Positions 1-64,000 of a stretch of DNA of 64,000 bases are shown here, one piece after another. The stretch is from Halorubrum hochsteinianum (lineage in GTDB: Archaea > Halobacteriota > Halobacteria > Halobacteriales > Haloferacaceae): NCBI RefSeq assembly GCF_023702125.1, contig NZ_CP098415.1:620001-684000 (forward strand), in the 5' to 3' direction. Every line of letters starts with the position of its first letter. Position 1 is the stretch's first letter. The notes under the pieces were generated by a model. The model was not told the DNA's origin, did not search any database, and was given only the letters and a program-made list of their open reading frames with translations. The position numbers and the translations under genes are program-made.

Positions 1-729
1 GGCGACGCGGTCAGAGATGGACATCGCCTCCTCCTGATCGTGAGTGACGGAGATCGCGGTGACGCCGGCCTCCTTCAGGATGCGGCGGACCTCCTCGCGC
101 ATCTCCACCCGGAGGCGGACGTCGAGGTTCGAGAACGGCTCGTCCAAGAGGAGCACCTCCGGTTCGGGCGCGAGCGACCGCGCGAGGGCGACGCGCTGCT
201 TCTGGCCGCCGGAGAGCTGGTCGGGGGTCTTCTCGCCGTGATCGCTCATCTCGACGAGTTCGAGCAGCTCGTCGACGCGCGCCTCGCTCTCGGCGGCGTC
301 GGCGTCGGTCAGCCCGAACGCGATGTTCTCGCGGACGGAGAGGTGCGGGAACAGCGCGAAGTTCTGGAAGACGATGCCCACGTCGCGTCGCTCCGGCGGG
401 ACGAACGAGCCGTCGCCGGCGACCACGTCGCCGTCGAGCGAGATCCGGCCCTCGGTCGGCTCTTCGAGGCCCGCGATGGTGCGGAGCGTCGTCGTCTTGC
501 CGCAGCCGGAGGGGCCGAGAAACGTCAGCAGCTCGCCGGACTGGACGTCGAGCGAGACGTCGTCGACGGCGGTTTCCGGACCGAACGACTTCGTGACGCC
601 CGACAGCGACAACACCGGGTCCGCGACGGCGTCGTCCGCGTCGTCGGACGCGGCGGTCGCCCGGCGATCGGGCGCGGCGTCCTCCGACTCGACCGAGCGC
701 GTCGTCCCGACTGGTTCAGTGGATGCCAT
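1..729 (-). CDS. ABC transporter ATP-binding protein, Fe3+/FbpC-like (3' end cut off)
   Basis: This is the ATPase subunit of an ABC importer. The first 243 residues are visible and the C-terminus lies beyond the window edge. An acidic N-terminal extension of about 38 residues precedes the domain. Walker A (GPSGCGKTT) is at about 72-80, the Q-loop at Q122, the signature LSGGQ at about 172, Walker B LLLDEP at about 193 and the H-loop His at about 230. The segment [20 protein letters not shown] and the phrase [10 protein letters not shown] match the FbpC/CysA/PotA clade, which carries ferric iron, sulfate or polyamines. The iron assignment rests partly on the TTTAGG-N4-CCTAAA palindrome 53 bases upstream, which resembles DtxR/IdeR-type metal operators. 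No permease or binding protein is visible; they would lie beyond coordinate 1. ABC ATPase is certain, the substrate is inference. Confidence 0.85.
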
Positions 730-781
730 CGATGAGGGGCGGGCACCGGGCGACCGGCGTCCCGCGGTTGCCGCCACATAC

Positions 782-797
782 TTTAGGAGTACCTAAA
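782..797. promoter_or_regulatory. Palindromic TTTAGG-N4-CCTAAA operator overlapping the ABC gene promoter
   Basis: A 16-base palindrome has perfect 6-base arms (TTTAGG and CCTAAA) around AGTA. It lies 53 bases before the ATPase start at 729 and overlaps the only AT-rich, TATA-like stretch upstream of that gene on the minus strand. The arms resemble DtxR/IdeR/SirR-family half-sites (TTAGG...CCTAA), which in haloarchaea control iron and manganese genes. The palindrome is seen; the regulator is inferred. Confidence 0.6.
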
Positions 798-888
798 AGC
801 GTATCGCTCGCTCTCGCGCCGTCGAAATCGGGAGATTCGAGGCCACGTCGTCCCCGGAATCGTGGCGGTTCGACCGCGCCGCGACCGC

Positions 889-3138
889 TCAGGCGAGTTC
901 TCGGTCGATCACGTCGCGGTGGTCGCGGACCGCGTCGGCCGAGAGCGCGACCGACTCGTCGTCCACCGCGAGCGAGAGCGCGCCGTCCGTCGTCACGGAC
1001 CCGATCCGGAAGACGGGGAGGTCGCCCGCGACGGCCGCGACCGCCTCGGGGTCGGTCGTCTGGACCAGGAGCCGGCCCGGCGTCTCGTCGAAGGCGGCGA
1101 CCCGGTCCGGCAGGGTCGCGTCGACGCCCGCCTCGTCGGTCACGAGTTCAGCGAGCGCGACCGCGAGCCCGCCCTCGCTCACGTCGTGGGCCGCGAGCGT
1201 CGACTCGTGGCGGGCGGCCGCCGCGAGCGACGCGACGAGGCCGCCGAGGCCGTCGGCCGCACCGGAGTCGTCGGGCAGCGTCGGGAACCGGTCGCTCCCG
1301 CCGGCGTGCGCGAGGTACTCGGAGCCGCCGAGGGCGTCCCCGCCGGCCCCGACGAGCAGCAGTTCGGAGTCGGCCGCGCGCTCGGCGTCGAGGGCGGCCG
1401 GCGGGGCCGCGTACCCCCGCCTCGTGCCCAGCACCGCGAGCGTCGGCGTCGGCGGAATCGGCCCCTCGACGCTGTCGTTGTACAGCGAGACGTTGCCGCC
1501 GACGACGGGCGCGTCGAGCGCCGCGCAGGCGTCCGCCAGCCCGTCGACGATCCCCTCGAACGCGCCGTACACGTTCGGCTTCTCTGGGTTGCCGCCGTTG
1601 AGGCAGTCGACCGCGGCCAGCGGGACCGCGCCGGTCGCGGCGAGGTTCGTCGCGTTCTCCAACGCGACCGCGCGAGCGCCCTCGTACGGCGCGACCGCGG
1701 TCCACTTCGGGTTCGCGCCGGACGAGAGCGCGAGCCCGACGCCGTCGGCGTCGCCGGAGCCGTCGCCCGCTCCGGTCCCGTTCTCCGTCTCCCGCATCGC
1801 GAGCAGCGCGGCGTCGTCGCCGGGCTTGACCGCGGTGCGCGTGCCGACCTCGTGGTCGTACTGGCGGTACACCCAGCGCTTGCTCGCGGTCGAGGGGGCC
1901 GAGAGGACGGCCGCGACCGCCTCGTCGAGCGGCGGCTCGTCGTCCGGCAGGTCGCGGTCGGGCTGGCTCGGCGGCTCGCTCGCGAGGTCGTTCATCGGCG
2001 CGCCGTCGGCGAGGAACTCGGCGGGCGCGTCGACGACGGTCTCTGACTCGCCGTCGTCGCCCGCGAACTCGCAGACGTAGTTGCCGTCGGTCACCTCGCC
2101 GATGACCGAGCAGCCGAGGTCGAACCGCTCGGCGAGGTCGCGGACGCGCTCGACGTCCTCGGGCGCGACCTCGTAACACATCCGCTCCTGGCTCTCGGCG
2201 AGCAGGATCTCGGTGGCGTTCATGTTCGGCTCGCGCTGGTGGACGGCGTCGAGGTCGATGCGCGCGCCGAGCCCGCCCTTCGCGACGAGTTCGGAGGACG
2301 CGCCGCCGAGGCCGGCCGCGCCGAGGTCGCGGGCCGACAGGATCAGATCCTCGTCGACGAGCGCCTCGTTACACTCGATCAGCCGCTTCTCCGCGTAGGG
2401 GTCGCCGACCTGGACCGCGGGGCGGTCCTCGGTCTCCGCGTCCTCGGCGAGGTCCTCGCTGGCGAAGGACGCGCCGCCGAGCCCGTCGCGGCCGGTGCCG
2501 TTGCCGACCAAGACGAGCTTGTTGCCCGGTTCCTCGGCGGTCGCCGTCACCAGCCGGTCCTCGTTCGTGACGCCGACGCAGGCGACGTTGACGAGCGGGT
2601 TCCCCTCGTAGCCGGAGTGGAAGGCGACGCTGCCGCCGACGGTGGGGACGCCGATACAGTTACCGTAGTGGGAGATGCCCTCGACGACGCCCTCGAAGAG
2701 GTACCGCGAGCGCTCGCGGTCGAAGCCGCCGAAGTACAGCGAGTCGAGGAGTCCGATCGGGTACGCGCCCATGCTCATCGTGTCGCGGACGATGCCGCCG
2801 ACGCCGGTGGCCGCCCCGTCGAACGGGTCGACGAAGGAGGGGTGGTTGTGGCTCTCGACGCCGAAGGTGACGTAGGTGTCGCCGTAGTCGTCGGCGTCGC
2901 GCTCGGCCGCGGGGGCGTCCGCCGCGTCGGGCTCGGGGAGCGCGAGGACCGCCGCGTCGTCGCCGGGGCCGACGACGACCTGGTCGCCCTCGCTGTCGAA
3001 CGCCGACAGGAGCGGCCGCGAGGAGCGGTACGCGCAGTGCTCGCTCCAGAGGTTCTCGAACAGCGCGGCCTCGGCCGGTGTCGGCTCCCGACCGAGCTCC
3101 GCGACGACGAGCTCGTGGTCCGGGTCGGACAGACTCAT
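889..3138 (-). CDS. purL: Phosphoribosylformylglycinamidine synthase II
   Basis: Converts FGAR, ATP and glutamine-derived ammonia to FGAM in cytoplasmic purine synthesis, working with PurS and PurQ. At 749 residues it is the small, archaeal/Bacillus-type PurL. The N-terminal [17 protein letters not shown] segment, the VGPGDDAAV glycine-rich segment, the [14 protein letters not shown] active-site region and the duplicated second AIRS-like half ([13 protein letters not shown]) are all visible. PurS and PurQ are not in the window. The ATG at 3138 is the natural start. The gene is followed at its 5' side by dispersed element A. Codon use and acidity match the neighbours. Confidence 0.97.
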
Positions 3139-3235
3139 TCACTTACGTGGTCACCGAGCCGGTTCTAATGCTTTTCTATACGCACGTTCGTGGTGATCGA
3201 ACCGACCGCGACGCCCGCACGGAACCCAATGCTGT

Positions 3236-3593
3236 GCGGTGGCGCGTGCCGGCGAGCGTGCCGCCGAAGGCGGCCGCGAGTCGCACGCGCGAGGTCGTCG
3301 GGCTCCGCCCGACTGCCAGAGGGACCGGAGGTCCCTCGCTGGAGTCAGTCGCCGGAGCGAAGCGGAGGCGGCTGACGAGGCTGGGGAGGCGTGAGGTGCG
3401 GTGCGGTCGCGGGGCGGGACTCGAAGGGGCAGTCGGGAGGCGGGCACAGACGACGCAAGCACCGCAACGAGGGAGCAAAGCGACCGAGTGAGGAGCGCAG
3501 CGAGTGTGTGCCCGCCTCCCGGCTGGGGCTTCGGCGGTCTCGGCCACACCGTCACCTTCGCAGTAACGAGCAGTCGACTTTCCGACCGCGTTC
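3236..3593 (+). repeat. Dispersed structured intergenic element, copy A
   Basis: One of five related elements in the window, canonical orientation. In order: an outer pair GCGCGTGC/GCACGCGC enclosing an inner hairpin GCCGCC-GAA-GGCGGC; a variable hairpin region containing GTCGGGC-TCC-GCCCGAC; the conserved core GGCTGGGGAGG followed by GGGACTCGAAGGGGCAG; a long stem with 19-base arms at 3430-3448 and 3507-3525 (one G.T pair); the tail CTGGGGCTTCGGCGG; and a degenerate second tail ending near 3593. It lies between the 3' end of the gene at 3618 and the start of purL. It fills the 480-base gap between genes; no gene is supported here. Confidence 0.85.
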
Positions 3594-3617
3594 ACCACAC
3601 CCACACCGACAACCGAA

Positions 3618-3995
3618 TTATACTATAACGACCGACGCGCCGTAGACCAGCACCGTCCCGAGAACACCGATCCCCGCGGCCTTGGCGTTGAGCTTGACCG
3701 CCTTCTTGCGGTCGGCGGCGAGCGCCGCCTCGTCGACGACCTCGCTCGTCCCCTCGCCCACGTCGAAGACGCCGATGCCGGCGAAGCCGATACAGAAGCG
3801 CTCGCGGTACTGTAGCCAGCCCATCGCGGCCCCATAGAGGGGGAACACCGAGAGGGCGAGCGACCACTGCGGCCACGCCAAGGCGACGACCGCCGCGACG
3901 AAGACCGCGGCGAGCGCGAGCGACCCGACGCCGAGGAGGAGCCGCCGCCGCTGTTGGGTCGGTCCGATGTTACAGACGCCCGGTTGATACTCCAT
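3618..3995 (-). CDS. Small membrane protein with CNIG and FC motifs
   Basis: 125 residues from the ATG at 3995. The N-terminus carries CNIGPTQQRRR, followed by two hydrophobic helices (about residues 20-40 and 45-60), then WLQYRERFCIGFAGIGVFDVG, a basic/acidic stretch, and a third hydrophobic helix at the extreme C-terminus. The two cysteines in conserved-looking contexts could face each other near the membrane surface and suggest a redox or metal role, but no function can be assigned. A longer in-frame start at 4088 overlaps the next gene's upstream region and was not chosen. Not in an obvious operon. Confidence 0.75.
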   Translation of the reverse strand: MEYQPGVCNIGPTQQRRRLLLGVGSLALAAVFVAAVVALAWPQWSLALSVFPLYGAAMGWLQYRERFCIGFAGIGVFDVGEGTSEVVDEAALAADRKKAVKLNAKAAGIGVLGTVLVYGASVVIV

Positions 3996-4144
3996 ACCGC
4001 CCGGAGGGGCGGGAGAAGCAAAGCCCCAACGGATCGGGCGGAGCTCCGACTGGGGGTGGTCGCGACCGGGGGAGCCGCGCCCGATCACGGTGATGATCGC
4101 GGAGGGGTGGAAACGGTGAAATGCCCGGCAGCCGAGGTGGACGT

Positions 4145-5194
4145 GTGAAACGGATCCAGCTCGGGAACACCGTCTTCGAGGGCGAGAACGATGTCTACCT
4201 GCTCGACGGCGAGACGACGGCGCTCGTCGACACCGGCGTCGCGCTCCCCGAGGTACGCGAGGAGTTGGTCGACGGCCTCGACGAGTACGGACTCGCCTTC
4301 GCCGACGTGGACGCGGTCGTGCTCACCCACTGGCACCCGGACCACGCGGGGCTGGCGGGCGAGGTTCAGGCCGAGAGCGACGCGGACGTGTACGTCCACG
4401 AGGCGGACGCCGCCCTCGTCGACGGCAGCGAGACGCCGCTCTTCACCGACCGCGACCTCCAGCGCGAGACGTTCGAGCGGTGGGGGATGCCCGACGCCGA
4501 CCGGGAGCGCCTGACGGCGTTCTTCGACGCGGTCAGCGCGGACCTGTCGGGCCGGCCCGCCGACGTGACGACGTTCGGCGACGGCGAGACGATTCGGGCG
4601 GGTGGCGTCGAACTCGAAGCCCTCCACCTGCCCGGCCACACCGCGGGCCTCTCCGGGTTCGCGTTCGACCCGCGGGCGGTGCCGGACCACGAGCCGGTCG
4701 CGGGCGCGGACGCGACCGAGGAGGCGTTCACGGGCGACGCGCTGCTCCCGAAGTACACCCCGAACGTCGGCGGCGCGGACGTGCGCGTCGAGGGCGCGCT
4801 CGCGGCCTACGCCGAGAGCCTCGCGCGGATCGTCGAGCGCGACTTCGACGCCGCCCACCCGGGCCACCGCTGGCGGATCGACGACCCGAGCCGGCGCGCC
4901 GCGACGATCCTCGACCACCACCGCCACCGGACGCGCCGGGTGGTCGGCGTCTTAGACGAGTCGGGACCGGCGACCGCGTGGGAGGTCTCGGCCGAGCTGT
5001 TCGGGTCGCTTGAGGGGATCCACGTCCTCCACGGCCCCGGCGAGGCGTTCTCGCACCTCGATCACCTCGCGGCGGCCGGCGTCGTCGAGCGCGACGGGAC
5101 CGACTACCGCCTCGTCGACCCCGACCCGGACGTGGCGGCGCTGTTCCCGACGACGCCGCTGGACGACCTCGTCGACGGCGGCGAGGACGCGTAG
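4145..5194 (+). CDS. MBL-fold metallohydrolase (glyoxalase II-like)
   Basis: Metallo-beta-lactamase-fold hydrolase, probably binuclear zinc. The metal motif THWHPDHAG is present, followed downstream by LHLPGHTAG, FTGDALL and AHPGH, supplying the expected further His and Asp ligands. The last 90 residues or so form a helical/winged domain (ATILDHHRHRTRRVVGVL... onward) like that of glyoxalase II/LACTB2-type proteins. The GTG at 4145, with a GAGGTGG ribosome site just before it, gives 349 residues. An in-frame ATG at 4121 would add eight residues and cannot be excluded. The physiological substrate is unknown. Confidence 0.88.
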   Translation: MKRIQLGNTVFEGENDVYLLDGETTALVDTGVALPEVREELVDGLDEYGLAFADVDAVVLTHWHPDHAGLAGEVQAESDADVYVHEADAALVDGSETPLFTDRDLQRETFERWGMPDADRERLTAFFDAVSADLSGRPADVTTFGDGETIRAGGVELEALHLPGHTAGLSGFAFDPRAVPDHEPVAGADATEEAFTGDALLPKYTPNVGGADVRVEGALAAYAESLARIVERDFDAAHPGHRWRIDDPSRRAATILDHHRHRTRRVVGVLDESGPATAWEVSAELFGSLEGIHVLHGPGEAFSHLDHLAAAGVVERDGTDYRLVDPDPDVAALFPTTPLDDLVDGGEDA

Positions 5195-5269
5195 TCGGGG
5201 TCCCTCGTCGGTTTCCGGCGCGCTCCGGGTCGGCGAAAGGTATTCGTGCCGGCCGTCGTATTCGGGGAC

Positions 5270-6214
5270 GTGAAGCGGGACGCCCTCGCCGCGGTCGTCG
5301 TCGCCCTCCTCGCGGTCGTCGCGCTCGGCGTCGCGGCCGCGACGCTGGACTCCGCGGTCGACACCGGCAGCGGCGGGTTCGGCGGCGGCGGCGGGGAGTC
5401 CCCGAGCGTCGGTGAGACCGACGGGGACCCGGGCGTGCTCACCTCGCCCGGGGAGTCGGGCGGGCTGTCGACCTCCGGCGTCTGCCTCCCGTCGCTCAGG
5501 GAACCCCCGGCCCTCGCCGCGCTGCTCCTCGGGATGGCGCTGCTCGCCGCCCTGACCTATCGGGACACCGCGTCGCCGTTCGCGAGCCTCGCCGTCTCCG
5601 GCGTGATCGGTGCCCCGATCGGAGTCCTCTTGTGGGTGCTGTCGGCGTGCGGGGCGGCCGGACAGCGCGTCTCGGTGTCGCTCGGCCTCGGCGGCAACGA
5701 GACGGGGCTGTTCCCCGAGGGCGCTCCGGGAGGCGGCGGGTTCGGCGGCGGCGAGGGCGCGGCGTCGACGCCGGAGGCCCTGTTCGCGTTGGTGGTCGTG
5801 GCCGCGATCGTCGCGAGCGTCGCCGTCCTCCTCCTCGCCGGGGGCGACGACGAGACCGGCGGGGAGCGCGCGGATCCCGAACAGCCGGACGAGGAGCCGC
5901 CGGACCTCGGCGCGGTCGGGCGGGCGGCCGGCGAGGCCGCGGACCGGATCGAGTCGTCGGACGCGGACAACGAGGTGTACCGCGCGTGGCGGGACATGAC
6001 CGACGCGCTCGACGTCGACCGCCCCGCCTCCTCGACCCCGGCCGAGTTCGCGACCGCCGCGGTCGACGCCGGCGTCGACGAGGAGCCGGTGACCGCGCTC
6101 ACGGAGGTGTTCGAGCGCGTGCGGTACGGCGGCGAGGACCCGACGGACGACCGCGAGCGCCGCGCCGTCGAGGCGCTGCGCCGGATCGAGGAGCGACACG
6201 GGGGCGACTCGTAG
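5270..6214 (+). CDS. DUF4129 domain membrane protein
   Basis: First gene of a four-gene overlapping operon (5270-8773). An N-terminal hydrophobic segment precedes a Gly/Ser-rich extracellular stretch. Three more helices follow, then an acidic linker, and a C-terminal DUF4129 domain containing EVYRAWRDM and the PAEFA segment. DUF4129 proteins accompany transglutaminase-like and DUF58 proteins in a widespread membrane/cell-surface maturation system of uncertain function. The GTG at 5270 (VKRDALAAVV) is preferred because it starts directly at the signal-like helix; a GTG at 5246 is also in frame. The stop codon overlaps the next GTG by one base. Confidence 0.8.
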   Translation: MKRDALAAVVVALLAVVALGVAAATLDSAVDTGSGGFGGGGGESPSVGETDGDPGVLTSPGESGGLSTSGVCLPSLREPPALAALLLGMALLAALTYRDTASPFASLAVSGVIGAPIGVLLWVLSACGAAGQRVSVSLGLGGNETGLFPEGAPGGGGFGGGEGAASTPEALFALVVVAAIVASVAVLLLAGGDDETGGERADPEQPDEEPPDLGAVGRAAGEAADRIESSDADNEVYRAWRDMTDALDVDRPASSTPAEFATAAVDAGVDEEPVTALTEVFERVRYGGEDPTDDRERRAVEALRRIEERHGGDS

Positions 6215-6768
6215 TGCGCTTCCTCGTCGTCGCTGGCGTGGCCGCCGTCGCCGTCGGCCTCCTCGCGGCGCTCGACCGCGGCGTGGCGGCGGCCATCTCC
6301 CCAACCGCGACCGTCGTCACGCTGATCGGCGTCCTCGGCGTGGTCCAGGGGATCCGATACGCGAACGCGCGCCGGGACCGACGACGGCTGTCGACGGAGC
6401 CGGGGGAACCGGAGCGCCGCGCGCCGGCCGCGGTCCCCGGCGCGGACCTCGACGAGCGGATCGCCCGGGTCGCCAGCCCGGCACCGGGCGGGTACCGGGA
6501 CCGCCGCGACCTCCGCGACCGGATCCGAGGGGTGGCGGTCGAGGCCGTCGCCCGCGACCGCGACTGCTCCCGCGAGGCGGCCGAGGCGGCCGTCGACGGC
6601 GGCACGTGGACGGACGACCCCGTCGCCGCCGCGTTCCTCGACGCGCGGAGCCGGTACCCGCTCCGCGTCCGCCTCTCGGCCACGGTCCGGGGACGCTCGC
6701 GCTACTGGTACGGGCTGCGGGCGGCGATCGACGAGATCGAGCGGACCGAGTCCGGGGGTGCGGCGTGA
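6214..6768 (+). CDS. Membrane protein of the DUF58 operon (DUF7269-like)
   Basis: 184 residues from a GTG that overlaps the upstream TAG by one base. Two N-terminal transmembrane helices (about 1-22 and 27-47) are followed by a charged cytoplasmic region with many Arg and Asp residues, ending in YWYGLRAAIDEIE. This matches my recollection of a haloarchaeal family (DUF7269) lying between DUF4129 and DUF58 genes. Its position and translational coupling suggest it acts with those proteins. No catalytic motif is seen. Confidence 0.8.
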   Translation: MRFLVVAGVAAVAVGLLAALDRGVAAAISPTATVVTLIGVLGVVQGIRYANARRDRRRLSTEPGEPERRAPAAVPGADLDERIARVASPAPGGYRDRRDLRDRIRGVAVEAVARDRDCSREAAEAAVDGGTWTDDPVAAAFLDARSRYPLRVRLSATVRGRSRYWYGLRAAIDEIERTESGGAA

Positions 6769-8213
6769 GCGACTCGCGGGCGGCGGCCGCGTCCGGATCG
6801 GCCGAGTCGGCCGAGTCGAGTGATCCGAGTGACTCGACCGGGCCGAGCGACGACGGGGTCGATGCGGCAGCGATCGACGGGGAAGACGACGCGGCCGCGA
6901 CGGACGAGGGAGAGCGCTCGGACGCGACCTCGATCGACCCGGAACACCGACGGGCGGTCGAGACGGACCGGTGGCTCGGGGTCGCCGGGGCGTCGCTGGC
7001 GCTCGTCGGACTCGGCGTGCTCGTCCGACAGTCGTCGCTGGTGCTCGCGGGCGCGGTCGGCGTCGGGTACGCCGTGTACGCCCGGGCCGGCGACGCGCCG
7101 ACGCCGGCGCTGGCGGTGACGCGGTCGGTGAGCGACGAGAGCCCCGCTCCCGGCGACGAGGTCCGCGTGACCGTTCGCGCCGAGAACGTCGGGGACGCGG
7201 CGCTGACGGACCTCCGGCTCGTCGACGGCGTCCCGCCGGGGCTGGCGGTCGTCGACGGGCCGGCGCGGGTCGCGACCGCGCTGCGGCCGGGGACGGCGGT
7301 CGCGTTCGAGTACACCGTGCGGGCGGCGCGCGGCGACCACGAGTGGGAGCCGCTGACCGCGATCACGCGCGACGCGGCGGGCGCTCGGGAACGCACGACG
7401 GCGCTCGACGCCCCGACGACAGTCGCCTGTACGCCGGGGCTGTCCGCCGGGGGCGACCTCCCCTTACGGGGGCTGACGACCGTCCACCACGGCCGGGTGC
7501 CGACCGACGTCGGCGGTTCCGGCGTCGAGTTCCACGCGACCCGGGAGTACCGCCGGGGCGACCCGCTCAAGCGGGTCGACTGGAACCGCCGGGCGCGGAC
7601 GGGAGAGCTGTCGACCGTCGAACTGCGCGAGGAGCGGTCCGCCACCGTCGTGCTGCTCGTCGACGCCCGCGAGCCGGCGTACGTCGCGCCCGACCCCGAC
7701 GCCGAGACGGCGGTGGAGGCGAGCGTCGCGGCCGCCGGGCAGGCGTTCTCCGCGCTCCTCGACGGCGGCGACCGCGTGGGGATCGCGGCGCTGTCGCCGC
7801 TGGACTGCTGGCTCCCGCCGGGCAGCGGGACCGTCCACGCGGCCCGGGGCCGCGAGACGCTCGCCACCGATCCGGCGCTGGCACCGACCCCGAGCGGCGA
7901 GCGGTTCTACCGGTCGCTGTGGCTCCGGCGGTTCCGGCGGCGGCTCCCGGCCGACGCACAGGTGCTGTTCTTCACGCCGCTCGCGGACGACACCGCGGCG
8001 TCGCTCGCGCGACGGATCGACGCGCACGGCCACCTCGTGACGGTGCTCTCGCCGGACCCCACGGCGACCGGGACGGCCGGCGAGCGGCTGACCGCCTTCG
8101 AGCGCCGCCAGCGGCTGCGGACGCTCCGGTCGGCCGGGATTCGGGTGCTGGAGTGGCGAGACGACGCCTTCCCGGTGGCGGTCGCGGCCGCGACGAGGCG
8201 GTGGTCGCGATGA
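6765..8213 (+). CDS. DUF58 domain protein
   Basis: 482 residues starting at a GTG overlapping the previous TGA by four bases. An acidic Ser-rich N-terminus (about 65 residues) precedes two hydrophobic helices. An Ig/CARDB-like region follows (SPAPGDEVRVTVRAENVG), and then the DUF58 core with the diagnostic EYRRGDPLKRVDWNRRARTG segment and a von Willebrand A-like part (VVLLVDARE). DUF58 proteins normally pair with a MoxR AAA+ ATPase; none is encoded next to this operon. Likely membrane-anchored; the biochemical role is unknown for the family. Confidence 0.9.
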   Translation: MSDSRAAAASGSAESAESSDPSDSTGPSDDGVDAAAIDGEDDAAATDEGERSDATSIDPEHRRAVETDRWLGVAGASLALVGLGVLVRQSSLVLAGAVGVGYAVYARAGDAPTPALAVTRSVSDESPAPGDEVRVTVRAENVGDAALTDLRLVDGVPPGLAVVDGPARVATALRPGTAVAFEYTVRAARGDHEWEPLTAITRDAAGARERTTALDAPTTVACTPGLSAGGDLPLRGLTTVHHGRVPTDVGGSGVEFHATREYRRGDPLKRVDWNRRARTGELSTVELREERSATVVLLVDAREPAYVAPDPDAETAVEASVAAAGQAFSALLDGGDRVGIAALSPLDCWLPPGSGTVHAARGRETLATDPALAPTPSGERFYRSLWLRRFRRRLPADAQVLFFTPLADDTAASLARRIDAHGHLVTVLSPDPTATGTAGERLTAFERRQRLRTLRSAGIRVLEWRDDAFPVAVAAATRRWSR

Positions 8214-8773
8214 GCGGCGCGGTCCGCGAGGAGGGGAACGAGGGAGGCGGGGCGGACGGCGACCGTGCGGACACCGACTTCCACGAGACGGACGCGCGGC
8301 CCCCGACGGCCGCGGTCGTGGCGAGCCTCGCGGCCGCCGGCGTCGCGGCGACCGCGGGCGCGGTCGCGAGTCCGATCGGCGGGGCGCTGCTCGGCGTCGC
8401 CGCGCTCGCGTTTCTCGGCGGCGGGCTCCGGGGGTCGACGCGGGTCCTGACGTGGGGCGCGACGGTCGGCGTGGTCGGCCTCGGGGTCGCCGGGTACCGC
8501 GGCGCGCCCCCCGAGTCGCTGCTCGTCGCCGCGGTCGGGCTGGCGGTCGCGTGGGACGTCGCCGACCACGGCGTCGGCCTCGGCGAGCAGGTCGGACGGG
8601 GCGCGCGGGCCCGGCGGAACGTCGCGGTCCACGCGGGGACGAGCCTACTCGTCGGCTCGGTCGCGGCCGGGCTCGTCTACGGGGTCTCGCTCGCGGTCGG
8701 CGGTGGGCAGCCGGTGGCCGCGCTCGCGCTGCTGCTCGCGGGCGGCATCGCGCTGATCTCGGCGCTTCGGTGA
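8210..8773 (+). CDS. Multi-helix membrane protein of the DUF58 operon (DUF7519-like)
   Basis: 187 residues; its ATG overlaps the DUF58 stop (ATGA). An acidic soluble N-terminus of about 30 residues is followed by alternating Ala/Gly/Val-rich helices, probably five to six, to the C-terminus. It corresponds to the last member of the haloarchaeal DUF4129-DUF7269-DUF58-DUF7519 arrangement as I remember it. The operon appears to end here: 178 bases of GC-rich intergenic DNA follow, containing a short duplicated GCGCGTCGGGAGCC sequence. Confidence 0.8.
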   Translation: MSGAVREEGNEGGGADGDRADTDFHETDARPPTAAVVASLAAAGVAATAGAVASPIGGALLGVAALAFLGGGLRGSTRVLTWGATVGVVGLGVAGYRGAPPESLLVAAVGLAVAWDVADHGVGLGEQVGRGARARRNVAVHAGTSLLVGSVAAGLVYGVSLAVGGGQPVAALALLLAGGIALISALR

Positions 8774-8951
8774 CGGCGCGCGTCGGGAGCCGCGCGTCGG
8801 GAGCCACGCGGGTCGAAAGGGGGCGGGCGGGGCCGTTGGGGTGCGGCGGGCGGGACCGTAGGGGTGCGGCGAGCGAGAGTCGAGCGAGCGCGGCGGCGGC
8901 GCGCCGGCGGAGCTAAACCCTTATGAGCGCGCGGCCGGCAGGTACGGTCGT

Positions 8952-9647
8952 ATGAGCGACCTCCCGGACGACTTCGACTGCACGCTCACCAACTGGGAGT
9001 ACATCTACGGGCTCTGCCGCAACGTCTCCGACGCGGTGAAGCGGGCCGACTTCGAGCCGGACGTGGTCGTCGCCTTGGCCCGCGGCGGCTGGTTCGCGGG
9101 GCGCTGCGTCTGCGACTTCCTCGGGCTCAACGACCTCACCAGCCTCAAGATGGAACACTACGTGGGGACCGCCGAGAAGAGCGGCGAACCCCAGATCCGC
9201 TACCCGATGCCCGAGGGGAGCGTGGAGGGGAAGAACGTCCTGATCATCGACGACATCGCCGACACCGGCGGCTCGATCCGCCGCGCCGAGGAGTACGTCG
9301 AGGAGCGCGACGCGGGCGAGGTCCGCACCGCGACGCTCCAGCTGCTCGGCACCTCCGAGTTCCATCCGGACTTCGTCGGCGAGCGACTCGAACAGTGGAC
9401 GTGGGTCGTCTACCCGTGGAACTTCCTCGAAGACATGATCGACCTCACCGAGGGCGCGATGGAGCGCGCCGACGAGTCGGCGTTCTCACGCGAGGACCTG
9501 CGGCACTACTTAGAGGAGTTCCACGGCATCGGTCGGATCGAGATGGAGGTCGCCCAGCCCGGCCGCCTCGACGAGGTCGTCGAGGAGATGGTGCGGCGGG
9601 ACGTGGCCGAGCCCGTCGGCGACGAGACCTGGGCGCTCGCCGAGTAG
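8952..9647 (+). CDS. Phosphoribosyltransferase family protein
   Basis: 231 residues. The type I PRTase PRPP-binding loop VLIIDDIADTGGSI is at about 96-109, preceded by the VVALARGGWFAGR segment typical of guanine/xanthine PRTases. The C-terminal 80 residues (from about 150) are an acidic helical extension. It probably salvages a purine base using PRPP in the cytoplasm; the base is not determinable. An AACCCTTATG segment 25-35 bases upstream may serve as promoter. The following HD-domain gene starts 12 bases after the stop, suggesting cotranscription and a shared role in nucleotide salvage. Confidence 0.88.
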   Translation: MSDLPDDFDCTLTNWEYIYGLCRNVSDAVKRADFEPDVVVALARGGWFAGRCVCDFLGLNDLTSLKMEHYVGTAEKSGEPQIRYPMPEGSVEGKNVLIIDDIADTGGSIRRAEEYVEERDAGEVRTATLQLLGTSEFHPDFVGERLEQWTWVVYPWNFLEDMIDLTEGAMERADESAFSREDLRHYLEEFHGIGRIEMEVAQPGRLDEVVEEMVRRDVAEPVGDETWALAE

Positions 9648-9659
9648 CCGGTCCGAGCG

Positions 9660-10301
9660 ATGGCCGGGGACCGAGGCGGTGACGACGGCCGAGGCGCGGC
9701 GCTCGACGCGGTGCTCGCGGCCTACGAACTGAAAGAGGAGCGGCGCACCGGCTGGCAGCTCCGCGGCGTCGACGACCCCGAGTCCGTCGCGGCCCACTCG
9801 TGGGGGGTCGCGTATCTCCTCGTAACGCTCGGCGATCGGTTCCGCGAGGAACTGCCCGAGGTCGACCTCGACCGCGCGCTCCGGCTCGCGGTCGTCCACG
9901 ACGTCGCCGAGGCCGAGACGGGCGACGTGGCGACTCGGGCCGACTCGACCGCCGACGCGGTCGATCGCGAGGCGAAGGCCGCCGCCGAGCGCGAGGCGAT
10001 GGCGGACCTCGCCGGACCCCTCCCGGAGCGCGTCCGGGACGCGTGGGAGGCGTACGAGGCGCGCGAGTCGCCGGAGGCGGTCCTCGTCAAGGAGTGCGAC
10101 CTCCTCGACACCTGCCTTCAGGCCGTCCGCTACGAGCGCGGCGACCGGTACGACCCGGACCGCGGCGACCCCGACGCCTTCCGCGAGTACGACGACCTCG
10201 ACGAGTTCTTCGCGACGACCGAGCCGCGGCTCCGCACGGACGCCGGCCGAGAGCTGTTCGGGGCGGTCCGCGAGCGGTACCGGACCGCGCGAGACGAGTG
10301 A
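9660..10301 (+). CDS. HD domain hydrolase (YfbR/HDDC2-like 5'-deoxynucleotidase)
   Basis: 213 residues. The metal-binding HD motif is assembled from AHSWG (His46), VVHDVAEAETGD (His80-Asp81) and the KECDLLDTCLQ Asp near 140. The order and spacing fit the YfbR/HDDC2 family that dephosphorylates deoxynucleoside monophosphates. It lies directly downstream of a phosphoribosyltransferase, consistent with nucleotide turnover. Substrate is inferred from family only. Confidence 0.85.
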   Translation: MAGDRGGDDGRGAALDAVLAAYELKEERRTGWQLRGVDDPESVAAHSWGVAYLLVTLGDRFREELPEVDLDRALRLAVVHDVAEAETGDVATRADSTADAVDREAKAAAEREAMADLAGPLPERVRDAWEAYEARESPEAVLVKECDLLDTCLQAVRYERGDRYDPDRGDPDAFREYDDLDEFFATTEPRLRTDAGRELFGAVRERYRTARDE

Positions 10302-10468
10302 GGGAGACGCGCGGGCCGAAGCCGGACCGCCCGCGGCCCGGCCGGATCGCTTCGACGATCGTCGTACAGTTAATCGACGTTTGTAGCCTCTCTACCGCCC
10401 GATTTCGGGACCGGATGGTAAGATGGTTAACGGGGGAGGTCGTCTCGGGAGGTGAGCTTTCACTACGC

Positions 10469-11923
10469 ATGTCTGACACCGATCTCGTAATCGTCGGCGG
10501 TGGAATCAGCGGGGCGTCGCTGTTGTACACGGTCGCGAAGTTCACCGACGTCGAGGACGTCACGCTGATCGAGAAGGAGCGGGAGGTCGCGGCGATCAAC
10601 TCCCACCGGACGAACAACTCCCAGACCCTCCACTTCGGGGACATCGAGACGAACTACACCTTGGAGAAGGCCGAGGAGGTAAAGGAGGGCGCGGAGCTGC
10701 TGGCGGGCTACCTCGAAGGGGAAGACCCCGACCGCGAGATGCACAGCAAGCGGAGCAAGATGGTCCTCGGCGTGGGCGACGAGGAGGTCGCCAAGTTAGA
10801 GGAGCGCTACCACGAGAACGGGTTCGGCGACCTGTTCCCGAAGCTCCGGGAGATAGGGCGCGAGGAGATCGCGGAGCTGGAGCCGAAGGTCGTCGAGGGG
10901 CGCGACCCCGGCACGGAGCTGAAGGCGCTCCAGACGCCCGACGGCTACGTCGTCGACTACGGCGCGGTCGCGGAGTCGTTCGTCGACGCCGCCCGCGAAG
11001 AGGAGGGCGTCTCCGTCCACCTCGGGACGACCGTGACGAACGTCGACGAGCGCGGCGACGGCTTCCGGGTCGAGACCGACGACGGCGACTTCGAGGCCGA
11101 GGCGGTCGTCGTCGCGGCCGGGTCGCACAGCCTCCAGTTCGCCAAGGAGATGGGGTACGGCGAGGGGATGTCGCTGCTCCCGGTCGCGGGCAGCTTCTTC
11201 CTCGCGGACGACCTGCTGAACGGGAAGGTGTACACGCTCCAGATGAAGAAGCTCCCGTTCGCGGCGGTCCACGGCGACGCCGACGTCCACGACGACGGGA
11301 TCACGCGGTTCGGGCCGACGGCGAAGCTCGTGCCCGCGCTCGAACGCGGCCACCTCTCGACGGTGAGCGACTTCGTCGACGTGTTCGGCTTCAACCCCGA
11401 CTCCGTGCTGAGCTACGTCAACATCCTCTCGGACAAGATCCTCTTCCCGTACGTCGTGCGCAACCTCGTGTACGACCTCCCGGTGGTCGGCAAGCGCGCC
11501 TTCCTGCCGGACGTCCAGAAGGTCGTGCCGAGCGTCGACGTCGACGACATCGACCGCGCGAAGGGGTACGGCGGGGTGCGCCCGCAGATCGTCGACACCG
11601 AGAACAAAGAGCTCGACATGGGCGAAGCGAAGATCGTCGAGGACGGCGTCCTGTTCAACATCACGCCCTCGCCGGGCGCGTCGACCGCGCTGAAGAACGC
11701 GATGACCGACGTGGAGACCGTCCTCGGCTTCTTCGAGGACGACTACGAGTTCGACGAGGCGGCCTTCCGCGACGCGACCATCGAGAACTTCCCGCGGCTC
11801 GACGACGAGGCGGCGGGCGACGACGCGGCTGCCGCGGACGCAGAGGCGGACGACGAGACCGCCGCCGACGGCGACGCGGACGCGGAGGCCGACGACGAGG
11901 TCGCGGCCGAGGCCGACGACTGA
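10469..11923 (+). CDS. mqo: FAD-dependent malate:quinone oxidoreductase-like protein
   Basis: 484 residues. The N-terminal Rossmann FAD motif VGGGISGASLLYTVAKF is followed by NNSQTLHFGDIETNYTLEK, a block I associate with the epsilonproteobacterial type of membrane-associated Mqo, which oxidises malate to oxaloacetate with quinone as acceptor. A second FAD-contacting region (EAVVVAAGSHSLQFAKEMGYG) and the C-terminal FNITPSPGASTALKNA segment are present. The last 40 residues are an unusual Asp/Ala-rich, disordered acidic tail. The ATG at 10469 is chosen over an in-frame ATG at 10415 because the FAD motif begins at once. Other 2-hydroxyacid oxidase activity is possible. Confidence 0.85.
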   Translation: MSDTDLVIVGGGISGASLLYTVAKFTDVEDVTLIEKEREVAAINSHRTNNSQTLHFGDIETNYTLEKAEEVKEGAELLAGYLEGEDPDREMHSKRSKMVLGVGDEEVAKLEERYHENGFGDLFPKLREIGREEIAELEPKVVEGRDPGTELKALQTPDGYVVDYGAVAESFVDAAREEEGVSVHLGTTVTNVDERGDGFRVETDDGDFEAEAVVVAAGSHSLQFAKEMGYGEGMSLLPVAGSFFLADDLLNGKVYTLQMKKLPFAAVHGDADVHDDGITRFGPTAKLVPALERGHLSTVSDFVDVFGFNPDSVLSYVNILSDKILFPYVVRNLVYDLPVVGKRAFLPDVQKVVPSVDVDDIDRAKGYGGVRPQIVDTENKELDMGEAKIVEDGVLFNITPSPGASTALKNAMTDVETVLGFFEDDYEFDEAAFRDATIENFPRLDDEAAGDDAAAADAEADDETAADGDADAEADDEVAAEADD

Positions 11924-11977
11924 TCGGGATCCGGCGCGAACGACACCCGTAAGTAGCGTCCCGGCCGATCCGCGGCC

Positions 11978-12145
11978 ATGGCATCGAACGGCGACGACGG
12001 GGCGGGTCCGGGCGACCCGACCGCGGAAGGCTCGGCGGCCGACGGCGGAGTCGTCGACCGGTGGACCGCGCTCGACCGGGGCTGGCAGGCGCTCGCGTTG
12101 GGGCTCGTGATCGTCGCCGCGCACCTCGTCGGGCAGGCGCTGTGA
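11978..12145 (+). CDS. Small single-helix membrane protein upstream of the YeiH exporter
   Basis: 55 residues: an acidic Gly/Asp-rich N-terminus, then WTALDRGWQALALGLVIVAA forming one transmembrane helix. Its TGA overlaps the GTG start of the exporter gene, so translation is coupled. It may be an accessory subunit of the transporter or merely a coupling leader. No homologous function is recognised. Confidence 0.65.
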   Translation: MASNGDDGAGPGDPTAEGSAADGGVVDRWTALDRGWQALALGLVIVAAHLVGQAL

Positions 12146-13140
12146 CGGGGGTCGCCGAGGCGGTCCGCGCGTACCTGCCCGGGCTCGCGCTGCTCGCGGG
12201 CGGCGCGCTCGTCGCGACGCTCGTCGCGGAGGCGGTCCCCGGCCTCCAGCCGCTCGTCGTCGCCGTCGCGCTCGGCGTCGGCGTCGGGAACACGGTCGGG
12301 ACGCCCGACATCGCGGAGCCGGGCGTCGGCGTCGACAAGCTGTTTCTGGAGACCGGGATCGTGCTGCTCGGCGCGGCGGTCGCCGTCGAGGAGTTCCTCG
12401 CCGCCGGCCCCACGGTCCTCGGGCTGGTGGTCGCGTTCGTCGCCGGCGGCCTCCTGTTCGGCGAGGTCGTCGCGCGCGCGTTCTTCCGGATCGGATCCCC
12501 GACCTCGTCGCTGCTGGCGGCCGGCGCGAGCATTTGCGGCGTCTCCGCGGTCGTCGCGATCGGCCGGGTGTTGGACGCGCGCGGGGCCGCGATCACCTTC
12601 GCGGCCGCGACGGTCCTCCTCTTCGACGCGGCGACGCTCGTCGCGTTCCCGCTGGCGGGCGAGTGGCTCGGCCTCACCGGTCGGCAGTTCGGGGTCTGGG
12701 CGGGCGTGAGCATGTTCTCGACCGGCCCCGTCGCGGCCGCGGGGTTCGCGCACTCGCCCGAGGCGGGCCAGTGGGCGACCGTGACGAAGCTGGCGCGCAA
12801 CTCGCTTCTGGGCGGGGTCGCGGTCGCGTACTCGGTGGCGTACACGGCGCGCTCGGCGGCGGAGCCGGGCGTCCGGCGGCTGTGGGCGGAGTTCCCGAAG
12901 TTCCTGCTCGGCTTCCTCGCCGTGGCGGCGCTGGCCAACAGCGGGCTGCTCTCGCCGGCCGCGCTGGCGTCGATCGGTCGCGTGTCGGACGCGCTGTTCG
13001 CGCTGGCGTTCGTCGGCCTCGGCCTCTCGATCCGAATCGACGACATGCGCGCGGTCGGCGCTGCGCCCGTCGCCGCGGTGCTGGTCCACCTGCTCGCCGT
13101 GAGCACGCTCGCGCTGGCTGCGGTGCGCTGGCTGCTGTGA
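12142..13140 (+). CDS. YeiH family putative sulfate exporter
   Basis: 332-residue integral membrane protein with about ten helices, starting at a GTG overlapping the upstream small ORF. Family hallmarks include ALGVGVGN near the N-terminus, LETGIVLLGAAV, LLAAGASICGVSAV, the WAGVSMFSTGPVAAAG segment and FVGLGLSI near the end. The family (UPF0324/PSE) is annotated as sulfate exporter on limited evidence. Nothing nearby (mqo, mtnP) fixes the substrate, though mtnP belongs to sulfur salvage. Confidence 0.88.
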   Translation: MTGVAEAVRAYLPGLALLAGGALVATLVAEAVPGLQPLVVAVALGVGVGNTVGTPDIAEPGVGVDKLFLETGIVLLGAAVAVEEFLAAGPTVLGLVVAFVAGGLLFGEVVARAFFRIGSPTSSLLAAGASICGVSAVVAIGRVLDARGAAITFAAATVLLFDAATLVAFPLAGEWLGLTGRQFGVWAGVSMFSTGPVAAAGFAHSPEAGQWATVTKLARNSLLGGVAVAYSVAYTARSAAEPGVRRLWAEFPKFLLGFLAVAALANSGLLSPAALASIGRVSDALFALAFVGLGLSIRIDDMRAVGAAPVAAVLVHLLAVSTLALAAVRWLL

Positions 13141-13178
13141 GACGGGGTGAGGTCGGCGGGGGCGGTCGGGTTCAGTCC

Positions 13179-13186
13179 TTATAAGT
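13179..13186 (+). promoter_or_regulatory. TATA box of mtnP
   Basis: TTATAAGT lies 23-30 bases before the mtnP ATG at 13209, the spacing expected for a haloarchaeal leaderless or very short-leader transcript. Confidence 0.6.
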
Positions 13187-13208
13187 AGCGAGCGGGCGCA
13201 CTCCGGGT

Positions 13209-14075
13209 ATGGGCACCATCGGCTTCATCGGCGGCAGCGGCATCTACGAGGCGCTCCCCCTGAACGACGTGCGCGAGGTCGAGTTCGACACGCCGTACGG
13301 GGAGCCGAGCGACGCGGTGACGATCGGCGAGTTCGGCGACACCGGCCGCGAGGTCGCGTTCCTCCCGCGGCACGGCTCGAACCACGGCGTCTCGCCGACC
13401 GACCTCCCGTACCGCGCCAACATGTACGCGCTGAAGAAAGCCGGCGTCACCCACGTGTTCGCGTCGAACGCGGTCGGCAGCCTGAAAGAGGAGCTGGAAC
13501 CCGGCACGCTCGTCGTCCCGGACCAGATCTACGACCGGACGAAGCATCGCGACCTCTCCTTTTACGGCGACGGCGTCGTGGTCCACCAACCGTTCGCGGA
13601 CCCGTACAGCCCGGAGCTCGTCGATCACCTCACCGAGGCGGCCGAGTCCGCCGCCCCCGAGGACACCGGCGTCGTGAAGGGCGGCACCTACGTCTGTATC
13701 GAGGGGCCGCAGTACTCGACGCGCGCGGAGTCGGAGTTCTACAAGCGTCAGGGGTGGGACCTGGTCGGCATGACCGCGATCCCCGAGGCGAAACTGGCCC
13801 GGGAGGCCGAGATCGCGTACGCGACGATCGCCGGCGTCACGGACTACGACGTGTGGAAGGAGGACAGCGAGGTGACCCTCGAAGAGGTCCTCGAAAACGC
13901 CGAGCAGAACCAGAAAGCGATCAAGGCCGCCGTCGAAGAGGCCGTGCGCACGCTGCCGGCAGACTTAGACTGCGACGCCCACAGTTCGCTCGAAGGCACC
14001 GTCAACACGCCGACGGAGGCGATTCCGGAAGAGACCAAAGAGCGCGTCGAGCCGCTGCTGGGCGACTACTTGTAA
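13209..14075 (+). CDS. mtnP: S-methyl-5'-thioadenosine phosphorylase
   Basis: 288 residues, usual MTAP size. It phosphorolyses methylthioadenosine to adenine and methylthioribose-1-phosphate in methionine/polyamine salvage. Phosphate-binding GGSGIY is at 8-13, RHG at about 57, FASNAVGSL follows, then CIEGPQYSTRAES and the purine-site GMTAIPEAKLAREAEI. The C-terminal third is more acidic and helical. A good TATA box precedes it. Dispersed element B begins 13 bases after its stop codon. Confidence 0.95.
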   Translation: MGTIGFIGGSGIYEALPLNDVREVEFDTPYGEPSDAVTIGEFGDTGREVAFLPRHGSNHGVSPTDLPYRANMYALKKAGVTHVFASNAVGSLKEELEPGTLVVPDQIYDRTKHRDLSFYGDGVVVHQPFADPYSPELVDHLTEAAESAAPEDTGVVKGGTYVCIEGPQYSTRAESEFYKRQGWDLVGMTAIPEAKLAREAEIAYATIAGVTDYDVWKEDSEVTLEEVLENAEQNQKAIKAAVEEAVRTLPADLDCDAHSSLEGTVNTPTEAIPEETKERVEPLLGDYL

Positions 14076-14088
14076 CCGAATCCGCGGT

Positions 14089-14473
14089 GCGGTGGCGCGT
14101 GCCTGCGAGCGGTCGCCGCAGGCGACCGTGAGACAGCACGCGCGAGGGACGCGGTGAGCGCTCGGAGAGCGCGAACCGCGAGGCTGGGGAGGCGTGAGGC
14201 GCGGTTGCTGTGCGGGGCGGGACTCGAAGGGGCAGCCGCGAGGTGGTCACAGGCGACGCAAGGACCGCAGAGAGCGAACGGAGTGAGCGACTGAGGACCG
14301 TGGTTCGAGAGATCGAAGCTCTCTCGTCATCACGAGACGCCTTCGGCGTCTCGAACGACAGCGAGCGTGCGACCACCTCGCGGCTGGGGCTTCGGCTGTC
14401 TCTGTGTCGATCAGCGAGGTGCGACCGGAAACATCATCGTACAGCCGAGCGGCCGGGACTTCGGCGGTGTTCG
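14089..14473 (+). repeat. Dispersed structured intergenic element, copy B
   Basis: Canonical orientation, between convergent mtnP and the glycosyltransferase gene. The outer pair GCGCGTGC/GCACGCGC holds inner hairpin CGGTCGCC-GCA-GGCGACCG. The second hairpin is closed by CGCGGT/ACCGCG. The core GGCTGGGGAGG and GGGACTCGAAGGGGCAG follow. The long stem has 16 perfect pairs (14233-14248 with 14371-14386) whose sequence differs from copies A and E at several positions with both arms changed. A triloop hairpin (9-base arms, 14333-14341 and 14345-14353) is inserted inside. Tail motifs lie at about 14382-14400 and 14446-14473. No gene is supported in 14076-14519. Confidence 0.85.
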
Positions 14474-14519
14474 TCGTTGGGACGATCGAGGGTCCCCGGG
14501 CTACCGACGTAAACGCGTC

Positions 14520-15764
14520 CTAGTCGTCGAACACGTCGAACGTGAGCTCCGCGTCGGACTCGCGGGTCAGGCGCTCGGAGCCGTCGTGGTCGCTCAGTGC
14601 TCCGGCCTCCATCGAGTCGTGGACGCGCTCGACCGCGTCCGGCGTCACTTTCTCGGTCACCTCGAAGGTCGTCACGGGGCTGACCAGCCCCCAGAGCGCG
14701 CCGGCGGAGTGGGCGAGGAAGGCGACCGGCGTGAAGAGGAGATACAGCGGCCACGTGAGCGGGTGTTTGTCGTACGACGCCGCGCCGACGACCGTGTACA
14801 CGAACAGCACGCCGAACAGCGTCAGCGAGGCGGCCCGATACCACTCTATCGCCGGCGCGGTGCCGGGGAGGAGGACGGAGGCGACCGCGAGTATCGGGAC
14901 GAGCGGCGAGAACGCCCACGCGACGATCCGCGTGTAATACACCGGCCTGTACGCGAGCGGGAGCAGCCCCCCGTCGGCGCGGGTCCCCGAGATCCACCGC
15001 CGCCGCTGCTTGGCCATCGCGCGCAGCGACGGGGGTGCCTGATTGCGGAACCGGACGTCGAGGACGGCGAAGGAGACGCCGGTACGGTCGGCCGCCCGCC
15101 AGATGAAGTTCGTGTCCTCGGTGATCGTCGCCACGTCCCACGTAATCTGTTCCTCCAGCGAGCGCCGTATCGCCACGCCGCCGCCCCACGCGTACAGCGG
15201 GTACCGCAGGCGGTGGAACGCGAACTGCTCGTACTGGTAGCCGACGCGGAATATCTCGCTGAGGTACGCGACCCGCGAGCCGGTGTACAGCGGCTTCTCG
15301 GTGAACTGGACCACGTCCGCGTCGGGGAGCCCCTCGAAGCCGGCCATGATCGTGTCCTCGTCGAGGTACAACACGTACTCGCGGTCGCAGGGGACCTCGC
15401 GGCGCGCCCACTCGACCGCCCGGCCCTTGTTCGTCGCGTCGCACTCGAACTCCTCCGAGACGACGTGGACGTCGGCCCCCTCGACGTCGATCGGTTTCTC
15501 GGCGATCACGCGCACGTCGTCGAGCCCAGCGGGCACCGCGTTGACGGTCGCCTGAACCACCGCCTCGGCGTCGATGGTGAGGATGCGGACCTGAACGTCG
15601 TCGTAGCCCCACTCGACGTCGTCGGGGTCGACGCGACCGCCGCGCGCGAGGACGACCGCCTCGAAGAGCCACCACAGCGTGGAGGCCCCGTACAGCGCCA
15701 GCGCGACCCAGAGCCCGACGACGACCGCGCCGAGGACGGGGTCCTCGGAGAGCACCGATAGCAC
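14520..15764 (-). CDS. GT2 family membrane glycosyltransferase
   Basis: About 414 residues from a GTG at 15764; the frame is open further upstream and a CTG at 15812 overlapping the scpA stop is an alternative start. Two N-terminal helices precede a GT-A domain with the LYLDEDT metal/substrate motif and the QRRRWISG (QxxRW) motif of processive GT2 enzymes such as cellulose or hyaluronan synthases. Three to four C-terminal helices and an acidic tail follow. It presumably makes or lipid-links an extracellular sugar chain at the cytoplasmic membrane. It is the last gene of the SMC-ScpA operon, an unexpected partner. Donor and product unknown. Confidence 0.85.
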   Translation of the reverse strand: MLSVLSEDPVLGAVVVGLWVALALYGASTLWWLFEAVVLARGGRVDPDDVEWGYDDVQVRILTIDAEAVVQATVNAVPAGLDDVRVIAEKPIDVEGADVHVVSEEFECDATNKGRAVEWARREVPCDREYVLYLDEDTIMAGFEGLPDADVVQFTEKPLYTGSRVAYLSEIFRVGYQYEQFAFHRLRYPLYAWGGGVAIRRSLEEQITWDVATITEDTNFIWRAADRTGVSFAVLDVRFRNQAPPSLRAMAKQRRRWISGTRADGGLLPLAYRPVYYTRIVAWAFSPLVPILAVASVLLPGTAPAIEWYRAASLTLFGVLFVYTVVGAASYDKHPLTWPLYLLFTPVAFLAHSAGALWGLVSPVTTFEVTEKVTPDAVERVHDSMEAGALSDHDGSERLTRESDAELTFDVFDD

Positions 15765-15808
15765 GCCCGCCCCGACGGAGAGCGGAGATAAGAGCGCGTC
15801 GAATCCTG

Positions 15809-16801
15809 TCAGTCCGCGACGGCCTCGGTGTCGGCCGCGACCGCCGACGGGTCCTTCACCCAGAGGTCGCCGAACAGCTCGTCCTGCTGGAGCCGCACCG
15901 CGCCGCGGTGGGCCATAAAGAGGAGCGCGAGGTACGTCATGAACGGGCGACCGCCCGCGCCCTCGATCTCCGCGAACAGCACCTCGGTGCGGCCGCGGTC
16001 GAACTGCGTCGCGAGGACCCCCTCGATCTCCGCGATCACCTCCTCGATGTCCTCGTCGTGGGTGCGGTCGGTCGCCTCGCCCGCGGTCGGCTCGCCGTCC
16101 TCTCGGAACTCGTCGCCCGCGTGGTAATCGAGCGTCTGCGTCCCGCGGGCGTGGCCGCTCGGCGACTCCGAGGTGTCGTACTCGCGTGAGTCCTTCCACC
16201 ACGAGCCGCGCTCGGCCTCGCGCAGCTCGCGGACCAGCTCGTCGAGCGTCTCCGGCGAGCCGCGGGTGTTCTTCCGTTCGAGCCGGCGGTCCATCTCGGC
16301 CTCCAGCTCGTCGACGGGGTCGAAGTCGCCGTCCGCGGGGTCGGGCGCGCCGCCCTCCATCGCGACCTCCCACGGCTCCGGCTCGGGTTCCTCGTCCTCG
16401 TCGTCGTCAGCCAGCATGCCGTCGCTTTTCATCCGGAGTAAGACGCTGGCGTAAAACAGCGCCCGCCCGGTCGTCCGGAGGTCCGTCTCGTCGAGCTTCT
16501 CCAGGAAGGCGTCGGTCACGTGGACGATGTCGATGTCCCACGGCTCGATCTCGCCCTCCTCGGCGAGCTGAACGAGGAGTTCGACGGGCTCGACCTCGTC
16601 GTCGCCCGTCGCGTCCGGCGGCGACACGCCGGCCACGGGCGAGCCCGAAACGGCGTCGTCGGTCGCACCGGAAACGGCGTCGTCGGTCGGATCGGACCCC
16701 TCGTCACCGGACGGGTCGTCGTCAGACGAGTCGTCGCCGAACGGGTCGGCCCCGTCGCGCTCGCTCGTCAGGTCGAGGTCGGGGACGCCATCGTCAGTCA
16801 T
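15809..16801 (-). CDS. scpA: Segregation and condensation protein A
   Basis: 330 residues. This kleisin subunit bridges SMC heads. After about 65 acidic, low-complexity residues the ScpA core starts at VEPVELLVQLAEEGEIEPWDIDIVHVTDAFL, followed by RALFYASVLLRMKS. The C-terminal winged-helix region, from about 255, contains TEVLFAEIEGAGGRPFMTYLALLFM. Its start overlaps the smc stop by eight bases, so translation is coupled. No scpB lies nearby. The acidic N-terminal extension is longer than in bacterial ScpA. Confidence 0.93.
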   Translation of the reverse strand: MTDDGVPDLDLTSERDGADPFGDDSSDDDPSGDEGSDPTDDAVSGATDDAVSGSPVAGVSPPDATGDDEVEPVELLVQLAEEGEIEPWDIDIVHVTDAFLEKLDETDLRTTGRALFYASVLLRMKSDGMLADDDEDEEPEPEPWEVAMEGGAPDPADGDFDPVDELEAEMDRRLERKNTRGSPETLDELVRELREAERGSWWKDSREYDTSESPSGHARGTQTLDYHAGDEFREDGEPTAGEATDRTHDEDIEEVIAEIEGVLATQFDRGRTEVLFAEIEGAGGRPFMTYLALLFMAHRGAVRLQQDELFGDLWVKDPSAVAADTEAVAD

Positions 16802-19800
16802 CCGCGCTCACCTCGCCCTCGTCGGCGTCGTCGCCGAACCGCATTCCGGTCACCGCCGAGAGGTTGTCGCCCTGCATCGTGACGCCGATGGCGCGGTCGG
16901 AGCGCTCCAACAGCGCCGAGCGGTGGCCGACGACGACGAACTGCGCCTCCTCGGCCAGCTCCTCGATCATCTCGCCGACGCGCTCGGCGTTGACCGCGTC
17001 GAGGAACGCGTCGATCTCGTCGAGCGCGTAGAACGGCGCGGGGTTGTGGCGCTGAACGGCGAAGATAAAGGAGAGGGCGGTGAGCGACTTCTCGCCGCCG
17101 CTCATCGCGTCGAGCCGCTGGACCGGCTTGTCGGCGGGCTGGGCCTTCATCGTCAGCCCCTCCTCGAACGGGTCCTCGGGGTTCTCCAAGACGAGCTCCC
17201 CGGTCCCGGCCGAGAGCCGGGCGAAGATGTCCTCGAAGTGGTCGTTGATCGACTCGAACGTCTCCATGAACGTCTCCTTTTTCGCCGCCTCGTACCCCTC
17301 GATGCGCTCCTCGATGGCGTCGCGCTCCTCGACGAGCACGTCCCGGCGCTCTTGGAGCTCGTCGAGCGCCTCCTGGACCTCCTCGTACTCGTCGATCGCG
17401 AGCATGTTCACCGGCTCTAGCGCCTCCATCTCCGCCTCTAACTCCTCGATCCGCGACTCAACCTCGTCGAGGTCGGGGATCTCCGCGGCGTCGTACTCGC
17501 CGACCTGCGACTCCAGCTCGTCGATCTCCCACTCCAAGCGGTCGCGGCGGTCCGTCAGGTCCGACAGGTCCGTCTCCGCCTCGGAGACGAGCGACCGCTG
17601 CTCGTCGCGGCGCTGGGTCGCCTCCCGGATCTCCTCGCGGAGGTCCTCGCGTTCCTCCTTCAGCTCCGTCAGCTCTTCTTCGAGGTCGGCGATCGCCTCT
17701 TTCTTCTCGTCGAGCGCGGCCTCCTTCTCCTCGATTTCGGCCTCGTAGTCGGGGACCGCCTCCTCCGCCTCCGCCTTCGCGTTCTGCGCCTCCTCGACGT
17801 CGTCGTGGAGGTCGTCGAGCGCGTCCTCGGCGTACCCCTTCTCCAACTCCAGCTCGTTGATCCGGCCGTCGAGCGAGTCCATCCGGTCCTCCAGGTCGCC
17901 GATCTCGGCGCGGATCTCGTCGGCCCGCTCCGAGAGCTCGGGGATCTTCGAGTCGGCCAGTTCGGCCTCGATCTCGTCGATCTCGGCCTGTAGCTCGTCG
18001 ATCTCGGCGGTGATCCCGTCGAGCTCCTCGTCGAGTTCCGTCATCTCCGCGTCGACGGACTCGCGTTCCGCCTCCAGCTCCTCCAGTTCCGCCTCCAGCT
18101 CCTCGATCCGGGCTTCCGCCTCCGCGAGGTCGTCCTCGGCGCGCTCGACATCCGCCTCCAGCGACCGGACGCGCTCGGCCGCGTCCGCCTTGCGGTCGCG
18201 GGCGTCATCGATGTCGTCGTCGAGCGCGTCGATCTCCGACTGGACCGACTGGCGCTCGTCTTCGAGGTCGGAGATCTCCGTCGCGAGCCGCTCCAGTTTG
18301 CCGCCGCCGGACTTCGTGAACGAGTAGCGGGAGCCGCCGCCGGAGCCGCCGGTCATCGCGCCCGACTTCTCGACGAGGTCGCCGTCGAGCGTCACCATCC
18401 GGTAGTCGCCCATCAGCTCCCGGGCGGTCGCCATGTCCTCGACGACGAGCGTCGAGCCGAGCACGTACGAGAAGATCGACTCGTACTCGGCGTCGTAGTC
18501 GACGAGGTTGCGCGCGAAGTCGACGACCCCCGGCAGCGAGGGCTTCCGCGGCAGGCTCCGGTCGTCCATCTTCGTGATGGGAAGGAACGTCGCCCGCCCC
18601 GCGTTCCGCTGTTTCAGATAGTCGATACAGGTCGAGCCGACGCCGTCGTCGTCGACGACGACGTTCGCCAGCCGCCCGCCCGCGGCGGTCTCGCAGGCCT
18701 CGGCGTACCGGGCCTCGACCGACGCGAGCTCCCCGACCGCGCCGTGAACGCCGTCGATGCCGCCGTTCTTCACCTCGGTGACCGCCCGGGGCCACGAGGC
18801 GTCGCCGCGCTGGTCGGCCGCGGCCTCCAGCTTGGCGTACTCGTTCTGCTTCTCGCGGAGCGTCGACTCGATCTCTTCGAGCCGCTCGTCCTTCTCCGCC
18901 TTCTCGGCGAACAGGTCGGCGACGGCGTCCTCGATGGTCGCCTCGTTCTTCTCGGCTTTGTCCAGTTCGCCCTTCAGCTCGGAGATGCGCGCCTTGTGTT
19001 CCGGGAGCGACGCGCGGGCCTCCTCCAACTCCTCGCGGGCCTCGCTCACCGCGTTCGAGCGGCGGCGGGCCTCGTCGAGCAGCCGGTCCTTCTCGCGTTG
19101 CGTCTCGTTTTTCTCCTCGCGGAGCGACTCGATCGCCTCCTTCTTCTCCGACAGCTCGGCCTTCAGCTCGTCGAACTCCGTGTCCGCGCCCTCGATCTCG
19201 GCCTCCACGTCCGCCAGCTCCGAGCGCTTCGTCGCCAGCTCCGACTTCACCGAGGCCTTCTCGACTTTCGTCTCGCGGATCTCCGCCTCCAGCTCCTCGA
19301 TCGTCTCCTCCTTGCGGTCGATCTGGACGAACGCCTGTCGCCGGTCGTTCTCGGCCGACTCGGCGCGCGACTCGGCCGACTCGATCCTGTCCTCCAGCCG
19401 CGAGATCTCGCCTTTGATCGACTCGATCTCCGACCGGATCTCGATCTGCTCGTCTTCCCCTTTCGTCTCGATCTCGTGGTTGAGGTCCGCTAAGTCCTCC
19501 TCCAGCCGGGTGAGCTTACCCTGTCTGGCGTCGAGCTCGGTTCGGAGCTCCTCGAGCTCCGCCTCCGCCTCGTCGACGTCGTCTTCGACGGTCGCGAGCG
19601 TCTCCCGTTTCTCCTCCAGTTCGGAGGCCTTCCGGAACCCGCGGTACTCCTCTACCTCCTCGCGGAGGTCCTGATACTGGAGGGCGGTCTCGCGCTCGTC
19701 GGCGAGCTGGTCGAGCCGCTCCTGCTTCTCGCCGATGCGGAGGTCCGCCTCGCCGATCCGGTCTTCGACCGTGTCCAGCTCCTCGTAGGCGGCCTCCTTC

Positions 19801-20378
19801 TTCTCGTCGAACTCGGCGACGCCCGCGATCTCGTCGACGATCCCCCGCCGCTGGTAGGGGGTCATGTTGATGATCTCGGTCACGTCGCCCTGCATCACCA
19901 CGTTGTACCCCTCCGGCGTCACGCCCGCCGCCGCGAGCAGGTCCTGGACGTCCGAGAGGTTCACCGACCGGCCGTTGAGGTAGTAGTACGAGTAGTAGTT
20001 GTCCTCGGTCTCCTTCACGCGGCGCTTGATCGTGATCTCGGAGACGTCGCCGACGTTCTCGGTGCCGGCCGCGGAGACGACCTGCGACCGGTCGAGCGTG
20101 CCGTCCTCGTTGGAGAGCACGACCGTGACGGACGCCTCGTTCGGCCCCCCGGACTCCTCGCCGTCGTCGTGGCCGGGGTTGTAGATGAGGTCGGTGAGCT
20201 TCTTCGCGCGGATCCCGCGGGTGCGCGCCAGCCCGAGCGCGAACAACACCCCGTCGATGATGTTCGACTTCCCGGAGCCGTTCGGGCCGGTGACGACCGT
20301 GAAGTCCTCGTAAAAGGGGATCCTCGTCGTCCGCCCGAAGCTCTTGAACCCGTCCAGAACGACTTCAGTGATGTGCAT
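16794..20378 (-). CDS. smc: Chromosome segregation protein SMC
   Basis: 1194 residues, full length. The N-terminal ATPase half has Walker A GPNGSGKSNIIDG at 31-43. Two long Glu/Lys/Arg-rich coiled coils flank a hinge at about 510-650 (GGIDGVHGAVGELASVE to GAMTGGSGGGSRY). The C-terminal half has signature MSGGEKSLTAL and Walker B FYALDEIDAFLD. It dimerises and, with ScpA, organises and segregates chromosomes. It is the second gene of an operon after a small coiled-coil protein (18-base gap) and overlaps scpA. Confidence 0.98.
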   Translation of the reverse strand: MHITEVVLDGFKSFGRTTRIPFYEDFTVVTGPNGSGKSNIIDGVLFALGLARTRGIRAKKLTDLIYNPGHDDGEESGGPNEASVTVVLSNEDGTLDRSQVVSAAGTENVGDVSEITIKRRVKETEDNYYSYYYLNGRSVNLSDVQDLLAAAGVTPEGYNVVMQGDVTEIINMTPYQRRGIVDEIAGVAEFDEKKEAAYEELDTVEDRIGEADLRIGEKQERLDQLADERETALQYQDLREEVEEYRGFRKASELEEKRETLATVEDDVDEAEAELEELRTELDARQGKLTRLEEDLADLNHEIETKGEDEQIEIRSEIESIKGEISRLEDRIESAESRAESAENDRRQAFVQIDRKEETIEELEAEIRETKVEKASVKSELATKRSELADVEAEIEGADTEFDELKAELSEKKEAIESLREEKNETQREKDRLLDEARRRSNAVSEAREELEEARASLPEHKARISELKGELDKAEKNEATIEDAVADLFAEKAEKDERLEEIESTLREKQNEYAKLEAAADQRGDASWPRAVTEVKNGGIDGVHGAVGELASVEARYAEACETAAGGRLANVVVDDDGVGSTCIDYLKQRNAGRATFLPITKMDDRSLPRKPSLPGVVDFARNLVDYDAEYESIFSYVLGSTLVVEDMATARELMGDYRMVTLDGDLVEKSGAMTGGSGGGSRYSFTKSGGGKLERLATEISDLEDERQSVQSEIDALDDDIDDARDRKADAAERVRSLEADVERAEDDLAEAEARIEELEAELEELEAERESVDAEMTELDEELDGITAEIDELQAEIDEIEAELADSKIPELSERADEIRAEIGDLEDRMDSLDGRINELELEKGYAEDALDDLHDDVEEAQNAKAEAEEAVPDYEAEIEEKEAALDEKKEAIADLEEELTELKEEREDLREEIREATQRRDEQRSLVSEAETDLSDLTDRRDRLEWEIDELESQVGEYDAAEIPDLDEVESRIEELEAEMEALEPVNMLAIDEYEEVQEALDELQERRDVLVEERDAIEERIEGYEAAKKETFMETFESINDHFEDIFARLSAGTGELVLENPEDPFEEGLTMKAQPADKPVQRLDAMSGGEKSLTALSFIFAVQRHNPAPFYALDEIDAFLDAVNAERVGEMIEELAEEAQFVVVGHRSALLERSDRAIGVTMQGDNLSAVTGMRFGDDADEGEVSADD

Positions 20379-20396
20379 GTGGTCGGAGGCGACCGC

Positions 20397-20861
20397 TTAC
20401 GCGACGATGATGTCGTCGCCCTCGCTCGACTCGCCGTCGTCGTCGCCGTCCGCCGCCTCGCCCTCGTCGGCGCGCGACTCGGCGTCCGGGGTCGTCGCCG
20501 ACTGCTCGGGCACGATGACGTCGTCCCCGTCGTCCGACGCCGCCGCGTCGTCCGCGGACGCCCCGTCGGACGACTCCTCGACGGACTCGAAGACGTCGAC
20601 GTGGTCGTCGGAGTGGGTCGTCCGCTCGCCGCCGGAGACCTGCTCGGCCGCGTCGTCGGTCGCCGGCTCGGCGGCGGCTTCCGTCGCGGCGCTCTCGGAG
20701 CCGGCCTCCGCGCCGGCCGCGTCCGCCTCCACCGGGACCGAGCGCTCGTCTTCCAGCTGTCGGACGCGCTCTTTCATCTCGACGAGCTCTTCGGTGAGCC
20801 CGTTGACCGCCGCCTGTAGCTCCGCGACCTGCCGTTCGAGGTCCTCGACGCGGTTACTCAT
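20397..20861 (-). CDS. Acidic coiled-coil protein preceding smc (DUF7518-like)
   Basis: 154 residues from the ATG at 20861. The N-terminal 40 residues are a heptad-type coiled coil (VEDLERQVAELQAAVNGL). The rest is Ala/Asp/Ser-rich and disordered, ending GDDIIVA; a DDVIVP/DDIIVA motif occurs twice. It is the first gene of the smc-scpA operon, 18 bases before smc. A TATA box at 20889-20895 on this strand predicts a leaderless message. Function unknown; the context suggests a role with SMC. Confidence 0.8.
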   Translation of the reverse strand: MSNRVEDLERQVAELQAAVNGLTEELVEMKERVRQLEDERSVPVEADAAGAEAGSESAATEAAAEPATDDAAEQVSGGERTTHSDDHVDVFESVEESSDGASADDAAASDDGDDVIVPEQSATTPDAESRADEGEAADGDDDGESSEGDDIIVA

Positions 20862-21018
20862 TATACACACGCATGCTCGCGCGACGCGTATAAATCTGCG
20901 TCAGACACACGTGTGATCAGATCGCACGATTCGGGGCGTCGCCCCCGACGTTTCGGCGGTGTGAAACGTGTCAGACGGCGGGGGAAGATACTTGTACCGA
21001 CCGCGAATATCCGTCGGT
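20862..21018. promoter_or_regulatory. Shared divergent promoter region of the smc operon and cdrL
   Basis: 157 bases separate the two divergent genes. On the minus strand a TATA box (20889-20895) lies about 28 bases before the coiled-coil gene start. The 10-base palindrome CACACGTGTG lies just beyond it. GTCAGAC occurs twice, and near cdrL an AT-rich segment GATACTTGTA sits about 25-35 bases before the ATG. Both genes therefore look leaderless and could be co-regulated from here. Confidence 0.5.
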
Positions 21019-21630
21019 ATGAGCAAGATCACCTTCCGGGCGGACGACGGGCTCGTCGACCGGCTGGAAGCGTGTGACGCCTCGAAGAGCGAGGTGATGC
21101 GGGAGGCCCTCCGGACGTACCTCGACGGGGAGGAGGCGGCGTCCGACGCGCCGACCGGCGGCGTCGACGACGCCCTCGCGGACCTCGTGGACGAACTGAT
21201 CGCGGAGCGACTCGACGCCGCGCTCGACGAGCGCCTCGGGCCCCCGGCCGGTGCCGCGGTGCCGCGGTCGGCTCCGGGTAACGCCGGCGACATCAACGTG
21301 AACGTCACGCTCGACGTGCCGAACGCGGGACCGGACGAAAGCGAGGAGGAGGTTAGTGTGACGCGTGAGACGGCTGACGACGCGGAGCCGACGGCGCGTA
21401 AGACGGACGAGAGTCCGACGGGCGAGAGCCCGAGAGCGACGCCGCGCGAGAACGTCTGCGGCGGGTGCGGCGAGAACGTGCCGTCGGACCACGTGTACTG
21501 CCCGAACTGCGGGGAGAAACAGTCGCATAGGGCGTTCTGCGAGTGCGGCGACGAACTGCGGACGGACTGGTCGTTCTGCCCCGGCTGCGGCCGCCGGACC
21601 CCGGCCGCGGACGTGCTGAAGGATCGGTAG
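21019..21630 (+). CDS. cdrL: Ribbon-helix-helix / double zinc-ribbon regulator CdrL
   Basis: 203 residues. Residues 1-40 form a ribbon-helix-helix DNA-binding domain (MSKITFRADDGLVDRLE, then KSEVMREALRTYL). A helical and disordered acidic middle follows. Two C-terminal zinc ribbons with CxxC pairs (CGGCGENV...YCPNCG and CECGDEL...FCPGCG) complete the protein. Location one gene upstream of the short RHH gene and ftsZ2 identifies it as the cell division regulator long, described in haloarchaea as controlling cdrS-ftsZ2. Starts before the RHH motif would add only non-conserved residues, so the ATG at 21019 is chosen. Confidence 0.88.
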   Translation: MSKITFRADDGLVDRLEACDASKSEVMREALRTYLDGEEAASDAPTGGVDDALADLVDELIAERLDAALDERLGPPAGAAVPRSAPGNAGDINVNVTLDVPNAGPDESEEEVSVTRETADDAEPTARKTDESPTGESPRATPRENVCGGCGENVPSDHVYCPNCGEKQSHRAFCECGDELRTDWSFCPGCGRRTPAADVLKDR

Positions 21631-21841
21631 CCGGACGCGGCGTCATACGCGGCGGACCGCTCGTTTCGGCGAGTGTCTTACATCCGGCGGTAATTTTATA
21701 TGCCCAGCCTCGGTTAGTTGAGCCGCGTAAGACGGTCGTCTTACAGACGGCGTCCGGGGCGGGTCGAAATCCCGCGTTCGGGCGGTCACGTGCTGTAAGA
21801 CACACGCGTCGCGTGATCGCCGTCTTACCGGGGGAATACCA
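21631..21841 (+). promoter_or_regulatory. cdrS-ftsZ2 control region with five GTAAGAC/GTCTTAC sites
   Basis: A 211-base gap holds a TATA box TTTTATAT (21694-21701), so a leader of roughly 115 bases precedes cdrS. GTCTTAC occurs at 21675-21681, 21738-21744 and 21822-21828. Its complement GTAAGAC occurs at 21727-21733 and 21795-21801. Two of these form GTAAGAC-GGTC-GTCTTAC, an inverted repeat in the early leader; another pair is spaced 20 bases apart. They are good candidates for CdrL or CdrS operators; the assignment is inference. Confidence 0.65.
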
Positions 21842-22021
21842 ATGGAGCGTGTGACACTACGAATCCCGAAACAGCAGATCGACGAGGTCGAACAGATGGT
21901 GGAGACGGGCGAGTTCCCGAACCGGAGCGAGGCGATCCGGTCGGCCGTCCGCGACATGTTGAACGAACAGGACGGCGAGCGCGACGAGCGCGGCCGCAAC
22001 CGCAACTGGGCCAAGGTGTGA
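21842..22021 (+). CDS. cdrS: Short ribbon-helix-helix cell division regulator CdrS
   Basis: 59 residues: a single RHH domain starting [18 protein letters not shown], continuing with [16 protein letters not shown], and ending in a short charged tail. It is cotranscribed with ftsZ2, which starts four bases after its stop. CdrS is reported in Halobacterium and Haloferax as a transcriptional regulator needed for cell division. Confidence 0.92.
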
Positions 22022-22025
22022 ACTG

Positions 22026-23261
22026 ATGCAAGATCTCGTTCAGGACGCCCTCGACAACGCGGAAGCGGAGAAGCGCGACATGGACGTCGACATGGACGAC
22101 GACGAGTTCGGGGACCCCCGGATCGTCATCGTCGGTGCCGGCGGTGCCGGCAACAACACGGTCAACCGCCTGTACAACATCGGCGTCGACGGCGCGGACA
22201 CCGTCGCCATCAACACGGACAAACAGCACCTCAAGATGATCGAGGCCGACACCAAGATCCTCGTGGGCAAGTCGCTCACGCAGGGGCTCGGTGCCGGCGG
22301 CGACCCCAAGATGGGCGAGCGCGCGACCGAGATGGCTCAGGGGACGATCAAGGAGGTGCTCGGCGACGCCGACCTCGTCTTCGTCACCGCCGGGATGGGC
22401 GGCGGCACCGGGACCGGCGCGGCCCCGGTCGTCTCGAAGATCGCCAAAGAGCAGGGAGCCATCGTCGTGGGCATGGTCTCGACGCCGTTCAACGTCGAGC
22501 GCGCCCGCACGGTGAAAGCCGAGGAGGGACTGGAGGACCTCCGCAACGAGGCCGACTCGATCATCGTCTTAGACAACAACCGGCTCCTCGATTACGTCCC
22601 GAACCTGCCGATCGGGAAGGCGTTCTCCGTGATGGACCAGATCATCGCGGAGACGGTGAAGGGGATCTCGGAGACGATCACCCAGCCGAGCCTGATCAAC
22701 CTCGACTACGCGGACATGTCGACGATCATGAACCAGGGCGGCGTGGCGGTCATGCTCGTCGGCGAGACCCAAGACAAGAACAAGACCCAAGAGGTGGTCA
22801 ACGACGCGATGAACCACCCGCTCTTGGACGTCGACTACCGCGGAGCCTCCGGCGGCCTCGTCCACATCACGGGCGGCCCGGACCTCACGCTGAAGGAGGC
22901 CGAGGGGATCGCGAACAACATCACCGAGCGGCTGGAGGCGAGCGCCAACGTGATCTGGGGCGCTCGCATTCAGGAGGAGTACAAGGGCAAGGTGCGCGTC
23001 ATGGCGATCATGACGGGCGTCCAGAGCGCGCAGGTGCTCGGCCCCTCCACCCAGAAGCAGGCCGACAAGTCGCGCGCCGCGGTCAACGGCGAGGACCTCG
23101 GCGACTCCCGCCAGCGTGCGGCCGAGGCGAACGAGGCCGCGAACCCCGGCGGCAACAGGGGCGACGCGGCGGTCTCGGGCGGCACCGAGCGCAGCGCGTG
23201 GGAGTCCGACGGCGGCAACGAGCCCGTCGAGAAGAACAACGGCCTCGACGTCATTCGCTGA
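22026..23261 (+). CDS. ftsZ2: Cell division protein FtsZ (FtsZ2 type)
   Basis: 411 residues. GTP-binding GTPase that polymerises at mid-cell. The tubulin signature [10 protein letters not shown], the N-terminal [14 protein letters not shown] and the catalytic T7-loop region ([15 protein letters not shown]) are all present. The C-terminal 70 residues are a disordered linker ending in NNGLDVIR, a conserved-looking tail peptide. Linkage to cdrS identifies the FtsZ2 paralogue, which acts in ring constriction in Haloferax. A T-run terminator follows. Confidence 0.95.
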
Positions 23262-23312
23262 ATCCCCGGATCACCGACGGCAAAACGCCGTTTCGACGCG
23301 GTCCGCGGTCCG

Positions 23313-23318
23313 TTTTTT
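23313..23318 (+). terminator. T-run terminator after ftsZ2
   Basis: Six T residues following a GC-rich, partly self-complementary stretch, about 50 bases after the ftsZ2 stop and before the convergent ncsA stop. Confidence 0.45.
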
Positions 23319-23331
23319 CCAGCCAGTTCGG

Positions 23332-24327
23332 TCAGACGGCCTCGATCGACTCCAGCAGCCGGCACTTCCGGCAGACGTCGCGGCTCGTCTGCGAGCCGCA
23401 GCGCTCGCACTCGCGGAGGGCGGGCGAGTCGTGGGCGTCGCTCCCGTCGTCGTCCGTGCCGTCGCCGCGGTACGCCTCGGCGGCGAGCGCGGACAGCTCC
23501 TCGTAGCCGGCCATGATCGAGTGGCGCGCGCCGGGGTGGTTCTCTTCGAGGGCGTGGATCGTCGACTGGATCTCGCCGCGGTACGCCTCCTCGGCGTGCG
23601 GGCACTCGGCCATGTGCGTGGGGAGGTCGCGGACGTGACAGTACAAGGCGATCTCCTTTTCGGGCACGTCGCGGAGCGGCTTCGCGCGCGGGACGAACGC
23701 GTCGGTGGCCTCCCGCTCCTCGAAGGGGCCGAGCGAGGCGTCGAAGTGTTTCGCCACCTGTCGCACGTCGCCTTCGAGGAAGTTCATCAGCGCGGTCTGG
23801 GCCTCGTCGTCGAGGTTGTGACCGGTGAGCAGCTTGTCGGCGTCGAACTCGGCGGCGTATTTTTCGAGGAGGTCCCGGCGGAACACGCCGCAGTACGCGC
23901 AGGCGGCCATGTTCTCGGGGTCGTCCTCGACGACGTCGTCCATCCGGACGCCGAACTCCTCCTCGTAGGAGACGAGTTCGTGACGCATCGAGAGGTCGTC
24001 CGCGAGTTCGACGCAGGCGTCGACGCTCTCGTCGCGGTACCCCTCGATCCCCTCGTGGATGGTGAGGGCGAGCATCTCCACGCGGGGGTCGCGCCCGAAC
24101 ACGTCGTCGAGGATCTGCGTCAGGGCGACGCTGTCTTTCCCGCCGGAGAGCCCGATCACCCAGCGGTCGGGGTCGTCCGGGGTCGCGTCCGGGTCGAGGA
24201 GCCCGTCCTCGCGGACCCGACGCTTCACGCGCTTCTCGACCGACTCCCGGAGGTGGTGGCCACAGAGGTGCGCCCCGGAGTAGGCGGCGTGGTGGACGGC
24301 GTCGCTCCCGCACTTGTCGCACTCCAT
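23332..24327 (-). CDS. ncsA: tRNA 2-thiolation protein NcsA (TtuA/Ncs6 family)
   Basis: 331 residues. It adenylates U34 of certain tRNAs for thiolation, using a ubiquitin-like SAMP sulfur carrier in haloarchaea. N-terminal zinc finger Cys and His residues (CDKCG, LCGHH), PP-loop SGGKDSVAL near residue 60, the CAYCG catalytic/Fe-S cysteines near 142 and a C-terminal zinc finger CERCG...CRKC are all present in the family order. Convergent with ftsZ2. Dispersed element C lies upstream. Confidence 0.93.
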   Translation of the reverse strand: MECDKCGSDAVHHAAYSGAHLCGHHLRESVEKRVKRRVREDGLLDPDATPDDPDRWVIGLSGGKDSVALTQILDDVFGRDPRVEMLALTIHEGIEGYRDESVDACVELADDLSMRHELVSYEEEFGVRMDDVVEDDPENMAACAYCGVFRRDLLEKYAAEFDADKLLTGHNLDDEAQTALMNFLEGDVRQVAKHFDASLGPFEEREATDAFVPRAKPLRDVPEKEIALYCHVRDLPTHMAECPHAEEAYRGEIQSTIHALEENHPGARHSIMAGYEELSALAAEAYRGDGTDDDGSDAHDSPALRECERCGSQTSRDVCRKCRLLESIEAV

Positions 24328-24468
24328 CGGTGTCGGGTTGCGGTCGCGCGGGGATACCCGTTTCGGGCCGAGATGAGTGCGTACGAACAGTAGTTGGGAG
24401 CGGCAAAGCTGATACCGGTGTAAACGCGGTTGAACCAGCGATTACCCTGCGATACGTGACTGTGTCCT

Positions 24469-24781
24469 CGAACAGGACCGCGGAAGCCCCAGACGCTCGC
24501 TACGACGAAATCCACGTTGTGACCGACACCGCCGAAGCCCCAGCCGGGAGGACTCGATGCGCTCGCTGCGGTCCTCAGTCGCTCGTTTCACTCGCTCCTT
24601 GCGGTCCTTGCGTCTCGCGTCTTCGTCCTCCCGGCTGCCCCTTCGAGTCCCGCCCCGCACAGCACCTCGCACCTCCCCAGCCTCGTCGCTGGCACCCTCC
24701 GCTTCGCTCCGGGGCCAGCGACTCCCTCGCGCGTGCTGCTCACGGTCGCCGCGGGCGACCGCTCGCAGGCACGCGCCGTCG
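24469..24781 (-). repeat. Dispersed structured intergenic element, copy C
   Basis: Inverted orientation, between divergent ncsA and the DUF4442 gene. Read on the minus strand it carries the same modules: outer pair GCGCGTGC/GCACGCGC with inner hairpin CGGTCGCC-CGC-GGCGACCG, a hairpin closed by GTCGCTGGC/GCCAGCGAC, the core GGCTGGGGAGG and GGGACTCGAAGGGGCAG, a long stem (plus coordinates 24541-24553 with 24625-24637, 13 perfect pairs) and tail CTGGGGCTTCGGCGG. A second tail lies at 24469-24499. It occupies most of the 546-base gap; nothing else is recognised there. Confidence 0.85.
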
Positions 24782-24873
24782 AGACCGCGTGGAGCGATGT
24801 AAGACACCGACAACCTGGGGCGCGTTGTCACCGGTTCCGACACCGGTTTGTCGCCGGCCCGCCGCGGATCGCC

Positions 24874-25392
24874 GTGAGCGATTCCCCGACCGGGGTCGAC
24901 CGCGACCCGGACCCGCGACCCCTGCGCGAGGACCCGCCGGCCGAGAGCCGCCGGACGCGGCTCTGGCGCTACGGGTTCAACCTCCTGCCCGCGTACCGCG
25001 GCACGGGGGCGCGCGTCGACCACATCGCCGCCGACTGGCGCTACGTCCGAATCCGACTGCCGCTGAACTGGCGCACCCGGAACGCGGTCGGGACGATATT
25101 CGGCGGCAGCATCTACGGCGCGATCGACCCGGTGTACATGATGATGCTCCGCCGGGTCCTCGGCGACCGGTACACCGTGTGGGACAAGTCAGCCGCGCTG
25201 GAGTTCATCGAACCCGGCCGCGACACGCTGTACGCCGAGTTCGAGCTCCCGACGACCGAGACGGAGACCCTCCGCGAGACGCTCGACCCCGGCGAGTCGA
25301 CCGACCGCGAGTACCTCGTCTCGCTCGTCGACGCCGAGGGAACCGTCCACGCGGCCTGCGAGAAGACGCTGTACGTGCGCCGCGACGAGTGA
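24874..25392 (+). CDS. DUF4442 hotdog-fold protein
   Basis: 172 residues from a GTG. The hotdog/thioesterase-like features VRIRLPLNWRTRNAVGTIFG and GSIYGAIDPVYMMML are characteristic of DUF4442, followed by strands such as VWDKSAALEFIEPG and the C-terminal ACEKTLYVRR. Family members are putative acyl-CoA thioesterases, without established substrate. A longer open frame upstream runs through dispersed element C and is not supported as coding. Confidence 0.82.
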   Translation: MSDSPTGVDRDPDPRPLREDPPAESRRTRLWRYGFNLLPAYRGTGARVDHIAADWRYVRIRLPLNWRTRNAVGTIFGGSIYGAIDPVYMMMLRRVLGDRYTVWDKSAALEFIEPGRDTLYAEFELPTTETETLRETLDPGESTDREYLVSLVDAEGTVHAACEKTLYVRRDE

Positions 25393-25422
25393 GCCGGGCG
25401 CGTTCGTCAGGCTCCGGGACAG

Positions 25423-26187
25423 TCAGTCGTCCGCGACCTGACGGACCGAGTCGAGCGGCGACACCGAGATTAGCAGCCGGTCGTCCGCCGTCGCGCTCAC
25501 CATCTTGGACTCGGCGAACCGGCTGCCGTCGGCCCTGACTCCCGTGCTGGTCCCGGTCCACCGCTCCCCGCCCGTCACGGCCGGAATGACGTTCGTCTCG
25601 AGGTGTTCGACCGCCGAGTCGGGGTGGAGGCGCTGCCACGGTTCGCCCTCCAACTCCTCTGGGTCGTACCCGTACAGCGCGCCGTACTCGTCGCCGACGA
25701 ACTCGAAGGTGCCGTCGGGAGCCACCGTACAGATCCCGTCGAGCGTCACGGCCGCCGCGGTCGGGCCGTCGACGCCCTCGGTCCCGAAGCCGCCGCCCTC
25801 CCCGGCGGCGACCCGCTTGACGCGGCGCAACAGCGCGGTGTAGCCGTCCGCGCCGCCCCGCTTCGAGACGTAGTCGCTGACGCCGGCGCGGACCATCTCG
25901 GTCGCGATGTCGGCCGGACCGGTCGCGGAGAACAGGAGGAACGGGAGGTCCGGGTCGACCTCGCGGGCCGCGGAGAGCAGTTCGACGCCGGTCAGGCGCG
26001 GCATGTCGTAGTCGCTGACGACGCAGTCGAACGACTCGCGTTCGATGCGACGGAGCGCGTCTTCGGGGCGCGTTTCGACGGCGGTCTCGCAGTCGAGGTC
26101 GTCGTCGCGTTCGAGGCGCGTCGCGACGAGCCGCGCGAGTCCGGGCTCGTCGTCGACGCACAGGACGCGGTGCGTCTCGCTGGTCAT
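25423..26187 (-). CDS. Response regulator receiver plus PAS protein
   Basis: 254 residues from the ATG at 26187 (a GTG six bases earlier is possible). Receiver domain 5-125 has acidic pair DD at 12-13, phosphoacceptor Asp59 (VVSDYDMP) and the conserved SK of YVSKRGG. A PAS domain from about 140 (ICTVAPDGTFEFVGDEYGAL, RLHPDSAVEHLE) ends the protein. There is no histidine kinase, DNA-binding or other output domain and no kinase next to it. It likely relays a signal by protein contact, as common in haloarchaeal two-component networks. Confidence 0.9.
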   Translation of the reverse strand: MTSETHRVLCVDDEPGLARLVATRLERDDDLDCETAVETRPEDALRRIERESFDCVVSDYDMPRLTGVELLSAAREVDPDLPFLLFSATGPADIATEMVRAGVSDYVSKRGGADGYTALLRRVKRVAAGEGGGFGTEGVDGPTAAAVTLDGICTVAPDGTFEFVGDEYGALYGYDPEELEGEPWQRLHPDSAVEHLETNVIPAVTGGERWTGTSTGVRADGSRFAESKMVSATADDRLLISVSPLDSVRQVADD

Positions 26188-26296
26188 GGGCACCGTCCGA
26201 GGAGGCCGTTTATATTCGTGTCCGCCCGATCTTCAGCGATGAGAACCGGACGGGTCGGGGGTTGAAAGAGCGGGAACGGCGATCCGACCGGGAGTT

Positions 26297-27250
26297 CTAC
26301 GCCGCCGCGCCCGCCGCGAGCGCCTCCTCGACCGTCTCGACGAAGCGGTCGGGGTGTTCGACGTGCGGGAGCAGGCGCGCCCGGTCGAAGACGACGAGGC
26401 GCGCGTCGGCGGCGTCGGCGAGTTCGCGCCCGTCGGTGAGCGGGCTCACCGTCGCCTCGCGACCCCAGACGATGGTCGGCGGGACGTCCAACTCGGCGAG
26501 CGCGGCGGCGAGGTCGACCTCGCTGTTCAGGCTCCCCGAGACGAACGATGCGGGCGCGAACCGCGCGTTCTCGACGTGGGTCGTGCGCCACTCGTAGTCG
26601 GTCCACTCCGCGCTCGGGTTCGCGGGGTCGTCGTAGCCGTGGTCCGCGTTGAAGTAGCGGATCGACGGCTTCGACGTGATGCCGTTGAACAGCGCCTGCC
26701 CGACGAGCGGGGCGCGCAGCAGTTCGCGCAGCCACCCCTTCGCCGGACTCGGTCCCGCGGTCGCGGTCGGACAGACCGCGAGGAACCCGCGCAGGTCGAC
26801 GCCGCCCTCCGCGTCGCCGCCGTCCACGGCCGCGACCGCGTACGCCGCCGACAGCGAGGAGGCGACGACCGCCGGCTCGTCGAACTCGGCGAGGAAGTCG
26901 TGGACGAAGTCCTCGTACAGCGCCGCCGAGTACCGCAGCGGCGGCCGGTCGGAGCGGCCGTACCCCGGGAAGTCGGGCGCGACGACGTGGTAGTTGGCGG
27001 CCAACTCGCCGAACACCGCGCGCCACTCGCCGGAGGAACCGGCGGCGTTGATCCCGTGGAGTAAGACGAGGTCCGGGTCGTCCGGGTCGCCCGCCTCGGT
27101 GTACGCGACGTCCATCCCGCGCCAGCGGAAGGTCCGGTCGTCGCCGTCGAGCGGGGGTTCCAGTTCGCCCTCGTACCGGAGGCCGGTGTTGAGCGCGGCG
27201 AGCGCGCCGACGCCGAGGACGGCGCTGCCGAGGAGGTTCCTGAGCTTCAT
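26297..27250 (-). CDS. Alpha/beta hydrolase
   Basis: 317 residues. An N-terminal hydrophobic segment (LGSAVLGVGALAALN) may anchor the protein. The fold is recognised by VLLHGINAAGSSGEW (oxyanion region), APDFPGYGRSDRPP and the nucleophile elbow VASSLSAAYAV, where Ser lies in a variant of GxSxG. The late WGREATVSPL segment and LLPHVEHPDRF supply the likely Asp and His. The elbow deviates from the canonical motif but is seen in related haloarchaeal hydrolases. Substrate unknown. Confidence 0.87.
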   Translation of the reverse strand: MKLRNLLGSAVLGVGALAALNTGLRYEGELEPPLDGDDRTFRWRGMDVAYTEAGDPDDPDLVLLHGINAAGSSGEWRAVFGELAANYHVVAPDFPGYGRSDRPPLRYSAALYEDFVHDFLAEFDEPAVVASSLSAAYAVAAVDGGDAEGGVDLRGFLAVCPTATAGPSPAKGWLRELLRAPLVGQALFNGITSKPSIRYFNADHGYDDPANPSAEWTDYEWRTTHVENARFAPASFVSGSLNSEVDLAAALAELDVPPTIVWGREATVSPLTDGRELADAADARLVVFDRARLLPHVEHPDRFVETVEEALAAGAAA

Positions 27251-27330
27251 GGAAAACTGTTGGTTCGCTGGCGACTTATACCCGTGGGACGCGGTCGGGC
27301 TCGGAGCGCGGAGCGCCGCGGCGACCCGGG

Positions 27331-28515
27331 TCAGTCGTCGCGCTCCCGGCGGCCCGTCTCCTCCACGCAGTCCGCGATCGGGCCCACGATCGCCTCGGCG
27401 ACCGCGTACGGGTCCGTCTCCCGGTCGCGGACGCGCTCGGCGAGCCGGTCGATCCCGCCGCGGCGCTCGATCTCGTCGGTCGCGAGCGCGCCCACGTCCG
27501 CCCGCACGAGGGTGCGGATCTCCTCGGCGTACCGACGCCGCTCGGTGGCCGCGATCTCGCCCGACTCCCGGAGGTACGCCGCGTGCGCGTCGAACGTCTC
27601 GATCAGCGTCGCGACCCCATCACCGGTGTTCGCGACGGTCTCTAACACCTCCGGCGTCCACGACTCGCCGTCCTCGTCGTCCGCGACGCCCGCGGCGTCC
27701 CCCGCCTCGCCAGCCGAACTCCCCGCGCGACCGGCGTCGCGGCGGCCCGCCCCGGAGCCGCCCGCGCCCGTCGAGGCCATCGAGGCCGCGCCGTGGTGGC
27801 CGGCGTCGCGGCCGGTCGTCCCGCCCTCGCGGCGGTGGACCATCTCCTCCAGCTCGGCGACGGTCCGCTGTGCGCCGTCCATGTCGGCCTTGTTGACGAC
27901 GAACACGTCGCCGATCTCCAGGATGCCGGCCTTCAGCGTCTGTACGTCGTCGCCGGAGCCGGGCTGGACCAGCACCGCGACCGTGTCGGCCGTGCGGACC
28001 ACGTCGACCTCGTTCTGTCCGGCCCCGACGGTCTCTAAGATCACCACGTCCTTCCCGAAGGCGTCGAGCGCCTTCACGGCGTCAGCGGTCGCGGTCGAGA
28101 GACCGCCGAGCTGGCCGCGCGCGCTCATCGACCGGAAGAACACGTCCATGTCGCCGACGTTCGACCCCATCCGGATCCGGTCGCCGAGGACGGCCCCGCC
28201 GGTGTACGGCGAGGAGGGGTCGACCGCGATCACGCCGACGGTGTCGCCACGGTCGCGGTAGGCGGCCGCCAGCTTGTCGACCAGCGTCGACTTCCCCGCT
28301 CCCGGCGAGCCGGTGATCCCGACGACGTCCGCGCCGCCGGTGTGTTCGTGGAGCGCGGAGACGATCGCGCGGTACCCGGGCGTGCGGTTCTCTATCTTCG
28401 TGATCACGCGGGCGAGCGCGCGGTGGCTCCCGTCGAGCAGGTCGTCGACGAGGGCGGCGTCGGCCGCCGAGAGCGTCGGCGCGTCCCCGAGCGCGGGTTC
28501 GTCCGACCCGTCCAT
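27331..28515 (-). CDS. meaB: Methylmalonyl-CoA mutase-associated GTPase MeaB
   Basis: 394 residues. G3E-family GTPase chaperone that protects and reloads B12-dependent methylmalonyl-CoA mutase. Walker A GSPGAGKSTL, switch region VIAVDPSSPYTGGAVLGDRIRM split over two motifs, and the G-domain motif VVNKAD are visible. A stretch of about 50 Gly/Ala/Asp-rich residues (near 220-270) is inserted after the NKAD motif, unusual for the family. Its ATG directly abuts the stop of the mutase small subunit upstream, so they form one operon. The large mutase subunit is not in the window. Confidence 0.93.
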   Translation of the reverse strand: MDGSDEPALGDAPTLSAADAALVDDLLDGSHRALARVITKIENRTPGYRAIVSALHEHTGGADVVGITGSPGAGKSTLVDKLAAAYRDRGDTVGVIAVDPSSPYTGGAVLGDRIRMGSNVGDMDVFFRSMSARGQLGGLSTATADAVKALDAFGKDVVILETVGAGQNEVDVVRTADTVAVLVQPGSGDDVQTLKAGILEIGDVFVVNKADMDGAQRTVAELEEMVHRREGGTTGRDAGHHGAASMASTGAGGSGAGRRDAGRAGSSAGEAGDAAGVADDEDGESWTPEVLETVANTGDGVATLIETFDAHAAYLRESGEIAATERRRYAEEIRTLVRADVGALATDEIERRGGIDRLAERVRDRETDPYAVAEAIVGPIADCVEETGRRERDD

Positions 28516-28935
28516 CTACGCGCGCTCCGGGACGTTGTTCCGGATGAACTCGATCGTCTCCTCCATCGGCGTCCCGGGTCCGAACACCTCTGCGACGCCC
28601 AGTTCCTTCAGGTCGGCCTCGTCCTCGTCCGGGATGATCCCGCCGACCAGAACGAGCGTGTCGTCGAACGCGTCGTACTGCTTGAGCCCCTCGATGACCT
28701 TCGGGACGAGCGTGTTGTGCGCCCCGGAGAGGATCGAGATGCCGAGCACGTCGACGTCCTCTTGCACCGCCGCCTGAACGATGTCGTCCGGCGCGCGGTG
28801 GAGCCCGGAGTAGACGACCTCGAAGCCGGCGTCGCGGAACGCCCGCGCGATCACGTGTGCGCCCCGATCGTGGCCGTCGAGGCCGACCTTCGCGACCAGA
28901 CACCGGACGGCCCGTTCCTGCTGTTCGGCGCTCAT
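28516..28935 (-). CDS. mcmA2: Methylmalonyl-CoA mutase C-terminal, B12-binding subunit
   Basis: 139 residues, the stand-alone cobalamin-binding domain. The DGHDRGAHVIARAFRDAGFEV sequence (split across DxHxxG and a following helix) is the base-off B12 lower-ligand motif, with ISILSGAHNTLVP and VGGIIPDED as later conserved loops. Together with a separate catalytic subunit it isomerises methylmalonyl-CoA and succinyl-CoA. It immediately precedes meaB with no gap between stop and start. Confidence 0.93.
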   Translation of the reverse strand: MSAEQQERAVRCLVAKVGLDGHDRGAHVIARAFRDAGFEVVYSGLHRAPDDIVQAAVQEDVDVLGISILSGAHNTLVPKVIEGLKQYDAFDDTLVLVGGIIPDEDEADLKELGVAEVFGPGTPMEETIEFIRNNVPERA

Positions 28936-29076
28936 GCCCCACTCTGTGTCGCGTGTCCGCTTGATTCTAACGGACGATGGGGAAGGTTCGGGCGGGAGCG
29001 CCGCGGTCGCCGGACCCCCTCCGCGGCCGACGCCGGGACCGACGCGTTGAACGCGCGGGCGACCGTAGTCGGCCCG

Positions 29077-30006
29077 ATGAGCGCCGACCGCGACGACGCC
29101 GGCACCGCCGCGAGCGACGACGCCGACCGACTCCCCGCGGGGACGCGCGTCGGCCGCGCCGCGCTCCGGGTCGCGGACCTCGACGAGACGGCCGCGTTCT
29201 ACCGGGACGTGGTCGGCCTCGCGGTCCTCGACCGCACCGCCGAGCGCGCGACGCTCGGGGTCGACGGAACCCCGCTGCTCGTCCTGAGACGCGACGCCGA
29301 CCGCCCGGCGCGGAGCCGGACCGACGCCGGTCTCTTCCACGCCGCGTTCCGGGTCCCGTCTCGCGCGGCGCTCGGCGAGGCGCTGGGGCGCGTGCGGGAG
29401 CGGTGGCGGCTCGACGGTGCCTCGGACCACCTCGTCAGCGAGGCGCTGTACCTCGACGACCCCGAGGGCAACGGCGTGGAGATATACCGCGACCGCCCCC
29501 GCGAGGAGTGGCCGGTCGACGAGGGCGGCGGGGTGCGGATGGGGACCGAACCGCCCGACGTCGAGGGGGTCGTCGCGGCCGCAGGCGGCGGAGCGGAGGC
29601 GGGCGAGGCCGCCTCCGCGGACCCCGTCGACCGCGCACCCCCCGGCACCGACGTGGGTCACGTCCACCTCGAAGTGACTTCGCTGTCGGCGTTCGAGGCG
29701 GTCTACGTCGACGGACTCGGCTTCGAGGTCGGGACGAGCGGCCCGGACGTGCGGTTCGTCGCGGCCGGCGGCTACCACCATCACCTCGGCGCGAACACGT
29801 GGCGGGGGCGGACCGACCCGGCCGCGGGGCGCGGGCTCGCGTGGTTCGAGGTGGTCGTCCCCGACGAGGGCGCGCTGGGCGCGGTGCGAGCCCGACTCGA
29901 CGCGGTCGCGGGCGAGAGCGAGATCGGATTCACCGTCGACGAGCGCGACGACGGGATCGCGGTCACCGACGCCGACGGGATCGAGGTCCGGGTCCGGACG
30001 GAGTAG
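29077..30006 (+). CDS. VOC family protein (extradiol dioxygenase/CatE-like)
   Basis: 309 residues with two glyoxalase/VOC modules. The first is about 20-145 (VGRAALRVADLDETAAFYRD to YLDDPEGNGVEIYRDRP), the second about 190-305 (VGHVHLEVTSLSAFEAVYVD, GYHHHLGANTW, GIEVRVRTE). His and Glu residues typical of metal ligands (FHAAF, HLE, EI/EV) are present. Resembles CatE-type catechol 2,3-dioxygenase homologues, but substrate is unknown. The ATG at 29077 is chosen; the longer upstream frame is divergent-promoter DNA. Confidence 0.88.
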   Translation: MSADRDDAGTAASDDADRLPAGTRVGRAALRVADLDETAAFYRDVVGLAVLDRTAERATLGVDGTPLLVLRRDADRPARSRTDAGLFHAAFRVPSRAALGEALGRVRERWRLDGASDHLVSEALYLDDPEGNGVEIYRDRPREEWPVDEGGGVRMGTEPPDVEGVVAAAGGGAEAGEAASADPVDRAPPGTDVGHVHLEVTSLSAFEAVYVDGLGFEVGTSGPDVRFVAAGGYHHHLGANTWRGRTDPAAGRGLAWFEVVVPDEGALGAVRARLDAVAGESEIGFTVDERDDGIAVTDADGIEVRVRTE

Positions 30007-30051
30007 CTGACCGCCGCGGGCGTTCTCGGAGCGCCCCGAGCGACGGGACCG

Positions 30052-31104
30052 TCACCCGACGATCGTCCGGAGCGTCGACTCGGTCAGCAGCGAGGTGACG
30101 CCCAGCGCCTCAGTCGTCATCCAGCCGATGAAGGCGAGGTACATCGCGAGGAAGACGTACCCCTCCTCGGTGGTGATCTCGAAGTCCGTCGCGGCCATCA
30201 CCACCACGACGAGGGTAGTGTAAAACAGGAACAAGAGGAGGGGCACGGAGGTGAGGAAGCCGATCGAGACACCACCGGCGAGGATGACGCCGATTGGGAG
30301 CGCCGCAACGAGGTTGAACGTGTTCGTCCCGAAGACGTTCGCGACCGCCGCCCGCTTGTCGCCGGCCTCGCCCATCTTCACGCCGACGAGGAGGTCGGGG
30401 AAGGAACTCATCGCCGACAGCACCGTCACGGAGACGAGGAACGACGGCGCACCGAGCGCCTCGGAGATCTGTACCGTCATCGTGACCATCGACTCGACGC
30501 CGACGAGCACGACGACCAGCCCGGCCGCGAACAGCCCGGCCTGTTTCGGGAGGTTCGTCGATTCGGTCCGCTTCAGGTCCGACGCGCCGCTCTTGCCGCC
30601 GGCGAGGAGGATGACGTACACGCCGTACAACACCAGCAGGCCGACGCCCATCTGGGGGGTTATCCGCGCGATCTCCCGCCCGTCGGTCCCGAGGACGCCG
30701 ATCGCGATCACGCCGAAGAGGGCGAGGACGGCGACCATGTAGAAGATGGCGTCGCGGTAGACGATCCCCTGCGTCGTCGTCGTGTCGCCGCTCGTGATGG
30801 AGACGGCGGCCGGGATGACCAAGATATTGAACACCGCCGTCCCGATGAGCGCGCCGGCACCGACGCCGAAGTCACCGAGGACGAGTACCGAGATGAGGAT
30901 GATCGCGAGTTCGGGAAACGACGTCGCGGCCGCGACGATGAGTCCACCTTGGATGGCCTGCGAGACGCCGAAGTGGTCGCTGATCTTCGAGGTCGTCGAC
31001 TCGATGACGTTCGCTCCCTTCCAGGTCAGCAGGAACCCGATCGCGCCCAACACGATCCACACGACGAGCGACTGGTCCCCGATCAGTTCCTGTAGTACCG
31101 TCAC
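30052..31104 (-). CDS. Calcium/sodium antiporter, CaCA family
   Basis: 350 residues, about ten transmembrane helices arranged as two inverted halves. The duplicated alpha-repeats are recognisable: AAATSFPELAIILISVLVLG near residue 60 and SAMSSFPDLLVGVKMGEAGD near 240, each with the acidic residue that binds cations. Likely exports Ca2+ or another cation in exchange for Na+. Monocistronic; lies downstream of, but 40 bases apart from, the pst operon's last gene on the same strand. Confidence 0.92.
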   Translation of the reverse strand: MTVLQELIGDQSLVVWIVLGAIGFLLTWKGANVIESTTSKISDHFGVSQAIQGGLIVAAATSFPELAIILISVLVLGDFGVGAGALIGTAVFNILVIPAAVSITSGDTTTTQGIVYRDAIFYMVAVLALFGVIAIGVLGTDGREIARITPQMGVGLLVLYGVYVILLAGGKSGASDLKRTESTNLPKQAGLFAAGLVVVLVGVESMVTMTVQISEALGAPSFLVSVTVLSAMSSFPDLLVGVKMGEAGDKRAAVANVFGTNTFNLVAALPIGVILAGGVSIGFLTSVPLLLFLFYTTLVVVVMAATDFEITTEEGYVFLAMYLAFIGWMTTEALGVTSLLTESTLRTIVG

Positions 31105-31144
31105 GTGTCGTTACTGCGTCCGGAGGCGATTATCGCTTCCGGAG

Positions 31145-31621
31145 TCAGGCGTCGGTTCGAGCGCCGAACCGGTCGTCGAAGACCGCGATCACGCGGCGCT
31201 CGATCTCGTCGCGGATCTCGCGGACGTCCTCGATCGGCCGCTCGCCGGGGTCGTCGAGGGCCCAGTCGTCGGTGTCGACGGTCTCTAACTCGAGCGTCGA
31301 ACAGCCCATCGTCGCGACGAAGTCGGACTCGACGAGCGCCGCGTCGGAGATCGACCGCGGCGTCCGGCCGTTCGCGTCGAGACCGGCCTCCGAGAGCGCC
31401 TCGACGACGACGTCGTGAACGCTGTCGGCGGGGTCGGTCCCGCCGGTCCGGATCTCGACGCGGTCGCCGAGCCCGCGGCGGTCGCGCTCGCGCTCCGCGA
31501 ACGCCGTCGCCATCTGGCTGCGGCCGGCGTTTCGGACGCACATGAACGTGAGCACGGTCGTTTCGTCGGTGTCCGTCTCGTCGGTGGCCGTCTCGTCGTC
31601 CGCGGTGTCAGTAGAGGTCAT
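31145..31621 (-). CDS. Low molecular weight phosphatase / ArsC-like protein
   Basis: 158 residues. After an acidic N-terminus of about 22 residues, the LMW-PTP P-loop MCVRNAGRSQMA (C-x4-GRS) begins the fold. Unlike thioredoxin-linked arsenate reductases, few further cysteines are present (one at MGCST), so a phosphatase or a distinct arsenate reductase are both possible. It is the last gene of the pst-phoU operon region, 69 bases after phoU, which suggests phosphate- or arsenate-related function. Confidence 0.87.
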   Translation of the reverse strand: MTSTDTADDETATDETDTDETTVLTFMCVRNAGRSQMATAFAERERDRRGLGDRVEIRTGGTDPADSVHDVVVEALSEAGLDANGRTPRSISDAALVESDFVATMGCSTLELETVDTDDWALDDPGERPIEDVREIRDEIERRVIAVFDDRFGARTDA

Positions 31622-31690
31622 GTCGTGTGGGTGTCGCGTTCGCGGGTCGCGTCCGCCGCCGGATACCGCGCCGCCCGCGCTGCCGCCGTC

Positions 31691-32407
31691 TCAGTAGATC
31701 AGCTCGTCGTCGTTCTCGACCATGTACAGGGTCCGCGCCGCGATGTTGACCGCGTGGTCGGCGATCCGTTCGAGGTCGCGCACGGCGAGCAGCGCCTGCG
31801 ACACCTCGTCGAGCGAGGCTTCGAGCGCCTCGTCGTCGGTCGCGCCGCCGTCCGCGTCGCCGTCGGCGTCCCGCGCCTCGGTGCGGGCGCGGTCGGCCTC
31901 CAACAGCTCGCGGACGACGGCCTCGCTCGCGCGGCGGCAGCGCTCGTCGAAGTCGTCGTTGCGGGCGGCGATGTCGCGGCAGGCGTCCGGGTCGCGGGCC
32001 GCGTAGGCGGCGACCGCGTCCGCCACCATCTCGCGGGCCGCCTCGCCGAGCCGGCGCACGTCCACCGCCGGGTGGACGCCGCCCTCGGGGCCACCGTAGT
32101 CCGCGAGGTTCGTCGCGAGGTCGGCGACCCGTTCGAGGTCCGTGATGATCTTGAAGGAGGCGGCGACGAGCCGCAGGTCGCCCGCCACGGGCTGTTGAAG
32201 CGCCAACAGCTCCGTACACTCGTCCTCCAGGGCGAGGTACGTCTCGTTGACCTCGTGGTCGCCCTCGATCACCGAGCGGGCGAGGTCGTCGTCGCCGGAG
32301 ACCGCCGCCTCGACCGCGTCGTCGAGGCGGTCGCAGACGGTGTCGCCCATCCCGACCACGCCGTCCCGGAGGTCGTCGAGCCGCTCCCGGTAGTTCTCGC
32401 GGGGCAT
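31691..32407 (-). CDS. phoU: Phosphate signalling protein PhoU
   Basis: 238 residues, two three-helix PhoU repeats. The E/DxxxD metal-cluster motifs are represented by DEVNETYLALEDE-type and RVADLATNLADY/RIADHAVNIAAR segments. PhoU restrains Pst transport and signals phosphate sufficiency. Its ATG directly follows the pstB stop with no gap. An acidic insertion near 165-185 (ARDADGDADGGATDDE) lies in the second repeat. Confidence 0.95.
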   Translation of the reverse strand: MPRENYRERLDDLRDGVVGMGDTVCDRLDDAVEAAVSGDDDLARSVIEGDHEVNETYLALEDECTELLALQQPVAGDLRLVAASFKIITDLERVADLATNLADYGGPEGGVHPAVDVRRLGEAAREMVADAVAAYAARDPDACRDIAARNDDFDERCRRASEAVVRELLEADRARTEARDADGDADGGATDDEALEASLDEVSQALLAVRDLERIADHAVNIAARTLYMVENDDELIY

Positions 32408-33244
<837 letters not shown>

Positions 33245-33246
33245 TG

Positions 33247-35013
33247 TTAGCTCCCGCGCTCCGCGCGGTTCCGCAGTAGGATGGCCGTCCCGTTCATGCC
33301 GACGAGGATGATAAGCAGCGTGATAACGCCTGCGGCGACGACGCCGTACCGGAAGTCGGCCTGCGGGAACCCGGCCCACGTGTAGATCTGCATCGGCATG
33401 GCGCTGAACCGGCTGAAGAGGCTGCTCGGCGGGTTGAAGACGGTCGTCGCCGCGCCGATCATGATGAGCGGCGCGGTCTCACCGATCGCCCGACCGAGCG
33501 CGAGGATGGTCCCGGTGAGGATCCCCGGCATCGCCTCGGGCAGGACGACGTTCTTCGTCGTCTGCCAGCGCGTCGCTCCCATCGCGTCCGACCCCCGACG
33601 GAGGTCGTCCGGCACCGACCGGATCGCCTCCTGCGCGGAGATGATCGTGATCGGCAGGATGAGGAGCGAGAGCGTCAACGCGGCCGTTACCGCCGTCCCG
33701 ATGCCGAGTCCGAGGAGGTTCGCGAACAGCCCCAGCCCGAGGAGTCCGTACACCACCGACGGGACCGCCGCGAGGTTCGCGATGTTGACCTGAAGGATCC
33801 GCGTCAGCGTGCCGATCGGTCCGGTCCCCGGCGTGTACTCTTCGAGGAAGACCGACGTGCCGACCCCGAGGAGGAACGACAGCACCGCGACGAGCGCGAT
33901 GATTATCACCGAGCCGACGATGGCCGGATACAGGCCGGCGTTCGCGGGCGTCCGCGACGGTGCCTCCGTGACGAATCCGGGGTCGAGCCACGGGTCCGGC
34001 GCGGGGACGCCCCACGCCTCGACGACCAGCGCCCCGACGACGACGCCGCCGGCGATGAGGAACGGGAGCCCGAGTCCGACGACGCCCTCGCCCACGTCGA
34101 CGACGCGGGAGACGTACACCGCCGTCGGCACGCCGGTCGTGACGAGGACGAGGAGGACGGTCGGTGCCGGCAGTCCCGTGCCGGCCGCCCAGAAGCCGCC
34201 GGCGGTCGCAACCGCGAGCGGGAGCCCGGCGGCGACCGCCGCGACGGTTCGACCGCTTCGGTCGGCGACGACGAGCCACCCGGCGACCGCGATCGGGATG
34301 GCGATCGTCCAGAGGTAGATGAGGAGGTCAGACGGGTACGTGGGGATCACGTCGCGGAGGAATACCGCGGCGATCAGCCCGAGGACCCCGACCGGAAGCG
34401 CGGCGGTCCGCGCCCGCGACGCTTCGCGGACCCGGCCGTACGCGTACAGCCCGACGGCGGGGAGGACGCCGAACGTGTACGCGAGGAACCAGACGAGTGA
34501 GTCGAACACCAGAAAGAGGGTGCCGACCGCGAGACCGAGCGCAGCGCCGCCGACGAGCCGACCGAGGAGGCCGAAGCCGACGGCCCCCGGCCGACCGCCG
34601 CTCCCGACGTACGCGAGGTACGCGGCGACCGGCGCGGCGACGACGAAGAGGTACGCGAGCTGCCAGTTGAGCCGCGGGATCGGCACGAGGAGCGTCTCTA
34701 TCGCGGTGAAGACGACGGCGACGGCGACGAGGCCGCCGCCGAGCGCCCCGAGCGCTCGGCGCGTGACCTCGGGGTCGTCCGCGCTGTACAGGCAGAACGC
34801 GAGGAACGGGACGACGAGCGTGACGAAGTAGGTCAGCAGCCACTCGGGGCTGGCGTTCGCCAGGTCGAAGGCGTCGATCGCGACGTACACGAGGAGGACG
34901 CCGAGCGCGACGAGTCCGAACACGCTCGCGCCGAGCGAGAGGTACTCGAAGACGAGCCCGCGGACCCGGCTCACCTCGCCGAATCCGTCCGCGTTCGCGT
35001 TGTCGGTCGCCAT
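33247..35013 (-). CDS. pstA: Phosphate ABC transporter permease with long N-terminal membrane extension
   Basis: 588 residues, about twice the usual PstA length. The C-terminal 260 or so residues are a normal PstA permease with the EAA-loop region [20 protein letters not shown]. The N-terminal 310 residues contain an additional array of roughly eight to nine hydrophobic helices with no permease motif. The ATG overlaps the pstC stop (ATGA). The extension could be a membrane anchor, a regulatory module or a lineage feature. Confidence 0.93.
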
Positions 35014-35987
35014 CAGTACTCCTCCCGGTAGCGTTCCGCGATGATGTCGCTTATCACGTTCATTACGAGAGTCACTACGAACAGCGCGAGACCGAGCGCG
35101 AACATGGAGTTGTACGGGAGCGTGCCGCCGGTGAGGTCGCCGCCGGTGATCTGGACCATCGCGACGGTGATCGTCATTCCGGATTCCAAGAGGACGTCGG
35201 CGGGGTTGATGAACGGGATGCCGAACGCGGCCTCCCGGACCGCCGGCATCCGCGCCTGTGCGCCCATCGCGACGACGACGATCATCGTCTCGCCGACGGC
35301 GCGGGACACGGCGAGGATGTACGACGAGGCGATCCCGGAGATCGACGCCGGAACGACGATCCCGGTCGACACCTCGAACTTGGTCGCGCCGAGCCCGTAG
35401 CCGGCCTGCCGCAGTTCGTCGGGGACGGCGCTCATGGCGTCCTCGGAGATCGACGACACCATCGGGATGGTCATGATGCCGACCATGATCGAGGCCGACA
35501 GGGCGTTGAACGTGCTCATCTCGGGGAATATGGTGGCCTTCAGCACCGGCGTGATGTACACCAACGCGAAGTACCCGTACACCACGGTGGGCACACCGGC
35601 GAGGATCTCGAGTAGGGGTTTCAGTATCGATCGGGCGTTCGGCGTCGCGTACTCGCTGAGGTAGATGGCGGTCAGCGTTCCGATCGGCAGGGAGATGAAC
35701 GCCGCCGTGACCGTCACCGTGATCGTCCCGATCAACAGCGGGACGATACCGAACGCCTGCCCGCCGCCGGCCGGGTTCGGACTCCAGTTGGTGCCGGTGA
35801 GGAATTCGGGTATCGGCGTCGCCCGGAAGAACACCACCGCGTCCGACAGGAGCGTGGCGAAGATCGCGGCCGTCGTGAGCAGGGTGATCACCGCGCACGC
35901 CGCGAACAGCCCGCCGTAAGTTCCCTCTTTCAGTCGTGTGAGTCCGCTCTGGCGGCTCAGATCGGGACTCTCTGTGCTGTCAGTCAC
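35013..35987 (-). CDS. pstC: Phosphate ABC transporter permease PstC
   Basis: 324 residues, six main transmembrane helices. The permease EAA motif is visible in SEDAMSAVPDELRQAGYGLGAT, given here as its two halves SEDAMSAVPDEL and RQAGYGLGAT. The segment IEISLPIGTLTAIYLSEYA-type loop precedes it. It forms the channel with PstA and takes phosphate from PstS. It lies 56 bases downstream of pstS. Confidence 0.95.
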   Translation of the reverse strand: MTDSTESPDLSRQSGLTRLKEGTYGGLFAACAVITLLTTAAIFATLLSDAVVFFRATPIPEFLTGTNWSPNPAGGGQAFGIVPLLIGTITVTVTAAFISLPIGTLTAIYLSEYATPNARSILKPLLEILAGVPTVVYGYFALVYITPVLKATIFPEMSTFNALSASIMVGIMTIPMVSSISEDAMSAVPDELRQAGYGLGATKFEVSTGIVVPASISGIASSYILAVSRAVGETMIVVVAMGAQARMPAVREAAFGIPFINPADVLLESGMTITVAMVQITGGDLTGGTLPYNSMFALGLALFVVTLVMNVISDIIAERYREEY

Positions 35988-36043
35988 GAACGGTGGGGTA
36001 TCGCACGCAGTCGTAAATCAATACACCGGTTCATCGCGCCGGC

Positions 36044-37057
36044 TCAGCCCTGCGCCTGCTCGATCGCGTCTTCGAGGATCCCCATCTGCTCCTCCTGCGT
36101 CTCCTCGGTGGCCGGGACGTAGCCCACGTCGCCGGCCACGAGGTCCTCGTTGGTCGTCTGCTCGACGAAGTACCGGGCGAACTCCGCGATGTGTTCCTCG
36201 CCCAGCGACTCGATCGACGGGTAGGTGAAAAGCGGCCGAGAAAGCGGCGTGTACTCGCCGGAAGACGCCGTTTCGAGGCTCGGCTCGACGGGACCGTCGC
36301 CGTCGTCAATGCCCAGCGCCTTCAGCTGGTCGGGGTTCTGGAAGTAGTACGCGAACCCGAAGTAGCCGATTGCGTACTCGTCGCCGGCAACCCCCTGCGC
36401 GATCGTGTTGTCCTGTTCGGTCGCCTGGTAGTCGCTAGTGTGACCCTCCTCGCCGAGGATCGCCTCGATGAAGTAGTCGTACGTGCCGGAGGTGTCGGCC
36501 GCGCCGAACCGCTCGATCTCCTCGTTCGGGAACTCGTCGCGGACCTCGTCCCACGTCTCGGCGGCGTCGGACCGCCAGATCTGCGCGAGCTCATCGGTCG
36601 TGAGCGAGTCGATCCAGTCGGCGTCGGGGTTGACGACGACCGTGAGCGCGTCGGTGGCCGCGACGAGTTCGACGTACTCGACGCCGTTCTCCGCGCAGAG
36701 CTCCTCCTCTTCCGGCTGGATCGGGCGGCTCGCGTTGTTGAAGTCCGTGTCGCCCGTACAGAAGAAGTTCGAGAAGCCGCCGCCGGACCCGGTCGAGCTG
36801 ATGTCGGGGTCGACGTCCGGATGCTGCGCGGCGAAGTCCTCCATGACCGCGCTCATCAGCGGGAACACCGTGCTCGATCCCGCGATGTTGATCGGGCCCG
36901 AGAGTTCGCCGTCGGAGCCGTCTCCGCCGTCGGAGCCGTCTCCGCCGTCCGAACTCTGGGTACAGCCCGCGAGTCCGAGCGCCCCCGCGCCGGCGAGCGC
37001 CGCGAGCGATTTCCGCCGGGTGATTCCCGTAGTGTCCGCGTCGTGGCTGGAAGCCAT
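36044..37057 (-). CDS. pstS: Phosphate-binding lipoprotein PstS
   Basis: 337 residues from the ATG at 37057 (a GTG one codon earlier is in frame). The N-terminus carries a twin-arginine signal (TRRKSLAALAGAGALGLAGC) ending in a lipobox Cys near 32. A Gly/Asp/Ser linker follows, then the phosphate-binding domain with INIAGSSTVFPLM and ISSTGSGGGFSNFF. It is exported folded, anchored outside by lipid, and delivers phosphate to PstCA. First gene of the pst operon; an IS element lies 180 bases upstream. Confidence 0.96.
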   Translation of the reverse strand: MASSHDADTTGITRRKSLAALAGAGALGLAGCTQSSDGGDGSDGGDGSDGELSGPINIAGSSTVFPLMSAVMEDFAAQHPDVDPDISSTGSGGGFSNFFCTGDTDFNNASRPIQPEEEELCAENGVEYVELVAATDALTVVVNPDADWIDSLTTDELAQIWRSDAAETWDEVRDEFPNEEIERFGAADTSGTYDYFIEAILGEEGHTSDYQATEQDNTIAQGVAGDEYAIGYFGFAYYFQNPDQLKALGIDDGDGPVEPSLETASSGEYTPLSRPLFTYPSIESLGEEHIAEFARYFVEQTTNEDLVAGDVGYVPATEETQEEQMGILEDAIEQAQG

Positions 37058-37162
37058 CACCTGTTCGTGGGCGAGTTCCGGTTAAGTAGTATGCTATGAG
37101 GAGTACGGGGTCGCGGGTACGGCAGGGTACGGCTACGTTTGGCTCGGTACGCTATATAGAGC
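37058..37162 (-). promoter_or_regulatory. pst operon promoter with phased GGTACG repeats
   Basis: GGTACG (plus-strand reading) starts at 37116, 37126 and 37146, spaced 10 and 20 bases, that is one and two helical turns. A further GTAC core lies at 37103. Two TATA-like segments exist: ACTACTTAACC on the minus strand about 25-30 bases before the ATG (leaderless model), and CTATATAG at about 37152-37159 (leader of roughly 70 bases). The phased repeats fit an activator or repressor array for phosphate control; this is inference. Confidence 0.5.
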
Positions 37163-37239
37163 TACATAGATTACCGGCCGTGGCCGGCGAGGCGAGCACG
37201 TCGGCGTCTCACCGCGTCGAACCCGACCGGGAACCGGCA

Positions 37240-37929
37240 GTGTTCAGATAAGCTGATTCCATGCGAAGGCGAACGATCTGAGCCACTCGTTTGCTGTTTC
37301 TGCTTTGGCGTTGCTAAAACAGTTTGAGAAACTGGTAGTTCTGCGTTTTATCTCACGAAAAACACGTTCGACGCTGTTTCGATTTCCATGTCGTTCGTAT
37401 CTGAAATCGAGGCCGTGTTTGTCACAAGCTCGGTGGAGTGGAACCGCACCATCAACGAGAAAGATCGCGTCATCTACGTCGTGTTTGTCGCGGAGTTCCG
37501 TGAAGAACTGATCTGCGATCACGTTCGTTCTTGTTGGCTCAAGCTTTGTATGTAGCAAATCGTTTGACTGAGGATCGACAGCAGCGTACAGCCAGTATTG
37601 TTCATCATCGAGCTGAATCACAGTCTCGTCAACCGCAACGTGATTCGGGCTCCGACCAGCTTCCGGCTGTAGATCGGCTTTGTGTACCCAGTTATGAACG
37701 GTGGATCGAACTCGATCAACACCAAATACCTCAAGAAATGAAACAGTATTCGAAAGCGACAGTCCAGACAAATGGAGCTGAATACTGAGCTTCATCAACA
37801 GTTTCGGTGTTGCCTCTCGCTCCACAGACTCTAAGTTGATCTCGTCTAAACAGCCGCTGAGGCGGTCGTTTTCGGGCATAGATCACTTTGAAAACGCACC
37901 GCCTCACCTTTCAAACCTTATCTGAACAC
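37240..37929 (-). mobile_element. IS6-family insertion sequence
   Basis: A 690-bp element bounded by perfect 13-base inverted repeats GTGTTCAGATAAG (37240-37252) and its complement (37917-37929). It encodes one complete transposase and is clearly lower in GC than its surroundings. The 8-base target duplication expected for IS6 is absent; the flanks share only CCGGGAACCGG at 37227-37237 and 37934-37944, not abutting the ends. It lies between pstS and a small conserved gene. Confidence 0.88.
37244..37879 (-). CDS. IS6-family (ISH15-like) transposase
   Basis: 211 residues, apparently intact. A DDE recombinase with Asp in HVAVDETVIQL, Asp in IFLVDGAVPLH and Glu in NSVERVFREIKRRT, followed by the conserved KRRTTSF segment and a WLRSFAFAWNQLI C-terminus. 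The N-terminus has a helix-turn-helix region (LSNTVSFLEVFGVDRVRSTV). Size and layout match the short haloarchaeal IS6 group. Confidence 0.92.
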   Translation of the reverse strand: MPENDRLSGCLDEINLESVEREATPKLLMKLSIQLHLSGLSLSNTVSFLEVFGVDRVRSTVHNWVHKADLQPEAGRSPNHVAVDETVIQLDDEQYWLYAAVDPQSNDLLHTKLEPTRTNVIADQFFTELRDKHDVDDAIFLVDGAVPLHRACDKHGLDFRYERHGNRNSVERVFREIKRRTTSFSNCFSNAKAETANEWLRSFAFAWNQLI

Positions 37930-37984
37930 CGCCCCGGGAACCGGGACGTGGTTTTAAGTCCCCGTACCGGGAGACACCGGACGA

Positions 37985-38281
37985 ATGGTCCCTCCCACGA
38001 CCGACGGGCCGCCGGCACCGACGACCTCCCGAGAGGAGGCGTGGGTGGCTCACGCGGCGCTGCTCGACGCCGCGCGGAACGCGACCGAGGACGCCGAGCC
38101 GTACCGCGGGCCGCTCGAATCGATCGAGCGCGGCGAGCCGCTCGACGGCGAGGGCGTCGCCGTGCTCCGCGACGCGCTCGTCGACTACCTCGGCGACGCG
38201 CCGGTCCGCGACCGCGCCCCCGGACGGGCGCTGTTGCGGCGCACCGACGACGCGGCGGACGCGCAGTCGCGGCGGGCCTGA
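37985..38281 (+). CDS. Small conserved-type acidic protein
   Basis: 98 residues: a Pro/Thr-rich start, then a helical region REEAWVAHAALLDAARNATED and VAVLRDALVDYLGDAP, ending in a basic tail. Codon use and acidity are typical of the genome and it lies alone between the IS element and the Fe-S oxidoreductase. It resembles small haloarchaeal hypothetical proteins but I do not recognise a function. Confidence 0.65.
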   Translation: MVPPTTDGPPAPTTSREEAWVAHAALLDAARNATEDAEPYRGPLESIERGEPLDGEGVAVLRDALVDYLGDAPVRDRAPGRALLRRTDDAADAQSRRA

Positions 38282-38327
38282 GCCCCGAACGGCGTCGACA
38301 CCGCGGCACGGAGCCGGAACGGTCCCG

Positions 38328-40508
38328 TTACGCCTCGACGGCCTCGATCAGCAGCTCCGCCACGTCGACGATCTCCACGTCGTCCTCGAAGTCTCCGGTC
38401 TTGCGACCGTCCTCGAACATCGTCGTACACATCGGGCAGGCGACGACGAACTTCTCTATCGCCGCGCCCGCGTCGGTGTCCTCGACCGCCTCGCGGAGCC
38501 GTTCCTCGCTCGGTTTCACCGCCTCGTCGTGTTCGGTCCAGAGCCCGCCGCCGCCCCCGCCGCAGCAGAACGAGTCGTCGCGCGAGCGCGGCATTTCGTA
38601 CAGCTCCGCGCCCGTCGCGCGGATCAGCTCGCGGGGGGCCTCGTACTCGTCGTTGTACCGGCCGAGGTGACAGGGGTCGTGGTAGGTGACGGTGTAGTCG
38701 AGCTCGTCGCCCGACAGGTCGAGCCGGCCGTCGTCGACGAGCCCCTCGACGACCTGCGTCCAGTGGAACACGTCGACCTCTCCGTCCGGGTTCCACGGCT
38801 CCTCGCGGTCGAACGGCATCATCGGGTCGTCGGCGAACTCCGCGAAGTCGACCTCGGGGTACTCGTTTTTGATCGTGTTGTACGAGTGCGGGTCGGTACA
38901 GACGATATTCTCGAACTCGCAGTCCGCGAAGGTCTCGACGTGGTGCCCGGCGAGTTCGAGGTAGAGGAACTCCTCGCCGATCCGGCGGATGTCGTTGCCG
39001 TCCGTCTTCTCGTCGTCGAACAGGATGCCGAAGGACACGTCCGCCTCGTCGAACAGTCGGGCGAGCGCGCGGGCGACCTTCTTGTTTCGGTCGTCGAAGC
39101 TCGGGTAGTCGCCGACGTACCAGAGGTACTCGACCGACTCCTCGCGGGCGTCGGGCACGTCGACGGAGTCGTCCAGCTCGTCCGCCCAGTCGCCCCGAGC
39201 CGACTGCGACTCGCCGAAGGTGTTCCCCTTCCCCATCACGTCCTGAAACACGTCCTGGAGGTTCGAGTCGACCGCCCCCTCGTCGACGAGCTGGCGGTTC
39301 ATCTTCGTGAAGGAGGTGAGGTGTTCGATGTCGACCGGGCAGGCGTCCATACACGCCATACAGGACATACACGACTCCATCGACTCGGCGTCGATCACGC
39401 CGCCCTCGTCGGCGACGATGGGGACGGTTCCGCCATCTGCGCTCGCGACCCCGCCGTCGGTCGCGATCGGGCCGTTCCCACCGCCCGCTCCGGCCACCGG
39501 ATCGTCGCTGACGGACTCGCGGTACGCCTTCAGGTCGAGGATGACGTTCCGCGGGTCGAGGTTGCGGCCGACCGTGTCGGCGGGGCAGGCGTCGGTACAG
39601 CGGCCGCACTTCGTACAGGCGTCGCCGTCGAGCAGCTCCTTCCACGTGAAGTCCTCCAGCGACTCCGCGTTGGTGTGATCGAGGTCCGCGGGGACGTTCG
39701 GGAGCCGCGCGCCCGCCTTCTCGTCGCGGACGACGACGTTGGCGAACGAGGAGATCATGTGGAACGGCTTCGCGTACGGGATCCACGCGACGAACGCGAA
39801 CGCCAGCAGCGAGTGGCTCCACCAGAGGACGCCGTAGACGGCCTCCGCGCCCGCCGCCGTGAGCCCCGCCGCCTGCAGCCCGGTGGCGAGCGCCATCCCG
39901 ACGAAGCTCACCGTCTCGGTCGCCCGCCCCGGCTGGCCGACCATGCTCACGCCCTCGACGAGGAAGCCGCCGACGCCGAGCAGGAACAGGGTCCAGAGGA
40001 ACGCGTCGTCCTCCAGCGAGGTGTGTTTGCCCCAGAGCCGCCCCTCGCGGCTCCGGTAGCGCCGGTAGCCGGCCATGCCGACGCCGACGACGAACAGCAG
40101 GCCGAACGCGTCGACGGCGAACTGGTAGGCCAGATAGAAGTCGCCGACCCAGAACGACTCGCCCGTGAGCGGGCGGTAGAGGTCGATGTCGATCCCGAGG
40201 ATGGTCGTCGCGACGAGCAAGACGAGGAAGCCCCAGAGGACGAACGTGTGCATCACGCCGGCGTACAGGTCCCCGTCGAACTGGTTCTCGTTCGAGAGGA
40301 CCGTCTTCGTCGCGGCGACGGCCCGACCGGGGAGGTTCGAGAGCCGATCGCGCGGGTCCGCGCTCCCGCGGGCGTACGCGGCAAAGCGCGCGTAGACGCC
40401 GTAGAGGAACACCAGGACCGCGACCGCGGCGAGCCAGTAGAACGCGGCCTTCCCGACCGGACCGACCGTCCAGAAGGTCTCGCGGGTGGCCGCCTGTAGG
40501 GGAGTCAT
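38328..40508 (-). CDS. Membrane Fe-S oxidoreductase, FadF/HdrD-like (candidate ETF:quinone oxidoreductase)
   Basis: 726 residues. The N-terminal 260 residues form a NarI-like membrane domain with about five helices and His residues suitable for heme. Two ferredoxin-type cysteine motifs follow (CTKCGRCTDACPAD and CMSCMACMDACPVD), then two HdrD/CCG-type domains. The second CCG domain has its cysteines (DPCHLGRY, FCCGGGGGG, CPMC). In the first they are replaced (YVGDYPSFDDR, KTDGND, DPHSYN). This architecture is that of proteins proposed to pass electrons from ETF to menaquinone in fatty-acid oxidation; etfBA lies 18 kb away. The role is inference from family. Confidence 0.85.
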   Translation of the reverse strand: MTPLQAATRETFWTVGPVGKAAFYWLAAVAVLVFLYGVYARFAAYARGSADPRDRLSNLPGRAVAATKTVLSNENQFDGDLYAGVMHTFVLWGFLVLLVATTILGIDIDLYRPLTGESFWVGDFYLAYQFAVDAFGLLFVVGVGMAGYRRYRSREGRLWGKHTSLEDDAFLWTLFLLGVGGFLVEGVSMVGQPGRATETVSFVGMALATGLQAAGLTAAGAEAVYGVLWWSHSLLAFAFVAWIPYAKPFHMISSFANVVVRDEKAGARLPNVPADLDHTNAESLEDFTWKELLDGDACTKCGRCTDACPADTVGRNLDPRNVILDLKAYRESVSDDPVAGAGGGNGPIATDGGVASADGGTVPIVADEGGVIDAESMESCMSCMACMDACPVDIEHLTSFTKMNRQLVDEGAVDSNLQDVFQDVMGKGNTFGESQSARGDWADELDDSVDVPDAREESVEYLWYVGDYPSFDDRNKKVARALARLFDEADVSFGILFDDEKTDGNDIRRIGEEFLYLELAGHHVETFADCEFENIVCTDPHSYNTIKNEYPEVDFAEFADDPMMPFDREEPWNPDGEVDVFHWTQVVEGLVDDGRLDLSGDELDYTVTYHDPCHLGRYNDEYEAPRELIRATGAELYEMPRSRDDSFCCGGGGGGLWTEHDEAVKPSEERLREAVEDTDAGAAIEKFVVACPMCTTMFEDGRKTGDFEDDVEIVDVAELLIEAVEA

Positions 40509-40612
40509 GATCGATCACCGGGATACGGTCGGGTTAAAACTTGCCACAACGCGGAGTTCGTCGCTCGGCGTTCACGCGGTTTCGGGACGCCGCGCCGGCG
40601 ACGGCGGTCGGC

Positions 40613-41326
40613 TCACGCGACCCGCAGGAGCGCGGCCGCGAGCAGGGCGGCCGCGAGCGCGAGCGCCGGGGCGTCGACGCGGCGGAACGCCAGCCGCGGG
40701 AGCGTCGGGTTCCACGCGAAACACCGGGCGACGAGCGCCGTTCCGAGGCGGTCGGCGCGCCCGAACGCCCGGTTTATCCCCGCGACGGCGACGATCCGCA
40801 TCCGGTCGCGGAGCGGTCGCTCGCCGCCGCCGCGGGCCCGCATCGCCTCGCGCGCGGACAGCAGGTCTCGCTTCAGCAGGGGCAGGAACCGGAACACGAG
40901 GGCGACGCCGACCCCGAGGAACTGCCCCGGCTTTCCCGGGACCGTCCGCTGGACCGCCGCGCGCGACTCCCGGACCGGCGTCGAGCGGACGTACGCGGCC
41001 GCGACGACGAGTATCAGCAGGACGCGGTAGCTCGCCAGCCCGGTCGCGGCCGCGTCGCCGAGGTCGAACCACGGGTCGCCGGGGGTCGCGCCCGCGACGA
41101 GGGGCGCGACGAGCAGGAAGGGGAGCGCGAACCGATACGCCCAGAGGTCCCGCGGCCCGCCCCCGGCGAGCGCGAGGCAGCCGGCCGCCACGAGCGTGAG
41201 GACGGCGAGTCCGCGAGGGGCGGTGTACGCGTACGCGACGACCGCGAAGGCGACCTGAACGAGGAGCTTCGACCGGGGGTCGAGCCGGTGCGCGAACGCG
41301 TCGTCGGGGACGTACGAGAGGGTCAC
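40613..41326 (-). CDS. bioN: ECF transporter transmembrane T component (BioN-like)
   Basis: 237 residues, about five helices. The cytoplasmic coupling helices carry AREAMRARGG near 160 (the Ala-Arg-Gly signature); the second copy is ALVARCF, with Cys instead of Gly. Last gene of bioY-bioM-bioN; its start overlaps the ATPase stop (ATGA). It couples ATP hydrolysis to the substrate-binding S component. Biotin specificity comes from linked bioY. Confidence 0.9.
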   Translation of the reverse strand: MTLSYVPDDAFAHRLDPRSKLLVQVAFAVVAYAYTAPRGLAVLTLVAAGCLALAGGGPRDLWAYRFALPFLLVAPLVAGATPGDPWFDLGDAAATGLASYRVLLILVVAAAYVRSTPVRESRAAVQRTVPGKPGQFLGVGVALVFRFLPLLKRDLLSAREAMRARGGGERPLRDRMRIVAVAGINRAFGRADRLGTALVARCFAWNPTLPRLAFRRVDAPALALAAALLAAALLRVA

Positions 41327-42108
41327 GGCGGCTCCGTCCGTCCCGGCGACGGGTCCTGCCCCGCCTCGAAGGCGGCCGGCACCCGCACGTCGAGGCCGGG
41401 GAGGTCGGCGACCGCGCGCTCTGGGGGCGCGTCGACGGCGACCCGCCCGTCGGCGAGGCCGACGACGCGGTCCGCGAGCGCGAGCACGTCGCGCAGGTCG
41501 TGGGTGACGACGACGACCCCGACGCCGTCGGCGCGGAGGTCGCGGAGCCGAGCCACGACGGACCGCCGTGCGGGCTCGTCGAGTCCGGTGAACGGCTCGT
41601 CGAGCACGAGGTGGTCCGGCTCCATCGCCAGCGCGCCCGCGATCGCGACGCGCTCGCGCTCGCCGCCCGACAGCGACGCGATCCGGTCGTCCCCGCGGCC
41701 TCGCATGTTCACGGCGTCGAGCGCGGCGTCGACGCGGCGGTCGATCTCGGCGCGGTCGAGTCCGAGGTTCTCCGGCCCGAACGCGACGTCGCCGCCGACG
41801 GTCGCTGAGACGATCTGGTCGCGGGGGTCCTGAAAGACCATGCCGACCGCGGTTCGGGCGGCGAGGGCGTCGTCCGCGACCGGGGTCCCGTTGACCGCGA
41901 CCGCGCCCTCGTCGGGGTCGACGAGCCCGTTGAACGTCCGCACGAGCGTCGTCTTGCCGGAGCCGTTCGCGCCCGCGATCGCGACGAACTCGCCGTCGGG
42001 AAGCGACAGCGAGACGTCGTCGACGGCGACGACGCCGGAGTCGGGGTCGCCCTCCGCACCCGGGCCGCCGCCGCCGTACCGCACGGTGAGGCCGTCGACG
42101 TCGATCAC
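41323..42108 (-). CDS. bioM: ECF transporter ATP-binding protein (BioM-like)
   Basis: 261 residues. Walker A GANGSGKTTL near 46, Q-loop VFQDPRDQI, signature LSGGERERVAIAGA, Walker B HLVLDEP. Only one ATPase gene is present, so it probably works as a homodimer, as in BioMNY. It starts four bases after bioY and overlaps bioN. CbiO-type sequence, but the biotin assignment follows from bioY and the operator. Confidence 0.92.
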   Translation of the reverse strand: MIDVDGLTVRYGGGGPGAEGDPDSGVVAVDDVSLSLPDGEFVAIAGANGSGKTTLVRTFNGLVDPDEGAVAVNGTPVADDALAARTAVGMVFQDPRDQIVSATVGGDVAFGPENLGLDRAEIDRRVDAALDAVNMRGRGDDRIASLSGGERERVAIAGALAMEPDHLVLDEPFTGLDEPARRSVVARLRDLRADGVGVVVVTHDLRDVLALADRVVGLADGRVAVDAPPERAVADLPGLDVRVPAAFEAGQDPSPGRTEPP

Positions 42109-42112
42109 GGCG

Positions 42113-42694
42113 TCAGGCCGCGGTGATCGCGTCGGACCGGACGATCCCGACCGCGGCGGCGATCTTCGCGGCCTCCGCCGGCAGGAACACCACCGCGCCC
42201 TGGAAGACCGCCTCGCCGAGCGCGAGGTCGAGCGAGAGGACCAGTCCGACCACGCCGAGCGCGTAGATGACGAGCGTGCCGACGACCGTCGCGGCGAGGA
42301 GCGTCGGAAGGCGGACGGCGTCGAGGTCCCGGAGCGCGAGGCCGCGGTGGACGATCCCGCCGACGAGCGCGGCCGCGATCGGGTACGACCAGAGGTAGCC
42401 CGCGCTGTCTCCGACGAGCGCGGCGAACCCGGCCGAGCCGCCGGCGAACACCGGCGCGCCGAGCGCGCCCGCGAGGAGGTAGAGGGCGAGCGCGAGGCCG
42501 CCCCACAAGGGGCCGAGGAAGATCCCGGCGAGGAAGACGCCGAGCACCTGTAGCGTCACCGGCGCGGGAGACAGCGGGAACGGGAACGATACGTACGCGA
42601 ACGCCCCGACGAGCGCCGCGAACAGCGCGGCGCGCGCGAGGTTCGTCGCCGCCTCGTCGCCGACGAGGTCGACGGACTCTGTGTTCGTTGCCAT
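42113..42694 (-). CDS. bioY: Biotin transporter S component BioY
   Basis: 193 residues from the ATG at 42694, six helices. The BioY features SFPFPLSPAPVTLQVLGVFLAG (PxPxTLQ-type substrate-site segment, shortened here), GAPVFAGGSAG and SAGYLWSYPIAA are clear. It binds biotin with high affinity and is energised by BioMN. A BirA-like inverted repeat lies 10-47 bases upstream, indicating biotin-dependent repression. Confidence 0.95.
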   Translation of the reverse strand: MATNTESVDLVGDEAATNLARAALFAALVGAFAYVSFPFPLSPAPVTLQVLGVFLAGIFLGPLWGGLALALYLLAGALGAPVFAGGSAGFAALVGDSAGYLWSYPIAAALVGGIVHRGLALRDLDAVRLPTLLAATVVGTLVIYALGVVGLVLSLDLALGEAVFQGAVVFLPAEAAKIAAAVGIVRSDAITAA

Positions 42695-42703
42695 ACCTGA
42701 ACG

Positions 42704-42741
42704 GACTCGTAAACTCACTTGAACGTAATGGTTTACGAGTC
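42704..42741. promoter_or_regulatory. BirA-like biotin operator upstream of bioY
   Basis: Perfect 11-base inverted repeat GACTCGTAAAC (42704-42714) and GTTTACGAGTC (42731-42741), separated by 16 bases. It matches the bacterial BirA pattern (TTGTAAAC...GTTTACAA) closely apart from one symmetrical base. Its position ten bases upstream of the bioY ATG would block transcription when occupied. Some archaeal biotin ligases carry an HTH domain; birA is not in this window. Confidence 0.75.
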
Positions 42742-42839
42742 GGCCGGGTCGGTGCTGGCCCCGGATCGGCGGCCCCGGTACTACTCTGATAATCCACGGA
42801 TAATAACGTTCATAGCCGCGCGACGTTCACGACGCGAGT

Positions 42840-43055
42840 ATGCCCAAGATAAGCGTCGAGATCCCGGCGGAGCTGCTCGCCGACCTCGACGAACACGTCG
42901 GCGACGACGGGAAGTTCGTGAACCGAAGCGACGCGGTGCGCGCGTCGATCCGCAAGAACCTCGACCTGCTCGACGAGATCGACGCCCGCCACGACCGGCT
43001 CGACGACGACGCGTCGGCGACGGGGAGCGAGGCGACGGAGGACGCCGATGAGTAG
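42840..43055 (+). CDS. Ribbon-helix-helix (CopG-type) regulator
   Basis: 71 residues. MPKISVEIPAELLADLDEHV forms the beta strand and first helix, and NRSDAVRASIRKNL the second helix of an RHH domain. An acidic tail follows. It overlaps the downstream transporter gene by eight bases, so the two are coupled and it may regulate that gene. AT-rich segments GATAATCC and GGATAATAACG about 35-50 bases upstream are the probable promoter. Confidence 0.88.
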   Translation: MPKISVEIPAELLADLDEHVGDDGKFVNRSDAVRASIRKNLDLLDEIDARHDRLDDDASATGSEATEDADE

Positions 43056-43773
43056 CCGGGCCGGGGAGGCGAGCAGTCCCTTCCGGACCGACCCGCTGGA
43101 CCGGTCGGCGGTCGCGGCGGTGGCGCTGATCACGCTGTTCACGGTGGCGCTGGCGACCTCGCAGCTCACCGCCGCGAAGGTGCTCGCCCTGCCGCTCCCG
43201 TTCGCGCTGCCGGTCGTCGGCCCGGAGATCACGCTGCCGGGGGCCGCGCTCGCGTACGCGCTGACCTTCCTCGCGTCGGACTGCTACGCGGAACTGTACG
43301 GGCGGCGCGCCACGCAGGTCGTCGTCAACGTGGCGTTCCTCGCGAACTTCCTCGTGCTGGCCCTGGTGTGGTCGACGCTCGCAGCTCCCGGGGTCGACCC
43401 CGAGGTGTCGGCCGCCTTCCAGACCGCGCTCGGCCCGGCGGCGAACGTCGTCGTCGGCAGCCTGCTGGCGTACGTCGTCAGCCAGAACTGGGACGTGTTC
43501 GTCTTCCACGCGATCCGCGACCGAACGGGCGAACGCATGCTGTGGCTCCGCAACCTCGCGTCGACGGCGACGAGTCAGGCGCTGGACACGGTGATCTTCG
43601 TCGGCGTCGCCTTCTACGCCGCCCCGATCCTGCTCGGCGTCGGGTCCCCGCTCCCCGGGAGCGTCCTCCTCGGGCTCGGTATCGGACAGTACCTCCTCAA
43701 GCTCGCGATCGCCGTGCTGGACACGCCGGTCGTCTACCTCGTCGTCGGAACGGTCCGGAACCGAACGCCGTAG
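43048..43773 (+). CDS. Queuosine precursor transporter family protein (YhhQ/VUT)
   Basis: 241 residues, about six helices. Diagnostic segments are ATSQLTAAKVLALPLPFALP, the YALTFLASDCYAELYG block, SQNWDVFVFHAIRDRTG and LRNLASTATSQALDTVIFVG. The family imports 7-deazaguanine precursors (preQ0/preQ1); in archaea these feed archaeosine or queuosine-like modification. Coupled to the upstream RHH gene. Confidence 0.92.
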   Translation: MSSRAGEASSPFRTDPLDRSAVAAVALITLFTVALATSQLTAAKVLALPLPFALPVVGPEITLPGAALAYALTFLASDCYAELYGRRATQVVVNVAFLANFLVLALVWSTLAAPGVDPEVSAAFQTALGPAANVVVGSLLAYVVSQNWDVFVFHAIRDRTGERMLWLRNLASTATSQALDTVIFVGVAFYAAPILLGVGSPLPGSVLLGLGIGQYLLKLAIAVLDTPVVYLVVGTVRNRTP

Positions 43774-43853
43774 CCGACTCGGCCGAGCGGCCGACGGACC
43801 GGGGTTCCACGAGCGCAAGAGACTTACCGCCCGCTCCCGTGTGAACCGTAAGC

Positions 43854-44585
43854 ATGGATCTTCGCGTACAGGGGGACGTTCCCCCCGACCCGTTCCTCGG
43901 TGCCGCGGACCTCTTCGAGACCGAGCACTCCGTCGAATCGCCGGTCCGCGTCGTGGTCCGCGACGACCCCGACGAGCGGACCTGGGCCGGTCACTACGAC
44001 GACCACCACGTCCTGAACGTCTCGCGGCGAGCCGCCACGAGCGCGATGGCGCGCGAACTGGCGATCCACGAGCTCGCGCACATGGCCCGCTACGAGGAGG
44101 GCCACCCCTCGCACCTCCAGTCGACCGAGGAGGCGCTGTACCTCGGGCTCTCCGGGGAGAAAGTCGAGCGCCGCAAGCTCGCGCACTGTTACCAGATCGC
44201 GAACCACATGAAAGACATCTACGCCGACGACATCACGCTCTCGGTCGCGCCCGCCGACAAGCTCCTCGGGTTCCTCGAATCGACGCTGGCGGCCGCCGTC
44301 GCGGACCGGCCCGACGTGTCGCGCACCGGCTCGCCGCCGGTGACGGCCGGGGCCGACCCGGAGATCACGGCCGTCAACGCCGCGTTCGCGCTGGCGCTGG
44401 TCGAGCGACACGACATCGCCGGCCCCGACCACCGGATCTACGACCTCGCGCGGGCGGCCGGCAGCGACACCGACGCCGTCGACGTGGAGGCGTTCAAAGA
44501 GCGGTTCCTCGACCTCGGCCACGACCCCTCCGAGAGCGACTACCGGAAGGCGCTCGTCGCGGCGGCCCGCGCATACGCCGTTTAA
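43854..44585 (+). CDS. DUF5781-like protein with HELAH metalloprotease-like motif
   Basis: 243 residues. AIHELAHMARYEEGHPSH near residues 73-90 contains HExxH and fits zinc peptidases. A helical region and an Ala-rich C-terminus follow. It resembles a haloarchaeal family I remember as DUF5781, annotated without known function. There is no signal peptide, so it acts in the cytoplasm. Dispersed element D starts 15 bases after the stop. Confidence 0.78.
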   Translation: MDLRVQGDVPPDPFLGAADLFETEHSVESPVRVVVRDDPDERTWAGHYDDHHVLNVSRRAATSAMARELAIHELAHMARYEEGHPSHLQSTEEALYLGLSGEKVERRKLAHCYQIANHMKDIYADDITLSVAPADKLLGFLESTLAAAVADRPDVSRTGSPPVTAGADPEITAVNAAFALALVERHDIAGPDHRIYDLARAAGSDTDAVDVEAFKERFLDLGHDPSESDYRKALVAAARAYAV

Positions 44586-44599
44586 ACAGAAATCCGACC

Positions 44600-45010
44600 G
44601 CGGTGGCGCGCGCCTCCGAGCGGCCGCCGGGGGCGGCCGCGAGGAGCGCGTGCGAGGGACGCGGCGACCGAAGCGAAGCGAAGGGAGCCGCGAGGCTGGG
44701 GAGGTATGAGGTGCTGTGCGGAGCGGTGCGGGGCGGGGTTCGAAGGGGCAGTCGCAAGGCGGACGGAGGCGTTCACGAGAGCGAAGCTCTCGTGAGCCAA
44801 TCAGAACGCGAAGCGTTCTGATGACGACGCAAGCACCGCAGGAACGAGCGGAGCGAGTGACGAGGAGCGCAGCGAGCGTGCGCCCGCCTCGCGGCCGGGG
44901 CTTCAGCGGTCGTGTTCGGATCGGTGACTGCGTATCGCCGAGCGGCCGGGGCTTCGGCGGTCGTGTTCGGATCGGTGACTGCGTATCGCCGAGCGGCCGG
45001 GGCTTCGGTG
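44600..45010 (+). repeat. Dispersed structured intergenic element, copy D, with tandem tail
   Basis: Canonical orientation between convergent genes. The outer pair GCGCGCGC/GCGCGTGC uses a wobble pair. Inner hairpin GCGGCCGCC-GGG-GGCGGCCGC, second hairpin CGCGGC/GCCGCG, core GGCTGGGGAGG and TTCGAAGGGGCAG follow. The long stem (44749-44765 with 44881-44897) has a few mismatches, the weakest of the five. Two GAA-triloop hairpins are inserted (44773-44795, 44801-44821). The tail CGGGGCTTCGGCGG is tandemly repeated with 51-base period at 44891, 44942 and 44993. It fills the 472-base gap; no gene is supported. Confidence 0.85.
44891..45010. repeat. 51-bp tandem repeat at the tail of element D
   Basis: Two complete units (44891-44941, 44942-44992) differ by a single base and a partial third runs to about 45010. 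The unit comprises the element tail plus 30 bases of spacer. The near identity points to recent duplication. It is not a CRISPR: there are no unique spacers. Confidence 0.85.
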
Positions 45011-45057
45011 GGTAATAAACGGCCGACAGACCCCTCGAAAGGACCAGCAGCTACGTC

Positions 45058-46476
45058 CTACTCCGCGTCGCCGCCGGCGGACTCGCCGTCGGCCTCCGCG
45101 ACCGCGTTCTCGTCGACGGCGTCGGCCGCCTCGACCGGAGTGGTCGAGTCGTCCGCCGCGCCCGCCCCGTCGAGGACGGTCACGCGGGCGGACATGATCC
45201 GCGTGTTGTCGACGCGCTCGATGCGGATCCGGATGCCGTCGAACTCGATCTCCTCGCCCTCCTGAACGAGCCGCCCGGCGCGGTTGAACACGAAGCCGGC
45301 GAGCGTCTCGAACTCCTCGCCCTCCGGGAGGTCGATCCCGAGGATCTCGTTGACCTCGTCGATGTTCACCTCGCCCTGGACGACCGCGACGTTGTCCTCG
45401 ACGAACTCCACGGGGGCCTCCTCGTCGCCCTCTAAGATTTCGCCGACGATCTCTTCGACCATGTCCTCGAGGGTGATGATCCCCTCGGTGGTGCCGAACT
45501 CGTCGATGACCGTCACCATCTGGAGGCGGTTGTCCTGCATCTCCGCGAGCAGCTCGTCGGCGTTCTTCGACTCGGGGACGTGGAGCGTGGGCTTGACGAC
45601 GCGCTCCAGGGAGGGCGTCCCCTCGGAGTAGCGCAGTTCGCGGACCAGATCGCGGACGGTGACCACGCCGATGATGTTGTCGAGGTTCCCCTCGTAGACG
45701 GGGACGCGCTCGTGGTCGGCCTGGATACACGTCTCGATCGCCTCCTCGACGGAGTCCTCCTTGGCGACGGCGGTGACGTCGAGCCGCGGCGTCATCACCT
45801 CCTTGGCGATGGTGTTGTTGAACCGGAAGATGCGGTCGAGCATCTCCCGTTCCTCCTCCTCGATGACGCCCTCCCGTTCGCCGGTCTCGATGATGTCCTG
45901 GATCTCGTCGCGGGTGACGTACGTCGACTCGATGGCCGCGGAGCCGCCGATGAGGGCGTTGACCCCCTTGACGATGTAGTCGAAGAGGACGACGAGCGGG
46001 TACAGCGCGTACTCGGAGAGCTTCAGCGGGCGGGCGATCCGGAGCGCCCACGACTCGGTGTTCTCGACGGCGTACGACTTCGGCGCGCTCTCGCCGAAGA
46101 TCAACACGAGCGTCGTGATCCCGAACGTCGTCGCCAGCACGGACTGCCCGCGCGAGAGGTAGATCCCGAACAGCGCGGTCGCGATGGAGGTCATCGCCAC
46201 GTTGACGATGTTGTTGCCGACGAGGATCGTCACCAGCAGGCGGTGAGGGTTCTGTTTCATGTCGCGGATCGTCTCCGCGCCCGTCACTCCCTCGTCGACG
46301 AGGCTGTCGATGCGGTGTTGCGGCAGCGAGAACATCGCGATCTCGGACGAGGAGAAGAACGCCGAGAGGCCGACCAAAAGCAGGATCGCGACGACCCCGA
46401 GGGCGGTCACGACGCCGTCACCCGGCATCGGTATCTGGAGGACGTCGACCACCGCTGCGCTAGACGACAAGCCCAT
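45058..46476 (-). CDS. CNNM/CorC family membrane protein (hemolysin-like)
   Basis: 472 residues. An N-terminal DUF21/CNNM membrane domain with four helices (FFSSSEIAMFSL near 40) is followed by a CBS pair about 215-335 (MTPRLDVTAVAKED, VTIIDEFGTTEG-like segment) and a C-terminal CorC_HlyC transporter-associated domain (VNIDEVNEILGIDLPEG). An acidic tail ends it. The family is implicated in Mg2+ or cobalt transport; hemolysin is a historical label. Confidence 0.93.
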   Translation of the reverse strand: MGLSSSAAVVDVLQIPMPGDGVVTALGVVAILLLVGLSAFFSSSEIAMFSLPQHRIDSLVDEGVTGAETIRDMKQNPHRLLVTILVGNNIVNVAMTSIATALFGIYLSRGQSVLATTFGITTLVLIFGESAPKSYAVENTESWALRIARPLKLSEYALYPLVVLFDYIVKGVNALIGGSAAIESTYVTRDEIQDIIETGEREGVIEEEEREMLDRIFRFNNTIAKEVMTPRLDVTAVAKEDSVEEAIETCIQADHERVPVYEGNLDNIIGVVTVRDLVRELRYSEGTPSLERVVKPTLHVPESKNADELLAEMQDNRLQMVTVIDEFGTTEGIITLEDMVEEIVGEILEGDEEAPVEFVEDNVAVVQGEVNIDEVNEILGIDLPEGEEFETLAGFVFNRAGRLVQEGEEIEFDGIRIRIERVDNTRIMSARVTVLDGAGAADDSTTPVEAADAVDENAVAEADGESAGGDAE

Positions 46477-46584
46477 ATTCGTTTGTCATCCGTCGCCCCG
46501 CGATTAAAGCGTTCCCTTCGGCTACCCTCACCCGAGGGTGCCGCTGCCGACACGATTACCCGTCTCGCGGGCGAATCGAGGCGC

Positions 46585-46845
46585 ATGAGCGAGCCACAGA
46601 TCACCCTGTACCGGCTCCAGGCGTGTCCGTTCTGCGAGCGCGTGGTCCGGACGCTGAACGAGCTGGACCTCGAGTACCGCTCCCGATACGTCGAGCCGAT
46701 GCACTCCGAGCGCGACGTCGTCAAGCGCGTCTCCGGCGCGCGGAGCGTCCCCGCGATCGTCGACCGGGAGACCGGCGTCACGATGTCGGAGAGCGCGAAC
46801 ATCGTGGAGTACCTGAACGGGACGTACGGCGAGGGAGGTGCCTGA
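46585..46845 (+). CDS. Glutaredoxin-like protein
   Basis: 86 residues, a single thioredoxin-fold domain with active-site CPFC at 14-17 (LQACPFCERVVRTL), SVPAIVD containing the cis-Pro, and GVTMSESANIVEYL. It resembles the N-terminal domain of glutathione S-transferases/glutaredoxins. Haloarchaea use gamma-glutamylcysteine rather than glutathione, so the physiological thiol may differ. It overlaps none but lies one base before the peroxiredoxin-fold gene, an operon. Confidence 0.9.
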   Translation: MSEPQITLYRLQACPFCERVVRTLNELDLEYRSRYVEPMHSERDVVKRVSGARSVPAIVDRETGVTMSESANIVEYLNGTYGEGGA

Positions 46846-46846
46846 G

Positions 46847-47356
46847 ATGGTCGACTTCGACGTCGTCTCCCTGCCGGAGACCGACCACGTCGCCGAGGGC
46901 GAGGTCGCGCCCGACTTCACCCGCCCGCTCGTGAACGACGAGTACTGGGAGGACCGCGCGCTCGCCGACGCCGTCGACGGGCCGACGCTCCTGCTCTTCC
47001 ACCCGATGGACGGTGCCTTTCAGGGGACGTACCTCTACAACACCGTCGACGACCACGGCTGGGCCGCCGACGTGGACGTCCTCGGGGTCTCCATCTCGAC
47101 GCCGTACGCTCACAAGCGCCTGCTCGCCGACCGCGGCGACGGCGTCCGGGTCTTTTCCGACCCGGGCGCGGGCGTCATCGAGGAGTACGGGCTCGCCCAC
47201 GACATCGACGGCATGACCGGTATCACGGAGAGCCGGCCGGCCGTGTTCCTCCTCGACGCCGACCGCACCGTCGAGTACGCGTGGGTCGCGGACGAACACC
47301 CCGCGTTCCCCGACGCCGAGGCGATCGACGACGCGGTCGCCGACCTCGTCGACTGA
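46847..47356 (+). CDS. Peroxiredoxin-fold (redoxin) protein without cysteine
   Basis: 169 residues with the AhpC/TSA fold pattern: VAPDFTRPLVN, LLLFHPMDGAFQGTYLYN where a peroxidatic Cys is expected, VLGVSISTPYAHKRLL and SRPAVFLLDADRTVEYAW. The protein contains no cysteine at all, so classic peroxidase chemistry is impossible. It starts one base after the glutaredoxin stop. It may be a chaperone, sensor or partner of that glutaredoxin. No function assigned. Confidence 0.88.
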   Translation: MVDFDVVSLPETDHVAEGEVAPDFTRPLVNDEYWEDRALADAVDGPTLLLFHPMDGAFQGTYLYNTVDDHGWAADVDVLGVSISTPYAHKRLLADRGDGVRVFSDPGAGVIEEYGLAHDIDGMTGITESRPAVFLLDADRTVEYAWVADEHPAFPDAEAIDDAVADLVD

Positions 47357-47432
47357 GCGGCCGAACGCTGCCGGTCGGTCCGGATATCGCACACGCGTCA
47401 CCCTTTTTCAACTCCGCGACGAACGGACGCGC

Positions 47433-48062
47433 GTGACCGCCGACACGAGCGACGACCGGCCGGATCGAACCGAGGCGCTGCGCGCGGCGGCGACCGCCGT
47501 CGAGCGCGGCGACCTCGTCGTGTACCCGACCGAGACGGTGTACGGGCTGGGCGCTGACGCGCTCGACGCCGCCGCCGTCGAACGCGTCTTCGAACTGAAG
47601 GGGCGGGACCGAGACGATCCCCTCTCGCTCGGCGTCGCGAGCGTGGACGACGCGCTCCGGTACACCCGACCGACCGAGTTGGCCGTCGCGTTCGCCCGGG
47701 CGTTCCTCCCCGGGCCGGTGACCGTCGTCGTCGAACGCGACGACCGGGTGCCGGACGCGCTCACCGCCGGCCGCGACCGCGTCGGGATCCGCGTGCCGGA
47801 CCACGACATCGCGCGGGCGCTGCTCGCCGAGACCGGCCCGCTCACCGCGACGAGCGCCAACGTCTCCGGGACGGGCAGCGTCACGCGTCTCGACGGACTC
47901 GACGGCCGGATCCGAGAGGGGGCCGCCGCCGTGATCGACGGGGGCGAGACGCCCGGCACCGAGAGCACGGTCGTCGACCCCGAGGCCGGGGAGATCCACC
48001 GCCGCGGCGCGATGGCCGGTGCCATCGAGGCGTGGCTGGCGGAACCTCCGGTGGACGGGTGA
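47433..48062 (+). CDS. L-threonylcarbamoyladenylate synthase (Sua5/YrdC)
   Basis: 209 residues from a GTG. It makes threonylcarbamoyl-AMP for t6A37 tRNA modification. Family marks: VVYPTETVYGLGADALD, KGRDRDDPLSLGVAS, FLPGPVTVVVERDDRVP and SANVSGTGSVTRL. YrdC length, without the C-terminal Sua5 extension domain. It is preceded by a short T-run (47405-47409) that may end the redox operon. Confidence 0.93.
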   Translation: MTADTSDDRPDRTEALRAAATAVERGDLVVYPTETVYGLGADALDAAAVERVFELKGRDRDDPLSLGVASVDDALRYTRPTELAVAFARAFLPGPVTVVVERDDRVPDALTAGRDRVGIRVPDHDIARALLAETGPLTATSANVSGTGSVTRLDGLDGRIREGAAAVIDGGETPGTESTVVDPEAGEIHRRGAMAGAIEAWLAEPPVDG

Positions 48063-48101
48063 GGAGAGCTGAAAAGGGCCGGGTCGGAGCTTCGCGTCCG
48101 G

Positions 48102-48368
48102 TCAGACCGAGAGTTCGCCCTTCGCTTTGATCACGTCGAGGTCCTCGGCGTCGACGGTCTCGACGTCGAGCCAGTGCGGGACATACTCGCGTTTGTCGTA
48201 GGCCTCCCGCTCCGCTTCGGTGCCGACCGTACACCAGAGCTGCGGCTCGTCCGGGCCGTGCCAGCCGCCCTGAACGTTGATGCCGAAGCACACCAGCTCC
48301 TCGCCGTCGTGTTCGATCACCGCGTCCCGCCGGATCCCCGGGTCGCCGCGGACGATGAGGTGTTTCAT
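48102..48368 (-). CDS. HAH_0734-like small conserved protein
   Basis: 88 residues from the ATG at 48368: MKHLIVRGDPGIRRDAVIEH, FGINVQGGWHGPDEPQLWC and REYVPHWLDVETVDAEDLDVI. It matches a small haloarchaeal conserved family that I recall under the name HAH_0734; no function is known. Two cysteines (VCFG, LWCT) are present. It is convergent with sua5. The 126 bases upstream contain CCGCGTCGA three times at about 20-base spacing (near 48465, 48486, 48506). Confidence 0.8.
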   Translation of the reverse strand: MKHLIVRGDPGIRRDAVIEHDGEELVCFGINVQGGWHGPDEPQLWCTVGTEAEREAYDKREYVPHWLDVETVDAEDLDVIKAKGELSV

Positions 48369-48494
48369 GTGCCGGCGTTCGCGTGTTCCGGGCTTAATCG
48401 CTTCGATACCGCGGGTCGGACCGGGGGCCGCTCCCCGCCGCGCGAGCGGGGCCCCCTCACCGCCCCGCGTCGAGTTTATCACCCCGCGTCGAAC

Positions 48495-49238
48495 TCACCA
48501 ACCCGCGTCGAGGTCGGCGACGAGCGCGTCGAGGATCGCCCGGGTCGTCTCGGCCACGATCGGTTCGAGCGCGTCGGGGTCGCTGTTCGTCGGGTCGCCG
48601 AGCCCGCCCAGTTCGGTCACCTCGTCGAAGTACTCGTAGCTCCGGGTCTCGGGCAACTCCGCGGCCTCCTGCGGCTCTTTCCTCTCGGTGCGAACGAGGT
48701 CCGGGCGGTACAGCTCGACGAAGCTCGTCTCGTGGTCGCCGGCGTGGCCCCACCCCTCGCCGTACGCCGACTCCAGGTCCTCCCGCGCGAAGTCGGTCCA
48801 GTGGACGAAGTGGACCGTGAGGTCGGTGTCGCGGCCGAGCCGGTCGGCGGCGACCGACAGCGGCTCGCGGTTCCCGCCGTGGCAGTTCAGAAGGAGCAGT
48901 CGGTCGACGCCGTGCGCCGCGACCGACTCGCCGATGTCGCGGACCACGTCGACGTACGTCTCCGTCGAGAGCGTGACGGTCCCCGGGAACCGCATGTGGT
49001 GTTCGGACTGGCCGTACGGCAGCGGCGGGAGCCGCAGGAGGTCGAGGTCGGACTCGTCGGCGGCGTCCACCAGCTCGGCGGTGAGGTGGTCCGCGCGGAG
49101 CGTGTCGGTCGACACGGGGAGGTGCGGGCCGTGCTGCTCGATGCTTCCGGTCGGGAGGACCGCGAAGTCGGCGTCGTCGACCGCCGCGTCCGCCTCCTCC
49201 CACGTCATGCCGGACAGGTCGGCGTCCGTCTCTGGCAT
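48495..49238 (-). CDS. Creatininase family amidohydrolase
   Basis: 247 residues. Metal ligands typical of the family are recognised in PTGSIEQHGPHLPVSTDT, NCHGGN and GHAGDHETSF. The family includes creatininase, the archaeal riboflavin/F420 enzyme ArfB and MftE. ArfB, a formamide hydrolase of flavin and F420 synthesis, is a plausible archaeal role, but sequence inspection alone cannot decide. Downstream of abce1 on the same strand, 79 bases apart. Confidence 0.88.
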   Translation of the reverse strand: MPETDADLSGMTWEEADAAVDDADFAVLPTGSIEQHGPHLPVSTDTLRADHLTAELVDAADESDLDLLRLPPLPYGQSEHHMRFPGTVTLSTETYVDVVRDIGESVAAHGVDRLLLLNCHGGNREPLSVAADRLGRDTDLTVHFVHWTDFAREDLESAYGEGWGHAGDHETSFVELYRPDLVRTERKEPQEAAELPETRSYEYFDEVTELGGLGDPTNSDPDALEPIVAETTRAILDALVADLDAGW

Positions 49239-49317
49239 GGGGAAGCGTCCGAAACCGAGCGAGGAAAGGTTCTGGGTAGCGGCGAGGGCGAGCGAGCGGA
49301 CCGACGGCCCCGTCGCT

Positions 49318-51135
49318 TCAGCCCGAGTAGTAGTACTCGCCGTCGCGCTTCTGCTGGCTGTCGAGCTGCGACCCCGGCTTGTTGATCCGGGGGCGGCCGG
49401 TGCGCTCGTCGCGGCGGAAGGTGATGTCGAGGTCGGCGAGGAAGTCGTTCATCCCGGCGCGCATCTCCTGCGGCGGCGCGGCGCGCCCGCGCTCGGCCGG
49501 CTCGCCGTCGAACACCATCAGGCGGTCGGCCAGCAGGTCGATCATGTAGATGTCGTGGTCGACCACCATCACGGTCGCGTCGTGGTTCTCGGCGTAGCGG
49601 CGGATCGCGGTCGTCGCCCGCACGCGCTGTTCCACGTCGAGGTGCGCGGAGGGCTCGTCGAGGAGGTACAGGTCGGCGTCCTCGGAGAGGCACGCCGCGA
49701 TGGCGACGCGCTGGCGCTCGCCGCCGGAGAGGTCCGAGAGGTTCTGCTCCATCACGCGTTCGAGCTGGAGCGGCTGGGCGATCTCCGTGTTCCAGTACGA
49801 GGAGCCGAACTCGTCGGTGATGGACGCGAGGAACGCGTCGACGCGCATGTGCTGATCGATGTCGATGTACTGCGGCTTGTAGGAGATGTCGAGCGCGAAG
49901 TCGAGTTCGCCCTCGTCGGGCTCTAGGTCGCCGGTGAACAGCTTCGCGAGCGTCGACTTCCCGATCCCGTTCGGGCCGACGACGCCGAGCACCTCGGAGC
50001 GGTTGATCTCGCCGCCCTCGACGTGAAGCTCGAACTCCCCGTCGCCGTACGACTTCGTCAGGTCGGGGTACTCGATCAGCGTCTCGCTCCGGGAGGCGAC
50101 TCGCGGTGCGTGCTCCTCGAAGGTGATCGCCGACGGGCGGATCCGCATGTTCTCGTTGTCGAGGTAGCCCTTGAGGTACTCGTTGATCCCGTTGCGGACC
50201 GACTTCGGGTCGGTGATGACCCCGTACGCGCCCGGCTCACCGTACGCGACGTGGAGGGTGTCGGCGAGGAGATCGAGGATGGCGAGGTCGTGTTCGACGA
50301 CGAGCATCGAGCGGTCCGCGGCGTCGTCCGCCAGCTCGCGGATGAGGCGGGCGACGATCATCCGCTGGCCGATGTCGAGGTACGGCGTGATCTCGTCGAG
50401 GAAGTAGAAGTCGGCGTCGCGCGCGAGACACGCCGCGATGGCGACGCGCTGGAGCTCGCCGCCGGAGATGGAGTCGATGTCCTGGTCCATCACCGGGCGG
50501 ATGTTGAGCCGGTCGACGAGGTCGTCGAGCGCCCCGCGCTCGTCGGTGCGCTCCAACAGCTCCCGGGTGTTGCCGTCGAACTGGTTCGGGATCTGGTCGA
50601 CGTACTGCGGCTTGCGCGCGACGGTCACCTCGCCGTCCTTCAGCGATTCGAGGTAGTTCTGGAGCCCGGTGCCGCGGAAGCGGTCGAGCACGCACTCCCA
50701 GTCGCCGTCGGCCGCGTGGTCGCCGAGGTTCGGCACCATCTCGCCGGCGAGCGCGTGGACGGCGGTCGACTTCCCGATCCCGTTCGGCCCGAGGATGCCG
50801 GTGACGCTGCCCGGCTCCGGCGTGGGGAGCCCGTACAGCGAGAAGGCGTTGTCGCCGTATCGGTGGACCGGGTCGTCGTCGAGTTCGGAGGGGAGGTTGA
50901 TGATCTCGATGGCGTCGAACGGGCAGGAGTTGACGCAGATGCCGCAGGTCTCGCCCAGACAGATCTCCTCGGAGATGTGGATCTGTTCGGGGTCGCCCTC
51001 CGCCGCGTCCTCGCCCCGCTTCGTGATACACTCCTTGCCCGTCCGGTTGGGCGGGCAGTCCTTCATACACTCGTAGTTACAGCGGTCGGGCTGACACCGG
51101 TCGAGGTCCACGACCGCGATGCTGTCGTCGGCCAT
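49318..51135 (-). CDS. Ribosome recycling/rescue ATPase ABCE1 (Rli)
   Basis: 605 residues. The N-terminal two [4Fe-4S] cluster cysteines (CQPDRCNYECMKDCP and CLGETCGICVNSCPFDA) precede two ABC domains, each with Walker A GPNGIGKS and a signature (ISGGELQR, LSGGERQR). It splits ribosomes after termination or rescue with aPelota/aRF1. The hinge and the interdomain RPSAITF segment are present. Full length and highly conserved. One base separates it from the EMC6-like gene upstream. Confidence 0.97.
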   Translation of the reverse strand: MADDSIAVVDLDRCQPDRCNYECMKDCPPNRTGKECITKRGEDAAEGDPEQIHISEEICLGETCGICVNSCPFDAIEIINLPSELDDDPVHRYGDNAFSLYGLPTPEPGSVTGILGPNGIGKSTAVHALAGEMVPNLGDHAADGDWECVLDRFRGTGLQNYLESLKDGEVTVARKPQYVDQIPNQFDGNTRELLERTDERGALDDLVDRLNIRPVMDQDIDSISGGELQRVAIAACLARDADFYFLDEITPYLDIGQRMIVARLIRELADDAADRSMLVVEHDLAILDLLADTLHVAYGEPGAYGVITDPKSVRNGINEYLKGYLDNENMRIRPSAITFEEHAPRVASRSETLIEYPDLTKSYGDGEFELHVEGGEINRSEVLGVVGPNGIGKSTLAKLFTGDLEPDEGELDFALDISYKPQYIDIDQHMRVDAFLASITDEFGSSYWNTEIAQPLQLERVMEQNLSDLSGGERQRVAIAACLSEDADLYLLDEPSAHLDVEQRVRATTAIRRYAENHDATVMVVDHDIYMIDLLADRLMVFDGEPAERGRAAPPQEMRAGMNDFLADLDITFRRDERTGRPRINKPGSQLDSQQKRDGEYYYSG

Positions 51136-51136
51136 C

Positions 51137-51445
51137 TCAGACCCCCAGATCGACGGCCGAGGTCAGCAGCACCGTGTAGCTGATGAACCAGAGGGTGAAC
51201 GTGAGAAACGCCACGTAGAGGTTGTCCTTGATGCCGAGGTCACCGACGCCGACCGCCTTGAACACCGGGTACTGGACGATGACGAACGCGCCCAGCACGA
51301 AGACCGCGGTGGTGCTCGCGGCGGCGGCGGGGTCGGTCCCGACGTAGGCGGCCGAGACGAGGCCGGCGGCGATGCCGGCGAGACAGCAGATGGTCGTGAC
51401 GACCACGCCGCGGGCGTGGTCGGACAGGCCCGAGTCGTCGCTCAT
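51137..51445 (-). CDS. EMC6/Rab5ip-like small membrane protein
   Basis: 102 residues, three to four helices: VVTTICCLAGIAAGLVSAAY, a helix around TTAVFVLGAFVIVQYPVF, and YVAFLTFTLWFISYTVLLTS. A conserved loop VGVGDLGIKDN lies between the last two. The pattern matches archaeal EMC6-like proteins, relatives of a subunit of the eukaryotic ER membrane-protein insertion complex. It is one base upstream of abce1, an operon that suggests a tie between translation and membrane insertion. Confidence 0.75.
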   Translation of the reverse strand: MSDDSGLSDHARGVVVTTICCLAGIAAGLVSAAYVGTDPAAAASTTAVFVLGAFVIVQYPVFKAVGVGDLGIKDNLYVAFLTFTLWFISYTVLLTSAVDLGV

Positions 51446-51585
51446 GCCTTCGGATCCGCGAGCGCACGTGAAAAACCGTTCGTTCCGGGCGTCGGCCGGT
51501 TGCGTCCGAGCCGATCGCGGGGCCGATCCGAGTCGCCCGTCGGGTGCGCGCCGCCGCGGCCGAGGCGCGCGCGAGCCGAATCGCT

Positions 51586-51601
51586 GACTGACTGGTCAGT
51601 C
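51586..51601. promoter_or_regulatory. 16-bp palindrome GACTGAC-TG-GTCAGTC
   Basis: Perfect 7-base arms around TG in the 284-base gap between the divergent EMC6-like gene (start 51445) and the HTH gene (start 51730), about 130-140 bases from each. The pattern resembles TetR/AcrR-family operators. It is not placed at the TATA position of either gene. Confidence 0.5.
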
Positions 51602-51729
51602 TAGCGGGCAAAAACCGGGTATTATTACTGGTTTTGAACGCAAAATGCGGCGTATATCTCCGGTAAACGGCGTTTTCGCGGGGTTGCTCCATCAACATTT
51701 ATGAGCGTGTGCGGTTTCGAACCGTAACG

Positions 51730-52011
51730 ATGGAAGGAACCCAAACGGAGGGCCTCGACGACCTCCCCCCGAGCGCCAAACTCGTCTTCAAGGTGCTCGA
51801 ATACAACGGACCGCTGACCCAGAAGGGGATCGTCCAGGAGTCGATGCTGTCGGCGCGAACCGTCCGATACGCGCTCGAACGGCTGGAGGGCATCGGCGTC
51901 GTCGACGAGGACGTCTACTTCGCGGACGCCAGACAGAACCTCTACAAGCTCACGGAGCCGGCACAGGAGTTCACCGCCGACGAGAGCGAGGCCTCCTGTA
52001 CGGCCGACTGA
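51730..52011 (+). CDS. Winged-helix HTH regulator (MarR/TrmB-like)
   Basis: 93 residues. The helix-turn-helix is PPSAKLVFKVLEYNGPLTQ and SMLSARTVRYALERLEGIG, followed by a wing (VDEDVYFADARQNLYKL). No effector domain. An AACATTTATGAG segment 25-35 bases before the ATG is a plausible TATA region. It belongs to a class of small haloarchaeal HTH proteins; targets unknown. An in-frame ATG at 51709 is less likely because it overlaps that promoter segment. Confidence 0.88.
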   Translation: MEGTQTEGLDDLPPSAKLVFKVLEYNGPLTQKGIVQESMLSARTVRYALERLEGIGVVDEDVYFADARQNLYKLTEPAQEFTADESEASCTAD

Positions 52012-52091
52012 CGCGTCACCGTCGATCGCTCCGATCTCTTCGTCTTTCGTGCCGACGGTCCGGAGCGGCGCGTGCCGGTCGCTCCGAGCGA

Positions 52092-52397
52092 CTACTCCGG
52101 CGGCTCCGCGTCGGTCTCCCGCGCGCCGCGGACCGCCGCGGCGATCGTGAGAGCGACCGCGACCGACAGCGCCGACGTGGCCGCCAGCACGAACGCCAGG
52201 AGGAGGAACCAGACGTCCGGCCCGAACAGCGGGTACTCCCGCGTGTCGATCACCGGACCGAGCAGTTCGAGCGTGCGGACGAGGTACAACAGCACCGCGA
52301 GCAGCGCGCCGACCGCCGCCCCGACCCGGGCGTTGCGGTAGAACGACAGCGACTCCAGCAAGACCAGCATCGGGGGTTTCGATGGCTCGTCGCTCAC
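52092..52397 (-). CDS. Two-to-three-helix membrane protein (DUF7536-like)
   Basis: 101 residues from a GTG (VSDEPSKPPMLVLLES). Helices are about 25-45 (GAAVGALLAVLLYLVRTLEL) and 65-92 (VWFLLLAFVLAATSALSVAV); a short polar segment YPLFGPD lies between. I associate it with a haloarchaeal small membrane family, function unknown. Divergent from the dehydrogenase gene, with a 140-base gap. Confidence 0.72.
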   Translation of the reverse strand: MSDEPSKPPMLVLLESLSFYRNARVGAAVGALLAVLLYLVRTLELLGPVIDTREYPLFGPDVWFLLLAFVLAATSALSVAVALTIAAAVRGARETDAEPPE

Positions 52398-52537
52398 GTC
52401 AGGGTGTACGGCCGGCGGCCGCAAAGAGCCATCGGAACGGAGCGGTCCGACGCGGTTCCTCACGATCGAAACGGACGTATGAGGGCCTGACAGCGTTAGT
52501 GGCAGGCGTCAAGTGGGTCGACCGAGAAGCGCGGCGT

Positions 52538-53512
52538 ATGCCCCGAGTCGTGCTGTCGGCGTTCCCGATGATAGACCCGGAGACGTACCGCGAGGTCCTC
52601 GCCAGCGCAGTCGACGAGCCGGTCGAGATCGAGGTCGCGGAGCTGGGCTCGACCGAGCGGCTGATCGAGGCGGCCGCCAACGCCGACGCGGTCGTCACCG
52701 ACATCAACACCCCGGTGACGGAGGCGGCGCTGGAGGCCTCGGACCTCGACGTCGTCGTCCGCTCGGCCGTCGGCGTTGACAACGTCGACGTCGCGGCGGC
52801 GGCGGAGCGCGGCGTCACCGTCACCCGGGTCCCCGACTACTGCACCGAGGAGGTGGCGACCCACTCGGTCTCGCTACTTTTCGCCTGCCTGCGTTCGCTG
52901 AAGCCGTACGACGGCGCGGTCGACGACGGCGGGTGGGGCTGGGAGGCCGGCGAGCCGATCCGGCGCGTGAGCGCGTCGACGATCGGCCTGCTCTCGTTCG
53001 GCCCGATCGCGGAGCGCGCGGCCGAACAGCTCTCCGGGTTCGACGCCGACCTCGTCGCGTACGACCCGTTCGTCGACGCCGACGAGATGGCCGAGCACGG
53101 CGTCGAGAAGGTCGACTTCGAGGGGCTGTTCGACCGCGCCGACCACGTCGGCGTCTACGCGCCCCTGACGGACGCGACGCGGGGGATCGTCGACGCGGAC
53201 GCGCTGGGGCGGCTGAGCGAGGACTCGGTCCTCGTCAACGTGAGCCGCGGGCCGGTGGTCGACGCCGACGCCCTGCTCGACGCGCTGGAGACTGACGGCA
53301 TAAAGGCGGCCGGGCTCGACGTGCTCGAAGAGGAACCCCCCGAGGACGACCCGCTCGTCGGCCGCGACGACACGCTCGTCACGCCGCACGCGGCGTGGTA
53401 CAGCGAGGAGGCGAAAGACGACCTGAACCGGAGCGGCGCGGCCGACGTGGCGGCCGTCCTCAACGGCGAGACGCCGGACGGCCGGGTCGACCCCGACGCC
53501 GACTGGCTGTAA
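52538..53512 (+). CDS. C-terminal binding protein/D-3-phosphoglycerate dehydrogenase-like 2-hydroxyacid dehydrogenase
   Basis: 324 residues. NAD-dependent D-2-hydroxyacid dehydrogenase fold: substrate domain with VVRSAVGVDNVDVAAAAERG, the catalytic Arg in VNVSRGPVVD, Glu in VLEEEPPEDDP and His in TPHAAWYSEE. The dinucleotide motif GLLSFGPIAERAAEQL departs from GxGxxG in its first glycines. A longer open frame begins at 52382 but the ATG at 52538 starts the fold. CtBP-like; substrate not known. Confidence 0.88.
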   Translation: MPRVVLSAFPMIDPETYREVLASAVDEPVEIEVAELGSTERLIEAAANADAVVTDINTPVTEAALEASDLDVVVRSAVGVDNVDVAAAAERGVTVTRVPDYCTEEVATHSVSLLFACLRSLKPYDGAVDDGGWGWEAGEPIRRVSASTIGLLSFGPIAERAAEQLSGFDADLVAYDPFVDADEMAEHGVEKVDFEGLFDRADHVGVYAPLTDATRGIVDADALGRLSEDSVLVNVSRGPVVDADALLDALETDGIKAAGLDVLEEEPPEDDPLVGRDDTLVTPHAAWYSEEAKDDLNRSGAADVAAVLNGETPDGRVDPDADWL

Positions 53513-53543
53513 GCGGGCGGGTCAGGGAAACGAGAACCGGGCG

Positions 53544-54410
53544 CTACAGGCGGTCGAGCGCGTCGAAGTCGTCGCCGTCTTCGTCTCCGGCGTCGAGGTC
53601 GTCTCCGCCGAAGTCGTCTCCGCCGAGGTCGTCTCCGCCGAGGTCGTCTCCGCCGAGGTCGTCTCCGCCGGAGTCGTCGCCGTCGGTCGGGTAGCTCGCG
53701 TCGAGTCCGGCGGCGAGGCCGGGACCGAGGTCGTACGTGTCCCGGACCGTCTGCGCGAGGACGCCGTCGCGGTCGAAGACGACGTAGACGGCGACGAACT
53801 CGTGTGCCGCCGGGCGCAACGCGAACACCTCCCGCGGGTCGTCGTCCTCGCGGGAGTCGTTCACGCGCGCGACGAGCGGCTCGATCGGGAGCCGGCCCGA
53901 CCGGACCTCCTCGAAGGTGTCGCCGCTGGGGCCGTCCGCGAAGAGGTACAGCGCGCCGTTGGGGTCGCCGTCGTTCGAGCGGGTCGTGATCGAGCCGACC
54001 GGCTCCCCCTCGGCGCGGATCTGCTCCCAGGTCTCGACGGCCGCCTCGAACATCCCCTCTACCCCGTCGGCGAAGCGGAACCGCGTCTCGCGGACGACCT
54101 CGACCTCGCGGAAGCGGGCGGAGCCGTCGGTCCACGCGAGCGTCGCGTCGACGACGAAGCCGGGGCGGAGCCCGTCGACCGCGTCCGCGAGGTCGCCCTC
54201 GTACCCCTCCGCGGCCGCGTACAGGGGGTCGTACCGGTCCTCGGCGTCGGGGTCGGTCGGGTCGACCGGGCCGTCGGCGAGCTCGACGAGGACGAACTCC
54301 TCGGCGTCGGCCGTCGGGGTCGAGTCGGTCCCCGCGTCCGCGTCGCCGTCGATGTCCGGCCGCTGGCGGCGGTCGTGGACGCGGAACCGGCCGCTCGTCG
54401 TCGGGTCCAT
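53544..54410 (-). CDS. DUF6663-like haloarchaeal protein with GGDDL repeats
   Basis: 288 residues, acidic, without signal peptide. Core segments include FRVHDRRQRPDIDG, LRPGFVVDATLAWTDG, REVEVVRETRFRFADGVEGMFEAA, PIEPLVARVN and VAVYVVFDRDGVLAQTVRDTYDLG. The C-terminal 45 residues consist of repeated GGDDL/GGDDF units encoded by five near-identical 15-base repeats (53595-53669). It resembles a haloarchaeal family I recall as DUF6663; function unknown. Confidence 0.78.
   Translation of the reverse strand: MDPTTSGRFRVHDRRQRPDIDGDADAGTDSTPTADAEEFVLVELADGPVDPTDPDAEDRYDPLYAAAEGYEGDLADAVDGLRPGFVVDATLAWTDGSARFREVEVVRETRFRFADGVEGMFEAAVETWEQIRAEGEPVGSITTRSNDGDPNGALYLFADGPSGDTFEEVRSGRLPIEPLVARVNDSREDDDPREVFALRPAAHEFVAVYVVFDRDGVLAQTVRDTYDLGPGLAAGLDASYPTDGDDSGGDDLGGDDLGGDDLGGDDFGGDDLDAGDEDGDDFDALDRL
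53595..53669. repeat. 15-bp tandem repeat within the DUF6663-like gene
   Basis: Five in-frame 15-base units (GAGGTCGTCTCCGCC, one with GAAG) encode an acidic GGDDL-type tail. Such repeats vary by slippage. Confidence 0.8.
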
Positions 54411-54440
54411 ACCCGACGGTGGGGCGGCGGGCGGAAAAGC

Positions 54441-54534
54441 CGGTCGGAAGCGAGCGGACCGACCGAAGAGGCGGTCGGAAGCGAGCGTACCGGCCGAAGA
54501 GGCGGTCGGAAGCGAGCGGACCGACCGAAGATAC
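54441..54534. repeat. 31-bp tandem repeat upstream of the DUF6663-like gene
   Basis: Three units of 31 bases beginning CGGTCGGAAGCGAGCG (54441, 54472, 54503), each with internal symmetry between CGGTCGG and CCGACCG. They lie between the divergent DUF6663-like and methyltransferase genes, in the likely promoter region of the former. Confidence 0.75.
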
Positions 54535-54616
54535 AGGCGGAAGCGCCCCCACGGCGGGGCGTGAATCGCCCGCGGATCCGTGTCGTTATGGGGCGGGCGG
54601 CCCAAGGAATCGGCAA

Positions 54617-55300
54617 ATGGGGATCCTCGAGGACAAGTCGAACGCCCGGCTCTTCTACAAGTACCTCTCGAAGGTGTACGACCAGATTAACAGCTTCAAC
54701 TGGAACGAGGAGATGCGCGCGGAGGCGCTCTCGTGGCTGGAGTTCGGCGACGACCCGAAGGTACTCGACGTGGGGTGTGGCACCGGGTTCGGCACCGAGG
54801 GGCTGCTCGAACACGCCGACGACGTCCACGGGCTCGATCAGAGCATCCACCAGATGGAGAAGGCGTTCGAGAAGTTCGGGCGACACGACCGCGTGAACTT
54901 CTACCGCGGGGACGCCGAACGCCTCCCGTTCCGCGACGACGCGTTCGACGTGGTCTGGTCGTCCGGGTCGATCGAGTACTGGCCGAACCCCGTCGAGGGA
55001 CTCCGGGAACTCCGTCGCGTCGCGAAGCCCGGCGGACAGGTGCTCGTCGTCGGTCCCGACTACCCGCACAACCCGGTCCTCCAGCGGGTGGCCGACGCGA
55101 TCATGCTGTTCTACGACGCCGACGAGGCCGACCAGATGTTCGCCGAGGCCGGCTACGAGGAGTTCGAACACCACATCCAGCAGGCCACCCCGCAGAGCCC
55201 GCGAGCGATCACGACCGTCGCTCGGGTCCCGGGCGGCGACGAGGCGGACGACGCGGACGGCGACGAAGCCGACGGCGACGAGACGAACGCCGACGAGTAG
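54617..55300 (+). CDS. SAM-dependent methyltransferase, MPBQ/MSBQ-like
   Basis: 227 residues. Class I methyltransferase with VLDVGCGTGFGTEGLLEHA (motif I), GDAERLPFRDDAFDVVW (motif II/III) and LRELRRVAKPGGQVLVVGPD (post-motif). The N-terminus is amphipathic, KSNARLFYKYLSKVYDQI, followed by INSFNW. It resembles quinone-ring methyltransferases (methyl-phytylbenzoquinone type); in haloarchaea the substrate could be menaquinone-like quinone. The C-terminal 30 residues are an acidic Asp/Gly tail. Confidence 0.85.
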   Translation: MGILEDKSNARLFYKYLSKVYDQINSFNWNEEMRAEALSWLEFGDDPKVLDVGCGTGFGTEGLLEHADDVHGLDQSIHQMEKAFEKFGRHDRVNFYRGDAERLPFRDDAFDVVWSSGSIEYWPNPVEGLRELRRVAKPGGQVLVVGPDYPHNPVLQRVADAIMLFYDADEADQMFAEAGYEEFEHHIQQATPQSPRAITTVARVPGGDEADDADGDEADGDETNADE

Positions 55301-55327
55301 CGCGTCGCCGACGCCGCGAGGACGTTC

Positions 55328-55804
55328 TCATTCGGACTCGACGACCGTCTCCAGCGACGCGACCGGTTGCCCGTCGACCGCGATCTCGACGGTCACCGTC
55401 CGGCCCGGCGCGAGCGTCGGGTCGTTGGTCCCGGCGACGCGGAACGTCGCCGTGTCGCCGGCCCGCCACGCGTCGTCGCTGGCGGCGTTGAACGGGCCGG
55501 TCGGCCCCGGACGGAACCCGGCCGCCGAGAAGAACGGGACCGGCGGCTGCTCGTCGAGCGGTTCGCCGTCGACGCGGACGCGGACCGTCGCGGCCGCGAC
55601 GTCGATCGGGTCGCCGCCGCGGTGGTAGATCGAGACGCGGTCGTCGGTCGCTGACAGCGACAGCACCGCCGACGGTGCCGGTTCGGTCGGCGCGTCGAGC
55701 GTCGCGGTCGCGACGCCGCCGGCCAGCACGACCGTGATCGCGATCAGCAGCACGCCCGCGACGGGAGCGATTCCGCGACCGCCGCGGCGAACGACTGGTG
55801 ACAC
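55328..55804 (-). CDS. Type IV pilin-like protein
   Basis: 158 residues. The N-terminal RRGGRGIAPVAGVLLIAITV is a type III signal with a hydrophobic helix, processed by prepilin peptidase in the pilin/archaellin family, giving subunits of surface filaments. The rest is a beta-rich, Thr/Val-rich extracellular domain (VRVRVDGEPLDEQ, FRVAGTNDPTLAPG). No pilus assembly genes are adjacent. Confidence 0.88.
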   Translation of the reverse strand: MSPVVRRGGRGIAPVAGVLLIAITVVLAGGVATATLDAPTEPAPSAVLSLSATDDRVSIYHRGGDPIDVAAATVRVRVDGEPLDEQPPVPFFSAAGFRPGPTGPFNAASDDAWRAGDTATFRVAGTNDPTLAPGRTVTVEIAVDGQPVASLETVVESE

Positions 55805-55870
55805 GGCGGTGGTGGCGCGGGTTCGTACATAAGGAGTCGCACGCCCGGTCGGCTCGGTCCGGGAGGGGGA

Positions 55871-57232
55871 TCACTCGTCGCCGACCGGCCTCGGCGTCGG
55901 GAGCGGGTCGATGTCGCCGACGACGACGACGCGGGGCTCGTCGACGACCGTGATGCGGTACGTCTCGGACGGGGAGAGCGTCCGGACGACCCCGGCCCCG
56001 TTCGTCGTGCCGATGGCCTGACTGTCGCCGTCGCCGACCGACTTGGTGACCGTGACGCCGGGGACCGGCTCGCCCGTCTCGTCGTCGAGGACGGTGACGG
56101 TCACCGGGCCGCCGGGGTAGGTCCGCTCGACCGTGACGTTGAACCCGTCGCCGCTCTCCGAGACCGGTTCGCTGTCCGGGAACGCGGCCAGATCGATCCG
56201 CTGGTGTTCGACGAACACCCGCTCGGTCCCCCCGCTGACGAAGGTGCGGAGGGTGCCGAACTCGTGGGGGATCGTGATCCGCTGGACCGCGCCCGCGCCG
56301 AACGCGTCCGGCTCGCGGAGCGCCGCCGTCTCGGGGTACGCGGCCTCGGTGACCTCGATCGCCAGATCGTTCGAGATGGGGCCGCCGCCGCGGTCCCAGC
56401 GGTCAGTCCGGAAGACCTCGCGGACGTACTCGCCGTCGACGGCGGTCGCGAGCACGACCGCGCCCTGACTCGACGCGACGTACATGTCGGTCTGAGGCGA
56501 CTCTCCCCTGGCGGTCGCGAGCGCCTGCTCGCGGACGGGGCCCTCGTACACCTGTAGCGCCACCTGTAGCTCGTCGAGCCGGCTCGGGGAGCTGAAGCCG
56601 TCCGTCGCCTCGGCGAGCGTGTCGATCTCGTCGAGGCGCTCGTCGTACTCGCGGGCGGTCGCCGCGATCCGGACGAGTTCGTCGACCAGTTCGCGGTCAG
56701 ACAGTTCCCCGGCGGCGTGCGCGGCGAAGGCGTTCGCCTGTCGGCTCTCGAGCGCCACCTCCGCGCGCTCGATCCGGTTGATCTCCGCGAGGATCTGCTG
56801 TTGGCGCTCGACGGTCGAGTCGGCGTCTTCGATCCGACTGACGACGGCCGCGGTCTCCACCGCGGCGTCGGCGTCCGCGGTCGCGAACCCGAGCGACGAG
56901 CCGAGGTCCGGTCCGCGCGAATACGTGCTGACGCGCGCCTCCGCGCCCGGCGGCGTCGACAGGGTGCGGAGCGTGAGGTTCGCTCTGTCGACCTGCGGTG
57001 TCGACATCTGTTCGGCGAGGGACGACGACCCGGAGGAGGAGGTCAAACCGGATGGGGCGGTCGAACCGGGAGAGACACTCGGTCCCGGGGAGACGCCGGA
57101 ATCGTCGACAGCGCCCGGGTCGGAGGGGACGGTCGAACCGCCGGACGACGGGGACGCGCCCGGCGCGGCGACGGTCGCGACCGGTCCCGCGAGCAACAGG
57201 ACCGCGACGACGGCGGCGAGGAGGGCTCTCAT
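55871..57232 (-). CDS. Secreted protein with C-terminal Ig-like domain (DUF7096-like)
   Basis: 453 residues from the ATG at 57232, a Sec signal peptide (RALLAAVVAVLLLAGPVATVAA). A Ser/Pro-rich spacer is followed by helical regions (STVERQQQILAEINRIERAE, AREYDERLDEIDTLAE), a beta domain and, near the end, a carboxypeptidase-regulatory-like Ig domain (VTVTVLDDETGEPVPGVTV). No transmembrane C-terminus. It is divergent from a membrane HTH gene with 215 bases between. Function unknown; likely an envelope protein. Confidence 0.78.
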   Translation of the reverse strand: MRALLAAVVAVLLLAGPVATVAAPGASPSSGGSTVPSDPGAVDDSGVSPGPSVSPGSTAPSGLTSSSGSSSLAEQMSTPQVDRANLTLRTLSTPPGAEARVSTYSRGPDLGSSLGFATADADAAVETAAVVSRIEDADSTVERQQQILAEINRIERAEVALESRQANAFAAHAAGELSDRELVDELVRIAATAREYDERLDEIDTLAEATDGFSSPSRLDELQVALQVYEGPVREQALATARGESPQTDMYVASSQGAVVLATAVDGEYVREVFRTDRWDRGGGPISNDLAIEVTEAAYPETAALREPDAFGAGAVQRITIPHEFGTLRTFVSGGTERVFVEHQRIDLAAFPDSEPVSESGDGFNVTVERTYPGGPVTVTVLDDETGEPVPGVTVTKSVGDGDSQAIGTTNGAGVVRTLSPSETYRITVVDEPRVVVVGDIDPLPTPRPVGDE

Positions 57233-57447
57233 CGTCCGTCGATTCGCCCCGTGACACAAAAAATCCACCTACTGCGACCGCTCGTCCGGCGAGTCCGCCC
57301 GCGCGGACCGAACCGCCGACGGCGATCGGATCGCCGTCGGCGGACGCGCCGGCGACATTCGACGGCGGTGGCGGCATTCGACTGGTTTCGTGTCAAAAAA
57401 CAGCGTATGGAAAGCGTTTTGCCCGGCGCGCGAGTGGGCCGAGACGT

Positions 57448-58800
57448 ATGCGGAACCCCGCTCTTCGCGCGCTTCTGGCCGCGGCCGTCGCGTTCGCGCT
57501 GATAGCGAGCGCGGGCGCTGCGGTCGGCGGCGCGGTCGCCGTCCCTTCCACCTCCCACGCGGACGAATCCCCGCCGACCGCCGCCGTCGGCGGCGACGCG
57601 CCGCGTCCCGCCGAGTCGCCCTCCGTCGAGCGCCGGGCGACGGCGCTTCGACAGCAGACCGACGACGCCATCACGTCGCCGTCGGCGACGCGGATCCTCG
57701 TCGAGTTGAACCCAGACCGCAGCGCCGACTGGACCGTGGCGGTCCGGTACTCGCTGGCGGACGAGAACGAGACGGCCGCGTTCGAGACCGCCGGCGAGCG
57801 GTTCCGTTCGGGCGAGGTCGGCCCGAGCGCCGACCTGTTCGAGGGGTTCCGTCGCGAGGCGAACCGCAACGTCGACCGGTCGATGTCGATTCGGGACGTC
57901 GACCGCGAGTTCGTCGTCCACGAGGACACCGGGGAGTTCGACGTCGCGACGGAGGAGGCGGTCGCGGTCGGCGAACTGCGGCTGACGTTCACCTGGACGG
58001 CGTTTCTCGCGCAGGACGGCGAGAGCCTCGTGCTCGGGGACGCGCTGACGACGCCGGGCAACGAGACGTGGCTCCGGAGCCTCGAAGCGTCGCAGACGCT
58101 GGAGGTGGCGACGCCGGAGGGGTACACCGTCACCGGAACGCCGAGCACGGCCGTGACGCGGCTCTCCGACGGCGACGTGATCATCGAGGGCCCCCAGACG
58201 TTCGACGGCGGCGAGCCGGTGGCGATCGTCTACGGGCCCGCCGGCACGCCGCCGTGGGGCACGATGCTGGCCGCGCTCCTGCTCGCGGCGACCCTCGTCG
58301 CCGGGAGCGTCGTGGGATACCGCCGGATCAACGCGGAGGAGGCCGAAGCCGGCGGAGCGGTCGCGAACGGCGACGAGACGGGGAGGAGAGACGAGGGCCC
58401 GAATCCCGTCACCGGTCCGAACGGGAGCGGGAACGGCGGTCCGAACGGGAGCGGGAACGGCGGTCCGAACGGGAGCGGGAACGGCGGTCCGAACGGGGAC
58501 GGCGGCCCCGAGACGGACGCCGGGGAAGCCGGGGATGCGGACGACGACGGACCGGACCTCTCGCTGCTGTCGGACGAGGAGCGCGTCGAGCGGCTCCTCG
58601 ACGAGAGCGGCGGCCGGATGCGACAGGCCGACATCGTCGCCGAGACCGGGTGGTCGGACGCGAAGGTCTCGCAGCTGCTGTCGGCGATGGCCGACGAGGG
58701 GCGCGTCGAGAAGCTCCGGCTGGGCCGCGAGAACCTCATCTCGCTGCCCGACGACGGAGACGACGAGGACGCCGACGGGAGCGGCGGCGTCGACGACTGA
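57448..58800 (+). CDS. Membrane-anchored protein with C-terminal winged-helix DNA-binding domain (DUF7345-like)
   Basis: 450 residues. Signal sequence (RNPALRALLAAAVAFALIAS), a beta-rich extracellular domain about 80-265, one transmembrane helix (TMLAALLLAATLVAGSVVGY), then a cytoplasmic linker with four NGSGNGGP-type repeats and a winged-helix HTH (SEERVERLL-like segment, MRQADIVAETGWSDAKVSQL, SAMADEGRVEKL). The topology is that of a one-component transmembrane regulator carrying a signal from outside to DNA. It is divergent from the secreted DUF7096-like gene, a likely functional partner. Confidence 0.85.
   Translation: MRNPALRALLAAAVAFALIASAGAAVGGAVAVPSTSHADESPPTAAVGGDAPRPAESPSVERRATALRQQTDDAITSPSATRILVELNPDRSADWTVAVRYSLADENETAAFETAGERFRSGEVGPSADLFEGFRREANRNVDRSMSIRDVDREFVVHEDTGEFDVATEEAVAVGELRLTFTWTAFLAQDGESLVLGDALTTPGNETWLRSLEASQTLEVATPEGYTVTGTPSTAVTRLSDGDVIIEGPQTFDGGEPVAIVYGPAGTPPWGTMLAALLLAATLVAGSVVGYRRINAEEAEAGGAVANGDETGRRDEGPNPVTGPNGSGNGGPNGSGNGGPNGSGNGGPNGDGGPETDAGEAGDADDDGPDLSLLSDEERVERLLDESGGRMRQADIVAETGWSDAKVSQLLSAMADEGRVEKLRLGRENLISLPDDGDDEDADGSGGVDD
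58414..58500. repeat. 24-bp in-frame tandem repeat in the membrane HTH gene
   Basis: Three full units of 24 bases (58414, 58438, 58462) and a partial fourth encode the Gly/Asn/Ser linker between the transmembrane helix and the HTH domain. Confidence 0.85.
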
Positions 58801-58924
58801 GCGGTCCGACAGCGACTGAGCGGCCCGACGGCGGCTCGGAGCCTCGATCGGAGAGGGAGGAAACCGCTGGTCCGCCGTCGCGCGTTCCGAAAACCATTAC
58901 AGGGCGAGCGGCCCAGTATCGATC

Positions 58925-59713
58925 ATGAAGGTTCTGGTGACCGTCAAGGAGGTCGCGGAGGCGGACGACGACTTCGCGATCGAGGGGACCGACATCGCCG
59001 AGTCCGACCTCGAGTACGACCTCAACGAGTGGGACGACTACGCGGTCGAGGCCGCCGTCCAGTTGGCAGAGAGCGGGGTCGCGGACGAGGTCGTCGCCGT
59101 CACCGTCGGCCCGGAGCGCTCCGAGGAGACGATCCGGATGGCGCTCGCGAAGGGCGCTGACCGCGCGGTCCGCGTCTGGGACGACGCGCTGGAGGGGTCG
59201 TTCCCTGACGTCGCCTCGAAGGTTGACCTGTTCGAGGCCGTCGTCGACGAGGAGGAACCGGACCTGATCCTCGGCGGCGTTCAGGCGGCCGACACCGGGT
59301 TCGGCGCGACCGGCGTCGCGCTCGCCGAGCGGATCGGCTTCGAGCACGCCGCGGTCGTCAACCACCTCGACGTCGACGCGGACGAGGGGATCGCGCACGT
59401 CCACCGCGAGCTTGAGGGCGGCGTCGAGGAGCTGACCGACGTGGACCTCCCGGCGGTGTTGACCGTCCAGACCGGGCTCAACGAGCCGCGGTACGCGAGC
59501 CTCCGCGGGATCCGGCAGGCGCAGCGCAAGGAGATCGCCGCGAAGGACCTCTCCGACCTCGGTCTGACCGCCGACGACGTCGAGAGCGCGCTGACGATCA
59601 CGTCGATGTACGAGCCGGAGAGCGAGTCCGACGCGGAGATCATCGAGGGCGACGCCGGGGAGTCCGCGGGTCGCCTTGCGGAGGTCCTGCGGGAGAAGGG
59701 GGTGGGCGCGTGA
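58925..59713 (+). CDS. etfB: Electron transfer flavoprotein beta subunit
   Basis: 262 residues. N-terminal MKVLVTVKEVAEADDDF, DLEYDLNEWDDYAVEAAVQL and VAVTVGPERSEETIRMALAKG (AMP-binding), and the ETF beta signature VNHLDVDADEGIAHVHRELE. It forms a heterodimer with etfA, whose start overlaps its stop by one base. It carries electrons from acyl-CoA dehydrogenases. The genuine quinone acceptor may be the FadF-like protein at 38328. Confidence 0.93.
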   Translation: MKVLVTVKEVAEADDDFAIEGTDIAESDLEYDLNEWDDYAVEAAVQLAESGVADEVVAVTVGPERSEETIRMALAKGADRAVRVWDDALEGSFPDVASKVDLFEAVVDEEEPDLILGGVQAADTGFGATGVALAERIGFEHAAVVNHLDVDADEGIAHVHRELEGGVEELTDVDLPAVLTVQTGLNEPRYASLRGIRQAQRKEIAAKDLSDLGLTADDVESALTITSMYEPESESDAEIIEGDAGESAGRLAEVLREKGVGA

Positions 59714-60657
59714 TGAGCGTGCTCGTCGTCGCCGAACACCGCCGCGGAGACCTCCGAGACGTCTCGTACGAGGCGATCACCGCCGGGCGAGAGCTCGCCG
59801 ACGAGCGGGACGGCGACCTCCACGTGGCCGTGGTCGGCGGCGACGTCGACGCGTTCGCGGAGGAGCTGAACCGCGAGGGCGTCGACGCGATCCACGCCGT
59901 CGACGACGGCGAGGAGTTCGACCACAACGCCTACCAGGCGGCGGCCGCGGAACTCGCCGACCGGATCGACGCCGGCGCGGTGGTGCTGCCGAACTCGGTC
60001 AACGGCCTCGACTACGCGCCGGCGCTCGCGGAGGATCTCGGCGTCACGCTCGTGACCGACGCAGTCGGGATCGAGTACGACGACGGGCTCACCGTCACCC
60101 GCGAGATGTACGGCTCGAAGGTGGAGACGACCGTCGATGTCGCCGGCGACCGATTCGTGCTCACGGTCCGCGGCGGCGAGTGGCCGCCCGCCGAGGGAGT
60201 CGGCGACGCGACCGTCGAGACGGCCGAGGTCGACCTCCCCGAGTCGGGCGCTCGCGTCACGGGCTTCGAGGAGGTCGGCGGCGGCGACGTCGACATCGCG
60301 GACGCCGACGTGCTCGTCTCGGTCGGCCGCGGCATCGAGGAGGAGGAGAACCTCGAACTCGTTGAGGAGCTCGCGGACGCGCTCGGCGCGACGCTGTCGG
60401 CCTCCCGGCCGATCGTCGACAACGGCTGGCTGCCGAAGAACCGGCAGGTCGGCCAGTCCGGGAAGGTCGTCACGCCGGACGTGTACATCGCGGTCGGCAT
60501 CTCCGGCGCGGTCCAGCACGTCGCCGGCATGAAGGGCTCTGACACGATCGTCGCGATCAACACCGACCCGAACGCGCCCATCTTCGACATCGCCGACTAC
60601 GGGATCGTCGGCGACCTCTTCGACGTGGTTCCCGAACTGGTCGACGAGTTCGCCTGA
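59713..60657 (+). CDS. etfA: Electron transfer flavoprotein alpha subunit
   Basis: 314 residues from the ATG at 59713 (a GTG one codon earlier is possible). N-terminal domain starts [18 protein letters not shown]. The C-terminal FAD domain carries the ETF-alpha signature region from [21 protein letters not shown] split into [10 protein letters not shown] and RQVGQSG, then [20 protein letters not shown] and [19 protein letters not shown]. It contains the FAD of the heterodimer. Operon with etfB. Confidence 0.94.
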
Positions 60658-60714
60658 ACGCGAGTTCGGCCGAAGCGGTTCGGGGACCGACTCGACCGCT
60701 CCGTTCTCGGTTCG

Positions 60715-60720
60715 TTTATC
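60715..60720 (+). promoter_or_regulatory. TATA-like box of rfcS
   Basis: TTTATC, 26-31 bases before the rfcS ATG at 60746, spacing expected for a leaderless or very short-leader transcript. Confidence 0.45.
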
Positions 60721-60745
60721 ACCCCGCCGACCCTCGGATCCGGCA

Positions 60746-61729
60746 ATGAGCGAGGGCGACGAGCAGACGGCCGCGACCGCGACGGGCCGGGAGATCTGGA
60801 TCGAGAAGTACCGCCCGCAGACGCTCGACGACATCCACGGGCAGTCGGAGATCGTCGAACGGCTTCAGAGCTACATCGCGCAGGACGACGTGCCGCACCT
60901 GCTGTTCTCGGGCCCGGCCGGCATCGGGAAGACGACCGCGGCCACCGCGATCGCCCGCGAGATCTACGGCGAGGACAACTGGCGCGGGAACTTCCTCGAA
61001 CTCAACGCCTCCGACCAGCGCGGGATCGACGTGGTGCGCGACCGGATCAAGGGGTTCGCCCGGTCGTCGTTCGGCGGCGACTTCCGGATCGTGTTCCTTG
61101 ATGAGGCGGACAGCCTCACCGATGATGCACAGTCAGCGCTCCGCCGGACGATGGAGCAGTTCTCCGACAACACGCGCTTCATCCTCTCGTGTAACTACTC
61201 GTCGAAGATCATCGACCCGATCCAGTCCCGCTGTGCCGTCTTCCGCTTCTCGCCGCTCTCGGACGAGGCGGTCGGCGGGATGGTCCGCGAGATCGCGGCG
61301 GCCGAGGATATCGAGGTGACGGACGAGGGGATAGACGCCCTCGTGTACGCGGCCGACGGCGACATGCGCCGCGCGATCAACTCGCTTCAGGCCGCGGCGA
61401 CGACCGGCGACGTGGTCGACGAGGAGGCGGTGTACGCGATCACGGCGACGGCGCGCCCGGAGGAGATCGAGTCGATGGTGACCGACGCGCTGAACGGCGA
61501 CTTCGCGCGGGCGCGGTCGACGCTCGACACGCTGCTCACGGAGACGGGGATGGCCGGCGGCGACGTGATCGATCAGCTCCACCGCTCCGTCTGGGAGTTC
61601 GAACTGAGCGAGCGCGAGGCGGTGCGGCTGATGGAGCGCATCGGCGAGGCGGACTACCGGATCGCCGAGGGCGCGAACGAGCAGGTCCAGTTGGAGTCGC
61701 TGCTCGCGGCGCTTTCATTGGACGAATAA
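60746..61729 (+). CDS. rfcS: Replication factor C small subunit
   Basis: 327 residues, no intein. AAA+ clamp loader: Walker [12 protein letters not shown] near 54, Walker [10 protein letters not shown], sensor/SRC motif [13 protein letters not shown] and the collar domain. N-terminal [13 protein letters not shown] is the usual RFC box II start. With RfcL it opens PCNA on DNA. A T-run follows at 61754-61758. Dispersed element E lies between it and the next gene. Confidence 0.97.
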
Positions 61730-61753
61730 GTCCGTTCCGGGCCTCTACTCGTC

Positions 61754-61758
61754 TTTTT
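61754..61758 (+). terminator. T-run after rfcS
   Basis: Five T residues 25 bases after the rfcS stop, suited to archaeal intrinsic termination. Confidence 0.4.
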
Positions 61759-61784
61759 ATAAATCGTTGACCGCGGATCTGCGG

Positions 61785-62121
61785 TGAACACCGCCGAAGC
61801 CCAGCCGCTCGGCCAGACGTATTCGCTAATAAATCGCTGACCGACACGAACGCCGCCGAAGCCCCAGTCGGGAGGCGGGCGCACGCTCGTTGCGGTCCTC
61901 AGTCGGTCGCTACCGCTCCCTCCTTGCGGTCCTTACATCGCCTGCGCCCGCCTCCCGACTGCCCCTTCGAGTCCACCCTGCTCCGCAACAGCCCCGCACC
62001 TCACGCCTCCCCAGCCTCGTCGGGCGCAGCCTTCGGACTCCCTTCGGTCGTCCTCGGTGCGCCCGACTCCCTCGCGCGTGCGGTTCGCGCCCTGGCGGGC
62101 GCTCACCGGCACGCGCCGCGG
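61785..62121 (-). repeat. Dispersed structured intergenic element, copy E
   Basis: Inverted orientation, between rfcS and the phosphodiesterase gene. On the minus strand: outer pair GCGCGTGC/GCACGCGC with inner hairpin GCGCCC-GCCA-GGGCGC; a hairpin closed by GTCGGGCGCA/TGCGCCCGAC; core GGCTGGGGAGG and GGACTCGAAGGGGCAG; a 19-base perfect long stem (plus coordinates 61865-61883 with 61943-61961); and the tail CTGGGGCTTCGGCGG. A second tail with GGGCTTCGGCGG lies at 61785-61812. It fills nearly all of the 433-base gap. Confidence 0.87.
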
Positions 62122-62162
62122 CAACGGGTAGTGTTTAAATCGCGGCGGCGGCGAGGGTCGGT

Positions 62163-62696
62163 ATGCTCGTCGTCGTCTCCGACACGCACGCACGCGAGGA
62201 GTCGAAGCTTCAGGGACGGACCGCCGAGGCGGTCCGCGAGGCCGACCTCGTGATCCACGCCGGCGACTTCTACCGCGAGCCGGTCCTCGACGCCTTCCAG
62301 TCGGCCGCCGCGAGTCTCCGGGCCGTCTACGGCAACAACGACGACGCCGCGATCCGCGACCGGGTCCCCGAGGTGCGGACCGTCGAGTACGGCGGAGTGC
62401 GGTTCGCCGTCACGCACCGCCACCGCAGCGGGGACACCGGGCTCGTCATGCTCGGTCGCGGCCGCGACGCGGACGCCGTGATCTGCGGCCACAGCCACCG
62501 CCCCCGCTTCGACGACTCCGGCGGATTACCGATACTGAACCCCGGGAGCCACGCGCAACCGCGCGGCAACCGCCCGGCACACGCGGAGCTGACCTCGTCG
62601 GATGAGAGCGAGGGGGCCGGGTTGGACGGCAGACTGGTGACGCCCGGCGGCGAGACTTTCGAGACGTTTCAGATCGCGGGCGGGAGCTCGGAGTAG
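62163..62696 (+). CDS. YfcE/MJ0936-like metallophosphoesterase
   Basis: 177 residues. Calcineurin-like phosphoesterase with VVSDTHAREES (Asp, His), HAGDFYREP, GNNDDAA and the AVTHRH and CGHSHRP histidine motifs that bind two metal ions. Close in size to the archaeal MJ0936 phosphodiesterase. It may hydrolyse cyclic nucleotides or other phosphodiesters. TATA box not clear; it begins 41 bases beyond element E. Confidence 0.9.
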   Translation: MLVVVSDTHAREESKLQGRTAEAVREADLVIHAGDFYREPVLDAFQSAAASLRAVYGNNDDAAIRDRVPEVRTVEYGGVRFAVTHRHRSGDTGLVMLGRGRDADAVICGHSHRPRFDDSGGLPILNPGSHAQPRGNRPAHAELTSSDESEGAGLDGRLVTPGGETFETFQIAGGSSE

Positions 62697-63087
62697 CGGG
62701 GAGTAGAGCGGGTCGCCGTCGCGGACGGCGGGGACCGGAACGCGACGCCCCGCGACGGCCCGGCCGGCCGACGGTCGTGTGCACGGTAGAGGACCCGGAC
62801 TGCTGCGGGTGCGGGTGCCGGCGGTCGGTCGCACGGTGGGGGAGGGGTACCGGGCAGGGGAGGGAGCGTGCGAATCCGATCCGCCGGCGCGTCGGTCGGC
62901 GGTTCGAGCGTTTGAGGGCCGAAGCGGGGGTCGCACCAGTACGTACCGCGGCTGACAACATATACGTGGCTGAGAGACAAGCGGGCGTTTTAGTCACCGA
63001 TCGCTCCGTCGGGGCGGCCGCGTCGCCGGGTGGTCGGGCGACTCGCCGCCTCGAAACTTATAACCGCGCCCCGACGGATTCGAACGT
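62697..63087. other. Intergenic region, 391 bases, no gene seen
   Basis: No reading frame with codon use like the neighbours and no copy of the dispersed element. An ACATATACGTGG segment near 62960 and a TATA box at 63057-63064 (CTTATAAC) lie near its end; the latter is 24-31 bases before the small membrane gene at 63088. Confidence 0.5.
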
Positions 63088-63216
63088 ATGCTCCCGGTCC
63101 AGCCGCTGGTCGTCCTGCTGTTGGTGGGTCTTCTCGGGCTGTTCTTCTTCGGGTTCCTCCTCGTCCGTCGCACGGTGACGGGACTGAACGAGGGGTACAA
63201 CGACGGGCGGAACTGA
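63088..63216 (+). CDS. 42-residue single-helix membrane protein before the PiT transporter
   Basis: Residues 5-27 form one hydrophobic helix (QPLVVLLLVGLLGLFFFGFL); the tail RRTVTGLNEGYNDGRN is polar. Its TGA overlaps the ATG of the PiT gene by one base, so translation is coupled. A TATA box lies 24-31 bases upstream, indicating leaderless expression. It may be a small transporter subunit; similar micro-proteins are easily missed by automated annotation. Confidence 0.7.
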   Translation: MLPVQPLVVLLLVGLLGLFFFGFLLVRRTVTGLNEGYNDGRN

Positions 63217-64000
63217 TGGTCCTCGTCACCGCCGCGACGCTGGTCGTCGCCGCCGCCGCCAGCCTCTTCATGGCGTGGTCGATCGGTGCCGGCTCGTCGG
63301 GGTCGACCCCGTTCGCGCCCGCGGTCGGCGCGAACGCCATCTCCGTGATGCGGGCCGGGCTCGTCGTCGGCGTCCTCGGGCTGCTCGGCGCGATACTCCA
63401 GGGCGCGAACGTGACGGAGGCGGTCGGGACCGAGCTGATCGGCGGGGTGACGCTCACGGCGGTGGCGGCCATCGTCGCGCTCGTCACGGCCGCCGCGCTG
63501 GTCGCGGTCGGCGTCTTCGCCGGCTACCCGATCGCGACGGCGTTCACCGTCACCGGCGCGGTCGTCGGCGTCGGGCTCGCGATGGGCGGCGACCCGGCGT
63601 GGCCGAAGTACGCCGAGATCGCGACGCTGTGGGTGCTCACCCCGTTCGTCGGCGGCGGCGTCGCCTACGGCGTCGCCCGGACGCTCATCGGCGATTCGCT
63701 GCCGGAGCGCCCGCTCACGGCCGTCCTCGCCGGACTCGTGGGGGCGATCCTCGCGAACGTCGGGTTCGCGCTGCTCGGTCCCGCCGGGGAGCAGGCGTCG
63801 GTCGCGGCCGTCCTCGGGTCGGGACTCGGGATCGGCGGCGCGGGGGCCCCGGCGGTGAGCCTCGCGGTCGCCGCGCTCGTCGCGGTCGCCGTGTACGCTG
63901 ACCTCGGCCGCGACCGCGAGGGCGCACAGCGCCGGTTCCTGCTCGCGATGGGCGGCCTCGTCGCGTTCTCGGCGGGCGGGTCGCAGGTGGGCCTCGCGAT
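63216..64000 (+). CDS. PiT family inorganic phosphate transporter (3' end cut off)
   Basis: 261 residues visible; the gene continues beyond the window. N-terminal segment VVAAAASLFMAWSIGAGSSG, then AVGANAISVMRAG, which resembles the PiT signature (GANDxxN-like) in the first half, and LQGANVTEAVG. Helices alternate with short loops. It is a second phosphate transport system distinct from pstSCAB at 32-37 kb and is a secondary carrier driven by cations. Confidence 0.88.
   Translation, partial: MVLVTAATLVVAAAASLFMAWSIGAGSSGSTPFAPAVGANAISVMRAGLVVGVLGLLGAILQGANVTEAVGTELIGGVTLTAVAAIVALVTAAALVAVGVFAGYPIATAFTVTGAVVGVGLAMGGDPAWPKYAEIATLWVLTPFVGGGVAYGVARTLIGDSLPERPLTAVLAGLVGAILANVGFALLGPAGEQASVAAVLGSGLGIGGAGAPAVSLAVAALVAVAVYADLGRDREGAQRRFLLAMGGLVAFSAGGSQVGLA

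Follow-up and report, generated by a model that had tools for sequence, protein, structure and literature searches.

An intergenic repeat in the window

The window, which is the whole 64,000-nt stretch of Halorubrum hochsteinianum DNA that was analyzed, contains five copies (A to E) of an intergenic repeat of ~250 nt (Table 1). From its 5′ end the element comprises GCGGT, a hairpin (P1) with a variable inner hairpin, the linker GAGGGA, a variable hairpin (P2), the core GAGGCTGGGGAGGYGTGAGG, a G-rich stretch, a third hairpin (P3), CTGGGGCTTCGG and a tail. P3 is built on a base of CGAAG paired with CTTCG that is followed by a 3 × 3 GGG/GGG internal loop, at least 11 variable pairs and an inner hairpin. 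GAGGGA, GAGGCTGGGGAGGYGTGAGG, GAAGGGGCAG and CTGGGGCTTC are near-invariant linkers. The ends of the element, GCGGTGGCGCG and CTTCGGCGGT, are not inverted repeats and P1 begins 6 nt from the 5′ end.

Table 1. Copies of the element in the window and component features of copy B.
Feature	Position in window	Strand	Details
Copy A	3236-3538	+	extra hairpins at P2 position
Copy B, whole element with tail	14089-14473	+	element 14089-14399, tail to 14473
Copy B, 5′ end GCGGT and P1	14089-14143	+	stem GCGCGTGC (14095-14102) / GCACGCGC (14136-14143)
Copy B, variable inner hairpin of P1	14110-14128	+	CGGTCGCC-GCA-GGCGACCG
Copy B, linker GAGGGA	14144-14149	+	invariant alignment columns
Copy B, P2 exchangeable hairpin CGCGGTGAGCGCTCGGAGAGCGCGAACCGCG	14150-14180	+	30-nt hairpin, identical in 8 sampled entries
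Copy B, core motif GAGGCTGGGGAGGCGTGAGG	14180-14199	+	near-invariant, common to distant genera
Copy B, P3	14223-14399	+	basal helix CGAAG/CTTCG; GGG/GGG loop; long stem 14233-14248 / 14371-14386; closed by CTGGGGCTTCGG
Copy B, nested hairpin unit GGTTCGAGAGATCGAAGCTCTCTCGTCATCACGAGACGCCTTCGGCGTCTCGAACGAC, ~58 bp	14302-14359	+	inside P3; ends GTTCGAGA (14303-14310) / TCTCGAAC (14349-14356)
Copy B, tail	14400-14473	+	3′ motif repeated (GCCGAGCGGCCGGGACTTCGGCGGT, 14444-14468)
Copy C	24529-24782	-	
Copy D	44600-44909	+	two extra hairpins within P3
Copy E	61853-62122	-	

The long stem of P3 pairs the arms CAGTCGGGAGGCGGGCACA and TGTGCCCGCCTCCCGGCTG in copy A (19 pairs, including one G.T), CAGCCGCGAGGTGGTC and GACCACCTCGCGGCTG in copy B (16 pairs, all perfect), CAGCCGGGAGGAC and GTCCTCCCGGCTG in copy C (13 pairs), and CAGTCGGGAGGCGGGCGCA and TGCGCCCGCCTCCCGACTG in copy E (19 pairs, all perfect). 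The stem is weaker in copy D than in the other copies. The first-pass annotation of the window had given these same lengths, and the paired changes that it named at arm positions 4, 7, and 12 and its three complementary inner hairpins are also present as described.

Certain unpaired features of P3 are strongly conserved. The GGG/GGG internal loop is kept in 145 of 152 copies, and tandem GA/GA mismatches in the inner hairpin recur in 149 of 182 copies across 45 sequence versions, including copy B (GCGAAC-GGA-GTGAGC). The inner hairpin loops are mostly GAA, GGA or GCA. In copy B the GGG/GGG loop (14229-14232 with 14386-14389) presents three successive G.G mismatches, which are near-invariant, as is the GGGG in the core (14183-14192 in copy B). 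Formation of a G-quadruplex is conceivable. The tails are arranged in tandem in other copies and the 3′ motif may recur in series: the motif is present approximately five times at 63-bp spacing after one element on the same chromosome (C1:452430-452764), and identical tail units recur in tandem in further copies (L013, L030, G048, and G006).

Copy B attains the best covariance-model score in the genome. The unit nested within its P3 possesses its own inverted ends and is inserted in the palindrome of another repeat. Most other copies lack the unit as alignments from the own-genome BLAST search skip the region. When plasmid records were searched with copy B, clear matches were confined to the nested unit (query 211-279). 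Sequences resembling the unit were noted on plasmids of Natronococcus, Natrinema, Halomicrobium, and other genera, in one case at a transposase gene. Outside the nested unit, plasmid records produced only weak partial matches in other genera, although PLSDB includes Halorubrum plasmids, and phage records did not match the element.

Copies are intergenic and confined to the main chromosome

A covariance model built from 32 copies, the E-values of which are rough, located at least ~126 reasonably complete copies among the 150 first-look candidates scored. All of these copies are on the 2.96-Mb chromosome, and the 101-kb second contig (C2) of the genome has none. With copy B as the BLAST query against its own genome, the best 40 of 206 candidate places were scored and comprised the 100% self match and 39 other main places of ≥160 bits. 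The element was detected in all 52 Halorubrum genomes searched (52/52), and class-wide the model matched a diverged form in 127 of 292 genomes and 38 of 77 genera. Copy numbers vary from at least 18 to at least 123 among species at the threshold used. The carriers of exact motifs, as judged from record titles, are mostly Halorubrum and also include Haloparvum, Halobellus, Halorussus, and Halosimplex. Distant relatives retain the core GGCTGGGGAGG, the linker GCGAGGGA and a P1 stem with different sequences. In five other multi-replicon Halorubrum genomes, of which secondary replicons constitute roughly 8-26%, each of the best 150 matches (150/150) fell on the main chromosome. Restriction to the chromosome is more in keeping with an old family that is inherited vertically than with an active transposon, and a chromosome-specific function is possible. 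Rfam yielded nothing above the cut-off at gathering and relaxed thresholds, and the element is not described in the literature searched on repeats of H. lacusprofundi and Haloquadratum. In one relative (G199) the elements often face each other as inverted pairs 350-400 bp apart (e.g., C1:2027338 + and 2027744 -). In one genus of another family the element lies downstream of seemingly the same gene in three species (L288, L291, and L293 in genomes G146, G070, and G132), apparently without P3.

None of the 126 copies overlaps a predicted gene, the gene calls being approximate predictions based on simple codon usage. The 5′ end of the element lies at a median of 41 nt past a stop codon or 102 nt from a start codon. 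In 83 of 124 cases it is the end of the downstream gene that faces the element (p = 0.0002). Convergent genes flank 31% of the copies, whereas 14% of the gene pairs in the window are convergent (p = 0.02). Where the neighboring genes are in tandem, the + strand of the element is antisense to them in 45 cases and sense in 24. An AT-rich patch with TATA-like words is present at -24 to -12 from GGCGCG in the 118 copies of this genome that were inspected, regardless of the orientation of the neighboring genes. The sequence TATTTATAA also is found upstream of the tail motif GAGCGRCTGGGG in several species.

Stem pairs covary and mismatches are retained

Covariation was assessed by a G-test with average-product correction, for which the null was obtained by shuffling Fitch-inferred substitutions on a FastTree tree. 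The procedure is our own coding of the R-scape principle and was applied to 152 distinct copies and 101 columns with 150 null sets. Among 4753 column pairs, the seven strongest were all predicted stem pairs. Three of these exceeded every null value, two had E-values of 0.05-0.07, and two had E-values of 0.16 and 0.85, all of which depend on a tree made unreliable by recombination. The P3 pair 21-6 was observed as CG (67), AT (34), GC (26), GT (12), and TA (4), the P3 pair 16-11 as CG (93), GC (32), and TA (11), and a P1 pair as TA (103) and CG (28). The significant covariation, the retention of the G.A mismatches amid varying flanking pairs, and the near-universal GGG/GGG loop support the view that the structure of the element is under selection.

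The first-pass annotation had read the paired changes between copies as selection for structure, a reading that an alignment of many copies devoid of supported covariation in the stems was to overturn. The covariation in the larger alignment, together with the kept tandem G.A and GGG/GGG loop, sustains that reading. However, independent compensation at single bases is not the main source of the differences between copies; whole hairpins are exchanged. Between-copy counts of compensatory changes therefore overstate the number of independent events.

The folded molecule is likelier DNA than RNA

The + strand of the element is predicted to be more stable than the - strand in 100 of 100 copies with both RNA and DNA parameters. 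The ratio of G.T to A.C pairs in P1 and P3 is 93:40, a fuller count which supersedes the values of 30:20 and 13:8 from limited subsets. Expressed as inferred events the ratio is 71:39 (p = 0.003), which denotes some wobble preference for the + strand. The helices of SRP RNA from 27 Halorubrum genomes, which served as a control, displayed 181:1 cells, and RNA selection of the SRP type would hardly tolerate as many A.C pairs as the element contains. In DNA, C(GNA)G triloops and tandem G.A pairs of the sheared type are very stable, and the DNA-aptamer literature includes the d(GCGAAGC) mini-hairpin; both G.A mismatches and GNA loops are also found in RNA. Thus, the wobble ratio and the retention of tandem G.A pairs and GNA triloops point to a fold that is DNA-like rather than RNA-like, and the selected form is likelier single-stranded DNA than RNA. 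Given the residual wobble preference for the + strand, the element may have a partial RNA role.

These data bear most directly on the alternative that the element is a family of structured non-coding RNA genes in which the + strand is transcribed, the RNA fold is the active form, and the copies have diversified in the manner of a multigene family. The significant covariation in the stems is a hallmark of such genes, and the near-invariance of single-stranded motifs across genera, the TATA-like patch that is independent of neighbor orientation, and the slight wobble preference for the + strand also favor the alternative, which nevertheless seems unlikely. The wobble pattern typical of RNA, in which G.U far outnumbers A.C, is not observed. 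Spacing from the TATA box to the transcription start in archaea is about 26 nt and, if applicable here, would position the start inside P1 and omit the 5′ strand of that stem. Moreover, the + strand more often is antisense in tandem contexts, Rfam provides no match, and P3 has been lost at some orthologous sites.

Hairpins are exchanged between copies

Identical P2 hairpins of 30-38 nt are found in copies with differing P1 and P3, including copies in other species, and the P2 hairpin of copy B is combined with different P1 and P3 modules in several species. The modules are unlinked: the mutual information between them is no greater than in permuted data. Hairpins are swapped between copies as whole modules and the variation is largely not stepwise.

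Many of the sites recur in other species. Among 66 copies from other Halorubrum, 28 occupy the site of a copy in the H. hochsteinianum genome with both flanks and the orientation in common. Two others are inverted, three join two H. hochsteinianum sites and mark breakpoints, 14 have one flank in common, and 19 have none. In 27 site-sharing comparisons, which represent 26 distinct loci, the ortholog never was the closest H. hochsteinianum copy and instead ranked 2-124 of 126. At the 26 common sites the divergence between the element and its ortholog is about that seen with a random copy, whereas the flanks are ~90% identical. The flanks at L084 are 96 and 94% identical, yet all of the hairpins between them are other versions. 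The element versions at the site of copy B differ between species as whole hairpins: G019 and G037 have lost P3, G047 carries a replacement of it, and in G009 the element is inverted. What is inherited is thus the site and the fold rather than the sequence. The closest pair of paralogs within the genome has 93% of the element in common and the median is 87%. At one closely studied site, about half of the genomes of the genus are without the element. No clean empty site was found; the sites in G001 and G013 were considered as empty sites that might define the target and were rejected as both retain remnants. In L086, L044, and L093 the flanks of one element map to two different H. hochsteinianum copies, in accord with rearrangement breakpoints, and L086 is consistent with an inversion whose ends are copy B at 14.1 kb (+) and copy C at 24.6 kb (-) of the window.

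Two candidate mobilizers were considered. A Y1/REP-type mobilizer was rejected because the Y1 transposase family (PF01797) had no matches in the genome, whereas control genomes were positive. TnpB elements were rejected as the parent because the flanks of the four TnpB-family genes in the genome are without the element motif save for a single partial match to the end of P1. Contig C2, from which the element is absent, carries three of these four genes.

The persistence of sites with changing content also would be expected of an active mobile element akin to the PATEs of Haloquadratum, if a single-stranded DNA transposase acting in trans excised the element and inserted it at preferred sites. 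Near-terminal palindromes, the lack of inverted ends and of a transposase of its own, unrelated element versions at orthologous sites, and inversion of the element at one orthologous site in G009 and two others agree with this scheme, and PATEs are themselves heterogeneous with 177-194 copies (PMC3119063). We consider the scheme unlikely as near-identical paralogs are absent, the genome is without a Y1 transposase gene, no copy lies on the second contig and none of the best 150 matches on the secondary replicons of the other genomes even though contig C2 harbors most of the TnpB genes, the flanks of which lack the element, and the unlinked modules are not predicted by replacement of whole elements.

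A proposed explanation

The explanation that we favor, with confidence that is evenly balanced, is that the element represents an ancient family of chromosome-bound, modular repeats interspersed in the genomes of Halobacteria, whose + strand folds as single-stranded DNA, whose hairpins are exchanged between fixed sites, and whose non-folding hairpins are removed by selection. The + strand, when single-stranded as at a replication fork or in a recombination intermediate, would fold into hairpins joined by the conserved linkers, while the copies would remain at fixed intergenic sites over long evolutionary times. The near-invariant linkers would supply homology for ectopic gene conversion or template switching, which would be the simplest route of exchange, and a whole hairpin would arrive in the recipient copy as one module. 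Hairpins that do not fold would be removed by selection that acts either on how the element spreads or on a protein that recognizes the fold. The family presumably originated as a non-autonomous mobile element, and DNA would be the selected molecule. In polyploid Haloferax volcanii, gene conversion between genome copies is reported to be efficient (PMC8223754, PMC11276520). Several points weigh against the proposal. The exchange tracts of single hairpins are short for RecA-type recombination, some of the site data could also have arisen if different copies inserted independently at hot sites, and neither a clean empty site nor an enzyme was found.

Two further alternatives fare less well. Palindromes might be driven neutrally by mutation, with templated correction of quasi-palindromes during replication and no selection on structure. 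The nearly perfect yet freely varying stems and the growth of hairpin arrays by insertion and tandem duplication are in keeping with this process, but it should also have perfected the G.A and GGG/GGG mismatches, which instead are kept while their neighbors vary, and the linkers are near-invariant across genera, such that the process is very improbable as an explanation. The least probable alternative, and one that we scarcely credit, is an element of chromosome organization or identity whose fold or G-rich motifs are bound by an architectural or replication protein and whose sites are kept for function: the confinement to the main chromosome, conserved sites, genus-wide presence, and conserved G tracts are as expected, but the spacing resembles random placement (CV 0.90 versus 0.99, p = 0.14), the strands show neither domains nor run structure along the chromosome, copy numbers vary widely among species, and many genomes of the genus lack the element at the closely studied site.

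An extension of the favored explanation, that of a repeat family folding as single-stranded DNA, is speculative and rather doubtful. Haloarchaea maintain high cytoplasmic K+. In what would be a new type of genetic element, fixed sites throughout Halorubrum might hold a single-stranded DNA fold in which hairpins are continually exchanged as cassettes between sites, and the fold, with its sheared G.A pairs, GNA triloops, and G-rich loop favored by K+, might be read by a dedicated chromosome-specific protein.

Significance and comparison with known repeats

A repeat in which location and fold persist while the sequence changes would be a natural record of selection on DNA structure. Such an element would also provide a direct means to ask how short hairpins swap between distant sites in a polyploid archaeon, and the hundreds of copies are a ready covariation data set with which selection at the DNA and RNA levels can be separated. 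All of the Halorubrum genomes searched carry the family, and its copies mark the breakpoints of rearrangements.

Among known systems, the REP, BIME, and REPIN sequences associated with RAYT transposases also comprise many extragenic palindromes, and the inverted pairs in relative G199 are reminiscent of them; REPs, however, are far shorter than the element and are linked to a transposase of the Y1 type (PMC2817692), of which this genome has none. The nested unit of copy B is comparable to the SMR-A small mobile repeats of Haloquadratum, which likewise are short and noncoding, have inverted ends, and lie inside palindromes of another repeat (PMC3119063). SMR-A is ~110 bp in length compared to ~58 bp for the nested unit, and the comparison concerns architecture.

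The BOX elements of Streptococcus pneumoniae are also modular, structured, noncoding, and in high copy on one chromosome (PMC3049150). Both families have a variable tandem number of one module, enrichment between convergent genes, and slow turnover of sites (PMC3049150), and modules of the element vary in number and combination as seen in unlinked exchange, the presence or absence of P3 at one site, and tandem tails. BOX elements have inverted IS-like ends and may overlap coding regions (PMC3049150), whereas the element has no such ends. Also unlike BOX, copies of the element exchange the hairpins themselves, and its family extends across an archaeal class. PATEs of Haloquadratum walsbyi are likewise haloarchaeal, with palindromes near their ends, many heterogeneous copies, and neither a transposase nor inverted ends (PMC3119063); the element shares this architecture, with near-terminal palindromes and no terminal inverted repeats or transposase gene. 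Both are targeted by smaller mobile repeats (PMC3119063). PATE palindromes resemble those of IS605-type transposons (PMC3119063), whereas no such link emerged here in a comparison that covered the TnpB genes of the H. hochsteinianum genome. Furthermore, PATE insertions are strain-specific (PMC3119063), whereas many sites of the element are common to species and the element is chromosome-bound. Overall, the element resembles both BOX and PATEs but fits neither, and works like a modular interspersed repeat.
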